From assembly GCA_947175495.1 (NCBI GenBank), contig CAMWNB010000007.1, positions 1 to 64,000 of the forward strand: DNA of 64,000 bases. Reading direction: 5' to 3'. The position numbers and the translations under genes are program-made. The stretch comes from an uncultured Porphyromonadaceae bacterium. Its GTDB lineage: Bacteria > Bacteroidota > Bacteroidia > Bacteroidales > Muribaculaceae. Position 1 is the stretch's first letter. The number at the start of each line of letters is the position of its first letter. This document shows positions 1 to 64,000 of the stretch, piece by piece. The notes beneath the pieces are model-generated. The model saw only the letters and a list, made by a program, of their open reading frames with translations, ran no database searches and was not told the DNA's origin.

Positions 1-161
1 TAATAAACCAATCATTATCACATTTCTTGCAATGGAAAAAGTAATCTTGCTATGTACTATTAAAACACGGACCACCACTTTTGGTTCGTGGCAGGATGAA
101 AAAAAGTTGTGATTAATATTTGTTAATGAATTTGGGAATAAAAGTTGCCCGCATGCGGCAT

Positions 162-169
162 TAAATTTG
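162..169 (+). promoter_or_regulatory. recA promoter (-7 element)
   Basis: TAAATTTG fits the Bacteroidetes -7 consensus TAnnTTTG and lies about 40 bases before the recA ATG. No well-spaced -33 box is obvious. A 10-bp palindrome (CCGCATGCGG, 149-158) sits just upstream and could be an operator. The rest of 1-161 is AT-rich and shows no gene. Confidence 0.7.
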
Positions 170-209
170 CATCATAAAAGAAACAATAACTCAAAAACAT
201 AGAAATCTC

Positions 210-1421
210 ATGGCAAAGACCGAAAAAAGCCCCAAGGCCGGGAAAAGCGCCAAACTAAGCCCCGCATCAGCTGCCGACGCACGCATGGACGCGCTCGCCG
301 CAGCCCTCGGACAGATTGAGAAGAGCTATGGCCGTGGAGCCGTGATGAGACTCGGCGACGACGCCATCGAGGACGTGGAGGTGATACCCACGGGCTCCAT
401 CAGCCTCAACCACGCTCTGGGCGTAGGCGGCTATCCCCGCGGACGCATCATCGAAATCTACGGTCCGGAATCGTCCGGTAAGACCACGCTGGCCATCCAC
501 GCCATAGCCGAGGCTCAGAAGAAAGGCGGCATCGCCGCCATCATCGACGCCGAGCACGCTTTCGACCGCTTCTATGCCCAGCAGCTGGGCGTAGACATCA
601 ACAACCTGCTCATCGCCCAGCCCGACAACGGCGAACAGGCCCTCGAGATCGCCGAGCAGCTCATCCGCTCGTCGGCACTCGACATTCTCGTGGTGGATTC
701 CGTGGCCGCTCTCACCCCCAAGAGCGAAATCGAAGGCGAGATGGGCGACCGCAACGTGGGTCTGCAGGCGCGACTGATGTCGCAGGCCATGCGCAAGCTC
801 ACCGGCGCCATCGCCCGCACCAACACCACCTGCATCTTCATCAACCAGCTGCGCGAGAAAATCGGCGTGATGTTCGGCCCCAGCGAGACCACCACCGGCG
901 GCAACGCCCTCAAGTTCTACGCGTCGGTGCGCATCGACATCCGCTCGAGCAACACGCTGAAGGACGGCGAAGATGTGCTCGGCCGCCACACCAAGGTGAA
1001 AGTGGTGAAAAACAAGGTGGCGCCTCCTTTCAAGCGCGCCGAGTTCGACATCATGTTCGGCGAGGGCATCTCCCGCGCAAGCGAAATCATCGACCTGGGC
1101 GTGGACTACGGCATTGTCAAGAAGAGCGGTTCGTGGTTCAGCTACGAGGGTTCCAAGCTGGCCCAGGGCCGCGACGCAGCCATCCGCACCATCAAGGACA
1201 ACCCCGAGCTTGCCGATGAGATCGAGGCACGCATCGCCGCCGCTCTCGAGGAAGCCGAGAAGAATCCTGTGATTCGTGCGCAACGGGAGGCCAAAAAGAA
1301 GGATGCTGCCACAGCTGCTCCTGCCGCCGAAACGCCCGCCGCGCCGGCCGCTGCCGACGGCGGCGGCGACCTCTTCGACACCACTCTCCCCGACGATTTC
1401 TCCATCGAGGAAGACCTGTGA
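210..1421 (+). CDS. recA: Recombinase RecA
   Basis: This is the ATP-dependent strand-exchange protein of homologous recombination, which also activates the SOS response. The Walker A motif GPESSGKT lies at residues 85-92, and the family blocks VVDSVAAL and [14 protein letters not shown] are present. At 403 residues it is longer than E. coli RecA (353). The extra length is a Lys/Ser/Ala-rich N-terminal extension of about 25 residues and an Ala/Pro-rich C-terminal tail ending in acidic residues, a tail type that usually tunes DNA binding. The ATG at 210 follows a good -7 element at a normal distance. The gene stands alone and ends at a bidirectional hairpin. Identification is secure. Confidence 0.98.
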
Positions 1422-1442
1422 TGCTCGCAGCCAACGCATATG

Positions 1443-1468
1443 AAAAATCCCGCGAAAGCGGGATTTTT
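1443..1468 (+). terminator. Bidirectional terminator between recA and SGNH hydrolase
   Basis: An 11-bp perfect stem (AAAAATCCCGC / GCGGGATTTTT) closes a GAAA tetraloop and runs into T-rich sequence on both strands. It can end recA rightward and the SGNH hydrolase operon leftward. Confidence 0.9.
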
Positions 1469-1493
1469 TGTGTCTTGGCTATAGGCTCCGGCC

Positions 1494-2627
1494 CTATGGT
1501 TTGGCGTTCTGCAGATGGTTTTTGCTTAGAATCTGTTGGAGAATGGGGCGCAGCTTGTTGGCGTAGTGGCGGAAGCCGAGGTCGGTCAGGTGGATGCCGT
1601 CCACGGTGCCGTCGTCCTCCGGGCCGTCGAGCTCAATGGCGTCGACGTAGTATAGTCCTTCGGGGCGCTCGGCTTTCAGACGCTCGTAGTTGCGGCGGAA
1701 AGCGGCGTTCTTGCGCGGCAGGTAATTGCCGAAGTAGCTGTCGTAGCGGGCATAGGGGTAGATGGGGCCTTCCACCATCACGATGGGCACGTCGGGCCGG
1801 GCGTCGCGCAGGATGCGCACGAAGTCGTAGGTGAGCGTGTCGCACATCATTTCCGTGCAGTTGGGCACCGGGTCGAGCACATACATGTCGGCGTCGGGAA
1901 TCTGCGCCATGGCGCGTGCCATGCACATGTCCATCTTGCCTTCGCCGCTGATGCCGATGTTGACTACCTCGCAGTTGAGTTCGCGCGAGAGGATGTTGGT
2001 GGCGGCCATGCCTGTGCGCGATGCGCATCCGCCCTGCAGGATGCTTGTGCCGTAGGTCACGATTTTTGTGTCGCGATCGATGAGTTCCGGGCGTCCGGGG
2101 GTGATGACAGCGCCGCTGTCGACTTTAACCCACAGACGCTCCACGCCGTCGTAGAGAGGCAGGTATATCATGTACTCGTGCATGGCGCCGTCAAGGTTGC
2201 TGACGTAGGTGCTCTCCACGAGCTTTTCCTCCTTGCTCTTTGTGTAGGGGCGGTTGGTGTTGACGTGGCGCCACACTGAATCTCCCTCGAAGATGTAGAG
2301 GTCGGTGCCTTTGAGGCCGGTGTCGGCCATGTGTATCATGTGGGTGTTCCAGAGCAGCTCGTATTTCACGCCTATGCGCTTGGAGTCGGTGGCAAAGCGC
2401 ACACCTATGCCCGACGAGCACTGCGAACGCTCCCAGAGGTCGGGGCGCACGCTGTCCTTCAGGTTGGCCGGGATGCGCGTGTAGGGGCGCAGGGTGTTGT
2501 CCCATCCTTTGTTTATGACACGCAGTTCCTGCGCGTCCACATAGTTCCAGGGCTCCTCTTTTTTGTCGTCGGCCGTGGCCGTGAACGCAGCCGTCAGGAG
2601 CATGGCGGCCATCAGAAGTTTTTTCAT
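1494..2627 (-). CDS. Secreted SGNH/GDSL-type esterase
   Basis: This is an exported SGNH-fold hydrolase, probably an esterase or acylhydrolase acting on carbohydrate esters. The first 19 residues form a signal peptide (MKKLLMAAMLLTAAFTATA). A beta-sandwich region follows, and then the hydrolase core: YGTSILQGG carries the nucleophile Ser, NIGISGEGKMD is the Gly block, and DGIHLTDLGF supplies the catalytic Asp and His. It is 377 residues long, usual for the two-part (SGNH_hydro_N plus SGNH_hydro_3) family. It starts 23 bases after mutS and is probably co-transcribed with it, although no functional link is evident. The substrate cannot be told from sequence. Confidence 0.85.
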   Translation of the reverse strand: MKKLLMAAMLLTAAFTATADDKKEEPWNYVDAQELRVINKGWDNTLRPYTRIPANLKDSVRPDLWERSQCSSGIGVRFATDSKRIGVKYELLWNTHMIHMADTGLKGTDLYIFEGDSVWRHVNTNRPYTKSKEEKLVESTYVSNLDGAMHEYMIYLPLYDGVERLWVKVDSGAVITPGRPELIDRDTKIVTYGTSILQGGCASRTGMAATNILSRELNCEVVNIGISGEGKMDMCMARAMAQIPDADMYVLDPVPNCTEMMCDTLTYDFVRILRDARPDVPIVMVEGPIYPYARYDSYFGNYLPRKNAAFRRNYERLKAERPEGLYYVDAIELDGPEDDGTVDGIHLTDLGFRHYANKLRPILQQILSKNHLQNAKP

Positions 2628-2650
2628 GGGATATAAGAAAGAAATATGTG

Positions 2651-5272
2651 TCAGTTGCTTTTTCCGGTGAGGATGTTGCGGATGTCGTTCAGCTTGGTGA
2701 GAGCTTCGAGGGGAGTGAGGCGGTTGATTTCTATGCCGAGGAGCTCGTCGCGCACCTGCGCGAGCACGGGGTCGTCGAGCTGGAAAAACGACAGCTGCAC
2801 GCCGGCCTGCGTGGCGGCCGCTGCGGCGGCGCCGGCCTCGGGGCGCTGCTCGCGTGCGCCTTCCTCGAGGCGCCGGAGCACGACGTCGGCGCGCTCGGTG
2901 ATGCTGCGGGGCATGCCAGCCAGCCGCGCCACATGGATGCCGAAACTGTGTTCGGAGCCGCCGCGTGCGAGCTTGCGCAGGAACACCACCTTATTGTCGA
3001 TTTCGCGCACGCTCACGTTGTAGTTGGCGATGCGGCCGTATTGCGCCTCCATGTCGTTGAGCTCGTGGTAGTGGGTTGCGAAGAGGGTCTTGGGGTGCAG
3101 TCCGCGGTGTTCGTGGATATACTCCACGATGGCCCACGCTATGGAGATGCCGTCGTAGGTGCTGGTGCCTCGGCCGAGCTCGTCGAAGAGGATGAGCGAG
3201 CGCTCGCTCATGTTGTTGAGGATGCTTGCGGCTTCGTTCATCTCCACCATGAAGGTGCTCTCGCCGAGAGCGATGTTGTCGCTGGCTCCCACGCGGGTGA
3301 ACACCTTGTCGACCACGCCTATGCGGGCGGCGTCGGCCGCCACGAAGCAGCCGCACTGGGCCATGATGACGTTGAGGGCTGTCTGGCGCAGGAGTGCCGA
3401 CTTGCCGCTCATGTTGGGGCCGGTGATCATCATTATCTGCGTGCCGGCGTTGTCAAGCTCGAGGCTGTTGGCGATGTAGGGCTCGCCGGGCGGCAGTTCG
3501 CGCTCTATCACGGGGTGGCGCGCTTCGGTGAGGCTGATGGTGAGCGAGTCGTCGACGGCAGGGCGGCAGTAGCGGCCTTCAGCGGCGGCGCGGGTGAAGC
3601 CCAGCAGCACGTCGAGACGCGCAAGCATGGCGGCATCGAGCTGCATGGCGGGGATGTAGGCGCCGACGTCGGCCACAAGGCGGCCGTACAGACGCATCTG
3701 GATGCTCTCGATGCTTTCCTGGGCGGTGAGTATCTGTTGCTCGTACTCCTTAAGCTCGGGAGTGATGTAGCGCTCGGCATTGACGAGTGTCTGCTTGCGT
3801 ATCCACTCGGCCGGCACTTTGTCGCGGTGGGTGTTGGTGACCTCTATGTAGTAGCCGAACACGTTGTTGTAGCCAATCTTCAGTGAGCCGATGCCGGTGG
3901 CCGCGCTCTCGCGCTCCTGCATCTGCAGCAGATATGCCTTGCCGCCGCGCGAGATTTCGCGCAGGCGGTCGAGCTCGGCGTCGACGCCGGCGCGGATGAT
4001 GTCGCCGCCGCGGTTGAGCAGTGACGGGGCGTCCTCGCTGATTTCGGCGCCGATGCGAGTGGCCACGGCCGCGCAGTCGTTGAGCTGGCGCCCGATGGCC
4101 ATGAGGGCCTCGAGACCCGAGCCTTCGCAGATGGCGCGCACGGGGGAGATGGCCTGCAGGGCGGTGCGCAGCTGCAGCAGCTCGCGCGGAGTGATGCGTT
4201 CGTTGGCTATCTTGGAGCAGAGGCGCTCCATGTCGCCCACGCGGGCGAGGAGTTCGCCGAGGCGGTCGCGGGCGGCTGTGTCGCGGAAGAAGTGCTCCAC
4301 CACGTCGAGACGGTCGTTGATGGCGCGCGGGTCGCGCAGCGGAAACAACAGCCACCGCCGCAGCAGACGCGCGCCCATGGGCGTGGCGGTGCGGTCGATC
4401 ACTCCGAGCAGGCTGCGGCCTTCGGCGCTCAGCGGCTCGATGAGTTCGAGGTTGCGCACAGTGAATGCGTCCATGCGCACGAATCGCTCCTCTTCGATGC
4501 GCGAGATGGCGCTGATGTGGGCTATGCGTGTGTGCTGGGTGATGTCGAGATAATGGAGGATGGCGCCGGCCGCTATGATGGCGTCGGGCATGCCGTTGAT
4601 GCCGAAGCCTTTGAGCGAGGCTGTGGAGAACTGGCGACGCAGGCGGTCGTCGGCTGCGTCGAGGGTGAACACCCAGTCGTCAAGCTCGAACGACAGGTAG
4701 CGCTGTGTCATTTCCTCCTCGAGGCGGCGTTTGCTTCCGCGCATCACGAGCACCTCTTTTGGCGCCATGCCCGAAAGCAATTTGTCGATGTAGGCCGTGT
4801 CGCCTTCGGCGGTGAGAAACTCGCCGGTGCTGATGTCGAGGAAAGCCACGCCGGTGGCGCTGCGGCCGAAGTGCACGGCGGCCAGAAAGTTGTTCTGCCC
4901 GCTCTGCAGCACGGTGTCGGTGGTGGCCACGCCCGGAGTGACGAGCTCGGTGATGCCGCGCTTCACAAGTTTTTTGGTGAGCTTGGGGTCCTCCAGCTGC
5001 TCGCAGATGGCCACGCGCTTGCCGGCCCGGATGAGTTTCGGCAGGTAGGTGTCGACGGCGTGGTAGGGGAATCCGGCCATCTCCACGTGCTGTCCGACGC
5101 CGTTGGCGCGTTTGGTCAGTGTGATGCCGAGGATTTGCGATGCGACGACGGCATCCTCGCCGTAGGTCTCGTAGAAGTCGCCGACGCGGAACAGCAGCAC
5201 GGCGTCGGGGTGAAGCGCCTTCATTTCAAAATACTGCTTCATGAGCGGCGTTTCCACTATTTTCTTGGCCAT
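2651..5272 (-). CDS. mutS: DNA mismatch repair protein MutS
   Basis: This protein recognises mismatches and short loops and recruits MutL. The mismatch-binding Phe-x-Glu motif lies in [10 protein letters not shown] (F33, E35). The C-terminal ATPase has Walker [10 protein letters not shown], Walker [13 protein letters not shown] and the ABC-type signature region. Full MutS architecture is present in 873 residues: mismatch-recognition domain, connector, lever/clamp and ATPase. The gene sits between a GtrA-like gene 12 bases upstream and the SGNH hydrolase. No mutL lies in the window. Identification is secure. Confidence 0.98.
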
Positions 5273-5284
5273 GTCGGAATGGGG

Positions 5285-5830
5285 CTACTTGTTGTTTACG
5301 ATGAGTTCGCGGCGGCGGCGCAGGCGCAGGCTGTCGACAAAGCGTATGGCATAGGGGTCGAAACTGCTGTGGCGGAACACGAAATAGCGTTGCAGCACGA
5401 AATTCCAGAACCATCCCACGAGCAGCGACACAAACACGCGCGCCGCAGCGTAGTAGCCGTCGGGCTGGAAACCGAGTTCTTCAAGGTAGGGCCAGTTCTG
5501 CATGGCCAGGTAGCACACCTGTGTGCCGCCGGAGTTGAGGATGAGGCTGCCGAGCCACACCATCGCGTATTTGACGATTACGGCTTTCCACGGGCATCCC
5601 TGCGCATGGAAGGTGTAGCGGTAGCAAAGCACGCAGTTGACGGCGCCGCCGCACACGGCTCCGACGGCTGCCGACAGCCATGGCGCGAGACCCAGCCACG
5701 CGAAGAGCGCGAAGCCGAGGCCGAGGTCGACCCACGATGCCATCTGCGAGGACGCACCCGAGCGCAGGAACGAGAAGAACAGCGAGTCGCTGTGGGCGAT
5801 ATTTGAGCGTAATTGTTTGATTTTACCCAT
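5285..5830 (-). CDS. GtrA-like small membrane protein
   Basis: A 181-residue protein with four hydrophobic segments and the GtrA-family pattern: GLGFALFAWLGLAP in the first helix, then CVLCYRYTFH and FVLQRYFVFRH, the Arg/Tyr-rich motifs after helices 2 and 4. Family members are thought to move or present undecaprenyl-linked sugars for surface glycan decoration. I chose ATG 5830. An in-frame codon at 5866 lies inside the -7 promoter element, so it cannot be translated from that transcript. It heads the run gtrA-like, mutS, SGNH hydrolase. An 18-bp palindrome fills most of the leader, which suggests regulation. The sugar substrate is unknown. Confidence 0.85.
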   Translation of the reverse strand: MGKIKQLRSNIAHSDSLFFSFLRSGASSQMASWVDLGLGFALFAWLGLAPWLSAAVGAVCGGAVNCVLCYRYTFHAQGCPWKAVIVKYAMVWLGSLILNSGGTQVCYLAMQNWPYLEELGFQPDGYYAAARVFVSLLVGWFWNFVLQRYFVFRHSSFDPYAIRFVDSLRLRRRRELIVNNK

Positions 5831-5842
5831 AAACGTGTAGGC

Positions 5843-5860
5843 GCTAACTCCGGAGTTAGC
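5843..5860. repeat. 18-bp perfect palindrome at the gtrA-like transcription start
   Basis: GCTAACTCCGGAGTTAGC is a perfect 18-bp palindrome covering the predicted start point and most of the 28-base leader. It could be a repressor operator or an RNA stem at the 5' end of the message. Confidence 0.7.
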
Positions 5861-5863
5861 CCG

Positions 5864-5895
5864 CAAATATACACATTATTCACCGAATCTGCAAA
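5864..5895 (-). promoter_or_regulatory. Promoter of the gtrA-like/mutS operon
   Basis: Read leftward, a TTTG box (5892-5895) and TATATTTG (5864-5871) are spaced by 20 bases, an excellent Bacteroidetes promoter. Transcription should begin near 5858, inside the palindrome at 5843-5860. Confidence 0.8.
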
Positions 5896-5931
5896 TAGAA
5901 CCGGAAGATTCCGGGCCTGTTCGGGGCCGGG

Positions 5932-6630
5932 TCAGTCCTGCTCTACGAAGATGTAGCCGCTGCCGGAGTGGTTCTGAATCGAAGGGCCCATGTCCTCGAG
6001 CTTGCGGCGAAGGCGGGAGATGTTGGTGTCGACGACGCGCTCGTTGCTGCTCACCTCTGGACCGTTCCAGACCTCGCGGAAGATTTCAAGGCGTGTGAGA
6101 TGGCGGTCGCGGTTTTTCAGCAGCATGGCCAGGATGGCATATTCGGTGGGTGTGAGGCTGAGCGGACGTCCGTTCAGCGTGGCTGTGCGGGTCGTGTAGT
6201 TCACGGAGAGGGCGCCCGCGCGGGCCACGGAGCCGGTGGATGCCGACGCCATGGGGCGGCGTCGGCGCATCACCGCACGCACGCGGGCTATCATCTCGCG
6301 CAGCGAGAATGGCTTGGCTATGTAGTCGTCGGCGCCGGTGTCGAGGGCCGTGATGGCTTCGCCCGGGCTTTCGCCTGCCGAGCAGACGATGATGCCGATG
6401 TGGGCTGTGGCGGGCGACGAAGCCAGTTGCTTGAGTGTCTCCATGCCTTGGTCGGAGCCGAAAGCATCGATTATGACGACGCGCGTGTCCGACAGGTCGA
6501 GCAAAGTGGCTGTGGCGGCGTCGGGATGGACGTCGGTCTCATAGCCTTCGGCGCGCAGGTTGCACTGCAGAAGCTCCGAGATGTGGGAGTCGCGGTCGAC
6601 TATCAGTATTTTGCCTAATGATGAAGCCAC
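5932..6630 (-). CDS. OmpR/PhoB-type response regulator (orphan)
   Basis: A receiver domain (residues 1-118) is followed by a winged-helix DNA-binding domain (about 135-232). Receiver residues are D12 and D14 (acidic pocket), D55 (phosphoacceptor), S84 and K106. The C-terminal block has LTPTEYAILAMLL, VVDTNISRLRRKL and SGSGYIFVEQD, typical of the OmpR family. The pocket reads VDRD rather than the usual VDDD/VDDE, and the segment after D55 is AFGS rather than the common LxLP, so the phosphorylation site is slightly atypical. No histidine kinase gene lies nearby. The gene has its own promoter and stands alone; its regulon is unknown. Confidence 0.93.
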   Translation of the reverse strand: MASSLGKILIVDRDSHISELLQCNLRAEGYETDVHPDAATATLLDLSDTRVVIIDAFGSDQGMETLKQLASSPATAHIGIIVCSAGESPGEAITALDTGADDYIAKPFSLREMIARVRAVMRRRRPMASASTGSVARAGALSVNYTTRTATLNGRPLSLTPTEYAILAMLLKNRDRHLTRLEIFREVWNGPEVSSNERVVDTNISRLRRKLEDMGPSIQNHSGSGYIFVEQD

Positions 6631-6657
6631 TCTTGTTGCAATTGGAAATTAATGCTG

Positions 6658-6665
6658 CAAAAGTA
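6658..6665 (-). promoter_or_regulatory. -7 element of the response regulator gene
   Basis: Read leftward, TACTTTTG matches TAnnTTTG about 28 bases before the ATG at 6630. No convincing -33 box is seen. Confidence 0.55.
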
Positions 6666-6785
6666 TTGAATTGTGGCGAGAATAGGCCTTATTGTAACAA
6701 TATTGTGCCCGAATTTAAGTTAAATTGAATTTTCATCGCCATGCGGAGCCGTTTCGGGCATCCGTCAAGGCGATGGAAAAAGGAG

Positions 6786-8606
6786 TCAGACAATGTGGCG
6801 TCGGAATTGTTCGCGCAGCGTGTCGACAACGTTGATGATGTAGTCGCCGGTGCGTTCGAGGTCCGACACGATGTCCATGTAGTAGATGCCCGCCTGGTAG
6901 CTGTAGCGCTTGGAGTTGATGTTGTCCGGGTTGGCTGTGCGCAGCGAGTTGCGCATGTTGTTTATCTCGCGCTCCTTGTTGTAGCTCTGGATGAGTTCTT
7001 TCTCGCTGAGGTGTTCCACTCCTTCGAGCTCGGAGAGCATCATGTCCATGGCTTCTTTCACGTAGACGTACATGGCGTCGACGTTGGCATATATTTCGGG
7101 GGTGAACTCTACGCCGCTCTGCATCTTGCGCAGCAGAATCTTGCCGATGCCGAGGCAGCTGTCGGCGATGCTCTCTATCTCGCTGATGATTCCGAGCATG
7201 GCTGCCACGCGCAGTTTGCCTTCGTTGGAGAGGCGGCCTTCGGAACAACGGTAGAGATAGTTGGCTATCTCCAGCTCCATGCGGTCGCTGATGTCCTCGT
7301 ACTTCTCGAGGCGCGACAGCAGGCGGTTGAAGTCCTCGCTGTCCTCCTTCGTGTGGATGAGCTCCTGACCCATGCCCACCATGCGTCCGACGCGCTGTGC
7401 GTACACCACGATTTCCTTCTCGGCCTGCGCCAGGTTGAGTTCCGAGGCGCCCACGAGGCCGCCGTTGATGAACTTGAGGTTGAATTCCTCGTCGTCCTTG
7501 TGCTTGTTCGGCACGAGTTTCTCGACAATCTTGACGTACACTTTTGTGAGCCAAATCATTATCGACACGTTCACGATGTTGAACGATGTGTGGAATATCG
7601 ACAGGCCGAAGCTCACGCTCAGCTGCAGCGTGGCTATGCGTTGCAGCACGTCGTGGCCCGCGGGAAGAGAGTTGTCGAACAGGTGGTTGTACAGGTCGGG
7701 ATTGCTCTGCTCAAGGCCGTTGACGAAAGCGTAGAGGTCGTCGGGATTGCCGAATCCCATTGCTTCGGTGAGCCATGCGTTGAAGTGGGCGAAAGGGATG
7801 AAGATGCAGATGCACCATATGGTGCCCAGCAGGTTGAACAGCAGATGTCCCATGGCGGCGCGCTTGGCGGCCACGTTGCCGCTCATCGACGCCAGCAGCG
7901 GGGTGATGGTGGTGCCGATGTTGCTGCCCAGCACCAGGGCGCAGGCGAGCTCAAACGTAATCCAGCCTTTGCTGCACATTATAAGGGTGATGGCGAACGT
8001 CGCGGCCGACGACTGGATGACCATAGTGACCACCAGACCTACGAACACGAACAGCAACACCGAGGCTACGCCCATCGACGAATATTGTTTCAAGGCGGCG
8101 AACATCTCGGGATTGCTCTGCAGGTCGGGCACATAGGTGCTGATCATGTCGAGGCCCATGAACAGGAATGCGAAGCCTATGAGGAATTCGCCGATGCTGC
8201 GTGTGCGGCTCTTCTTCATGAACAGCAGCACCACCGACATGGCTATCAGCGGCAGCACCATGGCCGATATGTTGACCTTGAATCCGAAGATGGCTATGAT
8301 CCAGGCTGTGAAAGTGGTGCCGACGTTGGCGCCCATAATCACGGCCATCGACTGCGCGAGCGTCATAAGGCCTGCGTTCACAAAGCTTACAACCATCACG
8401 GTGGAAGCCGACGAGCTCTGTATGAGGGCGGTGATTACAATGCCTGTCAGCAATCCGGAGAAGCGGTTGCGGGTCATGGCTCCGAGGATGTTGCGCAGGC
8501 GGTCGCCGGCGGCTTTCTGCAGGCCCTCGCTCATCACTTTCATGCCGTAGAGGAATAGACCGACGGCGCCGAGCAGGCCAAAGAAGTCAAGAATGCTGTA
8601 GTCCAT
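6786..8606 (-). CDS. Na+/phosphate cotransporter with PhoU-like tail
   Basis: Sodium-coupled phosphate carrier of the inner membrane (NptA / Na_Pi_cotrans family). The two inverted half-repeats each carry a hallmark QSS motif: IQSSSASTVMVV near residue 60 and IQSSAATFAITL near residue 190. About eight to ten hydrophobic segments fill residues 1-370. The last 200 residues are helical and acidic and resemble PhoU, as is common in this family. Length (606 residues) is normal. It stands alone with its own promoter. The leader holds a perfect tandem 11-bp repeat that may be an operator. Confidence 0.92.
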   Translation of the reverse strand: MDYSILDFFGLLGAVGLFLYGMKVMSEGLQKAAGDRLRNILGAMTRNRFSGLLTGIVITALIQSSSASTVMVVSFVNAGLMTLAQSMAVIMGANVGTTFTAWIIAIFGFKVNISAMVLPLIAMSVVLLFMKKSRTRSIGEFLIGFAFLFMGLDMISTYVPDLQSNPEMFAALKQYSSMGVASVLLFVFVGLVVTMVIQSSAATFAITLIMCSKGWITFELACALVLGSNIGTTITPLLASMSGNVAAKRAAMGHLLFNLLGTIWCICIFIPFAHFNAWLTEAMGFGNPDDLYAFVNGLEQSNPDLYNHLFDNSLPAGHDVLQRIATLQLSVSFGLSIFHTSFNIVNVSIMIWLTKVYVKIVEKLVPNKHKDDEEFNLKFINGGLVGASELNLAQAEKEIVVYAQRVGRMVGMGQELIHTKEDSEDFNRLLSRLEKYEDISDRMELEIANYLYRCSEGRLSNEGKLRVAAMLGIISEIESIADSCLGIGKILLRKMQSGVEFTPEIYANVDAMYVYVKEAMDMMLSELEGVEHLSEKELIQSYNKEREINNMRNSLRTANPDNINSKRYSYQAGIYYMDIVSDLERTGDYIINVVDTLREQFRRHIV

Positions 8607-8616
8607 TTGGATAGTT

Positions 8617-8638
8617 ATGTAAGCGCTATGTAAGCGCC
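8617..8638. repeat. Tandem 11-bp repeat in the Na/Pi cotransporter leader
   Basis: TATGTAAGCGC occurs twice back to back between the -7 element (8641-8648) and the ATG at 8606. Direct 11-bp spacing puts both copies on the same helix face, as for OmpR-type regulator sites. No regulator assignment is possible from sequence. Confidence 0.65.
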
Positions 8639-8640
8639 TG

Positions 8641-8648
8641 CAAAGATA
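8641..8648 (-). promoter_or_regulatory. -7 element of the Na/Pi cotransporter gene
   Basis: Read leftward, TATCTTTG matches TAnnTTTG about 35 bases before the ATG at 8606. Confidence 0.6.
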
Positions 8649-8693
8649 ACACTTTTAGGAAATAAAAAGTAAAAAATAAAGAATAAAAAACTG

Positions 8694-9878
8694 TTACATC
8701 TTCGGCGTGTCGCAGCGCCGTTTGCCGAAGAAGCGGTCGATGATGGCGGCGATGGCACCGTCGCCGGTGACGTTGCAGGCCGTGCCGAAACTGTCCATGG
8801 CTATGTAGAGCGCTATCATCATGGCCTGCATGTCGGCGTCGAAGTCCAGGATGGATGCCAGCAGTCCCAGCGAGGCCATGATGGCGCCACCGGGCACACC
8901 CGGCGCGGCGATGATGGTGATGCCGAGCATGGCTATGAAATGCATGAACATGACGGGCGGGCAGGCCTGGCCGTGCATCATCATCAGGGCCATTGCGCAG
9001 GCCACAATCTTCAGTGTGCTGCCGCTCATGTGGATGGTGGCGCACAGCGGCACGGTGAAGCCGGCCACGTCCTCCGACACGCCCATGCGCACCGTCTGGC
9101 GCAGCGTCACGGGGATGGTGGCGGCCGACGACTGCGTGCCCAGCGCCGTGAGGTAGGCCGGCAGCATCGTGCGCAGCATGCGCAGCGGGTTCTTGCCTGC
9201 TATGGCTCCGGCAACGGCGTACTGCACAAGCAGGATGAGAATGTGCATGGCGAAAATCACTCCTATGATGCCGGCGAAGGTGGCCAGCACCGGAGCCACA
9301 CGGCCCTCCACGGCCATGATGAGGAAGATGCACATGATGTAGGGCGGCAGCAGCGGCACCACGGCGCGGTCGATGGCCATGGCCACGATGGTGCGGAACT
9401 CGGAGAGCCCGCGGCGCAGGGCCGGCGCGTCGGCCGCGGCGCAGCCCAGTCCGAGCAGAAAGGCCAGGGCGAGCGAGGTGGTGACTCCCATGAGGCCGGG
9501 CACGTCGACTTCAAACCACGGCCGCACCGAGCGGACCTCAGCCTCGGCGGCTGTCGAGGCGAGCGACGGGTCGATGATCATGGGGAAGGTGGCGGCGCTT
9601 ATGCCATAGCTCATCAGGCCCGCCAGGAAGGTGGCCGCATAGGCAAGCAGAGCCGTGGCCACGAGCAGACGGCCCGCGCGGCGGCCTACATCGGCGATGG
9701 CCGGGGCCACGAATCCTATGATTATGAGAGGAATCAGGAAGCGCAGCAGCTGCCCCATGAGACTGTTGAACGTGGCGGCGGCGCCGGCGAGCCATGCGGG
9801 GGCCGCAAGTCCCAGGGCTATACCCGCGGCGATGGCGACGAGGATGCGCGCGGGCAGACTTTTCAGCAGATGTTTCAT
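8694..9878 (-). CDS. Dicarboxylate/amino acid:cation symporter
   Basis: DAACS-family carrier of the inner membrane, taking up C4-dicarboxylates, glutamate or serine with Na+ or H+. The signature TQSSAATIPVTL marks the first hairpin, HMSGSTLKIV follows it, and NVTGDGAIAAIIDRFFG is the conserved substrate/cation site near the C terminus. It has 394 residues and eight hydrophobic segments, usual for the family. Its start overlaps the upstream TPR gene by four bases, so the two are translationally coupled. Choosing between GltP-, SstT- and DctA-type substrates is not possible here. Confidence 0.92.
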   Translation of the reverse strand: MKHLLKSLPARILVAIAAGIALGLAAPAWLAGAAATFNSLMGQLLRFLIPLIIIGFVAPAIADVGRRAGRLLVATALLAYAATFLAGLMSYGISAATFPMIIDPSLASTAAEAEVRSVRPWFEVDVPGLMGVTTSLALAFLLGLGCAAADAPALRRGLSEFRTIVAMAIDRAVVPLLPPYIMCIFLIMAVEGRVAPVLATFAGIIGVIFAMHILILLVQYAVAGAIAGKNPLRMLRTMLPAYLTALGTQSSAATIPVTLRQTVRMGVSEDVAGFTVPLCATIHMSGSTLKIVACAMALMMMHGQACPPVMFMHFIAMLGITIIAAPGVPGGAIMASLGLLASILDFDADMQAMMIALYIAMDSFGTACNVTGDGAIAAIIDRFFGKRRCDTPKM

Positions 9879-10585
9879 TGCAGCATGTTTTCTATGTAGG
9901 GAGTGGGAGAAAGGGCCTGCGCGCGTTCCAGCAGTGGCCGGCCTTCGGCGTCGCGGCCGGTGGCGAGCAGCCGGAGGCCCAGCGAGCGCAGTGCGTCCAC
10001 GTTGTCCGGCTCAAGTGTCAGTATCCGGCACCATGCAGCCTCGGCTTCGGGGCCGTGGCCCTGCAGCATGTGGCCGCGGGCCAGCAGGGAGAGATAGCGG
10101 GGGCTGTCGGGAAGTCCGCGCAGCATCTCTCCGGCCAGGCGCACTATTTCCGGCCCGTCGGAGCGCTTGTCGTAATAGTCGAGCAGCCGCGCGTCGAGTG
10201 CGCGCGCCATCCACGGCATCCGCAGCCGCGTGCGCTGCAGGAAGTCTACATACGCATCGGCCCGGCCGGCACCGAAGGCTGCGCGGCGCACCCCCTCCAC
10301 TACCGAGTCGAGCGGCACGCTGTGGGCCATGGCGCGCTCAAGCAGGTCGGCGCAGCGCAGCGTGTCGCCCATCATGGTGGAAGCCACAATGGCGCGGGCA
10401 TAGACCGGCGCCGTGTCGGGCCGCTCGTCGAGCATGAGCTCGTACAGGGCTTCTGCCTGCGCCCATTCTCCATAAGCGAAGTTGCGCTCGGCGCGCCGCT
10501 CCGTCAGTGTGTAGTCGGTGCCGGATGCCGCAATGGCCACTCCCAGAGCCAGAATCAATCCTGTCAAGCGCATGGATAGCTGCAT
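9875..10585 (-). CDS. Exported TPR protein
   Basis: A 236-residue protein with a hydrophobic N-terminal signal or anchor (residues 6-21), then helical repeat pairs; the clearest TPR is at residues 165-230. Its molecular role is not recognisable. It is the middle gene of a tight group: metallopeptidase upstream (36-base gap) and symporter downstream (4-base overlap). The N-terminal residues place it in the periplasm or on the inner membrane. Confidence 0.75.
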   Translation of the reverse strand: MQLSMRLTGLILALGVAIAASGTDYTLTERRAERNFAYGEWAQAEALYELMLDERPDTAPVYARAIVASTMMGDTLRCADLLERAMAHSVPLDSVVEGVRRAAFGAGRADAYVDFLQRTRLRMPWMARALDARLLDYYDKRSDGPEIVRLAGEMLRGLPDSPRYLSLLARGHMLQGHGPEAEAAWCRILTLEPDNVDALRSLGLRLLATGRDAEGRPLLERAQALSPTPYIENMLQ

Positions 10586-10621
10586 ATATAGTCTTTCTGT
10601 AGTGAGTCGTTGTTTTTTTGT

Positions 10622-11305
10622 TTATCTCACGAGCGGCAGTGGAAACGCCCTCAGCTTCGCCTTGAGCTCGCGTTCGCGGCCGTCCAGGTAGCTGTCGAGC
10701 AGCGCGTGGAACGCGGCGCTGTGGTTGTGGTGGGTCAGGTGGGCGAGTTCGTGGCATATCACATAGGTGCGCAGCTCCGGCGGCATGAACATCAGCGCCG
10801 CCGAGAGCGTAATCTCTCCGCGCGCCGAGCATGTGCCGAGCGTGCGCACTCCGCTTCCGGTGGCCCAGGATGCAGGAGCCAGACCCAGCTCGCGGGCCTT
10901 GAGGACGGCTGCCGGCAGCAGCACCTCCCGCGAGCGGGAGCGCGCCATGCGCAGCAACAGGCCCGACACGGCACGCTGCACGTCGGCGTCGGCAAGGTTC
11001 AGAGACGGGTCTACGAGCAGCTCGGCGCTCGCTGTGGTGCCGCGCACGGCCACACGGCCGCGGGCATCGGGGCTGACGCGGATGACCACGCATATGCCCG
11101 GCTGCTCGATTTTCTGCCCGTCGGCGTAGAGCGAGGCGGCCGGCCTGCGGGCCAGCAGACGCGGCATCAGCGAGTCGAGCGCACGGCGTATCTCGGCCTC
11201 CGAAGCGCCTGCAGGCGCTGTCAGCCTTACGCGGCCGCTTTTCCAGCGGCCGATGAAACGCCGCGCCGTGCGGCTATATACGATGTCAACGGCAGGTTCT
11301 TCCAT
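10622..11305 (-). CDS. YgjP/WLM-type metallopeptidase (DUF45)
   Basis: A cytoplasmic zinc-dependent peptidase-like protein of 227 residues. The zinc site is CHELAHLTHHNHSAAFH: an HExxH helix followed by further His residues, as in the YgjP/SprT-like group. The N-terminal half carries the family's beta-rich segment (RTARRFIGRWKSGRVRLTAP). Substrates of this family are largely unknown; a link to DNA-protein crosslink repair is only an analogy with SprT/WLM relatives. The -7 element ends about 9 bases before the ATG, so the message should have almost no leader. Its promoter is back-to-back with that of the flippase gene. Confidence 0.85.
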   Translation of the reverse strand: MEEPAVDIVYSRTARRFIGRWKSGRVRLTAPAGASEAEIRRALDSLMPRLLARRPAASLYADGQKIEQPGICVVIRVSPDARGRVAVRGTTASAELLVDPSLNLADADVQRAVSGLLLRMARSRSREVLLPAAVLKARELGLAPASWATGSGVRTLGTCSARGEITLSAALMFMPPELRTYVICHELAHLTHHNHSAAFHALLDSYLDGRERELKAKLRAFPLPLVR

Positions 11306-11310
11306 TATGC

Positions 11311-11343
11311 TTGCAAATATAACACAAAAAAATCGTATTTTTG
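11311..11343 (+). promoter_or_regulatory. Promoter of the flippase/glycosyltransferase operon
   Basis: TTG (11311-11313) and TATTTTTG (11336-11343) are spaced by 22 bases. The ATG at 11368 follows at a normal distance. A TTG codon in frame at 11341 lies within the -7 element and was rejected as the start. Confidence 0.7.
11314..11321 (-). promoter_or_regulatory. -7 element of the metallopeptidase operon
   Basis: Read leftward, TATATTTG lies only 8 bases before the ATG at 11305, predicting a leaderless or nearly leaderless transcript. It overlaps the -33 zone of the divergent flippase promoter. Confidence 0.65.
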
Positions 11344-11367
11344 CACAGAAATAACAAACCGACTATC

Positions 11368-12852
11368 ATGGCAGGAATAAAGAGTCTGGCGCGGGACACC
11401 GCCGTCTATGGCCTCAGCAGCATAGTGGGGCGATTCCTCAACTGGTGTCTTGTCCCTCTCTACACCATCACTTTCTCACAGGCGCAGTACGGCGTGGTGA
11501 CGCTCGTCTACAGCGTCGTGGCCGTGGCGCTTCTCGTGCTCACCTACGGCATGGAGACGGGCTTCTTCCGTTTCGCCAACCACGAACGCTGGCACGATCC
11601 CATGGAGGTGTACTCTACGGTGCTCATCTCCGTGGCCGCTTCCGGCGCCGTGTTCATCGTCGGCGCGCTGGCGGCGCTCGGGCCGGTGAGCGCATGGCTG
11701 CAGTGTGCCGATCATCCGTCGTTCGCTGCCATGATGATTGTGTGCGTGGCCCTCGACGCATTCCTCGGACTGCCGTTCTGCTATCTGCGCTATCGCGGCC
11801 GTGCCGTGCGCTTTGCCATGCTGCGTCTCGTCAACATAGGCGTCAACATCGGTCTCAACCTGTTCTTCATCCTCCTCTGCCCGTGGCTCATGCGCGTGGC
11901 ACCCGCCACGGTCGACTGGTTCTACGACCCCGGTTTCGGCATCGGCTACATATTCCTCAGCAACCTTGTGGCCACGCTCGTCAACTTTGTGATGATGATT
12001 CCGGAACTCCGCGGCTTCCGCTGGCGTTTCAACGGTCGCCTGTGGCGAGAGATGCTTGTGTACTCGGCGCCCCTGCTGGTGCTCGGCGTCGCAGGCATTA
12101 TGAATCAGACCATCGACAAAATTCTTTTTCCGCATCTGGTGGCCGACAAGGCCGACGCCATGGCGCAGCTCGGCATCTACGGCGCCAACTACAAGATTGC
12201 CATCGTCATGGTGATGTTCATCCAGGCCTTCCGCTTCGCCTACGAGCCCTTCATCTTCGCCCGCAGCAAGGAGCAAGGCGAGGCGCGCACCGCGGCCTAC
12301 AGCGACGCCATGAAGTACTTTGTGCTTTTCGCGTTGCTCATCTTCCTCGGCGTCATGTTCTATCTCGACATCCTGCGCTACTTCATATCGCCGCGCTATT
12401 TCAGCGGTCTGAAGGTGGTGCCGGTGGTGATGCTCGCCGAATTGTGCTTCGGTGTGTTCTTCAACCTCTCGCTCTGGTACAAGCTCACCGACCGCACCAT
12501 GTGGGGCGCGTGGTTCTCGCTGCTCGGTCTGGCGGTGACGGTGACGCTCAACGTGGCGCTTGTGCCGCGCATCGGCTACATGGGCTGCGCCTATGCCGCC
12601 CTTGCCAGCTATGCTGTCATGATGGTGGCGAGCTACATCGCCGGCCGCCGCTACTATCCCATAAGCTACCCCACAGGCCGCATTCTCGCCTATTGCGCCG
12701 CCGCGGCCGTGCTCTATTTCCTCGGTGTCGACTGTCTGGCAGGCGTGCCGCAGCCGGTGGCAGGCATAGTGCGGGCCGTGCTGCTCATTGCCTATGTGGG
12801 CGCCATCGTGCGATATGAAAAAATACCTCTTCCCGGTCTCCGCAGGCGATGA
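11368..12852 (+). CDS. Polysaccharide flippase (Wzx/MATE-like)
   Basis: A 494-residue inner-membrane protein with about 12-14 hydrophobic segments, of the polysaccharide-biosynthesis (MOP superfamily) type. The N-terminal YGLSSIVGRFLNWCLVPLYT is characteristic: Gly-rich helix 1 and an Asn/Pro break. It should flip undecaprenyl-linked glycan units across the inner membrane. The downstream glycosyltransferase overlaps it by four bases, which supports a role in surface-glycan assembly. The two genes alone do not form a capsule locus, so partner enzymes must be elsewhere. Start ATG 11368 was chosen because it follows the promoter. Confidence 0.9.
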   Translation: MAGIKSLARDTAVYGLSSIVGRFLNWCLVPLYTITFSQAQYGVVTLVYSVVAVALLVLTYGMETGFFRFANHERWHDPMEVYSTVLISVAASGAVFIVGALAALGPVSAWLQCADHPSFAAMMIVCVALDAFLGLPFCYLRYRGRAVRFAMLRLVNIGVNIGLNLFFILLCPWLMRVAPATVDWFYDPGFGIGYIFLSNLVATLVNFVMMIPELRGFRWRFNGRLWREMLVYSAPLLVLGVAGIMNQTIDKILFPHLVADKADAMAQLGIYGANYKIAIVMVMFIQAFRFAYEPFIFARSKEQGEARTAAYSDAMKYFVLFALLIFLGVMFYLDILRYFISPRYFSGLKVVPVVMLAELCFGVFFNLSLWYKLTDRTMWGAWFSLLGLAVTVTLNVALVPRIGYMGCAYAALASYAVMMVASYIAGRRYYPISYPTGRILAYCAAAAVLYFLGVDCLAGVPQPVAGIVRAVLLIAYVGAIVRYEKIPLPGLRRR

Positions 12853-14099
12853 AAATAGTACTCGTAAATCACAGCGACACGCGTGGCGGCGCCTCCGTGG
12901 TGACGGCGCGCCTTGCCGATGCGCTCCGCCGCGAGGGCGTCGACGCACGCATGCTCGTGGTGCGCCGCGAGGGGCCTGCGTCGGAGTTTGTGGCCGAAGC
13001 CGCTCCGCAGCTTGTGGCCAAAGCCGCCTTCATGGCCGAGGAGGGCATGACGTGGATCGACAACGGACTTCACCGCCGCAACCTTTTCAAGCTCGACGCC
13101 GCCCGTGCGGGCCTGCCGCTCCACCGCCATCCGTGGGTGCGCGAGGCCGACGTGGTGTGCCTCAACTGGGTCAACCAGGGCATGCTGTCGCTGCGCGGCG
13201 TGGAGCGCATCGCCGCACTCGGCAAGCCTGTGGTGTGGACCATGCACGACATGTGGTGCGCCACCGGCCTGTGCCATCATGCCGGCGACTGCACGCGCTT
13301 CCGCGAGGCATGCGGGCGTTGTCCGCTCGTGGAGCGCTCGCCCCGCAGCATCGACCTCTCGCGCCGCCGCTTCGAGCGCAAGGCCGCATGCTATGCCCGC
13401 TCGGGCATCACCTTTGTGGCTGTGAGCACCTGGCTTGCCGCGCGATGCCGCGAGAGCGGCCTGCTGCGCGACGCCCGTGTAGAGGTGATTCCCAATGCTT
13501 TCCCCGTCGACGATTTTTCGCTCACGCCCGCGCTGAGCCGCGCTGAGCTCGGACTGCCCGACGACGACCGCCACATCATAGTGATGGGCGCGGCCCGCCT
13601 CGACGACCCCGTGAAGGGATTGCCCGTGGCCGTCGACGCGCTCAACCGCCTTGCGGACGCAGGCTATGCCGGCCGCTTTATCCCTGTGTTTTTCGGCGCA
13701 CTGCGCGACGCCACGGCCCTCGACGGCCTCGTTGTGCCCTTCGTCCATCTCGGCACCGTGGCCGACCCTGCGCGCTTGCGCTCTCTTTATGCCCATGCCC
13801 GCGTCGTGCTGTCGACATCGCTCTACGAGACGCTGCCCGGCACCCTCATCGAGGGACAGGCCGCGGGAGCATGGCCCGTGAGCTTCGGCCGCGGCGGCCA
13901 GAGCGACATCATCGACCCGCCGCGCACGGGCTACATAGCCCGCTGGCTTGATGCCGCCGACATAGCCGCCGGACTTGCACGCTCCATCGACACCGCGCCC
14001 GACCGCGACGCCCTCCGCCGCTCCGTCTGCGAGCGCTTCGCCGCCCCCGCCGTCGCCCGCCGCTACCTCTCCCTTTTCCGCGACCTCCGCGGTCTTTGA
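12849..14099 (+). CDS. GT4-type glycosyltransferase
   Basis: A cytoplasmic GT-B fold enzyme of 416 residues. The N-terminal half has the start MKIVLVNHSDTRGGASVV and the acceptor-side motif VVWTMHDMWCATGLCHH. The C-terminal half binds the nucleotide sugar: IVMGAARLDDPVKGL and STSLYETLPGTLIEGQAAG, the latter carrying the conserved family Glu. GT4 enzymes transfer sugars with retention. It is coupled to the flippase by an ATGA overlap, so it likely builds the exported glycan. Donor and acceptor are unknown. Base composition is as GC-rich as its neighbours, unlike the next gene. Confidence 0.9.
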   Translation: MKIVLVNHSDTRGGASVVTARLADALRREGVDARMLVVRREGPASEFVAEAAPQLVAKAAFMAEEGMTWIDNGLHRRNLFKLDAARAGLPLHRHPWVREADVVCLNWVNQGMLSLRGVERIAALGKPVVWTMHDMWCATGLCHHAGDCTRFREACGRCPLVERSPRSIDLSRRRFERKAACYARSGITFVAVSTWLAARCRESGLLRDARVEVIPNAFPVDDFSLTPALSRAELGLPDDDRHIIVMGAARLDDPVKGLPVAVDALNRLADAGYAGRFIPVFFGALRDATALDGLVVPFVHLGTVADPARLRSLYAHARVVLSTSLYETLPGTLIEGQAAGAWPVSFGRGGQSDIIDPPRTGYIARWLDAADIAAGLARSIDTAPDRDALRRSVCERFAAPAVARRYLSLFRDLRGL

Positions 14100-14143
14100 T
14101 TGAAATATCTATACCTAATCAATTTTAATAATTATTGCATAAT

Positions 14144-15844
14144 ATGGCACTGCCGATTAATATAGAGGACTTGCTCAACAAGCGGAAAGTCGAGTCGAAC
14201 CGTATTGAGTTTAAGTCGGGCTGGAATCCGGATAAGATTTATCATACCATCAGTGCTTTTGCTACAGATATAGAGAACACTGGAGGTGGTTATATTCTTG
14301 TTGGAGTTGAGGAGGAAAATGGTATAGCCAAGCGCCCGGTCAAGGGTGTGAGTGAAGCTGAAATTGATAGAATTCTCAAAGATATGGTCGGTTATGATGC
14401 CAAAATCTCACCGGCGTATATTTGTAAAGTCTCCCTTGAGGAGATTGACGGACGTACTATTATCGTCATATGGGCTCCTGCAGGAATGAATCGGCCGTAT
14501 TCTGTGATGGAAAGTGTTGTGGCCAAGAAATCAGTACATAAGTTTTACATTAGAAGTAAATCTTCGACAATCGAGGCAAAGGGTGAGATACTTGATGAAC
14601 TCCGCGAAATCGCTAACCGGGTGCCATTTGATGAGAGAGGAAATGATAGCATAACCATAGACGATATCTCTGGCGTCAGAATATATGAACATCTGAAAAC
14701 CATTGGTAGTAAATTGGTTGATGAGTTTGGCCGAAAATCGCTGATGGATATTCTTGATGAAATGGATTTGCTTGTAGGGCCAACGGAAAATCGCAAGATT
14801 AAGAATGTGGCTGCGATGATGTTTTGTGATCATCCGGAAAAATTCTTTCCGGTAACACAGGTTGATATTGTTCACTTCCCGGAGGGGAGCATAGAAAATC
14901 CTGATGTTATGATTGAATCCCCTAAGATTGTAGGGCCGGTTCCAAAAATAATCAAAGAAACTTTGTCATATCTGCGCACAAATGTAATAAAGCAGAGAAT
15001 AACAAAACCATCAGATGATGAAAAATCCATCAAGATTTTTAACTATCCTTATCAAGCCATTGAAGAAGCTGTTGTAAATGCCCTGTATCATCGTGATTAT
15101 ATGGAAAGAGAACCGGTAGAGATAACAATCGAACCGACCCATATAGATATATTGAGTTATGCGGGGCCGGATCGCTCGATCAGTACAGCGGCAATTAAAG
15201 AGGCAATAAAACTTAAGGCGCGCAGATACCGGAACCGTCGTCTTGGCGACTTTCTAAAAGAGCTCGGACTGACGGAAGGTCGTGCAACGGGTATCCCTAC
15301 TATTCAAAAGCATTTGAAACTTAATGGCAATAAGCCGGCTGTTATAGACACGGATGATGACCGCACATATTTTCTTATGACTATTCCATGTCGGGAAGAT
15401 ATGATTGAAATAAACGATAGAGAGAATGTAAGACAAGGTAGTGCTGACACATTGCTGAGAGGAATTGCTTCTCAACTTGAAAAAGAACTTGTGAATGGAG
15501 ATTTACAAGTTTATATTGGTGATATTGAGGATGTTAATGCACTAAAAACTCGACTTTTAAATCTAATTTCACAAGTCTATTTACAAGTCTGGGAGAAAGC
15601 GCAGACCGAGCACATTATGCTGATTTCGGATGTGGCAAAGCTGTTCGTCTTGCTAAGGAAAAAGTCTCTTGCATCTAATGAATTGATAGATAATCTCAAT
15701 ATCGGTAGTCTTTATAAACTTAGAAGATATATTCTCGAGCCGGCAATCTCCGCCGGATACATTGCGATGTCAAGGCCGGACAAGCCGACAAGCTCAAAGC
15801 AGCGCTATATGCTGTCGCAAAGGGGGTCGTCCCTTTTTGAATAG
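14144..15844 (+). CDS. AlbA_2/Schlafen-type ATP-binding protein, probably acquired
   Basis: A 566-residue predicted transcription regulator or nucleic-acid-binding ATPase. Residues 15-130 match the AlbA_2 (Schlafen) domain: NRIEFKSGW, AFATDIENTGGGYILVGVEE. Around residue 310, EEAVVNALYHRDY is the HATPase_c_4 ATP-binding motif, and the C terminus looks like a winged helix. Members occur in mobile islands, toxin/defence neighbourhoods and as stand-alone regulators. Codon use is clearly AT-rich against the GC-rich genes on both sides, which points to transfer. Start ATG 14144 was preferred to an in-frame TTG at 14135. It ends about 150 bases before the SRP RNA gene. Confidence 0.88.
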   Translation: MALPINIEDLLNKRKVESNRIEFKSGWNPDKIYHTISAFATDIENTGGGYILVGVEEENGIAKRPVKGVSEAEIDRILKDMVGYDAKISPAYICKVSLEEIDGRTIIVIWAPAGMNRPYSVMESVVAKKSVHKFYIRSKSSTIEAKGEILDELREIANRVPFDERGNDSITIDDISGVRIYEHLKTIGSKLVDEFGRKSLMDILDEMDLLVGPTENRKIKNVAAMMFCDHPEKFFPVTQVDIVHFPEGSIENPDVMIESPKIVGPVPKIIKETLSYLRTNVIKQRITKPSDDEKSIKIFNYPYQAIEEAVVNALYHRDYMEREPVEITIEPTHIDILSYAGPDRSISTAAIKEAIKLKARRYRNRRLGDFLKELGLTEGRATGIPTIQKHLKLNGNKPAVIDTDDDRTYFLMTIPCREDMIEINDRENVRQGSADTLLRGIASQLEKELVNGDLQVYIGDIEDVNALKTRLLNLISQVYLQVWEKAQTEHIMLISDVAKLFVLLRKKSLASNELIDNLNIGSLYKLRRYILEPAISAGYIAMSRPDKPTSSKQRYMLSQRGSSLFE

Positions 15845-15954
15845 AGAATAGTCCTCCCGGATTATGGATTTGCGCATTTGTACGGAACTTGCCGAGAATG
15901 CAGAATTAAAAGCATTAAAAGCGGGATTAAACAGATGAAATAAATTGGAAAAAA

Positions 15955-15986
15955 TTTGCGTGGATGAAAAAAGGTGCGTAACTTTG
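15955..15986 (+). promoter_or_regulatory. SRP RNA promoter
   Basis: TTTG (15955-15958) and TAACTTTG (15979-15986) are spaced by 20 bases. The predicted start near 15992 coincides with the 5' end of the RNA stem. Confidence 0.85.
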
Positions 15987-15991
15987 CACCG

Positions 15992-16088
15992 GGGTAAGTC
16001 CTGCACGGACAGCTCCCCGAGAATCCCCCAGGTCTTGACCGAAGCAAGGGTATCGGGTTGAGCGTCGCGATGTAGATAGCTTACCCTT
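15992..16088 (+). ncRNA. ffs: Signal recognition particle RNA, small bacterial type
   Basis: A hairpin RNA of about 97 bases. The outer stem pairs GGGTAAG (15992-15998) with CTTACCC (16080-16086). The apical domain IV reads CCCAGGTCTTGACCGAAGCAAGGG: the CAGG and GAAGCA internal-loop strands are the conserved Ffh-binding site, here capped by a short CTTG loop rather than the common GGAA. The strand after it (GTTGAGCGTCGCGATGTAGATAG) matches the 3' half of small SRP RNAs. A T7 run follows the stem, giving a built-in terminator. With Ffh it targets membrane proteins to the translocon. The exact 3' end is uncertain by a few bases. Confidence 0.92.
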
Positions 16089-16127
16089 TTTTTGTGCCTG
16101 TTCCGTTCATATATTCCATATTTTTAG

Positions 16128-16135
16128 TAATTTTG
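16128..16135 (+). promoter_or_regulatory. -7 element of asd
   Basis: TAATTTTG matches TAnnTTTG, 45 bases before the asd ATG at 16180. Confidence 0.65.
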
Positions 16136-16179
16136 CACCCGAAAATTACGATTTATTTGCATTATTGCCAGATTGCCTA

Positions 16180-17172
16180 ATGAACATTGCAATTGTCGGG
16201 GCCGGCGGCGCTGTCGGCCAGGAACTTCTGAAGGTGCTCGACGAGCAGGATTTCCCTGTCGATGAGCTGCGCCTTTTCGGCCGCGCTACAAGCGCCGGCA
16301 CGCGCTACTGCTTCCGTGGCCGTGAGGTCACGGTGGAAGCCCTCGAGGAAGGCGACGCCTTCCGTGGCATTGATTTCGCTTTCGTAAGTGCCGGAGCCGG
16401 AGTGTCCGAGCAGTTTGCCGACACAATCACCCGCCACGGAGCGCTTATGATAGACAACAGCAGCGCTTTCCGCATGTGCGACGATGTGCCGCTGGTGGTG
16501 CCGGAAGTCAACGGCGACGACGCTTTCCACGCTCCCCGAGGCATTATCGCCAACCCCAACTGCACCACCATACAGATGGTCGTGACGCTTAAGCCACTGG
16601 CCGAAATCGCGCCTCTGCGCCGCGTGCATGTGGCCACCTACCAGGCTGCGAGCGGCGCCGGACTTCCCGCCATGCAGGAGCTTGTGGACCAGCACCGCTC
16701 CATAGCCGCAGGCGAGACGCCACGCGTGGAGAAATTCGCCCATCAGCTGGCCGACAATGTCATTCCCCACATCGACGTGTTCCAGGACAACGACTACACC
16801 AAGGAGGAGATGAAGATGCACTTCGAGACCAAGAAGATAATGCATGCTCCGGCTCTCGAGGTGAGCGCCACATGCGTGCGCGTGCCCGTGATGCGCGCCC
16901 ACAGCGAGGCCATCTGGGTGTCGGCCGCCGAGCCCATCGGCGTGGAGCGCGCCCGGCAGGCATGGCGCAACGCGCCCGGCGTAGTTGTGGTGGACGACGG
17001 CTATCCCATGCCGCTGCATGCAGCCGGCACCGACCCTGTGTTCATAGGTCGTGTGCGCGAGGACCTCGCCGACCCCTGCGGCCTGGCCTACTGGTGCGTA
17101 GCCGACCAGATAAAGAAGGGCGCCGCCCTCAATGCCGTGCAGATTGCCCGCTACATTCTCGACCACAGATAA
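16180..17172 (+). CDS. asd: Aspartate-semialdehyde dehydrogenase
   Basis: Reduces aspartyl phosphate to aspartate semialdehyde with NADPH, the branch point to lysine/diaminopimelate, threonine and methionine. The N-terminal Rossmann motif is [20 protein letters not shown] holds the catalytic Cys, and [14 protein letters not shown] the catalytic His. The 330-residue length is usual. ATG 16180 was preferred over an in-frame TTG at 16165 because the Rossmann strand begins right after it. The antiporter gene follows after 44 bases, a gap that contains a 6-bp GC-rich hairpin without a T run. Confidence 0.97.
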
Positions 17173-17216
17173 GTCCTTCATAACCGCGGCCCGAGCCGCG
17201 TCCATCGCGAAGCACT

Positions 17217-19325
17217 ATGCCATTCTCTCCACTCATAACCCAGCCGGTCGCCATCTTTTCGGTGGTGCTGATGATCATACTCTTTGCGCCGCTGCTGCTC
17301 AGCCGGCTCAAAGTGCCGCACATCGTGGGCATGATTGTCGCCGGTGTGGTGGTGGGGCCCTATGGCTTCAATGTGCTCGACAACGACTCCAGTTTCGCCA
17401 TATTCGGCCAGGTGGGCCTGCTGTACCTCATGTTCCTTGCGGGCCTTGAGATAGACATGTACCATCTGCGGCTCAACCTGCGCCGCGGCATGCTGTTCGG
17501 AGTCATGACGCTCGTCATCCCCCTTGTGCTCGGAGTGCTCAGCTCTGTGTTTCTGCTGCGCCTGGGGTGGACCACCTCGCTGCTGCTCGGCGCCATGTAC
17601 GCCTCCCACACGCTCATCTCCTATCCCGTCGCCGCCCGCTTCGGCATCACCAAGTCGGCGCCGGTGCTCGTGGCCATTGTGGGCACGATCATAGCAGTGG
17701 CCGGCGCCCTGTTCGTGCTTGCTGCAGTGGGCAGCGTGGCGCGCGACGGCCAGTTCAGCCTGCTGGCCATGCTGTGGCTGCTTGTAAAGATGATGTTGTG
17801 GACCATGGCCATGCTCTACAGCATTCCGCGCCTCACACGCTGGTTTTTCAAGCGCTACGGCGAGAAAGTGACGCAGTACGTCTTTGTGATGGTGATGGTG
17901 TTCATGGCCGCGTGGAGTGCGCAGCTCATCGGCCTTGAGGCTGTGCTCGGCGCCTTTGCCGCCGGCCTTGTGCTCAACCGCTATGTGCCTGCCGCATCGC
18001 CGCTGATGAGCTCCATCGAGTTTGTAGGCAACGCTCTGTTCATTCCCTATTTCCTCATCAGCGTGGGCATGATGATAAACGTGCGCGTCATTTTCAACGC
18101 CGACACGCTTGCCGTCAGCGCCGTCATGCTTGCCGTGGCGATAGTCGGAAAATGGCTGCCCGCCTTTCTGGCCCAGCGTGTCAACGGCTACAGGACTTCG
18201 GGACGCGACGTGATGTTCGGCCTTACATGTGCCCACACAGCCGTGGCTCTTGCCGTCGTCACCGTGGGCTACGACCTGGGCCTGCTCGACGTGCGCGTGC
18301 TCAACAGCACCGTGCTCGTGATCCTTGTCACATGCGCCATCGCTCCGATGATTACAGCCCGTGCCGCCGCCAAAGAGAAAATCGCCATGCTCGAGGACGA
18401 GGACGGCGACGACCGTCCGCTGCGCCACAACCGCACGCTCGTGCCTGTGGCCAATCCGCTCACCGCACCGTCGCTCGTGGAGATGGCCGTGCTGATGCGC
18501 AACGACCGCGGCACACACGATTTCTATGCACTGCATGTGCGGGCCGACAACGCTCCGCAGGCCAAGCGCGTGTCGGCCTACGCTCTCGACGCCGCCACGA
18601 AGGCCGGCTCGGCTGTCGACGTGGAGGTGCAGCCGCTCGAGCGCTACGACCTCAACGCCATCACCGGCATGGTCAACGTCATAGAGGAGCGCGACATCAC
18701 CGAAGTGATTCTCGGCATGCACCGCCGTGTCGGCGTCATCGACTCATTCTTCGGGTCGAAGGTCGACCAGCTGCTGCGCGCCACCAACCGCATGGTCATA
18801 ATCCCACGCTGCTACATCCCCCCGAACACGCTCACGCGCATAGTCGTGCGGGTGCCCGCCGGCGCGCAGTACGAGACGGGTTTCAGCCGTTGGGTGCGCT
18901 GTCTGGCGCGTCTCACCCACCAGTTGGGCTGCCGCATCATTTTCTGCTGTCCGGCCGCCGTGCAGCCGCTCATCCGCGGCGTGCTCTATCAGGCCAACTA
19001 CGGCGTGCGCTGCGAGTTCCGCACGGCCGAGACATGGGACGACTTCATCCCCATGGCCGGACGTGTGCTCGACGACGACCTTTTCGTGGTCATCGGAGCG
19101 CGCGCCAACTCCGTGAGCCACGACTCCGACATGGTGCATCTGCCCGAATTCCTGCAGCGCTACTTCTCGGGCAACAATCTGATGATCATCTATCCCGAGC
19201 AATTCGGCGAGACGCCGGCGCTCACCTCGTTCGTCGACCCGCACGCCTCCGATGCCGGCTCGGCCCCGTCGCCCATCCCCGGCCGTCTGCGCCGCATCCT
19301 CCTGCACCTCCTCGGCAAAAAATAA
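17217..19325 (+). CDS. CPA2-type cation:proton antiporter with cytoplasmic tail
   Basis: A 702-residue inner-membrane Na+(K+)/H+ exchanger of the KefB/GerN type. Residues 1-390 hold about 12 hydrophobic segments, including PHIVGMIVAGVVVGP, FLAGLEIDM and VLGAFAAGLVLNRY. Residues 400-690 are soluble and look like two universal-stress-type domains rather than the TrkA-N domain of KefB/KefC. It should help pH and cation homeostasis. It follows asd closely and ends at a strong hairpin. The ion specificity is not determinable. Confidence 0.9.
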   Translation: MPFSPLITQPVAIFSVVLMIILFAPLLLSRLKVPHIVGMIVAGVVVGPYGFNVLDNDSSFAIFGQVGLLYLMFLAGLEIDMYHLRLNLRRGMLFGVMTLVIPLVLGVLSSVFLLRLGWTTSLLLGAMYASHTLISYPVAARFGITKSAPVLVAIVGTIIAVAGALFVLAAVGSVARDGQFSLLAMLWLLVKMMLWTMAMLYSIPRLTRWFFKRYGEKVTQYVFVMVMVFMAAWSAQLIGLEAVLGAFAAGLVLNRYVPAASPLMSSIEFVGNALFIPYFLISVGMMINVRVIFNADTLAVSAVMLAVAIVGKWLPAFLAQRVNGYRTSGRDVMFGLTCAHTAVALAVVTVGYDLGLLDVRVLNSTVLVILVTCAIAPMITARAAAKEKIAMLEDEDGDDRPLRHNRTLVPVANPLTAPSLVEMAVLMRNDRGTHDFYALHVRADNAPQAKRVSAYALDAATKAGSAVDVEVQPLERYDLNAITGMVNVIEERDITEVILGMHRRVGVIDSFFGSKVDQLLRATNRMVIIPRCYIPPNTLTRIVVRVPAGAQYETGFSRWVRCLARLTHQLGCRIIFCCPAAVQPLIRGVLYQANYGVRCEFRTAETWDDFIPMAGRVLDDDLFVVIGARANSVSHDSDMVHLPEFLQRYFSGNNLMIIYPEQFGETPALTSFVDPHASDAGSAPSPIPGRLRRILLHLLGKK

Positions 19326-19361
19326 GACCCCGTTCGCCAATATATTGGGAAACGGGGTCTT
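19324..19361. terminator. Bidirectional terminator between antiporter and ribE
   Basis: An 11-bp stem AAGACCCCGTT / AACGGGGTCTT closes a 16-base AT-rich loop. It lies between converging genes. The same stem core recurs at 40141-40184. Confidence 0.85.
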
Positions 19362-19448
19362 AATGTGGTTCTGTAGTGTTTTCGTGGTTTGGGTATTGGG
19401 AGTGCGGCCGGGGGACATGAAAGACCCCTGCCGCTCTTCAATAATCTG

Positions 19449-20060
19449 TTATGCCTCTTTCACCTCCTGCAGGCGGGCAAGGTATTTGCCTATGATGTCG
19501 AACTCGAGGTTGACACGCGTGCCTTTCTCGATGCGGCAGAAATTGGTGTGCTCAAGCGTGTAGGGGATGATGGCCACGCGGAACGAGCGCAGCTCGCTGT
19601 TGCACACGGTGAGGCTGACGCCGTTCACGGTGACGGAGCCTTTCTCCACGGTCATGTAGCCCTTGGCCGCCATCTCGGGCGACACTTCGTACTCGAACTT
19701 GAAATAGCGGCTGCCGTCCACCTCCTCGATGTCGGTGCACACGGCCGTGGTGTCGACGTGGCCCTGCACGATGTGGCCGTCAAGGCGCCCGTTCATCAGC
19801 ATGGAGCGCTCGAGGTTCACGAGGTCGCCGGCCTTGAGCAGGCCCAGGTTGGAGCGGTCGAGGGTCTCCTGGATGGCCGTCACGGTGTAGGTCTCGTCGG
19901 GGTTGAGCGACACCACCGTCAGGCACACGCCGTTGTGGGCCACCGACTGGTCTATCTTGAGTTCGTTGACGAACGAGCAGCGCACTGTCAGCTGCAGGTT
20001 GCCGCCTTCGCGGTCGGCTGCGACCACGGTGGCGGCTTCTTCTACTATTCCGGAAAACAT
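19449..20060 (-). CDS. ribE: Riboflavin synthase alpha chain
   Basis: Dismutates two 6,7-dimethyl-8-ribityllumazine molecules into riboflavin. The N terminus MFSGIVEE is diagnostic, and the two lumazine-binding domains are visible as internal repeats (NGVCLTVVS near residue 45, VNGVSLTVCN near residue 145; GHIVQGHVDTT between them). 203 residues is normal. It is the last gene of the dut-TPR-DUF4292-menA-ribE run, 15 bases after menA. Its substrate is made by RibH, encoded at 33021-33512. No FMN riboswitch is seen at either gene. Confidence 0.97.
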   Translation of the reverse strand: MFSGIVEEAATVVAADREGGNLQLTVRCSFVNELKIDQSVAHNGVCLTVVSLNPDETYTVTAIQETLDRSNLGLLKAGDLVNLERSMLMNGRLDGHIVQGHVDTTAVCTDIEEVDGSRYFKFEYEVSPEMAAKGYMTVEKGSVTVNGVSLTVCNSELRSFRVAIIPYTLEHTNFCRIEKGTRVNLEFDIIGKYLARLQEVKEA

Positions 20061-20075
20061 ATTATGTCAGTTATG

Positions 20076-20963
20076 TCAGTTTGTTACTATTGCACATGTG
20101 AGAAATCCCAGGGCATAGGCCAGCATCAGCATGGCCGTCATGCCCAGCAGAGGGTTGATGGCGCGTCCGTGGCGCTTTCCGAGCGCCAGCCACAGGGCCG
20201 TGTGGGCCACGAGATAGCCCAGAGGCACAATCAGGCGCGCGACCATGGGCATGGTGTGCCACTCGGGGATGGTAAGGGCCACGGCCACGATGCCGTCGAC
20301 GAGGTAGAGAGCGCGCGCCACAGGGCGTCCGCAGCGCACGGCCAGCGTGAGCTTGCCCACCGCCCGGTCGTCGTCGCAGTCGCGGTAGTTGTTGACGATT
20401 AGCACGTTGGCTCCCATAAGGCCGATGGCCACAGAGCCCAGCGCCACGTCGGGCGTGCACGTGCCGCTCTGCACATAGTAGGTGAGGCACACGGGCACGA
20501 CGCCGAAGAACACCACCACGGCCACCTCGCCCCAGCCGTTGCGCGCCAGCGGGTAAGGCCCCGTGCTGTAGGCCAGAGCGCCGAGGGCTATGAACACGCC
20601 GGCTATCACCAGCCACCAGCCGCCCCAGGCCACGAGCGAAAGCCCCGTCATGCAGGCCAGGCCCAGTGTGGCGTAGGTGGCGCGCAGCATGGCGCGCGGA
20701 GTGATGTCGCCCTCGGTGACGCCGCGCCGTGGCCCCTCGCGTCCGGCGCGGTCCAGGCCGGCCGTGTAGTCGTAGTATTCGTTGGCGAAGTTGCTCGCTA
20801 TCTGGGCCAGCACGGCGAACGCCGCACACAACGCCGCCGGCGCCGCGCGGAAGCATCCGTCGGCCACGGCATATCCGCAGGCGGCCGCCACGCCGGCCAG
20901 CGACACGGGCAGCGTGCGCAGGCGCATGGCTTCTATCCAGCATACGGTCTTGGTCGTTCCCAT
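20076..20963 (-). CDS. menA: 1,4-dihydroxy-2-naphthoate polyprenyltransferase
   Basis: UbiA-family integral membrane enzyme that joins a polyprenyl chain to dihydroxynaphthoate in menaquinone synthesis. The two Asp-rich motifs are NEYYDYTAGLD (about residue 60) and NNYRDCDDDRAVGK (about residue 175). Nine hydrophobic segments and 295 residues fit the family. The open frame continues upstream, but ATG 20963, 8 bases after the DUF4292 stop, gives the normal N terminus (MGTTKTVCWIEAMRLRTLP). Menaquinone is the respiratory quinone expected in Bacteroidales. Confidence 0.94.
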   Translation of the reverse strand: MGTTKTVCWIEAMRLRTLPVSLAGVAAACGYAVADGCFRAAPAALCAAFAVLAQIASNFANEYYDYTAGLDRAGREGPRRGVTEGDITPRAMLRATYATLGLACMTGLSLVAWGGWWLVIAGVFIALGALAYSTGPYPLARNGWGEVAVVVFFGVVPVCLTYYVQSGTCTPDVALGSVAIGLMGANVLIVNNYRDCDDDRAVGKLTLAVRCGRPVARALYLVDGIVAVALTIPEWHTMPMVARLIVPLGYLVAHTALWLALGKRHGRAINPLLGMTAMLMLAYALGFLTCAIVTN

Positions 20964-20971
20964 AGGCGCGG

Positions 20972-21820
20972 TCAGAAAATTCCTGCTTTCAGAATTGCGG
21001 CGGCATCCACGCGCTTGTAGCCCTTCAGCGAGGGCATCGCAGGCGCGGCCGTGGCGTTGTAGGAAGCGTCGGAGAGGGTGTAGGAGAGCGTGGCGTCCAC
21101 GGTTTTCTTGGCCACGGAGGCCTTGACGGTCATGGCCGAGGCCATGGCGCCGATGGTGGTCAGCGACGCCGCGGGAGTGAACGTGCAGGTGGCGGCGTTG
21201 CCGCCCTTGGGCGACACGGTGACGGACGTGAGCGCCATGCGGTCGTCGGCCAGCCGCGTGGCCTTCATGGTCCAGTCGTAGGCCTTCGGGGCGGTGGCCG
21301 GAGCGATGGCTATGCCGTCGGCGCCGTCGGCTGTGATGCGCAGCTGTGAGGCTGCCGAAGGCGTGGCGGTCCCTGCGCCGGGGATGCACGCGCGGCCCAG
21401 CAGCAGGCTCTGCATGTCGGGCAGCGTAAGGCCGGTGCGGGCGGTGACGGCCGCAGTCGGTTCAGCCACGAGATAGCGGTGGAACTTGTCGACGAGGTAG
21501 ATGCTGTCGGGCGTGGCGCGCAGCACGGCCACTTCTATGCCCAGCACACGCACGCTGGCGTGGATGAGCTCGTCGCGCACCATTGTGAGCGTGCCCGACG
21601 CGCTGATGCTCATGGGCGAGCGCAGAGTGGCGCGCATGGGCATGCGCACGTCGTGCCACAGGCCGTAGGCCGAGGTCATCGACGCATAGCGCTGCACGGG
21701 CGTCGCGTCGGCTTCCGGGGTGAGGGTCGTGGCTGTTGAGGTGCCGGTGGCTTGTTTCTGCGAGCCGCACGCGGCCAGCATGGCTGCCGCGGCGGCTATG
21801 ATGAATATGCGGGCTTTCAT
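20972..21820 (-). CDS. DUF4292 lipoprotein
   Basis: A 282-residue predicted lipoprotein: signal peptide with lipobox MLAACGS (Cys 18), then a beta-rich domain containing ADATPVQRYASM, IYLVDKFHRYLVAEP and a C-terminal repeat of similar strands, resembling the LolA/LolB-like DUF4292 family of Bacteroidetes. Such proteins may bind lipid or lipoprotein chains at the outer membrane; this is inference. It overlaps the TPR gene by four bases. In many relatives this TPR-DUF4292 pair precedes an envC-type gene (from memory); here menA follows instead. Confidence 0.85.
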   Translation of the reverse strand: MKARIFIIAAAAAMLAACGSQKQATGTSTATTLTPEADATPVQRYASMTSAYGLWHDVRMPMRATLRSPMSISASGTLTMVRDELIHASVRVLGIEVAVLRATPDSIYLVDKFHRYLVAEPTAAVTARTGLTLPDMQSLLLGRACIPGAGTATPSAASQLRITADGADGIAIAPATAPKAYDWTMKATRLADDRMALTSVTVSPKGGNAATCTFTPAASLTTIGAMASAMTVKASVAKKTVDATLSYTLSDASYNATAAPAMPSLKGYKRVDAAAILKAGIF

Positions 21821-23595
21821 TCGAAAAATATTGTCTTGTGCTGTACCTTTTTGGCTATTAGTCTGTTGTCGGGGTCGAGAGCGAGAGCCTTGCGCCAGTA
21901 GGCAAGCGCCTCGTCGCGGTCGCCGGTCATGAAATAGATGTCGCCGGCGTGGTCGTACACCTCGACCGAGGGCTCGTAGTCGTTGCCTTCGTCGCTTTCA
22001 TCGGTCATGATGCGCAGCACGGCGTCGATGTAGCGGCGTGCCAGCGTGTAGTCCTTCTTGCGGAAGAACACCCATGCGTAGGTGTCGAGATAGGTGGGAT
22101 TTTCCGGCTCGCTCTTCACGGCCAGTGCCGAATAGTGCTCGGCCTTGTCGAGCAGAGTGTCGTTCACGGCCAGATGGTAGGCGTAATTGTTCATGGCCAT
22201 GAAGTTGCGGGGATTCACGGTGATGGCGCGCTCGTAGAGCACGGCCGAGCTGTCGCGCAGCCCCATGCCGTAGGCCACGTCGCCGCGCATGGCCCAGTAT
22301 TCGCTGGCAGCCTCGGGGTTGTCCACCCCGGCTATGTCGAAGGAGTCGAGCATGGCCGCGGCCTCGTCGTAGCGTTTGAGATAGTTGAGGCGGGCGGCTC
22401 CGACTATGGGGAAGTAGAGCGCCTCGGGAAAGCGCTCGGCGCCGCGGCGGGCGGCGTCGATCATCGCGCTGTCGTCGTTGCGCCGTGCCTGCATCTGCAC
22501 GAGCATGGTCCACAGCTCCGGATTCTCCGGGTCGAGGTCCACGGCATAGCCGGCCTGCTCGGCGGCGGCATCGGCGCGGCCCGTCTGGGCCAGATAGATG
22601 GCGTTGAGAGTGTGTAGCTCCGGCTCGCCGGGATTCACCTGCCGCATCACGTCGAAAAGGCGGTCGATGCGCGCATGCTGCGTGGAGTCGTCGAAGAGTG
22701 CGCGGATGTAGGACGAGAGCATCCGCATCTTGTTGGGAAAGTCGAGGTTCGGGCTCTCGAGCGCACGGAACACCTCGTCGTCGAAGGCCGTGCTGTCGCC
22801 CTGCCGCAGGTGCAGGTTGGCGCGCAGCATCAGCGCGCGGCCGTCGGTGCTGTCCATGCCGCACACGGCGTTGTAGCGCGCCAGGGCGCTGTCCGGGCGG
22901 TTGTAGCTCTCGAACATCTGGCCCGTGTACAGGGCCACGTCGGGGTCGGCCGGCGCGGCGGCCGATATGCGCGACAGCTCGCCGAGCACGGCGGCCGTGT
23001 CGTTGCGCAGCGCAAGAGCGCGTATCTTGTGGCTGCTCAGACCGATGTCGAAGCCCAGACCCTTCTCGAGCGCCGAATAGATGGTCATGGCGCTGTCGTA
23101 GGCGGCCGAGTCGCCTTTCATGTACATCACCACATAGGTGTCGGCCAGGCTCATGGCCGGGTCGTTGCGACCCGGCAGGGCGTCGCGCAGAGCCTTCCAC
23201 ACGGCGGCCACGTCGGCATACTTCTGCAGGTGCGTGGCCACCTCGGCCACGGCCGTGGCGTTGGCGTAGTCGGCGGGGTTGGCTGCAAAGCGGCGCCACA
23301 TGGCCCTGTAGGCCGCCTCGGTCTCGGCCGAGTCCAGCTGCGTGGTCTGCAGCAGCAGGTCGGCGTATTCGGCGGCGATGTCGGGGTCGGCGGGATCGAG
23401 GGCGGTGGCGCGCCGCAGTTTGTTGGTGTAGTCCGTGTAGGCCTCGCTGCTGAGGTCGTTCATGGCGTCGAGGAAGATGTAGGCCGCCTTGCGGCTGCGT
23501 GCATCCTCGTCCCAGTCGCCCGCGGCCTTGGCCGAGAGTGCTGCGGCGCCCGCCACGAGCAGGCCCAGGACTATGTGGTGAAGTCGTATTCTCAT
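21817..23595 (-). CDS. Exported TPR-repeat protein
   Basis: A 592-residue protein with a signal peptide (residues 1-24) followed almost entirely by tetratricopeptide helices. The best repeats lie at residues 440-590 (YGMGLRDSSAVLYERAITVNP, AEHYSALAVKSEPENPTYLD, DEALAYWRKALALDPDNR). It should act as a periplasmic or outer-membrane scaffold. It starts 4 bases after dut and overlaps the DUF4292 gene, so a joint envelope role with that lipoprotein is plausible. No enzymatic domain is visible. Confidence 0.88.
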   Translation of the reverse strand: MRIRLHHIVLGLLVAGAAALSAKAAGDWDEDARSRKAAYIFLDAMNDLSSEAYTDYTNKLRRATALDPADPDIAAEYADLLLQTTQLDSAETEAAYRAMWRRFAANPADYANATAVAEVATHLQKYADVAAVWKALRDALPGRNDPAMSLADTYVVMYMKGDSAAYDSAMTIYSALEKGLGFDIGLSSHKIRALALRNDTAAVLGELSRISAAAPADPDVALYTGQMFESYNRPDSALARYNAVCGMDSTDGRALMLRANLHLRQGDSTAFDDEVFRALESPNLDFPNKMRMLSSYIRALFDDSTQHARIDRLFDVMRQVNPGEPELHTLNAIYLAQTGRADAAAEQAGYAVDLDPENPELWTMLVQMQARRNDDSAMIDAARRGAERFPEALYFPIVGAARLNYLKRYDEAAAMLDSFDIAGVDNPEAASEYWAMRGDVAYGMGLRDSSAVLYERAITVNPRNFMAMNNYAYHLAVNDTLLDKAEHYSALAVKSEPENPTYLDTYAWVFFRKKDYTLARRYIDAVLRIMTDESDEGNDYEPSVEVYDHAGDIYFMTGDRDEALAYWRKALALDPDNRLIAKKVQHKTIFFE

Positions 23596-23599
23596 TGTG

Positions 23600-24049
23600 C
23601 TAATTCAGTCCGGTGTGGCCGAAGCCGCCGTCGCCGCGGCGTGTCTCGTCGATTTCCCCGACGGGTTCCCACTCCACACGCGTGTAAGGAGCCACCACCA
23701 TCTGGCAGATGCGTTCGCCGGGGTTGATGGTGAAAGGTTCGCGGCCCAGGTTGATGACGATGACGCCGATTTCGCCGCGGTAGTCGGCGTCGACGGTGCC
23801 GGGGCTGTTGGCCAGTGTCAGGCCGTGGCGCAGAGCCAGGCCGCTGCGCGGGCGTATCTGCATCTCGTAGCCGGCGGGCAGCTGCACGCGCAGCCCCGTG
23901 GGGATGAGGGCGCGGTCGAGCGACTGCAGCGTCACCGGCTCTTCGATGGCGGCGCGCACGTCCATGCCTGCCGATTCGTTGGTCTCGTAGGCCGGCAGCT
24001 CGTGGCCCGAACGGTTGATTATCTTTACTTTCAGTTTGTCCATCTTCAT
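23600..24049 (-). CDS. dut: dUTP diphosphatase
   Basis: Hydrolyses dUTP to dUMP and pyrophosphate, keeping uracil out of DNA and feeding dTMP synthesis. All five trimeric dUTPase motifs are present in 149 residues: SAGMDVRA, RPRSGLALRHG, GTVDADYRGEIGV, ERICQMVV and the C-terminal P-loop-like RGDGGFGHTG. It is the first gene of the dut-TPR-DUF4292-menA-ribE run. An ATG two codons later (24043) is an equally possible start. Confidence 0.97.
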   Translation of the reverse strand: MKMDKLKVKIINRSGHELPAYETNESAGMDVRAAIEEPVTLQSLDRALIPTGLRVQLPAGYEMQIRPRSGLALRHGLTLANSPGTVDADYRGEIGVIVINLGREPFTINPGERICQMVVAPYTRVEWEPVGEIDETRRGDGGFGHTGLN

Positions 24050-24152
24050 GTGTTTTGCGGAATGCAGGAGATTAAACCATTTAAACGTACATGCACTCTT
24101 GAATCTCCAATAATCTAACCCCCCGCCTTCCGCTAAAGTTCAGATTCCGGTG

Positions 24153-24473
24153 TCAGAGCGTTATGCGCACGGTGGTGTCGCCGGCCTTGAGTATGTATAT
24201 GCCCCGCGCGCCCACACGCAGCCTTGAGGTGCCGGCCGGAAGCTCTGTCTGCGACACGGTCTGCCCCAGTATGGTGAACAGCTTCACCGGCGTGCGCCGC
24301 GACACCGTCACATACACATAGCCCTCGCGCACGTTCACGCGCACGTCGAGCGGCGAGTCGTTGTCGGCCGCCGTCAGCTCTATGCTCTCCCACGTCCGCG
24401 CGGGAGCGGCCCCGGCTGCGGGAGCCGAGGCGAGCAGGGCGATGACGGAGAGTATGAGCAGGAATCGTTTCAT
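24153..24473 (-). CDS. Small secreted protein dominated by a sorting-type tail
   Basis: A 106-residue protein: signal peptide (residues 1-22), a short beta segment, and a last 45 residues that resemble a type IX (Por) C-terminal sorting domain: VKLFTILGQTV, then ARGIYILKAG and a final TVRITL strand. There is almost no passenger domain between signal and tail. It is 14 bases after ansA and probably co-transcribed with metG-ansA. It may be a small surface protein or a decayed remnant of a larger one. It has no recognisable function. Confidence 0.7.
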   Translation of the reverse strand: MKRFLLILSVIALLASAPAAGAAPARTWESIELTAADNDSPLDVRVNVREGYVYVTVSRRTPVKLFTILGQTVSQTELPAGTSRLRVGARGIYILKAGDTTVRITL

Positions 24474-24487
24474 CAGCAGAGGTTTTG

Positions 24488-25519
24488 CTACACCGACATT
24501 TCGCCGGCTATGGTGTGGGCCATGCGGCGGCGCACCGCATCGGCGTCGAGGCCGAGGCCGAAAAGAAACATCATCTTGGCCAGGGCGGCCTCAAAAGTGA
24601 TGTCGGCGCCGCTCACGACACCCGTCGAACTGAGGATGTCGCCGGCCAGATAGCGCCCGGGATGCACGCCGCCGTTGGCACACTGCGTCACGTTCACGAT
24701 CACGATGCCGCGCTTCACGGCGTCGGTGATGGCGTCGGTGAACCACTGCGCCGTCGGCGCGTTGCCCGTGCCGTATGTGCGCAGCACTATGCCTTTCACG
24801 TCGGGCGTGTGCAGCATGTGCCGCAGCGAGCTTTCCGTGAGGCCGGGGAATATGTCTATGGCTATTACGTTGGTGTCCAGGTTGTAGTGCACGCGCATGC
24901 CGCTGCCGTGCGCGTGGTCGCGGTGCAGGTTCTCGCGCTTGTAGTGGATGCCCAGGCCTATCTTGGCCAGCTCGGGATAGTTGCTGCTGCGGAAGGCGTT
25001 GAAATTGTCGGCCGAGCGCTTGCTGGCGCGGTTGCCGCGCCAGAGGAAGTCCTCGAACAGTATGGCCACCTCCTGCACCATCGGCCGCCCGTCGGTGTCG
25101 CGCTCGGCGGCTATCTGGAGGGCGGTGATGAGGTTTTCCTCGCCGTCGGTGCGCACCTCGCCTATAGGCAGCTGCGAGCCGGTGATGATGACAGGTTTCT
25201 CCAGACCGTCGAGCATGAACGACAGCGCCGAGGCCGTGTAGGCCATCGTGTCGGTGCCGTGCAGCACCACGAAGCCGTCGTAGGCGTCGTAGTTGTCGGC
25301 CACGGCGCGCACGATGCTCTGCCAGTGGGCCGGGCTCATGTCGCTCGAGTCGATGGGCGGGTCGAACTGTATGTTGTCGATCACATAGTCCAGCATCTTC
25401 ACCTTAGGCACGTTTTCCATTAGGTGCGAGAAGTCGAAGGGGCGCAGGGCCTTGGTGGCCTGGTCCTCGATCATGCCTATGGTGCCGCCGGTGTAGACTA
25501 TGAGAATCCTGGGCTTCAT
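24488..25519 (-). CDS. ansA: Type I L-asparaginase
   Basis: Hydrolyses L-asparagine to aspartate and ammonia. Both catalytic Thr motifs are present: YTGGTIGMIED near the N terminus and LHGTDTMAYTAS around residue 90. There is no signal peptide, which fits the cytoplasmic type I enzyme, and 343 residues is normal. It starts one base after the metG stop, so the two share an operon. Confidence 0.95.
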   Translation of the reverse strand: MKPRILIVYTGGTIGMIEDQATKALRPFDFSHLMENVPKVKMLDYVIDNIQFDPPIDSSDMSPAHWQSIVRAVADNYDAYDGFVVLHGTDTMAYTASALSFMLDGLEKPVIITGSQLPIGEVRTDGEENLITALQIAAERDTDGRPMVQEVAILFEDFLWRGNRASKRSADNFNAFRSSNYPELAKIGLGIHYKRENLHRDHAHGSGMRVHYNLDTNVIAIDIFPGLTESSLRHMLHTPDVKGIVLRTYGTGNAPTAQWFTDAITDAVKRGIVIVNVTQCANGGVHPGRYLAGDILSSTGVVSGADITFEAALAKMMFLFGLGLDADAVRRRMAHTIAGEMSV

Positions 25520-25520
25520 C

Positions 25521-27569
25521 TTATTTCACTTGCGCGCCGGGCGCTACGGCGTCGCTTACGGTGGTGAGTACCAGGCGGCCGTCCTTGTCCTCGGCCGAGA
25601 GCAGCATGCCCTGCGACTCTATGCCGCGCAGCTTGCGCGGGGGGAGGTTGGCGATGAACACCACCTGCTTGCCCACGAGCACGGACGGGTCGGGATAGCT
25701 CTTGGCGATGCCGCTGACGATGGTGCGCTTCTCCGGCGTGCCGTCGTCGATGAGGAAGCGCAGCAGCTTGTCGGCCTTGGGTACGCGCTCGCATTCCACC
25801 ACGGTGCCGACGCGCAGGTCGGAGCGGCAGAAGGTGTCGAAGTCCACGTCGGGCTGCTGCTCGGCGGGGCGCCATGCGGCCTCGAGGTTGGCCTTCTTGG
25901 TGTCGGCCAGGCGCTGCAGCTGCGCGGCCACGGCTTCGTCCTCGATTTTGTCGAAGAGCAGCTCGGGCTGCGCGATGGCTGTGCCGGCGTCCACGAGGTC
26001 CATGCGGCCGAGCATGTCCCACGAGATGTCCTTGACGCCCAGCATCTTCACCAGGCGCTTGCTCATGAAGGGCATGAACGGCTCGAAGGCGATGGCCAGG
26101 TTGGCGCACAGCTGGATGGCCGTGTACAGGATGGTGCCGGCGCGCTCCATGTCGGTCTTGGCCACCTTCCAGGGCTCGGTCTCCTGCAGGTAGCGGTTGC
26201 CCAGGCGGGCTATCTCCATGGCCTGCTTCAGAGCCTCGCGGAAGTGGAAGCCCTCGAGCGATGCGGTCAGCTCGGCCACGGCTGCACGCAGGTCGTCAGC
26301 CAGCTGCACGTCGGCGGGCTGCAGGGCCGCAGGCGTGGGCAGCGTGCCGCCGAAGAACTTGTGGGTCAGCACCGTCGCGCGGTTCACGAAGTTGCCGAGC
26401 ACGGCCACGAGCTCGTTGTTGTTGCGGGCCTGGAAGTCGGCCCAGGTGAAGTCGTTGTCCTTCGTCTCGGGAGCGTTGGCCGTCAGCACATAGCGCAGCA
26501 CGTCCTGCTTGCCGGGGAAGTCGCGCAGATACTCGTGCAGCCACACGGCCCAGTTGCGCGACGTGCTGATTTTGTCGCCTTCCAGGTTGAGGAACTCGTT
26601 GGAAGGCACGTTGTCGGGCAGCTGGTAGCCGTCGCCGTAGGCCAGAAGCATCGCCGGGAAGATGATGCAGTGGAACACGATGTTGTCCTTGCCAATGAAG
26701 TTGATGATGCGCGTCTCGGGGTCCTTCCACCACTTCTCCCACTGCTCGGGCAGCAGCTCCTTGGTGTTGGAGATGTAGCCGATGGGCGCGTCGAACCACA
26801 CATAGAGCACCTTGCCCTCGGCGCCCTCCACGGGCACGGGGATGCCCCAGTCGAGGTCGCGAGTCACGGCGCGGGGCTGCAGGCCCAGGTCGAGCCACGA
26901 CTTGCACTGGCCGTACACATTGGTGCGCCACTCCTTGTGGCCCTCCAGAATCCATTTCTGGAGCTGCGGCTGCCAGCGGTCGAGCGGCAGATACCAGTGG
27001 AAAGTCTCGCGCAGCACGGGCGTGTTGCCGGTCTCGGCGCAGCGCGGGTTGATAAGCTCCGTGGCGCTCAGCGACGAGCCGCATTTCTCGCACTGGTCGC
27101 CATAGGCGCCGGGCGCGTGGCACACGGGGCACTCGCCCACCACGTTGCGGTCGGTCACGAAGCGTCCCGCGCCCTCGTCGTAGAACTGCATCGACGCCTT
27201 CTCCACAAATCCGCCCTTGTCGTAGATGTGGCGGAAAAACTCCGAAGCTGTCTCGGCGTGCGTCTCCGACGTCGTGCGCGAATATATGTCGAACGAGATG
27301 CCCAGCTCCTCGAAAGAGTCCTTGATGAGCTTGTGGTAGCGGTCCACCACATCCTGCGGTGTGATGCCCTCCTTGCGTGCGCGTATGGTGATGGGCACGC
27401 CGTGCTCGTCGCTGCCGCCTATCATCAGCACGTCGCGGCCCTGCAGGCGCAGGTAGCGGGCGTAGATGTCGGCAGGCACATACACGCCTGCCAGGTGGCC
27501 TATGTGCACAGGTCCGTTGGCGTAGGGTAAAGCTGTGGTAATCAGCGTCCGTTTATATTTGTTTTCCAT
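25521..27569 (-). CDS. metG: Methionine-tRNA ligase
   Basis: Charges tRNA-Met and initiator tRNA. The class I signatures are HIGH (in [10 protein letters not shown]) and KISTS (in [10 protein letters not shown], the KMSKS equivalent). The zinc knuckle [18 protein letters not shown] matches the MetRS1 type. The last 110 residues form the OB-fold tRNA-binding domain ([20 protein letters not shown]), which dimerises the enzyme. 682 residues. I chose ATG 27569; a TTG at 27593 lies immediately beyond the -7 element and is unlikely. Confidence 0.97.
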
Positions 27570-27597
27570 TTCTGTTACGATATGATTTTTCAACTTG

Positions 27598-27629
27598 CAA
27601 AAATAACAATTTTTACCGACATATCCAAA
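27598..27629 (-). promoter_or_regulatory. metG operon promoter
   Basis: Read leftward, a TTTG box (27626-27629) and TATTTTTG (27598-27605) are spaced by 20 bases, about 29 bases ahead of the metG ATG. Confidence 0.8.
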
Positions 27630-27678
27630 AACGCCCGAAAAGCGCCTTGAATCCCGGCACGGGCATCTGCTTGTTTTT

Positions 27679-27731
27679 TTGTTTCACCGTGTTTCACTGT
27701 TTCGGGGTGAAACAGTGAAACAAACGAAACA
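27679..27731 (+). repeat. Left arm of the 53-bp inverted repeat around the beta-lactamase gene
   Basis: This 53-base segment is a perfect reverse complement of 28735-28787. It contains its own 13-bp hairpin, GTTTCACTGTTTC / GAAACAGTGAAAC, with a GGGGT loop, and further GTTTCAC units. It lies in a divergent intergenic region, between the metG and beta-lactamase promoters, where a terminator is not needed. Confidence 0.95.
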
Positions 27732-27742
27732 GAATGCGTCGG

Positions 27743-27773
27743 TTTGTTTTGCGGAAGATAATTGGTAATTTTG
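27743..27773 (+). promoter_or_regulatory. Beta-lactamase promoter
   Basis: TTTG (27743-27746) and TAATTTTG (27766-27773) are spaced by 19 bases. It lies inside the inverted repeats, so the gene carries its own promoter within the framed segment. Confidence 0.85.
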
Positions 27774-27798
27774 CAAGAGTATTTAAAATGTGTTTTTT

Positions 27799-28713
27799 AT
27801 GTGGAAAAGGTTTTGGATTCTGGCGCTCGTGGCGGCGCTGGCGGGATGTGCGGCGCGGCAGGCCGGAAGCTGGGAAGCGCAGCGGCAGGCGCGTATCGGG
27901 GCGCTGTGCGATTCATTGCAGCGGATTGCCGACGGGTGTGACGGCGAAGTGGGCATCGCGGTGCTGACCGACTGCGGCGACACCGTCCTTGTCAACAACG
28001 AGACGAAGTATCCGCTGATGAGCGTGTTCAAACTGCACCAGGCCATGGCGCTGTGCAGCGATTTCGAGCGGCGGGGCCTGTCGGTCGACTCGGTGGTGCG
28101 TATCGCCCGCAGCGGGCTCAACCCCGACACATGGTCGCCGATGCTCAAGGACCACAGGGAGGACACGATTGACATGGCCGTGCGCGGGCTGATGCGCTAC
28201 GCCCTCATGCAGAGCGACAACAACGCGAGCAATTATATGTTCGAGCATCTGCAGCCTGTGGCGGCCGTCGACAGCTTCACGGCCACGATAGCGCCGCGAT
28301 GCAGCTTCTGCCTGCGCCACACGGAGGCCGACATGTGGAGCGACCACGCCCTGGCCTATGAAAACCGCACCTCGCCCTTGGGTGCGGCCATTGTGATGGA
28401 CCGTCTCTTCGCCGACAGCATCGCAGGCGCCGCCTTCATCCGCTCCACTCTGTCGGAGTGCCGCACGGGCGCCGACCGCATAGCGGCGCCGCTACTCGGC
28501 ATCGAGGGCGTGGAGGTGGCCCACAAGACAGGCTCCGGATTCCGCTCGCCCGACGGCACGCTGGCGGCGCACAACGACGTGGCCCGCGTCAGCCTGCCCG
28601 ACGGCCGCTGCTACACGCTGGCCGTGTTCGTAAAGGATTTCCACGGCTCCGAGAGCGAGGCGGCAGCAGTCATCGCCCGCGTCTCGGCCGTGGTTTACGC
28701 CTCGCTTGAATAG
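27799..28713 (+). CDS. Class A (A2-type) beta-lactamase, lipoprotein
   Basis: Serine beta-lactamase predicted to hydrolyse penicillins/cephalosporins in the periplasm. Catalytic motifs are S75-V-F-K78, S139-D-N141, E176 in HTEADM, and K243-T-G245. The spacing and the HTEADMWSDHALAYENRTSP loop resemble the Bacteroidales CfxA/CepA (A2) group. Residues 1-17 are a lipoprotein signal with lipobox LAGC, so it is probably membrane-anchored. ATG 27799 was chosen; GTG 27790 is in frame too. GC content matches the chromosome, arguing for long residence rather than recent arrival. The gene is framed by a 53-bp perfect inverted repeat. The true substrate range, or even a penicillin-binding role, cannot be settled from sequence. 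Confidence 0.93.
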   Translation: MWKRFWILALVAALAGCAARQAGSWEAQRQARIGALCDSLQRIADGCDGEVGIAVLTDCGDTVLVNNETKYPLMSVFKLHQAMALCSDFERRGLSVDSVVRIARSGLNPDTWSPMLKDHREDTIDMAVRGLMRYALMQSDNNASNYMFEHLQPVAAVDSFTATIAPRCSFCLRHTEADMWSDHALAYENRTSPLGAAIVMDRLFADSIAGAAFIRSTLSECRTGADRIAAPLLGIEGVEVAHKTGSGFRSPDGTLAAHNDVARVSLPDGRCYTLAVFVKDFHGSESEAAAVIARVSAVVYASLE

Positions 28714-28734
28714 CGCTTCAGCGGCGGGGGATGT

Positions 28735-28787
28735 TGTTTCGTTTGTTTCACTGTTTCACCCCGAAACAGTGAAACACGGTGAAACAA
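28735..28787 (-). repeat. Right arm of the 53-bp inverted repeat around the beta-lactamase gene
   Basis: Perfect reverse complement of 27679-27731, beginning 21 bases after the beta-lactamase stop. One further GTGAAACA unit follows outside the arm (28791-28798). Its internal 13-bp hairpin lies between two converging genes and could end transcription from both sides. Confidence 0.95.
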
Positions 28788-28808
28788 GCGTGAAACAGAC
28801 GGCGCTTG

Positions 28809-31800
28809 TCAGGAGACGGGGAGGACGAGGCGCAGCTCGGGATACCAGAGGTAGCCGCGGAGGACGGTGTGGCCCATGGCGCGGAGCATGGCCAGGTAGC
28901 CTTTCACCTGGGTGCGGTGCTCGTCGCGCGGCTCGGATGTGAACTTGTAGTCCACGATGTCGATGCTGCCGTCGGGGTAGAAGACGATGCGGTCGGGGCG
29001 GAAGCTCTCGCCGCGCTCGCCCACGTAGATGGTCTGCTCCGTGAGCACCTTGAGGCCGGGGCGGAACCATCGGCCGGCCAGGTCGCCGGCCTCGTCGAAA
29101 GCATGGCGCAGCGTGGCCGTGTATTCGGCCTGCACGGCCTCGTCGAGGCCTTCGCGCAGGGCGGTGGCCGCCACGGCGCGGGGCAGGTCGGCGGCGACGG
29201 TCATTCGGGCCAGGATGTTGTGCAGGTTGTTGCCGCGGGCTGCGGCGAGCGCGCGTGCATGCTCCTCGGGCGAGTGGGTGATGGCAGGCACGTCGTCAAG
29301 CTTTTGTTCCTCGTTGCCGATGCCCAGGTCGGGGTCGTGCGTGGTCAGGTCGTCGATGGTGGTGAGCTCGCGGGTGTCGTCGCGGAAGCACACGGTATAG
29401 CGCGGGGTGGGGCACACGTCGCCGTCGCTTTCCACGGGGCTTTCTTCCTCGGGCACGGTGGGCTCGCCGTAGACGAAAGTGCCTCCGGCGCCCTCGGCGC
29501 CTTCGGGCAGGGGCATGCCTTCGGGCGTGGCGTCGGAGGGATGGGCCGACATAAGTGCCGGCTGCAGCAGCTTGCCGACGCCCCGCGAGGGGTCGTAGTG
29601 CACGTGCAGCTCCCGCCGCGGGCGCGTGAAGGCCACATACGTCATGTTGAGGTTGTCGGCCACCTGGAGGGTCGCGTTTTCGGCATATTTCCCGGCAAAG
29701 GGGCTTCCGGCCGCCGTCCAGAGGCGGCTCAGCGGCAGCGCCAGCACCGGCGGCCGGTCGTCGGGGTCGCCGACGGCCACGGTGGCGGTCTCGAGCCACA
29801 CGTCCTCGCTGCGCGGCTCTATCTCCCAGTTGGCGAAGGGGATGTGCACGCAGTCCCATTCGAGGCCCTTGGCCTTGTGGACGGTCATCACGGTCACGGC
29901 GTCGAGTGTGGCGGCGGCGCCTACGGTCTGCTTGGCGCCGTTCTGCTCCCACCATGCCAGGAAGGCGTGGACCGACGGGTTGTAGGCCGCGCAGTAGTCG
30001 AGCACCACGTCCTGGAAGGCGGAGATGTAGGCGAACTCGCGGGCGCGCTGCTCCTCGGGCACGTTGCGGCTGATGATCACCTCCACGAGCGCCGGGAGGT
30101 TGGCGGCCTTGGCCGAGCGCACGCCTGTGGCCTCGGATCGCAGCTCCTCGCCGCCGCTGCCGTCCACGGCGCGGTCGAGCGCCTGCCCGGGCGTGCAGTC
30201 GCCGCGTCCCAGCTCATACTCGAAGCGCGACAGCATCAGCAGTATGTCGCCGTAGCTCGCGTAGCGCTGCTCGTCGGCGTCGGCGGGCGCGTCGGTGGTG
30301 TAGGAGCGGTCGACGAACTTGAGCACGCTCACAATCATGCGCACGGCGGCGCTGCTGTCGAGGCGCAGGCCTTCGTTGCTGAGCAGCGGGATTTCGGGAT
30401 GGCGGCGCATGAGGGCGTCGACCACCTCCCGGGCGTCGGCGCGCCGGCGCACCAGCACGGCGATGCGGCTCCATGCGTAGCCGGCCTCGTGCTCGCGCAC
30501 GACTTCCGCGGCCATGGCGTCGACGGATGCGTCGCGCAGCTCGGCCGACGACGGTCTGGCGTTCTCGTCGGCTGTCCCGGCAGTCAGCGAGGTCATGGGC
30601 CGCACGCACACATAGGCGCCCAGTCCGTCGAGCTTGCCGAAGAGGCTCTGGCGCACGTTTTCGTAGCCCTCCACGCCGTATTGAGCCGCAAGGCGGGTGA
30701 ACAGCGCGTTGTTGAAGCGCACCACGCCGTGGGCGCTGCGGTGGTTGGTGTTGTCGGCCGGGGCACTGCCGCGCTCGCGGTGCCGGCCGGGGAAGTCGTC
30801 GTTGGCCACGCGGTGGTGCAGCAGGCTGCTGTCGGAGTTGCGGAAGCGGTAGATGGCCTGTTTCTCGTCGCCGATGATGAGGCTGTCGGCCTCGTCGATG
30901 CTGTTGGCCACGAGCGGCCGCAGGTTGGCCCACTGCATGACGCTCGTGTCCTGGAATTCGTCGATGAGGAACGTGTGCAGCTCCATGCCTATGCGCTCGT
31001 AGATGAAGGGCACTTCGGCGCCGTTGATGATGCGGCGCAGCAGGTCGTTGGTGTCGCTCATCAGCACCAGGTTGTTCTCGCGGCGGAAGTCGGCCACATA
31101 TTTCCACGCCAGGCCCAGGAACTCCAGCGACGCGGTGGCGTCGGCGAGCATCTGCAGCACGGAGTCGCGCACGAAAGCCTCCTGCATGGCGCGTGCGGCG
31201 CCGCGCAGCAGGGCGGTCAGCGTGGAGGCGGGAAACACTGTCTGGCGCTTTATCTTGGGCAGCTTCGACACGGTGTACACGTCCTTGTCGTCGCCGCCCT
31301 CGCGCAGTATGGCCTTGAAGGTCTTGGCTTTTTCGGGGTCGCCGACGGCGAATTTCGATGCGTCGGGCATCACGCCCTTCGCCGCTGTCTCGAGCATGCC
31401 GACGAGGGCGCTCTTGCCGATGGCGCGTCCTCCCGGCTCGGCGTCGAGCCCCTCCAGGGCGGCGATGGCGGCCGCGCGCATGGCTTCGGCGATGTCGGCG
31501 CGGGCTGTGCGGATGGCCGCGCGGTAGCGGCGCAGGCGCGCCGGGTCGTCGAGATAGGCCTGCGTGGCGGCTGCGTAGGGCTTGAAATCCTCGCCGCACA
31601 TTCGGTGGACGTAGCGCACCACCTCGCCCGACAGGCGGCTCGAGCGGTCGAACACGTTGAAGCTCTGTCCGCGTGCGATGCGCTCGCGCATATAGCTTGC
31701 TATCCAGTTTTTTATCTGTGCCTCGCGGGGTGCCTCGCCGAAATTGAGCTCGTCGAACAGCATGCCGACGCCCGAGGCCACGGCGTAGCGGTCGTTGAGC

Positions 31801-32255
31801 TCCACCTCGTAGTCGCCCTGGTGGTCGACCTCGCGTGCAAACGTGCGCAGCACCATCTGGAAGAAGCTGTCGATGGTGCTGACGTTGAAGTGGCGGTAGT
31901 CGTGCAGCATGTCGCGCAGTGCGGCTCCGGCCTCTTCGGCCAGCTCGGCCTGCGTGCAGCCCATCAGGGCTGTGAGGCGGTCGGCATAGTCGGCCTCCGG
32001 GCCGTCCTTTGCCAGGGAGTTGAGTTTGCTGACGATGCGCGCCTTCATCTCCTCGGTGGCCTTGTTGGTGAAGGTGATGGCCAGGATGCCCCGGTGGCGG
32101 CATCGCTGCCTGTGGCCCGACGGCGAGTAGCGGGCCGAGTTGAGCGTGTAGCTGTCTTTTCCTTCGGCCTTTACGCCGAGGAGGGCCTTTATGTACTCGT
32201 AGGCAAGCGTGTAGGTTTTGCCCGAGCCTGCCGATGCCTTGTAGATTGTCAGCAC
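28809..32255 (-). CDS. AddA/RecB-like UvrD helicase-nuclease
   Basis: A 1148-residue fusion of a superfamily 1A helicase with a C-terminal PD-(D/E)XK nuclease, as in the AddA/RecB subunits that process double-strand breaks. The helicase has Walker A KASAGSGKTYTLAYEY, motif Ia ILAITFTNKAT, Walker B LIDEFQDTS and motif VI YVAFTRPRRELHVH. The nuclease core is FRPDRIVFYPDG and IDIVDYK near residue 1100. The start is GTG (32255), since no ATG precedes Walker A. It is the last gene of the queF-to-SUI1 run. The partner AddB-like nuclease is not in this window, though the two are often adjacent. Confidence 0.93.
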   Translation of the reverse strand: MLTIYKASAGSGKTYTLAYEYIKALLGVKAEGKDSYTLNSARYSPSGHRQRCRHRGILAITFTNKATEEMKARIVSKLNSLAKDGPEADYADRLTALMGCTQAELAEEAGAALRDMLHDYRHFNVSTIDSFFQMVLRTFAREVDHQGDYEVELNDRYAVASGVGMLFDELNFGEAPREAQIKNWIASYMRERIARGQSFNVFDRSSRLSGEVVRYVHRMCGEDFKPYAAATQAYLDDPARLRRYRAAIRTARADIAEAMRAAAIAALEGLDAEPGGRAIGKSALVGMLETAAKGVMPDASKFAVGDPEKAKTFKAILREGGDDKDVYTVSKLPKIKRQTVFPASTLTALLRGAARAMQEAFVRDSVLQMLADATASLEFLGLAWKYVADFRRENNLVLMSDTNDLLRRIINGAEVPFIYERIGMELHTFLIDEFQDTSVMQWANLRPLVANSIDEADSLIIGDEKQAIYRFRNSDSSLLHHRVANDDFPGRHRERGSAPADNTNHRSAHGVVRFNNALFTRLAAQYGVEGYENVRQSLFGKLDGLGAYVCVRPMTSLTAGTADENARPSSAELRDASVDAMAAEVVREHEAGYAWSRIAVLVRRRADAREVVDALMRRHPEIPLLSNEGLRLDSSAAVRMIVSVLKFVDRSYTTDAPADADEQRYASYGDILLMLSRFEYELGRGDCTPGQALDRAVDGSGGEELRSEATGVRSAKAANLPALVEVIISRNVPEEQRAREFAYISAFQDVVLDYCAAYNPSVHAFLAWWEQNGAKQTVGAAATLDAVTVMTVHKAKGLEWDCVHIPFANWEIEPRSEDVWLETATVAVGDPDDRPPVLALPLSRLWTAAGSPFAGKYAENATLQVADNLNMTYVAFTRPRRELHVHYDPSRGVGKLLQPALMSAHPSDATPEGMPLPEGAEGAGGTFVYGEPTVPEEESPVESDGDVCPTPRYTVCFRDDTRELTTIDDLTTHDPDLGIGNEEQKLDDVPAITHSPEEHARALAAARGNNLHNILARMTVAADLPRAVAATALREGLDEAVQAEYTATLRHAFDEAGDLAGRWFRPGLKVLTEQTIYVGERGESFRPDRIVFYPDGSIDIVDYKFTSEPRDEHRTQVKGYLAMLRAMGHTVLRGYLWYPELRLVLPVS

Positions 32256-32279
32256 GAGGGAGAGCGGGGTGTGAAATGG

Positions 32280-32603
32280 TTATGTGTTGTAGCCCATGGC
32301 GCGCAGGGCCTCGCGTGCCTGCTCGCGGCGGTCGCCTTGCAGCAGCACCTCGCAGTCGCGGGCCGAGCCGCCCGTGGCCAGGCGTTTCTTCAGCGCGGCC
32401 GCGGCTTCGGCTGCGTCGGCCTCGGTGGCGAAGCCGGCGATTATGGTGGCCGTCTTGCCGCCTCGGCCTTTGCGCTCCATGGCGATGGTCAGGCGGGTGC
32501 GGGGCTTCTTCGGCGCAGGGGCGGGCGCGGGGTCGCTGCCCTCGGGCAGGTCGGGGTTGGCGGCGAGGAATGCCGCCAGGGCTTCAAGTCGGTTGTCACT
32601 CAT
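32280..32603 (-). CDS. SUI1/YciH-type translation factor
   Basis: A 107-residue eIF1-like protein. The SUI1 core is TRLTIAMERKGRGGKTATIIAGF followed by a GGSARD motif (KKRLATGGSARDCEVLLQGD). The N terminus has an Ala/Pro-rich linker. YciH-type factors influence start-codon selection and initiation fidelity. Its start overlaps the preceding lipoprotein gene by 8 bases. The absence of Shine-Dalgarno sequences in this genome makes initiation factors of interest, but no special role is shown. Confidence 0.93.
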   Translation of the reverse strand: MSDNRLEALAAFLAANPDLPEGSDPAPAPAPKKPRTRLTIAMERKGRGGKTATIIAGFATEADAAEAAAALKKRLATGGSARDCEVLLQGDRREQAREALRAMGYNT

Positions 32604-33024
32604 GGTAGAGAACGCTGTCGGGTTCTTCGTAGGAGCGGATGTCGCCGGCGTCGACCGCGGAGCACAGCTGCACCACGAGTGCCATGAGCGGACGCTGGTC
32701 CACGGGCATCACGCGGATGAACGAATCCACCGCCGCCGAGTCCTTGGCGATGGCGCGGCGGATGCAGCGGGCGGCCATGGCCACGTCGGTCTCGCTGCCC
32801 GTGCTGTCCTCGGCCACGGATGCGTACACCACGGCCATGCGGCAGAGCTCGGCGGCCGACAGGCCTGCCGTGTCGACGAGTTCCACGCCACGGCGTGCAG
32901 CGGCTATGTTGCCCGAATGCAGGCTCTGCTCGGCGGCGTCGATGCGTTCGCTCTGCGCGCCTGCGCCGCAGGCCGCGAGCATGCAGCCGACAGCCAGGGA
33001 AACGGTTGTCTTGCGCAGGCTCAT
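32596..33024 (-). CDS. Small helical lipoprotein of unknown function
   Basis: A 142-residue protein with signal sequence and lipobox CMLAACGAG (Cys 19). The rest is Ala-rich helix, possibly one or two TPR-like pairs (SLHSGNIAAARRGVELVD). It overlaps ribH by four bases upstream and the SUI1 gene by eight downstream. The start at 33024 is fixed by the ATGA overlap and the signal peptide. No family is recognised. Confidence 0.78.
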   Translation of the reverse strand: MSLRKTTVSLAVGCMLAACGAGAQSERIDAAEQSLHSGNIAAARRGVELVDTAGLSAAELCRMAVVYASVAEDSTGSETDVAMAARCIRRAIAKDSAAVDSFIRVMPVDQRPLMALVVQLCSAVDAGDIRSYEEPDSVLYHE

Positions 33025-33512
33025 GCTTCGTTCACTTGGTCCACAAAAGCCATCATCTTGACGGCTGCCTCGGCTGCCTCGCAGCCTTTGTTGCCCAGCG
33101 CTCCGCCTGCGCGGTCGAGGGCCTGCTGCTCGTCGTCGACGGTGAGCACGCCGAAAATCACGGGCACGTCGCGGTCGGCGTTGAGCGTTGTGACGCCTTG
33201 CGTCACGCTCTGGCACACATAGTCGAAGTGGGGCGTGCCGCCGCGGATGACGCAGCCGAACACGATTACCGAGTCGAAACGGCTGGCCTCGATGAGGTTG
33301 GATGCCGCGAAGGTCAGCTCTACGGCGCCGGGCACGTCGAACAGTTCGATGTCGTCGTCGGCCACGCCGGCGCTGCGGAGGGTGTCGATGGCGCCGTCGC
33401 GCAGGGCGCCGGTGATGTGGCGGTTCCATTCGGCGGTGACGATGGCCACTCGCTTGCCATCCGCCTTGGGCAGTGCGCCTTCAGGCGCCGAGTGTTTCAG
33501 GGATGTTGACAT
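33021..33512 (-). CDS. ribH: 6,7-dimethyl-8-ribityllumazine synthase
   Basis: Condenses 5-amino-6-ribitylaminouracil with dihydroxybutanone phosphate to lumazine, the substrate of RibE. Signature segments are VAIVTAEWNRHIT, DVPGAVELTFAA (ligand site), GCVIRGGTPHFDYVCQ and VPVIFGVLTVDDEQQA, with NKGCEAAEAAVKM at the C terminus. 163 residues is normal. It sits 40 bases after a PfkB-like gene and overlaps a lipoprotein gene. The rest of the riboflavin pathway is not in the window. Confidence 0.97.
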   Translation of the reverse strand: MSTSLKHSAPEGALPKADGKRVAIVTAEWNRHITGALRDGAIDTLRSAGVADDDIELFDVPGAVELTFAASNLIEASRFDSVIVFGCVIRGGTPHFDYVCQSVTQGVTTLNADRDVPVIFGVLTVDDEQQALDRAGGALGNKGCEAAEAAVKMMAFVDQVNEA

Positions 33513-33552
33513 ATCTTGGGTCTATGGTCGAAGTTTTTTTGAACAATATCGC

Positions 33553-34467
33553 CTACTCGTGGGCGCGCTGCCAGTCGGCGGCGAGGGCGGCCACGGCGGT
33601 GTCGGCCGTGGCGGTGGCCTGCCGGAGGATGCTGTCGCGCAGCATCTTGGGCGCAGCCGCTGTCAGCTCGGGCGTGGCCTCGGCTTCGTGAAGGGCCTTG
33701 ACGGCGCCTGCGGCGGCGCCGGCGTTCCATATCAGCGACGTGCATTGCGACAGCGGCAGTTCCAGCGTGTCGGTGCCGCCGCGTGAGTAGAGGGTGAGGG
33801 TGCGTGCGGCTGCGTCGACGTTGAGCAGCGTGCTGCAATAGAAGCCGATGTGGTTTTTGTAGCAGGCCTCGGCGTCTTTTCCGCCGAAAATCATCTGCAG
33901 GTCGGCCGAGCGGGTGCATGCCATGTGGGCAAGCTCAAGGTTCTCGAGGATTGCCGGCATCACCCGTGTGATGCGCGGTTCCTGCTGCGGCATGAATCCG
34001 GGCAGGTAGACCAGCACGGCCTTGCGCTCCTCGGCGTGCTGCAGCAGCGGCAGCATGCGCGCGCGCATGCGCCGGTCGATGGCGTAGTAGCCTCCGAAAA
34101 GCACGATGTCGCCCTCGTCGATGCGCGGCCACACGATGTCGAAGCACTCCTCGGCGTAGGCCTCGTAGCGCGTCGCCGTCATGTGTCCGTCGGCGGCGGG
34201 CATGAATATCGTCACGGGCGTGCGGCCCTCGGTGAAGCGGTCCACGCAGTGCGTGTCGGCTCCGGCGTCGGCCAGGAAGGCCACCACGGTGTCGCCCACG
34301 GCGTCGGCCGCAGCCTCGCCGGCCACCACCACGGGCAGCCCGCCGCGCGCCAGCAGCGCGGCGGCGTTGGCCAGGCGTCCGCCGGGCATGGCGCCCAGAG
34401 GCATGCCGTCGGCGCCGAACACGATGTCGAGCCCGCACTCGCCTATACATATAATTTTTTTGCTCAT
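33553..34467 (-). CDS. PfkB-fold carbohydrate kinase-like protein lacking the usual catalytic Asp
   Basis: A 304-residue ribokinase-fold protein. The N-terminal IICIGECGLDIVFG and PGGRLANAAALLARGG motifs bind sugar in the family, and EGRTPVTIFM follows. The position of the C-terminal catalytic motif GAGDxF reads WNAGAAAGAVKAL near residue 250: the base Asp is Ala. Either catalysis uses another residue or the protein is a binding or regulatory pseudo-kinase. It starts 88 bases after the SIS gene and may use that gene's transcript. The substrate is unknown. Confidence 0.82.
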   Translation of the reverse strand: MSKKIICIGECGLDIVFGADGMPLGAMPGGRLANAAALLARGGLPVVVAGEAAADAVGDTVVAFLADAGADTHCVDRFTEGRTPVTIFMPAADGHMTATRYEAYAEECFDIVWPRIDEGDIVLFGGYYAIDRRMRARMLPLLQHAEERKAVLVYLPGFMPQQEPRITRVMPAILENLELAHMACTRSADLQMIFGGKDAEACYKNHIGFYCSTLLNVDAAARTLTLYSRGGTDTLELPLSQCTSLIWNAGAAAGAVKALHEAEATPELTAAAPKMLRDSILRQATATADTAVAALAADWQRAHE

Positions 34468-34555
34468 AATTCAGTCAGTGGCTCAAGGATGCAAAAGAAC
34501 AAAAAGAAGGGACGACGGTGTGCCGGTCTGTCGCTTTTGTCCTTTTGTGTCGGTT

Positions 34556-35182
34556 TCATTTGTCGGGAGCGACCTCGCCGCGGGCGGCGGAGCCGAGGTA
34601 GCCTCCGTGGTGGCGCCGCGCGTAGTCCTCGCGGCTGAAGCCTATGGCCTGCATCACGTTCACCACCAGCACGTCGCCGATGACGGTCATCATGGTGGTG
34701 CTTGTGGTGGGCGTCAGACCCAGCGGGCACACTTCGGGCGAAGCTCCCGTGGGCAGCACGGCGTCGGCGCGCCGGGCGAGGGGGCTGTCCGTGGCGCCGG
34801 TGATCACGATTGTCGGCAGGCCCGGATAAAGGCCGGCGGCCAGGTCGATGAGCTCGAGAATCTCGCGCGTCTTGCCCGAATTGCTCACGAGCAGCAGCAC
34901 GTCGTCGGGCGCCAGCACGCCCAGATCGCCGTGCTGTGCCTCGCTCGGGTGCAGATTCACGGCCGGCGTGCCCGTCGAGCAGAACGTCGTGGCTATGTTC
35001 ATGGCTATCTGCCCGGCCTTGCCCATGCCCGACGTCACCAGCTTGCCGTGGCGGCGGTGCACATGCTCCACAATCAGCTCCACGGCGCGTGCATAGTCGT
35101 CGCTCACCGGGATTGCGGCCACCGCGCGGCTTTCGGCCTCGAGGATGGCGCGCATGGTGTCTTTTATGTTGTCGGTGTTCAT
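34556..35182 (-). CDS. SIS-domain sugar phosphate isomerase (KpsF/GutQ-like, no CBS)
   Basis: A 208-residue protein consisting of one SIS domain: GKLVTSGMGKAGQIAMNIA, then FCSTGTPAVNLHPSEAQHGDLG, VLLLVSNSGKTREILELI, and LPTGASPEVCPLGLTPTTST. These match arabinose-5-phosphate isomerases of the KpsF/KdsD family, which begin Kdo synthesis. The usual C-terminal CBS pair (about 120 residues) is absent. ATG 35182 gives an ATGA overlap with queC. An upstream in-frame extension was rejected. Confidence 0.88.
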   Translation of the reverse strand: MNTDNIKDTMRAILEAESRAVAAIPVSDDYARAVELIVEHVHRRHGKLVTSGMGKAGQIAMNIATTFCSTGTPAVNLHPSEAQHGDLGVLAPDDVLLLVSNSGKTREILELIDLAAGLYPGLPTIVITGATDSPLARRADAVLPTGASPEVCPLGLTPTTSTTMMTVIGDVLVVNVMQAIGFSREDYARRHHGGYLGSAARGEVAPDK

Positions 35183-35835
35183 TCTTCGTAGGGTGTCGGG
35201 TCCGGCAGGCCGGCGTCGTGCAGCGCCTCGCGTCGCTCGCAGCATGTGCCGCAGCGTCCGCAGTGCTTCTCGCCGCCTTTGTAGCAGCTGTAGGTGTGGG
35301 CGAAGTCCACGCCCACCTCGCCGCCGCGCGCGGCTATCTGCGTCTTGGTCAGTGCCGTGTAGGGCGCGAAGATGGTGATGTGGTCGTAGGTGCCTTCGCT
35401 GATGGCGCGGCTCATGGCGTCGACGAAGCCCGGGCGGCAGTCGGGGTAGATGGCGTGGTCGCCGGCATGGTTGGCCAGCATCACGGTCTTCAGCCCCCGG
35501 CTCTCAGCCAGGCCCGCAGCTGCGGCCAGCATGATGCCGTTGCGGAAGGGCACCACCGTGGAGCGCATGTTCTCGTCGTCGTAGTTGCCCTCGGGGATGG
35601 CTTCGGCTCCGCTCAGCAGCGAGCTGTTGAACAGGCGTCCGATGAAGTCCATCTTCACCTCCACAAGTTCTATGCCCAGTTTGTCGCAGTTGTAGCGGGC
35701 ACACTCTATTTCGCGCGCGTTGTGGTTCGACCCGTAGTCGAAGGTCACAGCGAGAGCTATTCTGTCGGCGTAGTCGTGGAGCATGGTTGTCGAGTCCATG
35801 CCTCCGCTGAGCACCATTATCGCGTCTTTGTTCAT
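35179..35835 (-). CDS. queC: 7-cyano-7-deazaguanine synthase
   Basis: Makes preQ0 from 7-carboxy-7-deazaguanine with ATP and ammonia, in queuosine synthesis. The N-terminal PP-loop is VLSGGMDSTT, and the zinc site CYKGGEKHCGRCGTCCERRE gives four Cys near the C terminus. 218 residues is normal. The start at 35835, one base from the queF stop, gives a normal N terminus; ATG 35847 is in frame but inside queF. It is co-transcribed with queF and the SIS gene. Confidence 0.96.
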   Translation of the reverse strand: MNKDAIMVLSGGMDSTTMLHDYADRIALAVTFDYGSNHNAREIECARYNCDKLGIELVEVKMDFIGRLFNSSLLSGAEAIPEGNYDDENMRSTVVPFRNGIMLAAAAGLAESRGLKTVMLANHAGDHAIYPDCRPGFVDAMSRAISEGTYDHITIFAPYTALTKTQIAARGGEVGVDFAHTYSCYKGGEKHCGRCGTCCERREALHDAGLPDPTPYEE

Positions 35836-35836
35836 G

Positions 35837-36310
35837 TCAGAAGTCATTTCGGAAAGCAGCCAGCATGCGCGCGCGGCGCAGTTCGTCGTGGTCGGCGTCG
35901 GCATAGCTCGCAAAGGGGTAGATGCTGATGCCGCCTCGCGGCGTGAACAGGCCTATGACCTCGAGATAGCGTGGCTGCATCAGCTTCACAAGGTCTTTCA
36001 TTATAATGTTCACGCAGTCTTCGTGGAAATCGCCGTGGTTGCGGAAGCTGAAGAGGTAGAGCTTGAGGCTCTTGCTCTCCACCATCAGCCGGCCGGGGAT
36101 ATAGTTGATGATGATTTTTGCGAAGTCGGGCTGCCCCGTCTTGGGACAGAGCGAGGTGAACTCCGGGCAGGTGAACGTCACCACATAGTCGTTGTCCGGA
36201 TGCTTGTTCTCAAAAGTCTCCAACACCTCCGGAGCGTAGTCGGTGGGGTATTTGGTTCCTTGGTTGCCCAGCAGGGTGCAGCCTGCCAGTTCTTCATTGT
36301 TTCTGCTCAT
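35837..36310 (-). CDS. queF: NADPH-dependent preQ0 reductase
   Basis: Reduces preQ0 nitrile to preQ1 amine, the step after Que[20 protein letters not shown] carries the catalytic Cys, and [22 protein letters not shown] is the QueF signature. The unimodular form has 157 residues from ATG 36310. A GTG at 36331 is in frame but gives an atypical hydrophobic N terminus. It heads the leftward queF-queC-SIS-pfkB-ribH-lipoprotein-SUI1-addA run. No preQ1 riboswitch is evident in the short space upstream. Confidence 0.96.
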
Positions 36311-36387
36311 TCCTGTAAATAGAAAAATCACGCAAAAATAATCATTTTTCCCCGCCCGTGCAATAGTGGGCTGTATTTGCCGCCAGG

Positions 36388-36419
36388 TTTGCGCCGGCGC
36401 AAAAAAATCCGTATATTTG
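36388..36419 (+). promoter_or_regulatory. Promoter of the methyltransferase gene
   Basis: TTTG (36388-36391) and TATATTTG (36412-36419) are spaced by 20 bases. Only 8 bases separate the -7 box from the ATG at 36428, so the transcript should be leaderless or nearly so. Confidence 0.82.
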
Positions 36420-36427
36420 CACTTGCT

Positions 36428-37144
36428 ATGAGCAAAACTGTAACTGGACGTCTGATTTTATTCCCCGTGCCGATGGGCGACACGCCTCCGGCCGAGGTGC
36501 TTCCGGCTCGCAACATCGAGCTGCTCGGCGCTGTGCGCCACTTTGTTGTGGAAAACATCCGCTCGGCCCGCCGCTTTCTGCGCGCCGCCATCCCCGATTT
36601 TCCCATCGATTCGTGCTGCTTTGTGGAGCTCAGCGAGCACACGCCGGCTTCCGAAGTGGCATCCATGCTGGAGCCTGTGCTCGAGGGCCATGACATAGGT
36701 GTGGTCAGCGAGGCCGGCTGCCCTGCCGTGGCCGACCCCGGCGCCGATCTCGTCGCCGCCGCCCAGCGCGCAGGCGTTGAGGTGGTGCCTCTGGTCGGGC
36801 CTTCCAGCATCATCATGAGCCTGATGGCCAGCGGCTTCAATGGACAGAACTTCTGCTTCGACGGTTATCTGCCCGTCGACACCGAGCGCCGCCGCTCGAG
36901 CCTGCGCTCCATCGCCCGCGAGATGCGCACCTCGCAGCGCACCCACATCTTCATCGAGACGCCCTACCGCAACAACCGCCTGCTCGCCGACATCATCGAG
37001 ACCATCTCGCCGCACCTCCTCCTTTGCGTGGCCTCCGACATCACCGGCCCCTCGCAGCGCGTGCGCACCATGACCGTAGGCCGCTGGGCCAAGGAAGCCC
37101 CGCAGCTCGACAAAATCCCCACGATATTCCTTTTAGGCTGCTGA
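36428..37144 (+). CDS. RsmI-like SAM-dependent methyltransferase
   Basis: A 238-residue member of the tetrapyrrole-methylase fold, related to RsmI, which 2'-O-methylates C1402 of 16S rRNA. Signature segments are [30 protein letters not shown] (SAM site), [31 protein letters not shown] and [11 protein letters not shown]. It lacks the C-terminal extension of E. coli RsmI, as Bacteroidetes homologues often do. The MBL hydrolase gene starts 5 bases after it. Confidence 0.92.
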
Positions 37145-37149
37145 CATCC

Positions 37150-38175
37150 ATGAAGCGCTCCCGCCGCACCATACGCATCGCCGACACCCATCCCGGCCTC
37201 TTCGACGCCATAGACGGCGCCGACCCCTTCGGCGTGGCCGGCATCGTGGCCGAGGAGGTGCAGCGTCTGCGGACCCCGGCCGCCGAGCCCGTGCAGCCCG
37301 AGCTCGCCATGGACCCAGCCACGGCACGCCGCGCCGAGCGTCTGATGTTCGTCAGTCTCGGCAGTGGCAGCAGCGGCAACTGCGCCTACATCGGCACCAC
37401 CTCGGGCGGCGTGCTCATCGACGCAGGCGTCGACGCCGACACCGTGCGCCGCCGCCTGCAGGACAACGGCGTAGACTTCGCCACGGCCGTGCACGGCATC
37501 ATTCTCACCCACGACCACGGCGACCATGTGCGCTTCGCCTATCCTCTGCTGCGGCGCACCACAGGCAAGTTTCTCTGGGCCACGCCCAAGGCATTCGCGG
37601 GCATCCTGCGGCGCCACAACATCTCGCGCCGCATCAAGGAGTATCACAAGCCCGTCTACAAGGAATTCGCCTTCAACGCAGGCCCGCTCGCCATCACGCC
37701 CTTCGACACGAGCCACGACGGCACCGACAACGTCGGCTACTCCATCTCCTACGGCGCCGAAACCTTCGTCGTGGCCACCGACATGGGCGTCGTCACCGAC
37801 CGCGCCCTCCATTATATGCAGGCCGCGACCGTGCTGATGATAGAATCCAACTACGACGCCCGCATGCTTGCCACAGGACGCTACCCGCAGTATCTGCAGG
37901 CGCGCATCCGCGGCCCGCGCGGCCACATGGACAATGTCGACACGGCGGCTCAGCTCGCCTCGCTGTGGACGCCCGCGCTCCATCATGTGTTCCTCTGTCA
38001 TCTGTCCCACGACAACAATACCCCCGAACTGGCTCTCGCCGCCGCGGCCGAGGGTCTTGCGCGTGCCGGAGCCGAAGTGCTCCCCGCCGATGCTCCCGTC
38101 TATGCCACGCGCCCCGGCACGGTCCGCCTGATGGCTCTCCCGCGCTTCGACCAGTCGCCCCTGTTCTTCTTCTGA
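37150..38175 (+). CDS. MBL-fold metallohydrolase, YycJ/WalJ-like
   Basis: A 341-residue metallo-beta-lactamase-fold hydrolase. The metal site includes GIILTHDHGDHVRFAY (HxHxDH), SHDGTDNVGYSI, VVATDMGVV and HVFLCHLSHDNNTPELA. The entry FVSLGSGSSGNCAYIG, near residue 63, is typical of the YycJ group of exonuclease-like or phosphodiesterase enzymes. About 60 extra residues precede the domain, rich in charged residues and of unknown role. The start at 37150 follows the methyltransferase stop closely. The substrate is unproven. Confidence 0.9.
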   Translation: MKRSRRTIRIADTHPGLFDAIDGADPFGVAGIVAEEVQRLRTPAAEPVQPELAMDPATARRAERLMFVSLGSGSSGNCAYIGTTSGGVLIDAGVDADTVRRRLQDNGVDFATAVHGIILTHDHGDHVRFAYPLLRRTTGKFLWATPKAFAGILRRHNISRRIKEYHKPVYKEFAFNAGPLAITPFDTSHDGTDNVGYSISYGAETFVVATDMGVVTDRALHYMQAATVLMIESNYDARMLATGRYPQYLQARIRGPRGHMDNVDTAAQLASLWTPALHHVFLCHLSHDNNTPELALAAAAEGLARAGAEVLPADAPVYATRPGTVRLMALPRFDQSPLFFF

Positions 38176-38196
38176 TCATACATCCCCCCCCGAAAA

Positions 38197-38232
38197 AAAA
38201 GGCGTTGCCACGCGATTGCGGCAACGCCTTTT
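38197..38232. terminator. Bidirectional terminator
   Basis: A 13-bp perfect stem, AAAAGGCGTTGCC / GGCAACGCCTTTT, with a 10-base loop, lies between converging genes. Confidence 0.9.
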
Positions 38233-38258
38233 CTGAGATTAATTATAAAGGTTCGGGA

Positions 38259-39467
38259 TTATTTCACCAGCATTTTCTGCACCTTGTCGCCCTGGCGGCG
38301 GATCACCACCTGGCCGGCAGCGGGCTCGCTGATGCGCATGCCCTGCAGGTTGAAGAATTCTACGGGAGCGTTGTCGTCGGCAGTGATGTCGGAGATGCCC
38401 ACCTGGCTGGGGTCGACAACGTACACCTTGGTTACGTTTGCGCCGCCACCATTGATGATGAACTCCTTGTTTTCGGTTGCGTTGATGGCTGCGATCACAT
38501 CGGCGGTGAGGGTGTAGGTGATGGTCGCCTTGCCGTCGGCCTCGTTCTTGGTGTTGGCAAGTTCAAGGTCGGTCCAGCTGCTGTTGCAGAACTGTGCCCA
38601 TTCGGGGTTGGCGTCGAATTCAACAGCGATAGCCTTGGCATCGTCGGGGATGGGAGCGAACACCTGTACGCCGGGCACGCGTGCGCCATAAGCCAGAACG
38701 CCTTCTGCGTCGAAGGTCTCGCCGGTCTTCTCTACCTTGGTGAGGACAGCGCCGCCGTCGCCCTGGACGAAGATTTTGCCGCCGCAGTTGTCAAGCATGT
38801 CCTGCGTCACGCCCACATACACGGAACCATTGGCCATGTCGGCGTTGGTGATTTTGGAAGTGCCGAGCAGGTTGGCCCAGCTGCTGTTCTTAAGCAGCAC
38901 CTGTGCGCTTGAGTTGCCGGCTTCGGTGAAGGTGTAGCAGAGGATATCGCCTGCGCTTACCTTGCTGCTGGCGAATTCGGCGCCGCTGTTCCAGCCGGTG
39001 ATGGTGTATTCGCCTTCCCAGAGAAGGTTTTCGTTCACTTCTGCTTCGGTGTCGACAGACACTTTGGAGAAAATCATGCCATAGCCCTGGAAGCGCAGAC
39101 CGCCGGCCTTGATGGTGGCGATGTCGGCGGCGCCGAGGGGAAGGTTGGTGGTGGTGGAACCGGCGTCTACGCTGATGCAGCTGTAGCTGTTGCCGAGTTC
39201 GCTGGCTACTTCAAGCGCGGGCCATCCTTCGGTGTCGGCTACGGGCTTGTACTGCCAGTACTGGCAGGATGCGTCGAGAGTGTAGGTGAGTTTGAGCACG
39301 GCGTTGTCGGCGGGCAGAACAGACAGGTCGGCGGCGGGAATTGCGAAAGATTCGCTCCACGAGGTGCCGAGGTTGCACTCGCCCTGCCAGAGGGTCACTT
39401 CTGCTGCGTTAGCGGAAAATGCCATGCTGCCTGCGGCCATGGCGCTGAAGAGTAGACGTTTAATCAT
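38259..39467 (-). CDS. Secreted multi-domain beta protein with sorting-type tail
   Basis: A 402-residue exported protein of unknown function. A signal peptide (residues 1-21) is followed by two to three repeated beta-sandwich units; compare VTLWQGECNLGTSWS near residue 24 and NLLWEGEYTITGWNSG near residue 145, a pattern seen in carbohydrate-binding-type modules. The last 35 residues (VEFFNLQGMRI, GQVVIRRQGDKVQKMLVK) look like a Por C-terminal sorting domain, so type IX export to the surface is likely. The sequence is richer in Asn/Thr and less GC-biased than its neighbours. Confidence 0.82.
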   Translation of the reverse strand: MIKRLLFSAMAAGSMAFSANAAEVTLWQGECNLGTSWSESFAIPAADLSVLPADNAVLKLTYTLDASCQYWQYKPVADTEGWPALEVASELGNSYSCISVDAGSTTTNLPLGAADIATIKAGGLRFQGYGMIFSKVSVDTEAEVNENLLWEGEYTITGWNSGAEFASSKVSAGDILCYTFTEAGNSSAQVLLKNSSWANLLGTSKITNADMANGSVYVGVTQDMLDNCGGKIFVQGDGGAVLTKVEKTGETFDAEGVLAYGARVPGVQVFAPIPDDAKAIAVEFDANPEWAQFCNSSWTDLELANTKNEADGKATITYTLTADVIAAINATENKEFIINGGGANVTKVYVVDPSQVGISDITADDNAPVEFFNLQGMRISEPAAGQVVIRRQGDKVQKMLVK

Positions 39468-39514
39468 GCGATTAAGTTTAAGGTTAATTATTGGTTGGAT
39501 TTATAAAACTGCCG

Positions 39515-39522
39515 CAAAGTTA
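39515..39522 (-). promoter_or_regulatory. -7 element of the secreted-protein gene
   Basis: Read leftward, TAACTTTG lies 48 bases before the ATG at 39467. A loosely spaced TTTG is at 39546-39549. Confidence 0.55.
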
Positions 39523-39555
39523 TACAAAATATCGGTAAATTGATACAAATTTAAC

Positions 39556-39569
39556 ATGTTGTGCAACAT
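39556..39569. promoter_or_regulatory. Inverted repeat in a divergent intergenic region
   Basis: ATGTTG-tg-CAACAT is a 6-bp inverted repeat with a 2-base centre, lying between the secreted-protein gene and the divergent lipoprotein gene. It is a possible operator for either; the evidence is the symmetry alone. Confidence 0.35.
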
Positions 39570-39653
39570 CATATATCTTTTAATACCCGATTGAACGGTT
39601 AAACTTTTCACAATGTTACGCGTCTTATATATAAAAGATACAAAGCAAAGAAC

Positions 39654-40130
39654 ATGAAACTCCGCACCGTACTCGCATCTATCTGCCTCACGGCAGTTTT
39701 TGCATCAATGACATCATGCCTCGGCATGACCGATGCCCTGGTTCCCGATTACGGCATCGGCTACGATAATCTGTGGTACAACGGCTATGGCTACGGCAAC
39801 AACTACTACGGCGGCTACTATGGTCCCAACTACGGCCCCGGCCCGGGCTTGCCTCCGCCGCCTCCGCCGCAGCGGCCTGTTCCGCCCGCGCAGCAGCCTT
39901 CGTCGCCCGGAGCGTCCACGCCCCTTCGCCCCGCTGTGCCCACAACCCCTTCGGGCACACAGCGCCCCGGCAACAACGGGTTGCCTTCAGCTCCGGCCCC
40001 CCCTTCCACGCCTTCGGTGCGCCCCGGCTCGGGAGGTAACGTCGGCAGCAACCTGCGGCCCTCGACGCCAGTGCGTCGCGAACCCGTAGCTACTCCTACA
40101 ACCACGACCACCGGCCGCGGCAGAAAATAA
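39654..40130 (+). CDS. Tyr/Gly- and Pro-rich lipoprotein
   Basis: A 158-residue low-complexity protein. The signal sequence ends in the lipobox ASMTSC (Cys 22). Residues 32-63 are Tyr/Gly/Asn-rich (NGYGYGNNYYGGYYGPNYGP), then a Pro run, then Pro/Ser/Thr-rich repeats to a basic tail (TTTTTGRGRK). Composition suggests an extended surface or periplasmic spacer. No family is recognised. No good -7 box was found; the space before it is AT-rich. Confidence 0.75.
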   Translation: MKLRTVLASICLTAVFASMTSCLGMTDALVPDYGIGYDNLWYNGYGYGNNYYGGYYGPNYGPGPGLPPPPPPQRPVPPAQQPSSPGASTPLRPAVPTTPSGTQRPGNNGLPSAPAPPSTPSVRPGSGGNVGSNLRPSTPVRREPVATPTTTTTGRGRK

Positions 40131-40140
40131 GAAACTGTTC

Positions 40141-40184
40141 AGACCCCGTTTCCCGGCATTGACAAATATCGGGGAACGGGGTCT
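40141..40184. terminator. Bidirectional terminator
   Basis: The stem AGACCCCGTT / AACGGGGTCT, extended inward by further pairs, lies between converging genes. It shares its 10-bp core with the hairpin at 19324-19361. Confidence 0.85.
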
Positions 40185-40239
40185 TGAAAACAAGTGCTGA
40201 GGCTTTGCGAGCCGGCTCTCGGATTGTCCGGCAAGGAAA

Positions 40240-41505
40240 TCACCAGCCGCCGGAGGCGCCGCCGCCGCCGGTCATGCCGCCGCCGAATCCGCCCCCGAAA
40301 CTTCCTCCGCCGAATCCGCCGCCGCGCGAGCCACCGCCGCCCATGGGCACGACCACAACGGGCGGTGTTTTCGCTATGGTGTAGGGCACGCGGGTGATGT
40401 GCCGGCAGTTCAGACAGGTGTATTCTTTCATGCCCGTGCCTTCGCGGCCCACGGTGGGCCTGCGCAGCACGCGGTCGGCCGACAGGCGGGCGGCGCGCGC
40501 ATGGCATGCCTCGCACTCGCGCATGGTCGACGCACGGTTCACATAGGGCAGGATATCGGTCTCGCCGCACTGCGGACACAGCCACACATCGTAGTCCACC
40601 GACCCGATGCGCTCCTCCATGTCCTGCGCGGGTGTCAGGTAGTCGTTGTCGTGCACTTCGTCCACCTTGCGCATAGGAGTGCCGCAGTTGGGACACGCGC
40701 GGCGTCCGTTGCGCCAGTGCTGCATCAGTGCCACCAGGATGATGGCGGCCACCATGCCCATGCCGATAGTGACGAAGCCCAGAATCAGATACACGGGCTT
40801 CAGCTGTTCCAGCGCCTTGTATTTGTCGAACCGCGAGCGCCCGCGCAGCTTCACGCATTTCATGGCGAGCACCGCGAGCATTCCCGCAGCCAGCAGTGCG
40901 GCCACGAAAAGGTAGGCATGGAATATCTCCTCGCCTTCGGAGTTGCCGGCAGTCTCGTCGGCATCGCGCAGCCTCGACTGCAGCTCGGCCGCCGCATCGG
41001 GGTCGGTCAGCAGCTCGGCTATGGTCTCGGTGGCTGCGGTGAGGCCGCCGTCGTAGTCGCCCTCGCGGAAGGCGGGGTACATCTGCTCGCGCAGTATCGT
41101 GCCGCACACGATGTCGGGCAGCACGCCCTCGGCGCCGTAGCCGGTGCGGATAGCCGCCTTGCGGCGGTCCTTGACCACCAGCACCAGCACGCCGTTGTCG
41201 CGGTCCTTCTTGCCGAGCCCCCAGAGGCCGAACAGTTCGGTGGCGTAGTCGTCGATGTTGTCGGGATCGGCGATGTCGTCCACCATCACGACGGCCATCT
41301 CGGCCGTCGACTCGCGGCGCACGCGCGCCATGGCCGAGTCCATGCGGGCCATGGCCGCTGCCGACAGCGTGCCGTCGGGGTCGGAGGTGAAGCGCGTGCG
41401 GTCCTGGGTGTGCACGTTGGGCACCTCGGAGGGCTTGTACACGCCGGCCACGGCAGCTACAGCAGCCGCGAGCATCATGGCGAGGAAGAGAATCGGGCGT
41501 TTCAT
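40240..41505 (-). CDS. TPM-domain membrane protein with zinc ribbons and Gly-rich tail
   Basis: A 421-residue protein. A signal peptide (1-20) is followed by a TPM domain (residues 30-160; LSAAAMARMDSAMARV, NGVLVLVVKDRRKAAIRTG), two transmembrane helices near 195-215 and 240-262, then cytoplasmic zinc-ribbon Cys pairs (CPNC, CPQC, CEAC, CLNC) and a Gly-rich C terminus (GGGFGGGSFGGGFGGG). TPM proteins are implicated in photosystem repair in plants and in membrane protein quality control more widely. It overlaps the upstream small membrane gene by four bases. Confidence 0.88.
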   Translation of the reverse strand: MKRPILFLAMMLAAAVAAVAGVYKPSEVPNVHTQDRTRFTSDPDGTLSAAAMARMDSAMARVRRESTAEMAVVMVDDIADPDNIDDYATELFGLWGLGKKDRDNGVLVLVVKDRRKAAIRTGYGAEGVLPDIVCGTILREQMYPAFREGDYDGGLTAATETIAELLTDPDAAAELQSRLRDADETAGNSEGEEIFHAYLFVAALLAAGMLAVLAMKCVKLRGRSRFDKYKALEQLKPVYLILGFVTIGMGMVAAIILVALMQHWRNGRRACPNCGTPMRKVDEVHDNDYLTPAQDMEERIGSVDYDVWLCPQCGETDILPYVNRASTMRECEACHARAARLSADRVLRRPTVGREGTGMKEYTCLNCRHITRVPYTIAKTPPVVVVPMGGGGSRGGGFGGGSFGGGFGGGMTGGGGASGGW

Positions 41506-41861
41506 TTATTATCCTTTTCAATCCGGGCCATGCGGCTCGGAATCATCACCGAGGCTATTATCTGCACCACGGCGCCGGCCATGGTCAGCGCCAGCCAGTC
41601 GCGCGGAGCGGTGCCGGGCACGAAGAGAAACACAGCCGCCGCCACGAAAAACAGCGCGCTCCATGCCTGCATGCGCACCAGGCGCTTCATGCGCAGGTCG
41701 GTGCCCCGGTAGGGCGAGAAAAGGCGCGCCACGAGCGTCACGAGCGCTCCTGCGGCGTAGACCCAGCGCATCACCGGCAGCAGCTCAAAGCCGCCCGTGC
41801 ATATCGGTATCAGTGTGGCCGCCGCTATTATCAGCAGCCCTATGGGTGCGAGTATCTGCAT
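41502..41861 (-). CDS. Small four-helix membrane protein
   Basis: A 119-residue protein with four hydrophobic segments (about residues 3-22, 28-46, 66-84, 88-106) and a charged C terminus (RMARIEKDNK). The function is unknown. It lies between ftsB-like and TPM genes (15-base gap and 4-base overlap), so it is expressed with them. Confidence 0.78.
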   Translation of the reverse strand: MQILAPIGLLIIAAATLIPICTGGFELLPVMRWVYAAGALVTLVARLFSPYRGTDLRMKRLVRMQAWSALFFVAAAVFLFVPGTAPRDWLALTMAGAVVQIIASVMIPSRMARIEKDNK

Positions 41862-41876
41862 GTTTTGTTGTCACGC

Positions 41877-42176
41877 TTATTCTATTATAAACACATCTTC
41901 GTTGTCGCGCTTCATGTTGTACTGCTCGCGCACCACGCGCTCCATGGCCTCGGGGTCCGAGGCCAGGCGGCTGTTCAGCTCTCGGTAGTGCGCCACGCTG
42001 TCCTGCACCACGGCCACTTCGGCCTGCAGGCTGTCGATCTGCTGCTGGTACTCGACCCGTCGTGCCACCGAGCTGTCGCCGAAGAACACGATGTAGACGA
42101 GCACCGCAAGCACGGCCACCGTGGGCAGCGACATGTATCGCTGCATCCAGGCGGTGGCCTTGCGGGTGTCTGCCAT
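41877..42176 (-). CDS. FtsB/DivIC-type septum protein
   Basis: A 99-residue bitopic protein: a short cytoplasmic start, one transmembrane helix (residues 17-33), then a periplasmic coiled coil (RRVEYQQQIDSLQAEVAVVQDSV) and the family's conserved tail (DPEAMERVVREQYNMKRDNEDVFII). FtsB-type proteins link FtsL and FtsQ and help activate septal synthesis. The gene starts 25 bases after the endonuclease gene. Confidence 0.93.
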   Translation of the reverse strand: MADTRKATAWMQRYMSLPTVAVLAVLVYIVFFGDSSVARRVEYQQQIDSLQAEVAVVQDSVAHYRELNSRLASDPEAMERVVREQYNMKRDNEDVFIIE

Positions 42177-42201
42177 AGTCAGAGGAGTTCTAAGTGGTTG
42201 G

Positions 42202-44616
42202 TTACTTTACGAGCACGCGGCGGCTCTGTCCGCCCACTACTACAACGTACAGGCCGGCGGGAAGTTCGAAACTTGCCTCGCCGCTCACGCGGGCACCGTG
42301 CACATAGGTGATGCCGTCGACGCCGTGCACGTCGGCGCAGGCGTCGGACGTGCTATCGATGCGCAGGATGCCAGCCGCGGGAGAGTAGGCGTCCCAGCTG
42401 TAGTAGTCGTCGGTCGGGTCGTTGAGGCCGCTGTCCTTGTAGTTGCTGATGGCCACGTTGTCGAGGTGCAGCCGCTGGCCTTCGGTCTGCTGCAGGCGCA
42501 CACGCACGGTGCCGCCCTTGTTCACGGCCACGGAGTACTGCGTATAGGTGGTGGCGGAGATTGTCACGCTGCCGGCCTTGGTCCATGTTTCGCCGCCGTC
42601 GGTGCTCACTTCCACGTCCATGGCGGCCTCGGGGTCGTCGTTGCCCTGGTTGTTGCGCCAGCGGCAGGCGTAGAAGCTCACGGTGCCGGCACCGCCGGTC
42701 TTGCCGTCGAGCATCTCGATGTACGAGTCGTCGTTCTTGCCGAAGCGGCAGGCCTTCTCGCCGTCGTAGATGCGGTCGCCGGCGCTTTCAGCGCTAACCA
42801 CGCCCACATTGCTGATGTACCACTTGGCGGCCGAGCCCTGATATTCGCCCGTAGTGTAGGTCAGAGCGAAATTGGCCTCGAACGTCTCCAGGAATTCGGC
42901 TGCGGCGTCGGCGCATGTGCCGCTCACGCGTCCGCTCTCGGCCACATAGTCGCCGGCCACGGCCTTGATGGTGGTGGCGTACTCGCCCGCCTGCGCCGCG
43001 TTCAGGCGCATGTAGATGCGGTCTTCGGCGGCCTTGAGAGCCAGAGTCGTGCCCCATGTGGTGCGGTCGGTGCTGATTTCGAAGGGAGCGGCTACGCTCA
43101 CTGCTATGTCGGCCGTGATGTTCTCGATGTCGACGAGTATCTCCTCGACGTCGCTCGGCACGCCCGGCTCGCTGTAGAAGGCGAGGACGCCGTCGTAGAG
43201 GAACTCTATCCAGGGCAGCAGCTGGCCGGTGGTCACCGTCACGGTGTTCGACGTCAGCGTGGCCGAGCTCACGGTGTAGGTATAGGTGGTGTTGGGCTCG
43301 AGACCGTCCACGGTGTAGCTGCCTGCCTCGGCGGGCACGGCGCGCGGGTAGCCGTCGATGCTGGCGCCGTCCTGTTTCACGTCGAGCGTGTATTTGCCGT
43401 CGGTGTCGCCGCCCACATAGGTCCAGCGTGCGGTAAAGCTTTCGGAGCTGATCTCGGTGGCGTCCATGGCGGGCAGGCCGTCCTGCACCTTGGCGCGCAC
43501 GGTGGCCGTGGTCTTGGCCGAGCCGGAGGCGACTGTCAGCGTCGAGCTGTACTGCCCGGCGCGGGAGAATTTCCATGTCAGCGTCACTTCGGCGCCGGCG
43601 TTGGCCTGTGCGGCCGTCAGCGTGGCGGGCGAAATCTGCAGGGCATTGGTGGCGCTCAGCGTCACGGCTCCTGTCAGCTCCTGTCCCTTTACGGTGATGG
43701 TCTTGCTGACGGGCACGCCGGTGCCGGCCGTGCCCATGTCGATGGTGGAGCCGTCGACAGGAAGGATGAACGTGCCTGCTGCCTCGTCCTCGCCGGTCCA
43801 CGTCATGGTCTTCTTGTCGCCCCACACGTATTCCACGAGCTCGGGATGGTCAATGTAGGGGTTACGGTTGCGCTGATGGGCGTACACGGCATCGTTGCGC
43901 GTGCGCTCCTTGTCGCTCACGGGGTCCTCGCGGTGCCATTTCAGAAGCACATTGAGAGCCCAGGTGGTGAACACCGGGTAGTCGTTGCCGCCCAGCATGT
44001 CGCTGCTCCAGGTGGAGATACGGTCGTTATAGGCCGTGGCCATGTAGAAGTAGGAGCGGGCGAAGTCGCCCTTGTATTCGTCGTCGGGTTCGAACACCGT
44101 GCCGGAGTAGCCGGCAAACGTGCTCTTGCCCAGCCTGCCGAGCGCCTTCACCGAGCCGTTGGCGGGCAGCGTGGTGCCGTTGGCACACTCGCCGAAGGGA
44201 AAGTTGCTGCGCTGGCCGTTCACCTTGCCGTCGGTGGGGTAGAGGTGGAAAGCGTCGCTGTACATCGGTGTCGCGCTGTTGAACCAGCTCTTTGGCATCG
44301 AGTGCTCGCGGTTGATGCAGTCGCCCACCACGCTGTAGTTGCCGCAGCGTTTGGCCTGGGAATAGGTGCCCCAGTTTTTCGTCGAATACATATCCCACAC
44401 GGTGCCGTCGGGGTGCACGTCCGAGGTGGTGTACACGGTCCACAGACCGTCGTAGCTCACGGTCGTGTGGCTGCTGATTTTCTGATACAATGCTGTCAGC
44501 AGGGCTTCGCCGCCCTTGCCGTGGCATGCGTCGTAGTAGCCCGAAGGCTCGGCTGCCGATGCGCCGGCGGCCGCGAACATGGAGAGAGCAAGAATTAAGG
44601 TATTACGCATGTTCAT
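42202..44616 (-). CDS. Secreted endonuclease I with Fn3-like domains and sorting-type tail
   Basis: An 804-residue exported nuclease. After the signal peptide (1-22), residues 28-270 are an endonuclease I (EndA/NucM) domain: NREHSMPKSWF and DAFHLYPTDGKVNGQRSNFPFGE hold the beta-beta-alpha metal catalytic site. Several beta-sandwich or fibronectin-III-like domains follow (ISSESFTARWTYVGG is a clear Fn3 entry near residue 390). The C terminus ends in GLYVVVVGGQSRRVLVK, like a type IX sorting tail. It likely degrades extracellular DNA or RNA for nutrients or biofilm control. It starts at either of two Met codons (44616 or 44610). Confidence 0.9.
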   Translation of the reverse strand: MNMRNTLILALSMFAAAGASAAEPSGYYDACHGKGGEALLTALYQKISSHTTVSYDGLWTVYTTSDVHPDGTVWDMYSTKNWGTYSQAKRCGNYSVVGDCINREHSMPKSWFNSATPMYSDAFHLYPTDGKVNGQRSNFPFGECANGTTLPANGSVKALGRLGKSTFAGYSGTVFEPDDEYKGDFARSYFYMATAYNDRISTWSSDMLGGNDYPVFTTWALNVLLKWHREDPVSDKERTRNDAVYAHQRNRNPYIDHPELVEYVWGDKKTMTWTGEDEAAGTFILPVDGSTIDMGTAGTGVPVSKTITVKGQELTGAVTLSATNALQISPATLTAAQANAGAEVTLTWKFSRAGQYSSTLTVASGSAKTTATVRAKVQDGLPAMDATEISSESFTARWTYVGGDTDGKYTLDVKQDGASIDGYPRAVPAEAGSYTVDGLEPNTTYTYTVSSATLTSNTVTVTTGQLLPWIEFLYDGVLAFYSEPGVPSDVEEILVDIENITADIAVSVAAPFEISTDRTTWGTTLALKAAEDRIYMRLNAAQAGEYATTIKAVAGDYVAESGRVSGTCADAAAEFLETFEANFALTYTTGEYQGSAAKWYISNVGVVSAESAGDRIYDGEKACRFGKNDDSYIEMLDGKTGGAGTVSFYACRWRNNQGNDDPEAAMDVEVSTDGGETWTKAGSVTISATTYTQYSVAVNKGGTVRVRLQQTEGQRLHLDNVAISNYKDSGLNDPTDDYYSWDAYSPAAGILRIDSTSDACADVHGVDGITYVHGARVSGEASFELPAGLYVVVVGGQSRRVLVK

Positions 44617-44735
44617 TGCGATACTATAATTGTAGGGTTAACTGTGTATGGTATTTTTGGGGCTGTAAAGTTAACTCTTATGCGGCTAACGGCAAAATTT
44701 TATTCTCAAAAATCGGCATAATCAGTAAAAAGTAT

Positions 44736-44743
44736 TACCTTTG
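44736..44743 (+). promoter_or_regulatory. pyrH-frr promoter (-7 element)
   Basis: TACCTTTG matches TAnnTTTG, 19 bases before the pyrH ATG. A second candidate, TATTTTTG, lies at 44652-44659. Confidence 0.65.
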
Positions 44744-44762
44744 CCAAAACACTACTGAAATC

Positions 44763-45473
44763 ATGGAAAAGAAATACACCCGAGTACTCCTCAAGCTCAG
44801 CGGCGAATCCCTCATGGGCGCCCAGCACTACGGCATCGACCCCGTGCGCATCGGCCAGTATGCCGAGCAGATCAAGGCCGCCGTCGACGCCGGCACGCAG
44901 ATAGCCATCGTCATCGGCGGCGGCAACATCTTCCGCGGCGTGCAGGGTGCCGCAAAAGGCTTCGACCGCGTCAAGGGCGACCAGATGGGCATGCTCGCCA
45001 CCGTCATCAATTCGCTGGCCCTCAGCTCGGCGCTCGAAAGCATCGGCTGTCCCTCCAAGGTGTTCACAGCCCTCAACATGTATCCCATCGGCGACTACTA
45101 CAGCTCCCGCCGCGCCATTGAGGCTCTCGAGGACGGCTGCGTGGCCATCATCGCCGGAGGCACGGGCAACCCCTTCTTCACCACCGACACCGGCGCCGCG
45201 CTGCGTGCCGTCGAGATCGGCGCCGACGCCATGTTCAAGGGCACACGCGTCGACGGCGTCTACACGGCCGACCCCGAGAAGGACCCCGCGGCCACCAAGT
45301 TCGACACCATCTCCTACGCCGACGTGCTCGCACGCGGCCTCAAGGTGATGGATCTCACCGCCACAGCCCTCTGCAAGGAGAACGGCATGCGCATCGTCGT
45401 GTTCGACATGGACACCGTGGGCAACCTGCAGCGCGTGCTCGCCGGAGAGCCCATCGGCACTATCGTATATTAA
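44763..45473 (+). CDS. pyrH: UMP kinase
   Basis: Phosphorylates UMP to UDP with ATP. The amino-acid-kinase fold motifs are present: LLKLSGESLMG, IAIVIGGGNIFRG, CVAIIAGGTGNPFFTTDTGAALRA and GTRVDGVYTADPEKDP. 236 residues is normal. It is followed after 21 bases by frr, a common bacterial pair. Confidence 0.97.
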   Translation: MEKKYTRVLLKLSGESLMGAQHYGIDPVRIGQYAEQIKAAVDAGTQIAIVIGGGNIFRGVQGAAKGFDRVKGDQMGMLATVINSLALSSALESIGCPSKVFTALNMYPIGDYYSSRRAIEALEDGCVAIIAGGTGNPFFTTDTGAALRAVEIGADAMFKGTRVDGVYTADPEKDPAATKFDTISYADVLARGLKVMDLTATALCKENGMRIVVFDMDTVGNLQRVLAGEPIGTIVY

Positions 45474-45494
45474 CAACCTCAAATACACCTTCCC

Positions 45495-46055
45495 ATGACC
45501 AACGTCAACACCTACCTCGGCCCCGCCGAAGAGAAAATGGAACTCGCCGTGGCCTATCTCGAAGAGTCCCTTGCCCACATACGCGCAGGCAAGGCCAACG
45601 CCAAGATACTCGACGGCATACGCGTCGAATATTACGGCAGCGCAGTGCCCATCAGCAACGTGGCCAACGTCAGCGTCCCCGACGCACGCACCATCGCCAT
45701 CACGCCCTGGGAAAAAGCCATGTTCAAGGAAATCGAAAAAGCCATCATCAACTCCGAACTCGGCATCATGCCCGAAAACAACGGCGAGGTGATCCGTCTC
45801 TCCATTCCCCCGCTCACCGAGGAACGCCGCCGCACCCTCGTCAAGCAGAGCAAGGCCGAGGCAGAGCAGGCCAAGGTGAGCGTGCGCAACGCCCGCCGCG
45901 ACGCCATCGACGGACTCAAGAAAGCCGTCAAGCAAGGCATGCCCGAGGACGTGGAGAAAGACGGCGAAGCCGCTGTGCAGAAGCTCCACGACAAGTATCT
46001 CAAGCAGATCGACGAGGTATTCGCCGCCAAGGAAAAAGAAATCCTCACCGTCTGA
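45495..46055 (+). CDS. frr: Ribosome recycling factor
   Basis: With EF-G it splits post-termination ribosomes. Conserved segments are [23 protein letters not shown] (the RxGRA region), [31 protein letters not shown] and a C-terminal helix bundle. 186 residues is usual. It ends at a very strong hairpin. Confidence 0.97.
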
Positions 46056-46099
46056 TTCGCCCGGCGACGTCAACGCCGACGAATCCGCCACGCCGAAAC

Positions 46100-46143
46100 A
46101 AAAAGGCTGTCTGACGAACCAAAAAATGTCAGACAGCCTTTTT
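46100..46143. terminator. Bidirectional terminator between frr and ispF
   Basis: A 16-bp perfect stem, AAAAAGGCTGTCTGAC / GTCAGACAGCCTTTTT, with a 12-base loop, lies between converging genes. Confidence 0.93.
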
Positions 46144-46172
46144 GTGTCAGTTTTGCATCCTTGCCGCCCGGC

Positions 46173-46652
46173 TCACTTCATGAGCAGGCAGGAGGCCAGG
46201 GCCGCGATGCCCTCGCCGCGACCGGTGAAGCCGAGGCGCTCTGTCGTCGTGGCCTTGACGCTCACGCGGTCCGGTTCCACGCCCAGGTCGGCAGCCACGT
46301 TGGCCTGCATGGCAGCTATGTGCGGCAGCATTTTCGGCTCCTGCGCCATGATGGTGATGTCGGCGTTGCCCACGCGGTAGCCACGCTCCGCAGCCATCGC
46401 CACGACGGCGCGCAGCAGCCGCCGCGAGTCGGCGCCCTTCCATTGCGGGTCGCTGTCGGGAAAATGGTAGCCGATGTCGCGCAAGGCCAGCGCGCCCAGG
46501 ATGGCGTCGGCCAGCGCGTGCAGCGCCACGTCGGCGTCGCTGTGGCCCAGCAGACCCTTGGAGTGCGGGATGTCCACGCCGCACACGATGCACTTGCGCC
46601 CCTCCACGAGGCGGTGCACGTCAAAACCGTTGCCTGTGCGTATGTCCATCAT
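46173..46652 (-). CDS. ispF: 2-C-methyl-D-erythritol 2,4-cyclodiphosphate synthase
   Basis: Cyclises CDP-methylerythritol phosphate in the MEP isoprenoid pathway. Zinc and active-site segments are GNGFDVHRL (D11, H13), [17 protein letters not shown] and the C-terminal [18 protein letters not shown]. 159 residues is normal. Its ATG overlaps the porV stop by four bases, so the two are coupled; there is no known mechanistic link. Confidence 0.97.
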
Positions 46653-47854
46653 TTCCTGCGGCCGAATATGTCCTTGAGGCCCTCCATGTCGAAGGTGAGC
46701 GAGAAACGCAGCGTCTGGTCGAGCGGCGAGTTCTGAGCCGTCGCCATCATGTAAGATGCGTCGAGGTGCAGCACGTTCAGCGCGAAGCCCGCGCCCACGG
46801 CGAAGTAGTTGCGGCCGCCCTTGAACTCATTCTCGTAGTAGTAGCCCATGCGGGCGAAGAACTGGTTGTTGTAGCTGTACTCGGCGCCCAGCGAGAAGCT
46901 GATTTCGCGCAGCTCCTCCTTGAGGCCGCCGGGGGCGTCGCTGAAACTCTTGAATATGCCGGTGATGCTCGACATGTCGCGCCAGTCCTGCATGGCGTCG
47001 AGGTATTCCTGCTGTCCGTCGGTCGTGTTCATGTCGTAGTCGCTTTCGCGCGGGCGTGTCGGCACGAGCAGCTTGTTAAGGTCCAGTCCCAGCATAAGGT
47101 TGTGGTAGTCGGCCAGCGGGAAAGTGAACGATGTGCCGAGCTTAAGGTTGGTGGGCAGGAAGGCCGGATTTTCGCCGTTCTGCAGGTTCACCTTGGAGCC
47201 TACGTTGCTGATGTTCCAGCCCCACGACCACTGACACTCGTTGCGGCCGATGATGGGGTAGGTGGTGAAATATCCCGAGATGTCGGCCGAGAAAGCCGAT
47301 GCGCCCGTGTTGTTGTCGCCGGCATAGCTGTCGCTGAAGCCCAGGTCGGTGTAGCTGTAGCGGAACACTACGCCCATCGAGAACTTCTCGCTCAGCTTGC
47401 GCGAGTAGCCTATGTCGAAAGCCATCTCGTAGGGGTTCATGCTCTGCACGGGTCCGCCGGTGATGGCGTCGTTGCTCACCACCTCGCCCAACGAGAAATA
47501 GCGCAGCGACGCGCTTAGGGCCTGGTTGTCGCCGCCGCCCACCTTCCAGTAGCCGGCCAGGTCGGCCAGGAAAATATCGTTCACGAGTTTGCGCAGCCAC
47601 GGCGTGTAGCTGAGCGACACCGCGGCCGTGCTGTAGGCGAAGGCATATTTCGACGGATTCCAGTACTGCGAGTAGGCATCCGGCTCGGTGGCCGCGCCAA
47701 GGTCGCCCATGGCCGCGCCGCGCGCGTCGGGAGCGATGTTGAGCGACGTCACGCCCGTCTGCACCGGGTTGAACTCGTTCTTCTGGGCAGCTGCGCCGCC
47801 GACGCATCCGAGCGCCGCCGCAGCCACGATGATAATTCTGGGCAGAGATTTCAT
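46649..47854 (-). CDS. porV: Type IX secretion outer-membrane protein PorV
   Basis: A 401-residue FadL-like beta-barrel that shuttles type IX cargo from the translocon to the PorU sortase. After the signal peptide ([17 protein letters not shown]... ending AAAQ), the conserved N terminus [20 protein letters not shown] and [10 protein letters not shown] is diagnostic for PorV. Barrel strands follow to a terminal [15 protein letters not shown] 47854 was chosen for its clean signal peptide; 47863 is in frame. A PorU-like gene normally sits directly upstream in Bacteroidales, whereas here 2.7 kb with two other genes separates them. Confidence 0.93.
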
Positions 47855-47952
47855 TTCAAGCATATTACAACCATATAACGCAGTCTTTCCCGATTTATTG
47901 CCCTTGCCGCCCGCACGCCGCAGCCGTGTCCGCGCGCCGCCCGCAATTCTAA

Positions 47953-47984
47953 TTTGCACATTTCAAGGATTTGGCGTATTTTTG
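47953..47984 (+). promoter_or_regulatory. Promoter upstream of the beta-barrel gene
   Basis: TTTG (47953-47956) and TATTTTTG (47977-47984) are spaced by 20 bases. Transcription would begin near 47992, giving a leader of about 255 bases before the ATG at 48248. The gene-free interval 47855-48247 otherwise holds no convincing gene; an open frame through 47990-48190 lacks family features. Confidence 0.7.
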
Positions 47985-48247
47985 CATCGTCATTCCACGG
48001 ACTGACAAAGACATATCGGTAAACAAAGAACGTTTTGCTTATCTTGCAAAAGAAAACCTGAGAAATTTTCAACGTACGCAAGAGGTAACAAGGCGGTTCT
48101 CGCGCTATATAGCGTGGGCTGCACTTTCATATCTCGCGTACATGGTTTTCTCAGGACCTTCTTTTGGAGATGTGGCGGACCAGTCCACGTTTCTTTATCC
48201 TGTTAACGGTCGATGGGACTGTAAGACCACCAATCATCACATCGTGT

Positions 48248-48949
48248 ATGAAAAAACTTTTCATCTTAATTTTCGCTATGGCGGGCGTTGCTTTCGCGGC
48301 ATCGGCACAGCTTGGCGAAAAGACCACGTTCGGCCTTAGAGCCGGAATGGGATTCGGCGGATTCTCGTCGTCCGACGCCTATCTGTTGATAGGCGGCACA
48401 AAAGCAAGCAACTGGAACATTGAAAACAAGCGCAAAGTCACCTACAATGCCGGAGCAGTCGTAGACATTCCCGTGTATCGCCGATGGGGCCTTTCCGTGC
48501 AGACTGGTCTTTGGCTCACCGAGCGTCACTCGGCCTTTGAAGGGACAAACGCTAACAGTTCTTCGACCTGGCGCAATCTCGACATGAAGGCCATGTACGT
48601 CCAGCTCCCCGTGCAGCTCGGCTATCATTACAACTTCAAGGTGGTCAATGTGCAGGCGCTTTTCGGTCCATATATGGAGTATAGAGTCGGCGACGGCAAG
48701 TCCGAGAACAACTATTCTATGAATGGCGGCACTCATGGCAAGGGCGACGCGTTCTCGGATGACGACAGCAACTTCGCATACGGTCTCACATTCGGCCTGG
48801 GTGCCGAATACAAGCATATGTATCTGGGCGTCAAGTACGATCTCGGACTGACCAACTACTACAGCGGCAGCAACAAAGACCGCAAAAAGAATGACAGACT
48901 GGATCTGAAAGGCAGCATGTTCAGCGTAGTGCTCGGCTGGAACTTCTGA
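48248..48949 (+). CDS. Outer-membrane beta-barrel protein
   Basis: A 233-residue protein with signal peptide (MKKLFILIFAMAGVAFAASA, cleaved before Q) and about eight amphipathic strands ending in an aromatic terminus (FSVVLGWNF), the pattern of the PorT/OMP_b-brl families. FGLRAGMGFGGF is the usual first strand. Its function is unknown. It is divergent from porV and convergent with the ATPase gene, and its codon use is slightly less GC-rich than the surroundings. Confidence 0.88.
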   Translation: MKKLFILIFAMAGVAFAASAQLGEKTTFGLRAGMGFGGFSSSDAYLLIGGTKASNWNIENKRKVTYNAGAVVDIPVYRRWGLSVQTGLWLTERHSAFEGTNANSSSTWRNLDMKAMYVQLPVQLGYHYNFKVVNVQALFGPYMEYRVGDGKSENNYSMNGGTHGKGDAFSDDDSNFAYGLTFGLGAEYKHMYLGVKYDLGLTNYYSGSNKDRKKNDRLDLKGSMFSVVLGWNF

Positions 48950-48971
48950 ACTTATTGACATTCCATCCCAT

Positions 48972-49028
48972 AACGGGCTTTTCCGCACATCATGGCGCGA
49001 AAAGCCCGTTTTCTGTGGTCGGGACGGA
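48972..49028. repeat. 57-bp direct repeat, copy 1 (with terminator hairpin)
   Basis: Matches copy 2 (50494-50550) at 55 of 57 positions in the same orientation. Contains a 12-bp stem, AACGGGCTTTTC / GAAAAGCCCGTT (48972-48983 and 48999-49010), followed by the shared tail TTCTGTGGTCGGGACGGA. It ends both the barrel gene and the ATPase gene. Confidence 0.93.
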
Positions 49029-49044
49029 CGTTCAGAAAGTCTGC

Positions 49045-50343
49045 CTAATCCCGCAGGCAGCCGATTGGAATTATTTTCACTCCGTCTTCACGAGTATATG
49101 CCATTTCGCCGCCGGTGAGCACAATCAGTAAATCCGGTTCTCGAAGTTTTATCTGTTTCTCGGTTTTATTCTTTTCAGAGACAAGCCGTTTGATTTCAAG
49201 GAGGTGTTTTGCTCCGTCCTCTATCTCCCGGCTCCCGAGTTTACATTCTATCAGTGCGTACCGTCCGTCATCAAGGTGCAGTACGGCATCAGCCTCCAGT
49301 CCAAAACGGTCATGGTAATACGATAGACGGCCACCTGAGGCCTGCGAATAAACCCGAAGATCGCGGAAGCATAGGCTCTCAAAGACAAATCCGAATGTGT
49401 TGAGGTCAAGTTCGAGGCTCTCGGGCGAAGCTCCCAACGATGCCACTGCAATGGAGGGGTCTACAAAACAGCGTTTCTTTCCCGTGCGAATCGCAGTTTT
49501 TGAACGTATGGCCGGCGACCATGCCTCTATGTCGTCAATGACAAACAGCTTCTCCAGCGCACCGACATAATCATCGAATGTAGGCATTGATGTTCCTTCC
49601 ATTTCCTCGGATACATCGGCAAGCATGGATGTTTTCTTTGCAAGAGTGCATATGTTTCTCGCGTATGAGCGAAGTATCAACCTCGCCAAAGCCGGATTGC
49701 GCCGGGTCTTGTCCACTCTTGAAATATCTTCGTTGCAGATAACATCAACGTAATCCTTTGCAATCAGTAATTTTGCTTCACGGCTCATGACATCGAGTGA
49801 GGCCGGCCATCCGCCTCGGCATGCTGCGAATATCAACTGCTCAATTGAAAGTTGCGAGGCTTCTCCGTCAATATCATAATCCGGGTCGTCAAAAAGTCGG
49901 CGCAGCGAGATTGTGCCGTTCGACTCGAGCGATTCAAAAAGGCTCATGGGATACATTGACATTCTGGTAATTCGTCCGGTTCCGGAGTGCATTATTTCAT
50001 CGTCATCGATTACAGTCGAGCCTGTCAAGATAAACTGACCTTTCGCCCTTCGCTCATCAACGGCATGACGCACCGCGTCCCATATCACAGGAGCAACCTG
50101 CCATTCATCAATAAGTCGTGGAGTTTCTCCTTTGAGTAGCAACGATGGTTTTGTCCGCGCGGTGGCAAGGTAGCCTTCCCGCCGGTCAGGATTCTGCATC
50201 TTGATGACACTTGCCGCACGGCGTTCTGCTGTCGTTGTCTTGCCACACCACTTAGGGCCGGCTATCTGCACCGCACCGAAAGCCTCAAGCCTCAAATCAA
50301 GAGTCTTGTCAGCGATTCTTTTCAAATATCTCATCTCATCCAT
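49045..50343 (-). CDS. AAA_14/DUF4143 ATP-binding protein, probably inserted
   Basis: A 432-residue ATPase of the AAA_14 plus DUF4143 family. Walker A is GPKWCGKTTTA, Walker B-like RLIDEWQVAP, sensor FILTGSTV; the C-terminal part has a nuclease-like core (FGLEADAVLHLDDGRYALIECKLG, an E-x-K pattern). Family members are abundant, often mobile, and functionally obscure; a restriction-endonuclease-like fold in DUF4143 suggests nucleic acid action. It is AT-richer than the flanking T9SS genes and bracketed by 57-bp direct repeats. ATG 50343 lies 9 bases after the -7 box. Confidence 0.9.
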   Translation of the reverse strand: MDEMRYLKRIADKTLDLRLEAFGAVQIAGPKWCGKTTTAERRAASVIKMQNPDRREGYLATARTKPSLLLKGETPRLIDEWQVAPVIWDAVRHAVDERRAKGQFILTGSTVIDDDEIMHSGTGRITRMSMYPMSLFESLESNGTISLRRLFDDPDYDIDGEASQLSIEQLIFAACRGGWPASLDVMSREAKLLIAKDYVDVICNEDISRVDKTRRNPALARLILRSYARNICTLAKKTSMLADVSEEMEGTSMPTFDDYVGALEKLFVIDDIEAWSPAIRSKTAIRTGKKRCFVDPSIAVASLGASPESLELDLNTFGFVFESLCFRDLRVYSQASGGRLSYYHDRFGLEADAVLHLDDGRYALIECKLGSREIEDGAKHLLEIKRLVSEKNKTEKQIKLREPDLLIVLTGGEMAYTREDGVKIIPIGCLRD

Positions 50344-50352
50344 AACTATCTG

Positions 50353-50383
50353 CAAAATTAATGATTAAATCTTGCATAGCAAA
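50353..50383 (-). promoter_or_regulatory. Promoter of the AAA/DUF4143 gene
   Basis: Read leftward, TTTG (50380-50383) and TAATTTTG (50353-50360) are spaced by 19 bases; the ATG follows at 50343, so the transcript is nearly leaderless. Confidence 0.8.
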
Positions 50384-50388
50384 ATTGT

Positions 50389-50434
50389 TTTGTGTTTTTG
50401 ATGCGATTTACTTTGTGTTTTTGATGCAATTTAC
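50389..50434. repeat. Tandem 23-bp repeat upstream of the AAA/DUF4143 promoter
   Basis: Two 23-base units differing at one position (GATTTAC versus AATTTAC at the end of each), followed by a partial TTTGT. They sit just upstream of the -33 box and could be regulator sites. Confidence 0.8.
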
Positions 50435-50493
50435 TTTGTTAAATTGAGTTAAGGCGCCGGGCAGCCCGGCATAAGAATTGCCGCTGTGCAAAA

Positions 50494-50550
50494 AACGGGC
50501 TTTTCCGCACTTTATGGCGCGAAAAGCCCGTTTTCTGTGGTCGGGACGGA
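50494..50550. repeat. 57-bp direct repeat, copy 2 (with terminator hairpin)
   Basis: The second copy lies directly behind the C25 peptidase stop codon (50554) and contains the same 12-bp stem (50494-50505 / 50521-50532). It is probably the original terminator of the rex operon. Confidence 0.93.
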
Positions 50551-50553
50551 AGT

Positions 50554-53500
50554 TTATTCCCTCACTACGATGATTTCAGTGCGCGGGGTGGAACAGCGGC
50601 TCGAGCCGCTGCGCACGAGCACATAGGCGTGGTACACGCCGTCGGCCACTGCCGCTCCGGCGTTGTCCTTAAGGTCCCACTTGCCCTCGAACGGCTGAGC
50701 GAGCACTGTGCGGCCCGCGTGGTCCTCAACCACCAGCAGCGCGTCGGCTGCGCTGCCGAGGGCATGCTCGAGCGTCAGCGTGGCCTGTGTGCGCGCCGGG
50801 CGCTCTTCCACGCTCAGCGACGCAGCGGCAGCAGCGGCGCCGACGGTGAAGCCGATGGTGCGCTCGGCCACCGCGCCCACGTTGTTGGCCACGCTCAGCG
50901 TCACGCTGTGGCGGCCTTCGCCAAGGGCGCTGTAGGGCATCGTCAGCAGCATGTAGCCGTCGCCGTCGGGCTGCATGTAGCCCGAGAGGTTGCTGACGGT
51001 CGACGAGCCGTCCAGGGTGATGCGCGAGGCGCCGCGCAGCGGGGCTGCGTTGATGTTGATGCCCGTGGCAGGCACGGAGATGCGTGCGCGCACGTCCACG
51101 TCGGGGCCCGTCATGTCGCCGTCGGCGAAGTCGGGCGTGCCTGCATACATTTCCACGATTTCCGGTGCCGACGTGTCAATGCCATCCGTCGAGGCTGGCC
51201 CGGCTTCGGTGGGGAGGTCCTTGAAAAAGCCGTGGGCGTTGTGGCCCTCGCCGTCGGTGGCGTCCACGCTCAGCGCGAACGTGGCGCCGGGCGCCGAAAA
51301 TTCGGGCAGAAATATCTCCGCGTTCCATTTGCCGCCACTCACGGCCACGGTGGCCGTGGCCATGCGCACGTTGGTGATGTTGACTTCGGGCGTCGAGGAG
51401 GCTTTGGGGTCGGCCACCACCACGGTGCCCTTCGTGGGCGTGTCGTACACCACGATGTCGGCCGTGCCGTTGAATCCGCTGTCGGGGTTGCCGTCGGCGT
51501 CGGCCACGGTGCCGCTCAGCAGCAGCGGCGCCAGTCCGCGTGCGGCGCCTGTGGCGCTCCCTGCCGAAGTCAGCGTCACCGGCGACTGTGCTATCGGAAG
51601 GCGCACGGCCGGGTCGCCGCACAGGTTGTAGCACTTGGTGTTGTAGCACAGCGATGCCGATGTGCCGGGTGCCACCACCCTGTTGTGGGCGCGCATGAAG
51701 ATGTCGCCCGTGGTGTCGCCGGGCTTGGCCGCGGCGTAGGCCTCGGCCACTGCCACGCCCATGCTGCGGTTGTAGTCGGAATAGACGCTGCGCGTCGCTG
51801 CCACCACGCCGATGGCGCCTCCGCCGCGCTTGCCCAGCATCGACTGGGCCAGGCTCTTCGTGCTGCTGTCTAAGCCGAAAGCGTTGCAGGTGGCCAGCAT
51901 GGCGAGCGGCGCCACCTCGTAGTTGATGCTCTCGGCGATGGCGCAGGTGTAGAAAGCGCTGCCCAGGCTGTTGCCGGCGGCGGCGTGGCCGAAGTACGAC
52001 AGCAGTCCGCGGCCTTCGCCCAGGTGGTTTCTGAGCTGGCGGTTGGCCTCCACATAGTTCAGTCCGCTCATCGGATAGGCCATCATCGGCACGCGGCTCA
52101 CCACGAAGCCCCTGTTGGCGCCTTCCAGCACGGCGGCCATGTCCTCGCTGTAGTAGTAATGTTCATATTGGTCGCCGGCCGCGCTGGCCATCAGGGCGTT
52201 GTAGAACGTCGCCGTCGACGGCGGGTTCTCTATGTAGTCTATCGTGTGCTCGATCATTGAGGTAGCCTCGGCGTCGGTGCGTGCGGTGATGCGGCCCACG
52301 GCCACCGTCATCTGCGCGCGGTAGCCGTTCAGGAAGTTGAAGTCGTCAAGGCATCCCACATACGAGTCCGTGGCGTAGCACGAGTTGGAATTGTAGCGCG
52401 CCGAGGGCACGGTGCACGCTTGCGCAGGCACCTGCTCGCTGCCGTTGGCGCCGGCCACCACGCCGCGTGTGTCCCAGTTTGCCGCGCCGACGAGCAGCAC
52501 ATAGCGGAACGTGTCCGGGTCGCGGTCGTAGAACATCCTGGCCATGCGCCTGTAGGCCGTCGGCGTCAGCGCGCCGCTGGCAAATTCGTTGCACACCTGC
52601 TCGCTGAGAAACACTCCCACGCTGATGCCGTCCGCGCGCTCGTGGGCTTCGGCCAGCCGCCGCGCCGCAGGCTCGCATGCAGCCGTGGTGATTATGGCCA
52701 TCACCGGCGTCGGTGCGCCGTGGATGTTCTGTGCGGCCACCTCACCGGCATATTCCGGCGTCAGATGTTCGGCCGCCGTGTCGAACAGCACCATGCGTCC
52801 GGGCATGCTGCGGTCGTAGGCCCGCGGCATCGCGGCCACGGCGCTGCCGTCGGCGTCGTGGCGCAGCTCGAGCTCGCGCACCGCCGCCGGGTCGCTCACG
52901 TCCCACAGGCGGGTGCTTGCCGTCGCGCTCTCCAGGCGGATGTTGCGTCCGATGGCCGACAGCGGATAGTGCATCACAAGCTGGCTCTCGCCGGCCGTCA
53001 GGCGGTTGCGGCGGCAGTACACCATGGCACTGCGGTCGAAGTAGTAGCTGAAAGCGGCGCCGCCGGCCGGGCGCGTCAGCGCCAGTTCGCCGCTGATGTT
53101 GCCCGAAGGCATCTCGCCGGCATCGGGAAACACCACGCGTCCCTGCGGCTGCTCGTAGTCGTTCACGCTGTAGCGCGGGCCCGTGGCTCCCGTGTGGGTG
53201 GCCGTAAGGGTGGCTGCGTCGCCTCCCAGGCTGTGCACGGTGGTCGTGCCAGTGGTGTTGCCGGCCGCGCCCGTCACCAGTATGTTGTAGATCAGGACAG
53301 CTGCGCGTGCGGTGCTGCCGTCGCTCAGTTCCGATGCCGTGCGGTCGCGCATCTCGAAGCTGATGATGTAGGGGGTGGTGTCGGAAAACTCGCGCTCGCC
53401 GAACGCGATGCCCATGCCCATGGGCGCCACGGCGTCCGTGTCGCGCACGTCGGCGTGCATGTGGCCCGTGTATTCCACCTCGGTGTCGGCCGTCGGAGCT

Positions 53501-53949
53501 GCCACTGCGGCCCCGGGGCTCCCTGCTCCGCAGTCGCTCAGGAAGTAGTAGCCGCCTGTGTCGTAGAGGTTGCGCCGCCACAGCGTGCCGTTCTCGCTGG
53601 TCTGGCTCTCCGTGGCTTCGAAGCTGCGCAGGTCCAGACGTCCGTCCGCGTCGCCGTAGAAAAGCAGGCGTCCGTCGGCGGTGTGCACGCTCGGCGCGGC
53701 GGGCAAGTCGTCGGCGCCGGCGCCGATGCGTTCCAGCGCCAGGGCCGAGCCGCCGTAGCCGTAGACTCCCACAGCCTCCGGATTGTCAAAACCCCATTGC
53801 CGCAGCAGTTCGTGGCTGATCTGGTGGATGCCTTCCCGCTCCACCTTTACTTTCACCCAATGTCCTGCAGCCAGCTTGCTCGGCGCCGCGTAGGCCGCGG
53901 CAGAGGCAAGGATGAGGAGCAGAAGGAGTGTGCGTATTCTCATGTTCAT
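50554..53949 (-). CDS. PorU-like C25 (gingipain-fold) cysteine peptidase, second paralogue
   Basis: An 1131-residue exported protein: signal peptide (1-22), N-terminal PorU-like region (GHWVKVKVEREGIHQISHELL, VYGYGGSAL), a C25 catalytic domain with LLSYFGHAAAGNSLG (His near 655) and LAMLATCNAFGLD (Cys near 688), then beta-sandwich domains. The C terminus (TEIIVVRE) lacks a clear sorting tail. It is related to PorU but diverges around the active site: PorU-like GHxSxxxW and GGE motifs are replaced. It may be a second sortase-like enzyme or a C25 protease. It closes the rex operon. Confidence 0.85.
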   Translation of the reverse strand: MNMRIRTLLLLLILASAAAYAAPSKLAAGHWVKVKVEREGIHQISHELLRQWGFDNPEAVGVYGYGGSALALERIGAGADDLPAAPSVHTADGRLLFYGDADGRLDLRSFEATESQTSENGTLWRRNLYDTGGYYFLSDCGAGSPGAAVAAPTADTEVEYTGHMHADVRDTDAVAPMGMGIAFGEREFSDTTPYIISFEMRDRTASELSDGSTARAAVLIYNILVTGAAGNTTGTTTVHSLGGDAATLTATHTGATGPRYSVNDYEQPQGRVVFPDAGEMPSGNISGELALTRPAGGAAFSYYFDRSAMVYCRRNRLTAGESQLVMHYPLSAIGRNIRLESATASTRLWDVSDPAAVRELELRHDADGSAVAAMPRAYDRSMPGRMVLFDTAAEHLTPEYAGEVAAQNIHGAPTPVMAIITTAACEPAARRLAEAHERADGISVGVFLSEQVCNEFASGALTPTAYRRMARMFYDRDPDTFRYVLLVGAANWDTRGVVAGANGSEQVPAQACTVPSARYNSNSCYATDSYVGCLDDFNFLNGYRAQMTVAVGRITARTDAEATSMIEHTIDYIENPPSTATFYNALMASAAGDQYEHYYYSEDMAAVLEGANRGFVVSRVPMMAYPMSGLNYVEANRQLRNHLGEGRGLLSYFGHAAAGNSLGSAFYTCAIAESINYEVAPLAMLATCNAFGLDSSTKSLAQSMLGKRGGGAIGVVAATRSVYSDYNRSMGVAVAEAYAAAKPGDTTGDIFMRAHNRVVAPGTSASLCYNTKCYNLCGDPAVRLPIAQSPVTLTSAGSATGAARGLAPLLLSGTVADADGNPDSGFNGTADIVVYDTPTKGTVVVADPKASSTPEVNITNVRMATATVAVSGGKWNAEIFLPEFSAPGATFALSVDATDGEGHNAHGFFKDLPTEAGPASTDGIDTSAPEIVEMYAGTPDFADGDMTGPDVDVRARISVPATGININAAPLRGASRITLDGSSTVSNLSGYMQPDGDGYMLLTMPYSALGEGRHSVTLSVANNVGAVAERTIGFTVGAAAAAASLSVEERPARTQATLTLEHALGSAADALLVVEDHAGRTVLAQPFEGKWDLKDNAGAAVADGVYHAYVLVRSGSSRCSTPRTEIIVVRE

Positions 53950-54470
53950 TTTATCTTGAAGTTAAGCACCTGCCTGCCGTTCAGCCCGAGGGCCACACGC
54001 TCGTCAGTGCGTGCGTCGACGTCGATTGTGAAGTCGGCGAGAGCGATTATGTCGCCGGTCTTGAGGGTCGAGCGTTCCGACACCGCCGCCACTGCGCGCA
54101 CGAATGTGTCGGCCAGGTTCCACTCCGCTCTCCGGCCGTCGCCGCTCTCCACGGTCCATCGGCCGTCGTCCGGCACCTCGCCCCATTCGCCCGCCACGAG
54201 AGCGTTGTCGGCCACAAGGTCGGTGTCCTCGGCAGGCAGCGACGGCACGTTCAGCGCCGTCAGGGTGGCGGAGTCGAAATAGCGGCCGGCGAATTTCTCG
54301 GGCACGGCCAGTCCGAGGCGACTTATGCGCACCGCCGGCATCACCCTCAGCCGGGCGTCAGTGCGTCCTTCGGGCAGAAACAGTGGCAGGTTGCGCGTCA
54401 GCAGAGCCGAATCGGGCACTTGCCTCAAGGCAAGGCGGCCGGTGGCGAGGCTTACGAGCAGGGTCTTCAT
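53946..54470 (-). CDS. Small FAH-like protein
   Basis: A 174-residue protein without signal or membrane helix. The C-terminal half (ERSTLKTGDIIALADFTIDV, NGRQVLNFKIK) resembles the last part of fumarylacetoacetate-hydrolase-fold proteins, but the usual metal-binding Glu/Asp set is not apparent, so it may be a degenerate or short version. It overlaps both neighbours by four bases (rex before, C25 gene after), so translation is coupled. The function is unknown. Confidence 0.6.
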   Translation of the reverse strand: MKTLLVSLATGRLALRQVPDSALLTRNLPLFLPEGRTDARLRVMPAVRISRLGLAVPEKFAGRYFDSATLTALNVPSLPAEDTDLVADNALVAGEWGEVPDDGRWTVESGDGRRAEWNLADTFVRAVAAVSERSTLKTGDIIALADFTIDVDARTDERVALGLNGRQVLNFKIK

Positions 54471-55126
54471 CGGTTGGCGTTGTCAAGGCGGTTGTACATC
54501 ACCGCCAGATGTGAGTAGATTGATGTGTTGGTAATCACCACACCCTCGCGCACGCGTATGCGGAAAGGGGTGAAATTCCAGATGGCGCGCACGCCGGCGT
54601 CCATCAGCCGGTCGGCCACCTCCTGGGCGTTGCGGGCGGGCACAGTCACGATGCCCACCGTCACGTCGTGCTCGCTCACGATGCGCGGCAGCGACTCATA
54701 GCCGGTGATCACTATCCCGCCGGCACGCGTGCCCACAAGGTCGGCGTTCACGTCGATGCCGGCCACGATGTTGAGGCCGTAGCGCTGCAGGCCGCGGTCC
54801 TGAATCAAGGCTCCGCCGAGGCTGCCCACGCCCACGATCACGGCGTTGTGGCCAGTGTCGAAGCCCAGATAGTCGCGCAGTTCGCGCTCGAGCTCGGCCA
54901 CTTCGTAGCCTATGCGCGTCTTGCCGCGCACGCCCAGGTGCGACAGGTCCTTGGCTATCTGGGATGCGTCCACTCCGATGGCGTCGGCGATGCCGCGCGA
55001 CGACACATACTCCACGCCGTCGCGGCGCAGCATCGCCACGTAGGCCAGATACCACGGAAGCCGCCTGAGCGTAGGCTCCGGCAGCCAGTCCTTGGGCGAT
55101 GAAGAAGTGGGCACTGTGGTTTTCAC
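54467..55126 (-). CDS. rex: Redox-sensing repressor Rex
   Basis: A 219-residue NADH/NAD+-responsive repressor. A winged-helix domain (residues 10-80; TLRRLPWYLAYVAMLRRDGVEYVSS, VDASQIAKDLSHLG) precedes a Rossmann fold (VGVGSLGGALIQ) and a C-terminal domain-swap helix. No ATG is available before the conserved N terminus, so the start is GTG at 55126 or GTG at 55114. With the -7 box ending at 55132, the 55126 start would be leaderless. It leads an operon with the FAH-like and C25 genes. Confidence 0.93.
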   Translation of the reverse strand: MKTTVPTSSSPKDWLPEPTLRRLPWYLAYVAMLRRDGVEYVSSRGIADAIGVDASQIAKDLSHLGVRGKTRIGYEVAELERELRDYLGFDTGHNAVIVGVGSLGGALIQDRGLQRYGLNIVAGIDVNADLVGTRAGGIVITGYESLPRIVSEHDVTVGIVTVPARNAQEVADRLMDAGVRAIWNFTPFRIRVREGVVITNTSIYSHLAVMYNRLDNANR

Positions 55127-55131
55127 GGCTG

Positions 55132-55139
55132 CAAAGTTA
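55132..55139 (-). promoter_or_regulatory. rex operon promoter (-7 element)
   Basis: Read leftward, TAACTTTG lies 5 bases before GTG 55126. A TTG at 55160-55162 is spaced by 20 bases. It overlaps the end of porU, so rex may also be reached by read-through. Confidence 0.65.
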
Positions 55140-55158
55140 CGAATTTTATCCCAATCCG

Positions 55159-58100
55159 TCAATAAGCTGTCACGGCGAGCTTTCTCGCGGCCGTGCGGTA
55201 GGTTTCGCCGTCCACGGTGATGGTGGCGCTGTACACGTAGATGCCGCGCTGCACGCGCCGTCCCGTGCCGTCGCACAGGTTCCACGTCACGGGTGTCGAG
55301 GTGAACATGTCGCTGCGGCCGCGTTCCGTGCGTGTCCACACTGGACTGCCAAGCATGTTGTACACCGTCACGGTGATGGTGGCCATCGCGTCCGGAGCGT
55401 CGTGCGAGATGTAGAAGTTGGCAGCCGTGCGCGCAGGGTTGGCGTCGCTGTACAGGTCGAATATCTGAGGCGCCACGTCGGCACGCGCAAAGAAGTCGAT
55501 GGTGCTCTCCGTGGTGTTGCCCGATGTGTCCCACACGCGCAGGCGCAGCGAGTGCAGTCCCTCGTCCAGGTCGGGCAGCGGATAGGCTATCGTGCCGCCG
55601 GGCGTGCCGTCGCTGTGGGGCGTGTAATATAGCGCCACGTCGCTGTAGGTGACCGTGCTGTCGAGCTGCAGGGTGATCTGGTGGCCAACGCCTGCCGACG
55701 ATATGTTGATGCCCACGTTGTCGCTCACCGAGGCCAGCGCCATCGGAGCCATCGTGCTCACGACGTCGCCCGACTTGAACGAGCTGTGGTTTATCGCATA
55801 GCTGTCGATGCGCGGAGCCTCAGTGTCGGCGGGCGCCGTCTCGTCCACGCCGTAGACAAACAGGTCGCGGTCCGTGCCCACTGCTTCCACCGAGCCGTCG
55901 GCCGTCGTGGCATACATGTTGAACGTGGCCGGGCGGAAATTGTCGCTGATGTCCGACGGCATCGCCACGCGTGCGTGGAAGCGGCCGCCGCTCACGGGTG
56001 TCGACACCGACAGCAGCTTGTTGCCGTGCGTGTCGAAGGTGATCTGGGCGCCTTCGTTGTTGCCGTGCGTGGTCAGCGACTGCTCGGCGTCGTACAGCTC
56101 CAGCGTGGCCGTGCCGTCGAAGCCGTCCAGCAGCATGCCGCCGGGGGTCTCCACATGGCCGCTCACCGTGGCCTGCTGCAGCGCCGCCAGTGTGGGCTGT
56201 TCCTCGGGGTCGTAGCGCACGCCGTCGATGCTGTCGATGCGCACCACGTTCGACGGCGTGGCAAGACGCATCGCCGGGTCGCCGCCGAACACGAAGCGCA
56301 GCCTGTTCTCGTTGTTGTCGGGGCGTCCGTAGGAGTTGCGTATGTCGTTTTTGGCCGTGCGGTACACGTCGCCCGCGCGCAACAATTGCCCGGACGCGTC
56401 GCGCGCGGCCATCGCGCGGCCCATCGCGTTGGAGAAATAGCCGTTGTCGGTGATGTACACCGGACGCGTCGCGCTTATTATGCCTATGCAGCCGCCGTTG
56501 CGCTCGGCGTGCATTATCTCGCCGCCGCTCACGGTGTTGCTGTCCCAGCGCAGGAAGTAGCAGGTGGCTGCGTAGATGAACGGCACGTTGCGCAGATACA
56601 TGTTGTTGATGTCGGCGAACGTCAGCATGCCCTCGCCGGTCCAGCCGTGGTTGCTCGCGTGGCCTATGTAGGTCCACCACACGGCTCCCTCGTCGAGACG
56701 GCGGTAGAGGTCGTTGCGGGCCTGCTGATACACTCCGCCCACAAGCTCGTAGGCGTCCGTGTACACCTTGTTCACGAAGTGCTGTTGTCCGGGAGTGGCC
56801 AGCAGATAGCTGGCAAGGCTGTCGGCCTGCTGTATGTGCACGCCGGCGTCGCCGTCGTCGGCCAGCAGCACCACCACGTTTTTCCATGGCGTGCGCGCCC
56901 CCCGCGAGGAGTACTGCGCGAGTTTGTCCACTATCTGGTCCGCATCGGAAGTCGTGGTCGCGGGGATGCGGCCCACGGCCACGTTCAGCCGGTCCTTGCC
57001 CAGCGCCGTGCCGCTGCCGTCGTCAAGCATGGCTATGAAATCGTCCGTCACGAAGCCGTACGAGTCGCTCAGCGATGCGGCGTCGTCGCGGTTCACCCAG
57101 CCGGGCACTGTCGGCCACGATGCCCGTTGCATGTCGGCCGTCAGATGGCGGTTGTCGTAGGTCGGACGGCCCATTATCAGCGCGTAGCGCAGCGTGTGGC
57201 CGTCGGTGCTGCCGCGGTCGTGCAGCATCTTCAGATACTTGCGCAGCGCCGACACGTCGGCTGCTCCGCTTGCAAATTCGTTGTACACCTGCTCCAGGTC
57301 CACCACGGCCACGCGCATCGTGTCGGGCTCGGCGCGGTGCATCTGCGCTATGCGCTCTGCCGCCGTGGCAAAAATGGCCGGGGTGAATATCACCATGTCG
57401 CAGCCCGAGTGCGAGTGAAGGTCGCTCGCAGGTGCCGCGCCCGCATACTCGGGCGCGGGCAGCACGGCATTGTCGGTGAAGGCCACATAGTGGCGCAGGC
57501 CCGTGTAGTCGTTGGTCCACACTGCCGCCTGGCCGTCGGAGCCCGTGCGCATCGCGCTGATGTCCAGCGGGTCGGTCACGTCCCACACGGTGGCGCCGGC
57601 GCCGCCGGCCAGCCGCAGTCGCGACGACGTGCTGCGGAACGCCAGCACACCGCCGCCGGAGGGCATCGCCAGCGAGCGCTCGTAGTTGAGGGTCAGATAG
57701 TTGAGCCATGCGTTGTACACGGCCGACGATGGCGACACATGCTTCACATCCACGCGCACGCGCTCTGCCGACGGCAGCCACACGCTGTGCGTCGCGTTTG
57801 TCATCATCGCGTGCTGATAGCTCGACGACGACATCTTGGGCACGGTCGACGTCGAATTGCGCTCGAGCGCCGTGCCGTTCACCGTCAGGTCCACATACGA
57901 CGCAGCCGAAGGCGTCACCGCCAGGAAGCTGCATTGCAGCCACATGGCCGTGCTGTCGGGGTGCTGCGGGTCCTCCGCCATGCCGGGCGTGTCGAAGGTG
58001 AAGTTGCGCGCCGGCGTCAGGCGGAACTCCTCGCCCACCAGCAGCGGCCCGGCCTCGCCGGGGCTCACGCGGTCCAGCTCATAGTGGGCCACCTCGGTGA

Positions 58101-58575
58101 ACGTAGTGGCCGCGTCCCGCGCCTCGGCCACGCCCGTTGTGGCTATCTCGCGCGGCGCGGCGCCGCTCTCGCACAGGAAATAATATCCGGCCGTGGTGTA
58201 GGGGCTTGTCGTCACGTTGAAGTGGCCGTCGCTCGTCGGCGTCAGCTCGTCCGGCCCCACACCGTAGAAGACGATGCCCGCAGCCGTGGCCACGCTCTGC
58301 ACTAAGGGCAGGTCGTCGATATAGTTTTGTGCCGACAGCTCGTCGGCGATGCGGCGCCCGCCGTAGCCGTACACCCGCACGGCCTCCGGGCTCGAGAAGC
58401 CCCAGCCGCGCAGTTGTGCCGCAGTGATGCGGTACAGGCCGGTCTCGGCCACGGCCACCTTCACCCATCGGCCCTCTGCCAGCACCGAATGTGCGGCATA
58501 GTGCTCCACGGGCAAGGCCGCCGCGCTCGCGCACGCCGCCAATATGATGATTAAAAATCCGTAAAGACGTTTCAT
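55159..58575 (-). CDS. porU: Type IX secretion sortase PorU
   Basis: An 1138-residue exported C25-family enzyme that removes the C-terminal signal of type IX cargo and attaches it to A-LPS at the cell surface. After a signal peptide (1-20) comes the PorU N-terminal domain (EGRWVKVAVAETGLYRITAAQL, VYGYGG). The catalytic domain has YIGHASNHGWTGEG (His 639) and YAATCYFLRWD (Cys 672), with SGGEIMHAERNGG and IGIISATRPVY behind, closely following PorU. The C terminus is a beta-sandwich without a sorting tail, as in other PorU proteins. It is the better PorU candidate of the two C25 genes. Confidence 0.93.
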   Translation of the reverse strand: MKRLYGFLIIILAACASAAALPVEHYAAHSVLAEGRWVKVAVAETGLYRITAAQLRGWGFSSPEAVRVYGYGGRRIADELSAQNYIDDLPLVQSVATAAGIVFYGVGPDELTPTSDGHFNVTTSPYTTAGYYFLCESGAAPREIATTGVAEARDAATTFTEVAHYELDRVSPGEAGPLLVGEEFRLTPARNFTFDTPGMAEDPQHPDSTAMWLQCSFLAVTPSAASYVDLTVNGTALERNSTSTVPKMSSSSYQHAMMTNATHSVWLPSAERVRVDVKHVSPSSAVYNAWLNYLTLNYERSLAMPSGGGVLAFRSTSSRLRLAGGAGATVWDVTDPLDISAMRTGSDGQAAVWTNDYTGLRHYVAFTDNAVLPAPEYAGAAPASDLHSHSGCDMVIFTPAIFATAAERIAQMHRAEPDTMRVAVVDLEQVYNEFASGAADVSALRKYLKMLHDRGSTDGHTLRYALIMGRPTYDNRHLTADMQRASWPTVPGWVNRDDAASLSDSYGFVTDDFIAMLDDGSGTALGKDRLNVAVGRIPATTTSDADQIVDKLAQYSSRGARTPWKNVVVLLADDGDAGVHIQQADSLASYLLATPGQQHFVNKVYTDAYELVGGVYQQARNDLYRRLDEGAVWWTYIGHASNHGWTGEGMLTFADINNMYLRNVPFIYAATCYFLRWDSNTVSGGEIMHAERNGGCIGIISATRPVYITDNGYFSNAMGRAMAARDASGQLLRAGDVYRTAKNDIRNSYGRPDNNENRLRFVFGGDPAMRLATPSNVVRIDSIDGVRYDPEEQPTLAALQQATVSGHVETPGGMLLDGFDGTATLELYDAEQSLTTHGNNEGAQITFDTHGNKLLSVSTPVSGGRFHARVAMPSDISDNFRPATFNMYATTADGSVEAVGTDRDLFVYGVDETAPADTEAPRIDSYAINHSSFKSGDVVSTMAPMALASVSDNVGINISSAGVGHQITLQLDSTVTYSDVALYYTPHSDGTPGGTIAYPLPDLDEGLHSLRLRVWDTSGNTTESTIDFFARADVAPQIFDLYSDANPARTAANFYISHDAPDAMATITVTVYNMLGSPVWTRTERGRSDMFTSTPVTWNLCDGTGRRVQRGIYVYSATITVDGETYRTAARKLAVTAY

Positions 58576-58691
58576 AGCACTAACTTAACGCATTCCACCC
58601 CGCCTTTATTGTGCCTGCCGTGCATAATTGGAGAATGTTTTGGCGAAACGCGCTCTAATCGGATTCATGGAGGTTATTGCGAAAAAAATAG

Positions 58692-58699
58692 TAACTTTG
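58692..58699 (+). promoter_or_regulatory. -7 element of the CHAT protein gene
   Basis: TAACTTTG lies 32 bases before the ATG at 58732. No clear -33 box. The divergent porU start has no evident -7 box in the gap 58576-58731. Confidence 0.6.
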
Positions 58700-58731
58700 C
58701 GGCGGGCGCGTTGCCCTTTTGTTGAAAGATT

Positions 58732-61700
58732 ATGAGGAGATTGTGCACACTGGCAGTGGCCGCGGCGCTCGCGCTCGGCGCTGCGGGCGAGGGATTGTTT
58801 TCTTCGCGGGAACAGAAAGAGACCGCTGTGAAGAATGCGGCGTTGATGCTGCGCGCGGAAATGGACGCGATGATGGACGGGCAGGAACTGCTGGAGGAGC
58901 GACTGGTGGAGTCGGCGGCCGAAACGCTGCGCGAGGGACTGTACGCCGACACGCTGGCGTTGCCGCTGTGGCTGCAGGTGAGCGGACGCATTACCCTGGA
59001 AAGTTTCATGCTTATGACCGACAGCGAAAAGGCCGATTACGCGGAGATGAGCCGGGCGTTGCGCTTATGCGCTAAGGCCGAAGCCTACCACGATATATAT
59101 TTTCTAATGTGTGCCGGCGCCGTGGCAGAACGCGCACGGGCCAAGGGCCAGAACAAAGTGGAGCAGCTCTACAGGATCTATGCCATCCGTGCCGTGAACA
59201 CGATGTCGGGCGGTCGGCCCAATGCGTCTTCCCCGGGTCTTTTTGCCCGCCTTGCAGAGCTGACAGCAGCAGAGGGCAACGTGGAAGAGGCCGGGGGATA
59301 TTATCGGCATATGACCGCGATGATGCCGGAGGACTACGAGGATAGATTGCCCTTGCTGATGCAGGCGGCATGTTTCTATTATGACGTACACGACTATGAG
59401 GCGATGGCGCAGACCTACGGGCTGTGTCTGGCGGAGTTCGCGGGTGGAGGCGCCACGGCGGCCGACTTTGTGGGGGTGTCGCCTGTGCTGAATGCGCCGA
59501 CGATGGGACAGGAGGAGGCCGAGACAGCTCTCGCGGCAGTGGAGCTGCGTGCCCGCCGCGACGATATTGCCGACCTGTGCGCGTTGGCCATTTTTCGTGC
59601 TAAGGCCGGACGGATGGCGGAGGCATACGCCACAGCCGACACCGTAAAGGCGATGGGCCGGGCCGCCATTGCGGCTGCCGACGAGACGCAGATGTCGATG
59701 ATGGCGGGGAGAATATCGTCGATGTACGCGCATCTGGGCGACATTGAGGCGGCGGTGGAATACCTGCGGGAGTCGCTGCCCGCCACGGAAAGGGCATTCG
59801 GGCAGCTCGACCCGTCGATAGCGCGCAACACCCGCAAGCTGCTTGCAAGTTTCCTGCAGATGCAGGGCCGCAACCGGGAGAGCGTCGAACTGCTGAGCAA
59901 GTGTCTGGGCGAGGAAGGGCTGAGCGCTGCCGAGCGCTACGGGATAGAGCGGGAGCTGATGATGGCGCTGCTGGCCGGAGGCAACTATGAAAGGGCGGTG
60001 GTGATGGCCGACGACCTTGCGGGCCGTGCGCCCGACGCCATGGCGCGTCGGCAGCTGCTCCAAGACAAGGCTGCCGCGCTCGTGTCGCTGGCCGACGTGG
60101 CCTGCGACGGCGATGAGGCCGCACGCGCGGCGGCAATAGCCGGGCTGAAGCGGACGGTGGAAGCTCTCGATTCCATCTGCGGCAGCAATTTCGCAGCCGA
60201 TGCCGAGGCAAGGGTGATGCAGCTGATGCATGCGGCGACGGCGGCGTTTCTCGACAATGACAATGCGGCGATGCTGGCTGCGGCCGACAGTTGCGAGGCC
60301 GTGGTGCGTTCGCGGATAAGCAACCCCGCGATGGCGTCGGGCTATCTGTCGGGACTGGCGATGTACCACATAAAGGCGGGAAACTACGACACTGCCGCAT
60401 CGTTGCTGAGCGAGGAGACGCCCGGCCGCTCGGAACTGAGCGTGGAGCGGCTCTACCGCACGCAGATGCTGAGCGAGATTGCGCTGGGCAAGGGCGAGCA
60501 GGAGAAGGCGCGCGCACTGTATGCCGCACACTGTGCCGACATCGTGGCCATGACGGAGAGCCGCTTTGCAGGCATGACCGAGGACGAGCGTGCGGCCTAC
60601 TGGCGCATGTACAGCAAGCAGATACAGGATGCCGGCCGTTTTGCCGGCGATGCCGCAGGGCGCCCGAGTGCGTTCGGGGCGGCCGTGTACAATCTGGAAC
60701 TCTTCGCCAAAGGACTGCTGCTGAACTCCTCGCTGGGCCTGCGCCGCGCCGTGGAGCAGAGCGGCGACGAGGCGCTGACGGAAAAATACGCCCGGTTCGC
60801 CAGGCTGGCCCGTTCGCTGAACGGCGACGGACTGAGCGCCTCTGAGCAGGCCGCGCGCCGAGCCGAGGCGGAGCGCCTGGAGATGGAACTGATGAATGAG
60901 TGCGCCTCCTACGGCGACTATGCCGCGCGCATGAAGGCCGACTGGAAAGCGGTGCGCGCCGCTCTCGGCGATGGCGATGCGGCGGTGGAGTTCGTGCAGT
61001 ACAGCGACCTCGACAGGCGCGGCTATCTGGGCGCGGCCGTAGTGACACCGGAACTTGAGATGCCGGTGTTTGTCGTGCTCGGAGCGGAGGACGAGGTGGC
61101 CGATGCGGTGGAACTTGATTTCGACGGCACGGCAGTGTGGGGGCCTCTTGCGCGCTATTTCACCCCCGGCGGACGCGTCTACTTCTCGGCGGCGGGCTAT
61201 CTGCACAGGCTGCCGGTGGAGTCGTGTGTGCCGTCCGCCGTGCGCTGCGAGTTCTACCGCGTGTCGTCTACGCGCGAGCTGCTGCGGAAGCCGCTGACGC
61301 CCGCGGGCAGCGGAGCGGTGCTGTTCGGCGACATTGACTATGGCGGCGATGCGAACGCCGCAGGCGACGGGCGGCGCGAGGGTGCCTCCATGCTGCGGCC
61401 GCTTCCGGGCACACGCGCGGAAATCGACAGCATAGTGGCCGTGTTGCCGCAAGGGAGCGCGAAGGTGTATGCCGGCAGGACGGCTACGCGCGATAGCCTG
61501 CTGGCACTGAGCCGCTCGGGCGTGCGGCTGCTGCATGTGGGCACACACGGCTATGCGGAGACTTTGCCGGCTGCGTCGTCGCAACTGAACCCGGCATTTG
61601 TGCCTGTGAGCCTGCAGGACCGCTCGCTGCGCGGATGCGGACTGTGTTTCGCGGGCGCCAACGAAGGCCCCGTGGAGGAGCATTGTGTGAACGCTGCGGA

Positions 61701-62022
61701 GCTCGGGGCGATGGATCTGAGCGGGCTTGAGCTGGTGGTGCTGTCGGCATGTGAGACCGCGCGCGGAGCCATCAGCGGCGAAGGTGTGTTCGGGCTGCAG
61801 CGCGGATTTAAGCTGGCGGGAGCGCAGAGCGTCGTGATGTCGCTGTGGAAGGTCGACGACGCGGCCACCGCGGCGCTGATGACGGAGTTTTATCGCCGTT
61901 TGCAGGCAGGCACGGGAAAGTATGCCGCGCTTGAAGCAGCAAAGGCGGCGGTGAAAGCGCGCCCGCAATGGCGCGCGCCCGAGTTCTGGGCGGCATTCGT
62001 GCTGCTGGACGGAGTTGAATAG
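58732..62022 (+). CDS. Exported TPR-CHAT protease-like protein
   Basis: A 1096-residue protein. A signal-like hydrophobic N terminus (residues 4-18) is followed by about 650 residues of helical TPR-type repeats and a C-terminal CHAT domain (about 750-1096), a caspase-related cysteine peptidase fold. The catalytic pair is visible: His 939 in LLHVGTHGYA and Cys 1007 in VVLSACETARG, and the Trp-containing motif VVMSLWKVDDAAT is intact. CHAT-TPR proteins in bacteria are usually cytoplasmic signalling or defence proteases; this one appears exported. It is divergent from porU. The target is unknown. Confidence 0.88.
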   Translation: MRRLCTLAVAAALALGAAGEGLFSSREQKETAVKNAALMLRAEMDAMMDGQELLEERLVESAAETLREGLYADTLALPLWLQVSGRITLESFMLMTDSEKADYAEMSRALRLCAKAEAYHDIYFLMCAGAVAERARAKGQNKVEQLYRIYAIRAVNTMSGGRPNASSPGLFARLAELTAAEGNVEEAGGYYRHMTAMMPEDYEDRLPLLMQAACFYYDVHDYEAMAQTYGLCLAEFAGGGATAADFVGVSPVLNAPTMGQEEAETALAAVELRARRDDIADLCALAIFRAKAGRMAEAYATADTVKAMGRAAIAAADETQMSMMAGRISSMYAHLGDIEAAVEYLRESLPATERAFGQLDPSIARNTRKLLASFLQMQGRNRESVELLSKCLGEEGLSAAERYGIERELMMALLAGGNYERAVVMADDLAGRAPDAMARRQLLQDKAAALVSLADVACDGDEAARAAAIAGLKRTVEALDSICGSNFAADAEARVMQLMHAATAAFLDNDNAAMLAAADSCEAVVRSRISNPAMASGYLSGLAMYHIKAGNYDTAASLLSEETPGRSELSVERLYRTQMLSEIALGKGEQEKARALYAAHCADIVAMTESRFAGMTEDERAAYWRMYSKQIQDAGRFAGDAAGRPSAFGAAVYNLELFAKGLLLNSSLGLRRAVEQSGDEALTEKYARFARLARSLNGDGLSASEQAARRAEAERLEMELMNECASYGDYAARMKADWKAVRAALGDGDAAVEFVQYSDLDRRGYLGAAVVTPELEMPVFVVLGAEDEVADAVELDFDGTAVWGPLARYFTPGGRVYFSAAGYLHRLPVESCVPSAVRCEFYRVSSTRELLRKPLTPAGSGAVLFGDIDYGGDANAAGDGRREGASMLRPLPGTRAEIDSIVAVLPQGSAKVYAGRTATRDSLLALSRSGVRLLHVGTHGYAETLPAASSQLNPAFVPVSLQDRSLRGCGLCFAGANEGPVEEHCVNAAELGAMDLSGLELVVLSACETARGAISGEGVFGLQRGFKLAGAQSVVMSLWKVDDAATAALMTEFYRRLQAGTGKYAALEAAKAAVKARPQWRAPEFWAAFVLLDGVE

Positions 62023-62112
62023 CAATTTAGCTGGCGAACGATACCGAATTGTGGGTATATGGCGTGTGGCCGAGGGCGAATGGCGTGGGAAGGATTTGGT
62101 AATTTTTGAGTA

Positions 62113-62143
62113 TTGACGGGCGCTCCGAGGGGTTGTAATTTTG
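62113..62143 (+). promoter_or_regulatory. Promoter of the calycin-like/TonB receptor pair
   Basis: TTG (62113-62115) and TAATTTTG (62136-62143) are spaced by 20 bases, leaving a leader of about 60 bases. Confidence 0.72.
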
Positions 62144-62211
62144 CAGTCGAAAAAATCAAGTAGCTTACCTGTCCCGCTACGGCGTGATGCCGCGGGATAA
62201 AAACAACCAAG

Positions 62212-62706
62212 ATGAAGATAATGAAAAAGACTGTGAAATTCCTCTCCGCTATCATGGTGGCCGCAGGCCTTCTGACCTCTCTCTCGCTGCAGAGCTGCAG
62301 CGACGACAACAATGACGAACCCGCCGCTCCCGCAGCAAAGAGCGTGGCCGGCAGCTACACGGGCGACCTGGGAATGACAGTGATGGGCTCGACGGATACC
62401 ACTGAGGATGTGACATTCAGCCTGACGGCCACGGACGACACGCACGCCACACTGACATTCCCGACCTACGGCAACCCTCCGATGCAGATACAGGAGTTCG
62501 ACATCCCCGGCTTGGCAGTGACGAAGGATGGCGAGACCTACAAAATCGCCAGAACCGACTACGAACAGACGCTGGCCAACGGCCGTACGGCCTCCGGAGC
62601 CGTCGAGGGCGACGTTGTGGACGGCGTGCTGACACTGCGCTTCACCCTCCAGTACGGCGCGATGCCGATGGAGATGGTGGGAAACTTCAGCGGAAGCAAA
62701 AATTAA
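62212..62706 (+). CDS. Calycin-like surface lipoprotein
   Basis: A 164-residue lipoprotein: signal sequence with lipobox SLQSCSDD (Cys near residue 29), an acidic/Pro-Ala linker (DDNNDEPAAPAA), then a beta-barrel-like domain (VAGSYTGDLGMTVMGST, ATLTFPTYGNPPMQIQEFDIPG) matching the calycin-like family of Bacteroidales. The charged residues after Cys favour surface exposure. The TonB receptor gene starts 68 bases downstream, so a capture-and-import pair is likely, perhaps for haem or another cofactor (inference). ATG 62221 is an alternative start. Confidence 0.85.
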   Translation: MKIMKKTVKFLSAIMVAAGLLTSLSLQSCSDDNNDEPAAPAAKSVAGSYTGDLGMTVMGSTDTTEDVTFSLTATDDTHATLTFPTYGNPPMQIQEFDIPGLAVTKDGETYKIARTDYEQTLANGRTASGAVEGDVVDGVLTLRFTLQYGAMPMEMVGNFSGSKN

Positions 62707-62774
62707 TAGATAGGAAATGGATTTTGCGGGCCGGACAAGTCCGGCCCGCCCCGGGAGGGTGACGTAAATTGATT

Positions 62775-64000
62775 ATGATAAGAAAGATTGTTTTGTTGAT
62801 GGTGCTGGGGGCGGGATGCCTCAGGGCCATGGGAGCGGTGTGCGGTGGTGTGGTGACCGACGAGACGGGCGAGCCGCTGGTGGGCGCGTCGGTGCGCTCG
62901 ACAGAGTGTGGCGCGTCGGCGGTGACCGACATCAACGGCGCATTCTCCTTCGACTGCAAAAGCAACGGCGCGGTGAAGGTGCGCGTGAGCTATGTGGGCT
63001 TCGTGGCCGAGACATTCGTGCTTAAGGCCGGCGCCGGGGGCGAAATGCCGCAATTGAGGCTGCGACCCGACATGACTTCGCTGAACGAGGTGGTGGTGAC
63101 GGCCACGCGCACCCCGAAGACTCTGAAGGATGTGCCCGTGGTGACGCGTGTCATCAACTCCGAGGACCTTGGAAAGGTCGACGCCACCAACATCCAGGAC
63201 CTGCTGACGGAGGAAATCCCCGGCCTTGAGTTCGGCTACGCCATGACGCAGGAGACATCGCTGAACATGGGCGGCTTCGGCGGCAGCGCTGTGCTGTTTC
63301 TCGTCGACGGCGAACGCCTCGCGGGAGAGACGATGGACAACGTCGACTACAACCGCCTGAACCTCGACAATGTGGGCCGCGTGGAGATTGTGAAGGGTGC
63401 GTCGTCGGCACTCTACGGCGCCAACGCCGTGGGCGGCGTGGTGAACCTCATTTCCAAGGAAGACGCACGCCCGTGGCACGCAAGCGTCAACTCGCGCTAC
63501 AGCGCGATGGGCCACGAATGGCGCGCCGGAACCGACTTGGGCTTCAACGTCGGGAACATCAGTTCGACGACCACCTTTCAGTACTCCACGCGCAATCGCG
63601 TCGAACTGACCGACGCGTTCGACACATCCTCGGCGCTGCACTATATGTACGGCGGCCTTACACACAACGTGAAGGAAAGGCTGACATGGCGCGCGGCGCA
63701 GGGGCTGAAACTGATAGCACGCGCAGGCTACTACTACCGCGAGAGCGAACGCGCCAACTACACCGACCACTACAACGACTACAACGGCGGCCTGCGTGCC
63801 GTGTGGAACACGCGCGACCGCAACACGCTCGAACTGTCCTACGGCTATGACCGCTACGACAAGAGCCGCTTTCAAGGCGGCCTGCGCACTCACGACCACG
63901 ACTACAGCAACCGCCAGCACATAGTCCACGGACTCTACACCCACTACCTCGACAATATGGTGCTGACCGTCGGTGCCGACTTCATGCACGACTATCTGAC
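62775..64000 (+). CDS. TonB-dependent outer-membrane receptor (partial, runs off the window)
   Basis: The first 408 codons of an outer-membrane active transporter; the frame is open to the window end. After a signal-like N terminus comes a carboxypeptidase-D-like domain (VCGGVVTDETGEPLVGASV, GAFSFDCKSN), then the plug: NEVVVTATRTPKTLKDVPVV, NIQDLLTEEIPGLEF, VLFLVDGERLAGE, RVEIVKGASSALYGANAVGGVVNLISK. Barrel strands with aromatic girdles follow. The plug resembles ferrienterochelin/colicin or haem-type receptors rather than SusC. With the calycin-like lipoprotein it probably imports a small iron or cofactor ligand. Confidence 0.92.
   Translation, partial: MIRKIVLLMVLGAGCLRAMGAVCGGVVTDETGEPLVGASVRSTECGASAVTDINGAFSFDCKSNGAVKVRVSYVGFVAETFVLKAGAGGEMPQLRLRPDMTSLNEVVVTATRTPKTLKDVPVVTRVINSEDLGKVDATNIQDLLTEEIPGLEFGYAMTQETSLNMGGFGGSAVLFLVDGERLAGETMDNVDYNRLNLDNVGRVEIVKGASSALYGANAVGGVVNLISKEDARPWHASVNSRYSAMGHEWRAGTDLGFNVGNISSTTTFQYSTRNRVELTDAFDTSSALHYMYGGLTHNVKERLTWRAAQGLKLIARAGYYYRESERANYTDHYNDYNGGLRAVWNTRDRNTLELSYGYDRYDKSRFQGGLRTHDHDYSNRQHIVHGLYTHYLDNMVLTVGADFMHDYL

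Follow-up and report, generated by a model that had tools for sequence, protein, structure and literature searches.

CGTC-tagged REPs are palindromic repeats, apparently without a transposase of their own, and in the part of PMC3733652 available to us they are assigned to five phyla, the Bacteroidetes among them. Repeated stem-loop families have been collected under the term SLS; according to the opening part of PMC2267715 two thirds of these sequences are intergenic, the members of a family share a common predicted structure, and 67 of the 92 families recorded in 40 genomes were new. For genes of the Bacteroidales the available portion of PMC8748976 quotes a promoter consensus of -33 TTTG / -7 TANNTTTGY.

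When a resistance gene is framed by perfect inverted repeats, it is tempting to infer a mobile cassette or phase switch. A locus of this appearance lies in the stretch of 64,000 nucleotides analyzed here (the window) and contains the following features:

25521..27593, - strand, metG, left neighbour, divergent
27679..27731, + strand, left copy of a dispersed palindromic repeat of about 52 bp, with TGTTTC-type outer units, a 14-bp inner stem and a GGGGT loop
27743..27774, + strand, beta-lactamase promoter read by eye, with TTTG at 27743-27746, a 19-nt spacer and TAATTTTGC at 27766-27774
27799..28713, + strand, class A beta-lactamase ORF (ATG start), assigned by model scores
28735..28787, - strand, right copy of the palindromic repeat, inverted and 100% identical to the left copy
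28790-28796, extra GTGAAAC unit after the right arm
28809..32255, - strand, AddA/RecB-like helicase gene (addA), right neighbour, convergent

The two arms are exact reverse complements over 53 nt (100% complementary) with a spacing of 1003 nt, and they enclose one class A beta-lactamase gene (CfxA-like) together with its own promoter, just as the original prediction had described. The beta-lactamase was found to score highest with the CfxA and subclass A2 models, yet it remained under their curated cut-offs. Its closest plasmid homologues are CfxA (56% identity over 82%), and a homologue was present in 22 of 60 relatives with an identity of no more than 50%. The promoter fits the published Bacteroidales consensus with a spacer of 19 nt. 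The GC content is 66.0% for the gene and 62.4% for the window. Genes around the repeat copies were called with a home-made codon-score caller, which set the beta-lactamase start too far in (27949, compared to 27799 for the ATG ORF), and the names of neighbouring genes, except for those flanking the arms and those with a Pfam match, are our reading of the translations.

The arm sequence was found to be repeated throughout the genome. In the window the core 14-mer occurs four times with up to 2 mismatches, compared to a mean of 0.10 in 100 shuffles. In the whole assembly (2.34 Mb in 90 contigs) the exact 14-mer has 26 occurrences, against 0 for the reversed control. BLAST with the left arm gave 34 matches at 18 places, and a covariance model built from 17 copies added three places (C16, C35 and C63:54, the last one being a weak match of 28.8 bits). 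The original prediction had named a REP-type repeat family as one possible explanation, and had stated that an arm found at many intergenic sites would be a dispersed repeat; we found it at 21 dispersed places on 12 contigs. Seven of the 21 copies are the sole copy on their contig. All copies except one are located outside predicted genes, in sequence of which 90% was called coding. Their neighbours include DNA polymerase I, enolase and phosphoenolpyruvate carboxykinase-like genes (names read from translations). Many copies lie close behind stop codons, and three are located between divergent genes (the left arm on C7, C19:8833 and the copy on C29).

Each arm is itself an imperfect palindrome of about 52 bp. 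It folds into an inner stem of 14 bp, rather than the 13-bp hairpin first reported for it, with a 5-nt loop and an outer stem of 6 bp. The folding energy as DNA is -17.4 kcal/mol (z -5.2), and as RNA -24.8 and -25.4 kcal/mol for the two arms. We aligned the copies from 17 of the 21 places, leaving out C1:89792 (partial), C16, C35 and C63:54. Across these copies 95.6% of the cells in the named stem-loop structure were paired, compared to 41-54% in slid controls. Compensatory double changes were seen in none of 20 pairs over the 17 copies, with pairing not above that of shuffles, and no column outside the palindrome was conserved in the alignment. An Rfam identity of the arms was rejected; the only matches were two to mir-957, both below threshold and both at the arms.

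Outside this genome the palindrome was not recovered by the closer searches. BLAST (E <= 1e-5) found it in none of 60 relatives, 36 of the same genus and 24 of the same order, and the covariance model, run with stricter filters, found it in none of 48 other genomes of the genus. The near-exact core had no match in a species-genome collection that may omit records near the genome of the window. No viral contig matched either of two exact patterns of the palindrome, and the arm was without a match in the plasmid and phage collections. We conclude that the arms very probably belong to a dispersed repeat family. We consider it probable that they are two neighbouring copies of a young, lineage-specific and non-autonomous family of intergenic palindromic repeats, which behaves in a REP-like manner and has neither a GTAG or CGTC tag nor a linked transposase.

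One of the sites could be compared with a sister species. Flanking genes were used as bait in three relatives (G007, G008 and G064), and a single conserved adjacency was obtained, that of the C34 flanks in G007; for the remaining sites the flanking genes were either split between contigs or missed by the search in the three genomes. G007 retains the tRNA-Arg and the two genes that flank the C34 copy, but the copy itself is lacking. Counted from the stop codon up to the conserved sequence ahead of the tRNA-Arg, the spacer measures 202 bp with the palindrome in the genome of the window and 69 bp in G007. The tRNA-Arg was called in the genome of the window and is identical in the alignment of the two. 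The spacer is too diverged for exact junctions, and a gain in the genome of the window or a loss in G007 both fit.

The copies are clustered. Five neighbouring pairs lie within 1.2 kb of each other, a limit that was chosen after the places had been seen, while 0.21 pairs are expected from uniform and 0.32 from simulated intergenic placement. None of 20000 uniform and none of 5000 simulated intergenic trials reached five close pairs. Three of the five pairs enclose no gene. On contig C19 a second inverted pair (L148:7668-8885) frames a single AAA_25 ATPase gene, as at the beta-lactamase, and a third copy is found 2.8 kb further on, with two ORFs without a Pfam match enclosed.

Copies of the same cluster were also found to resemble each other. 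Their mean identity is 0.938 compared to 0.861 in general (p = 1e-4; 7 pairs from 5 clusters were compared, including the C63 pair, which is 6.8 kb apart). Leaving out the beta-lactamase pair weakens the effect (p = 0.0015); when only the other three aligned pairs within 1.2 kb are counted, p is 0.04, and the C20 pair (0.868) is barely above the average identity. Among the 136 pairs of the 17 aligned copies, full identity was seen only between the two arms at the beta-lactamase, and it stops where the element ends. Neighbouring copies therefore tend to be alike, with the arms at the beta-lactamase as the extreme case. Gene conversion, also named in the original prediction, or local duplication receives indirect support from the neighbour identity. 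Because the effect is weaker without the beta-lactamase pair, we lowered our estimate that local conversion or duplication causes the perfect match of the arms from modestly favoured to about an even chance. Short-range copying or gene conversion would account for the perfect match, so that a cassette is not needed.

We looked for traces of mobilisation at the copies. A consistent target-site duplication was absent from 16 copies; matches between flanks were at most 5 nt and offset from the ends. Old target-site duplications could have worn away. No transposase was present among the genes examined between close copies. A genome-wide search for transposases of the Y1 family found one Y1_Tnp (RAYT-like) gene (C24:16275-17072, L056), with GACGTCCACGTC repeats on both sides, and its contig carries no copy of the palindrome. 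An exact-pattern search located the GACGTCCACGTC (GACGTC) repeat at 15 genomic places. In the stretches around all 21 palindrome places it was seen only near two copies on C63. Here a GTAG-tagged GACGTC repeat and a palindrome form a composite of 168 bp, present as two inverted copies with 90% identity about 6.8 kb apart (L150):

2536-2702, composite copy on one side of a udk-dtd-apt-mnmG-like block (gene names by reading)
9498-9663, composite copy, inverted relative to the first, on the other side of the block

Since the composite is present twice, duplication has also affected larger units containing the palindrome. At its end, contig C63 repeats its initial 55 bases as reverse complement, which suggests that the assembly is broken by a longer dispersed repeat. 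Five Y1 loci from Filimonas and the Bacteroidetes MAG SZAS-24, four of them in Filimonas, were all without an iterated GTTTCA hairpin.

A history in keeping with these observations can be proposed. Both the origin and the spread of the family in this lineage would be recent, with single copies added one at a time. The spread would probably have proceeded via the hairpin, through single-stranded or template-switching intermediates, or through a transposase acting in trans; we lean slightly towards such hairpin-linked or trans mobilisation over other copying. Copies may persist between genes, where insertion is tolerated, and neighbouring copies could derive from short-range copying or be held alike by gene conversion. 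The beta-lactamase gene would then be found between two copies because each adjoining spacer received one, the repeats neither carrying nor switching the gene.

An alternative proposed in the original prediction is a MITE-like cassette, i.e., the palindromes would be the ends of a composite unit that brought the beta-lactamase as a passenger into the metG-addA spacer. A single gene lies between arms that match perfectly, and the inverted pair around the AAA_25 gene on C19 argues, if weakly, for the capture of genes. In relatives we did not find the metG|bla|addA junction; neither a beta-lactamase nor addA was located beside metG at any of 29 metG loci, taken from 38 relatives with a full metG match, about six of which end early upstream of metG. 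However, the region upstream of metG differs anyway among the three nearest species, with a kinase gene in G007, another gene in G064 and only about 230 bp in G008, which is too short for an ORF call, and the junction therefore says little. Framing of the kind seen here was not found at 24 beta-lactamase homologue loci in relatives (three end short at contig ends), where we looked for exact inverted repeats of at least 15 bases with arms more than 300 bp apart. The lack of framing at these loci and of a consistent target-site duplication counts against the gene as cargo, as do the close pairs that enclose no gene, and we regard the cassette as improbable.

A second alternative is that the palindrome acts as a transcription signal, either a bidirectional terminator or an mRNA 3'-end hairpin. 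An RNA hairpin of about -25 kcal/mol is stable, many copies follow shortly after stop codons, and the one terminator-like site called (27659-27674, + strand; 1.7 expected in shuffles) lies just left of the left arm with its tail touching the arm. The hairpins are, on the other hand, not followed by a T-tract (0-3 T in the next 8 nt in 16 copies), copies occur between divergent genes, and the stems show no compensatory changes. The absence of T-tracts agrees with the earlier view against shared terminators as the explanation of the arms, yet a terminator-like site does adjoin the left one. A function of this kind is unlikely to account for the family.

A third alternative places the family in a wider class of repeats, and comes from a search with a looser pattern. 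This search returned 65 stretches, 59 from Rhizobiales, 4 with the full TGTTTCACGTGAAACA and 2 from Bacteroidota. The Rhizobiales stretches (of L218-L282; Rhizobium paknamense, Azorhizobium oxalatiphilum and relatives) have a different long stem, their palindromes being of the type TAGAGCGTTTCAnTGTTTC...GAAACAnTGAAACGCTCTA. The rhizobial repeats have a common GTTTCAnTGTTTC stem, many with CCGTCCGG near one end, and we infer that they are CGTC REPs. The two Bacteroidota stretches, from Filimonas and SZAS-24, contain iterated GTTTCA/TGAAAC units. Counting by pattern gave 10 places for the genome of the window, 7 for Filimonas and 1 for SZAS-24; G007, G008 and G064 had none. In Filimonas (L284, L287, L289, L291, L293, L295 and L297) the palindromes of GTTTCA units have 2-nt spacers which vary by site. 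In SZAS-24 (L221:7180-7450) several adjacent palindromes within about 300 bp can be seen by eye, each made of another iterated unit, of the TTTTCCA, GTTTCA, TGTTCA and TGTTCC types. The family might accordingly be a local burst of a Bacteroidota class of iterated GTTTCA/TGAAAC palindromes with variable 2-3-nt spacers, whose arrays would be copied or inserted by a hexamer-recognising factor and could capture genes between neighbours, such as the beta-lactamase and the AAA_25 gene on C19. We consider this unlikely.

Sites for a chromosome-organising protein are less probable still. The parS site consists of two abutted half-sites, TGTTYCAC-GTGRAACA. The iterated TGTTTCAC units of the palindrome equal such a half-site, and we take TGTTTCAC/GTGAAACA to be the half-sites of the known ParB site. 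Four stretches of other genomes matched by the relaxed pattern (L220, L231, L270 and L275) contain the full TGTTTCACGTGAAACA, which we assume to be parS-like. In the repeat, however, the half-sites are not abutted, the best parS likeness within the repeats still has 2 mismatches (C35:77), and the copies share 53 bp, which is more than short binding sites need. A better parS candidate is the exact 16-bp palindrome TGTTCCACGTGGAACA, found outside the repeats and only twice in 217,685 bases of the genome (C63:6851 and C45:6224); these two are presumably the parS sites. One of them adjoins an mnmG-like gene.

A reading of the units as integron attC sites was also rejected, as the attC core site is GTTRRRY and GTTTCAC differs from it at position 4. 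Least probable of all, and hardly credible in our judgement, is the invertible segment of the original prediction, in which a site-specific recombinase would flip the 1-kb segment: the inverted repeats are perfect and the part of PMC8748976 available to us reports resistance genes of the human gut under invertible promoters only in Bacteroidales, but in the systems described there the repeats are placed around the promoter, with an invertase gene immediately upstream, whereas here promoter and gene are both between the arms and would flip together next to metG and addA, no invertase gene adjoins, and a third of the copies (7/21) are single on their contig.

Altogether, a mobile cassette or an invertible switch is not supported, and the preferred reading of the arms remains two neighbouring copies of a dispersed repeat. 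As the arms are a dispersed repeat with alike neighbours, they tell little about the mobility of the beta-lactamase gene, and a dispersed hairpin repeat is by itself no sign of a dedicated resistance-gene cassette. The family can serve as an example of a palindromic repeat of the orphan type, and it seems young enough that filled and empty sites can be compared.

The literature that we searched, mostly at the level of the beginnings of abstracts, held no recognisable description of this palindrome family, and several known systems share part of its features. The BrickBuilt MITEs of Porphyromonas gingivalis are, in the accessible text of PMC5771137, likewise non-coding dispersed repeats in Bacteroidales; the present palindrome differs in that no target-site duplication was seen and no parent transposase identified. 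Invertible promoters of Bacteroidales resemble the locus in that a resistance gene with a -33/-7 promoter has inverted repeats nearby, as far as the available part of PMC8748976 describes them. The arms studied here differ from these in that they enclose the gene as well, have no adjoining invertase gene and belong to a dispersed family. The atypical structures of Bacteroidetes Y1 genes (subclass 2.6) resemble the palindrome in having copies elsewhere in the genome, according to the portion of PMC6006769 at hand, but the present palindrome has no copy next to the Y1 gene.

In its behaviour the family resembles REP sequences and SLS. GTAG-tagged REPs and REPINs are described in the accessible part of PMC3116915 as short palindromes outside genes that occur paired or clustered, paired copies being more identical, and this is also seen here. 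A further likeness is the GACGTC repeat at the Y1 gene, which is GTAG-tagged on C63 beside two copies of the palindrome. The palindrome itself differs in lacking the GTAG tag, in being longer (52-53 bp), in its iterated GTTTCA units and in its position away from the Y1 gene. Membership of the GTAG REPs was rejected, because GTAG is absent from the hairpin foot of the 17 copies and the Y1 gene is flanked by the GACGTC repeat instead. With CGTC REPs the family shares palindromic repeats that apparently have no dedicated transposase, a feature taken from what is accessible of PMC3733652; CGTC was, however, not found at a fixed end of the palindromes, and membership was rejected here as well. By description it can be set beside SLS as a kind, both being repeated stem-loops that are mostly intergenic in the account given in the available part of PMC2267715. 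The family behaves like REP and SLS repeats but lacks the GTAG and CGTC REP features for which it was tested, and the resemblance is therefore one of broad kind only.
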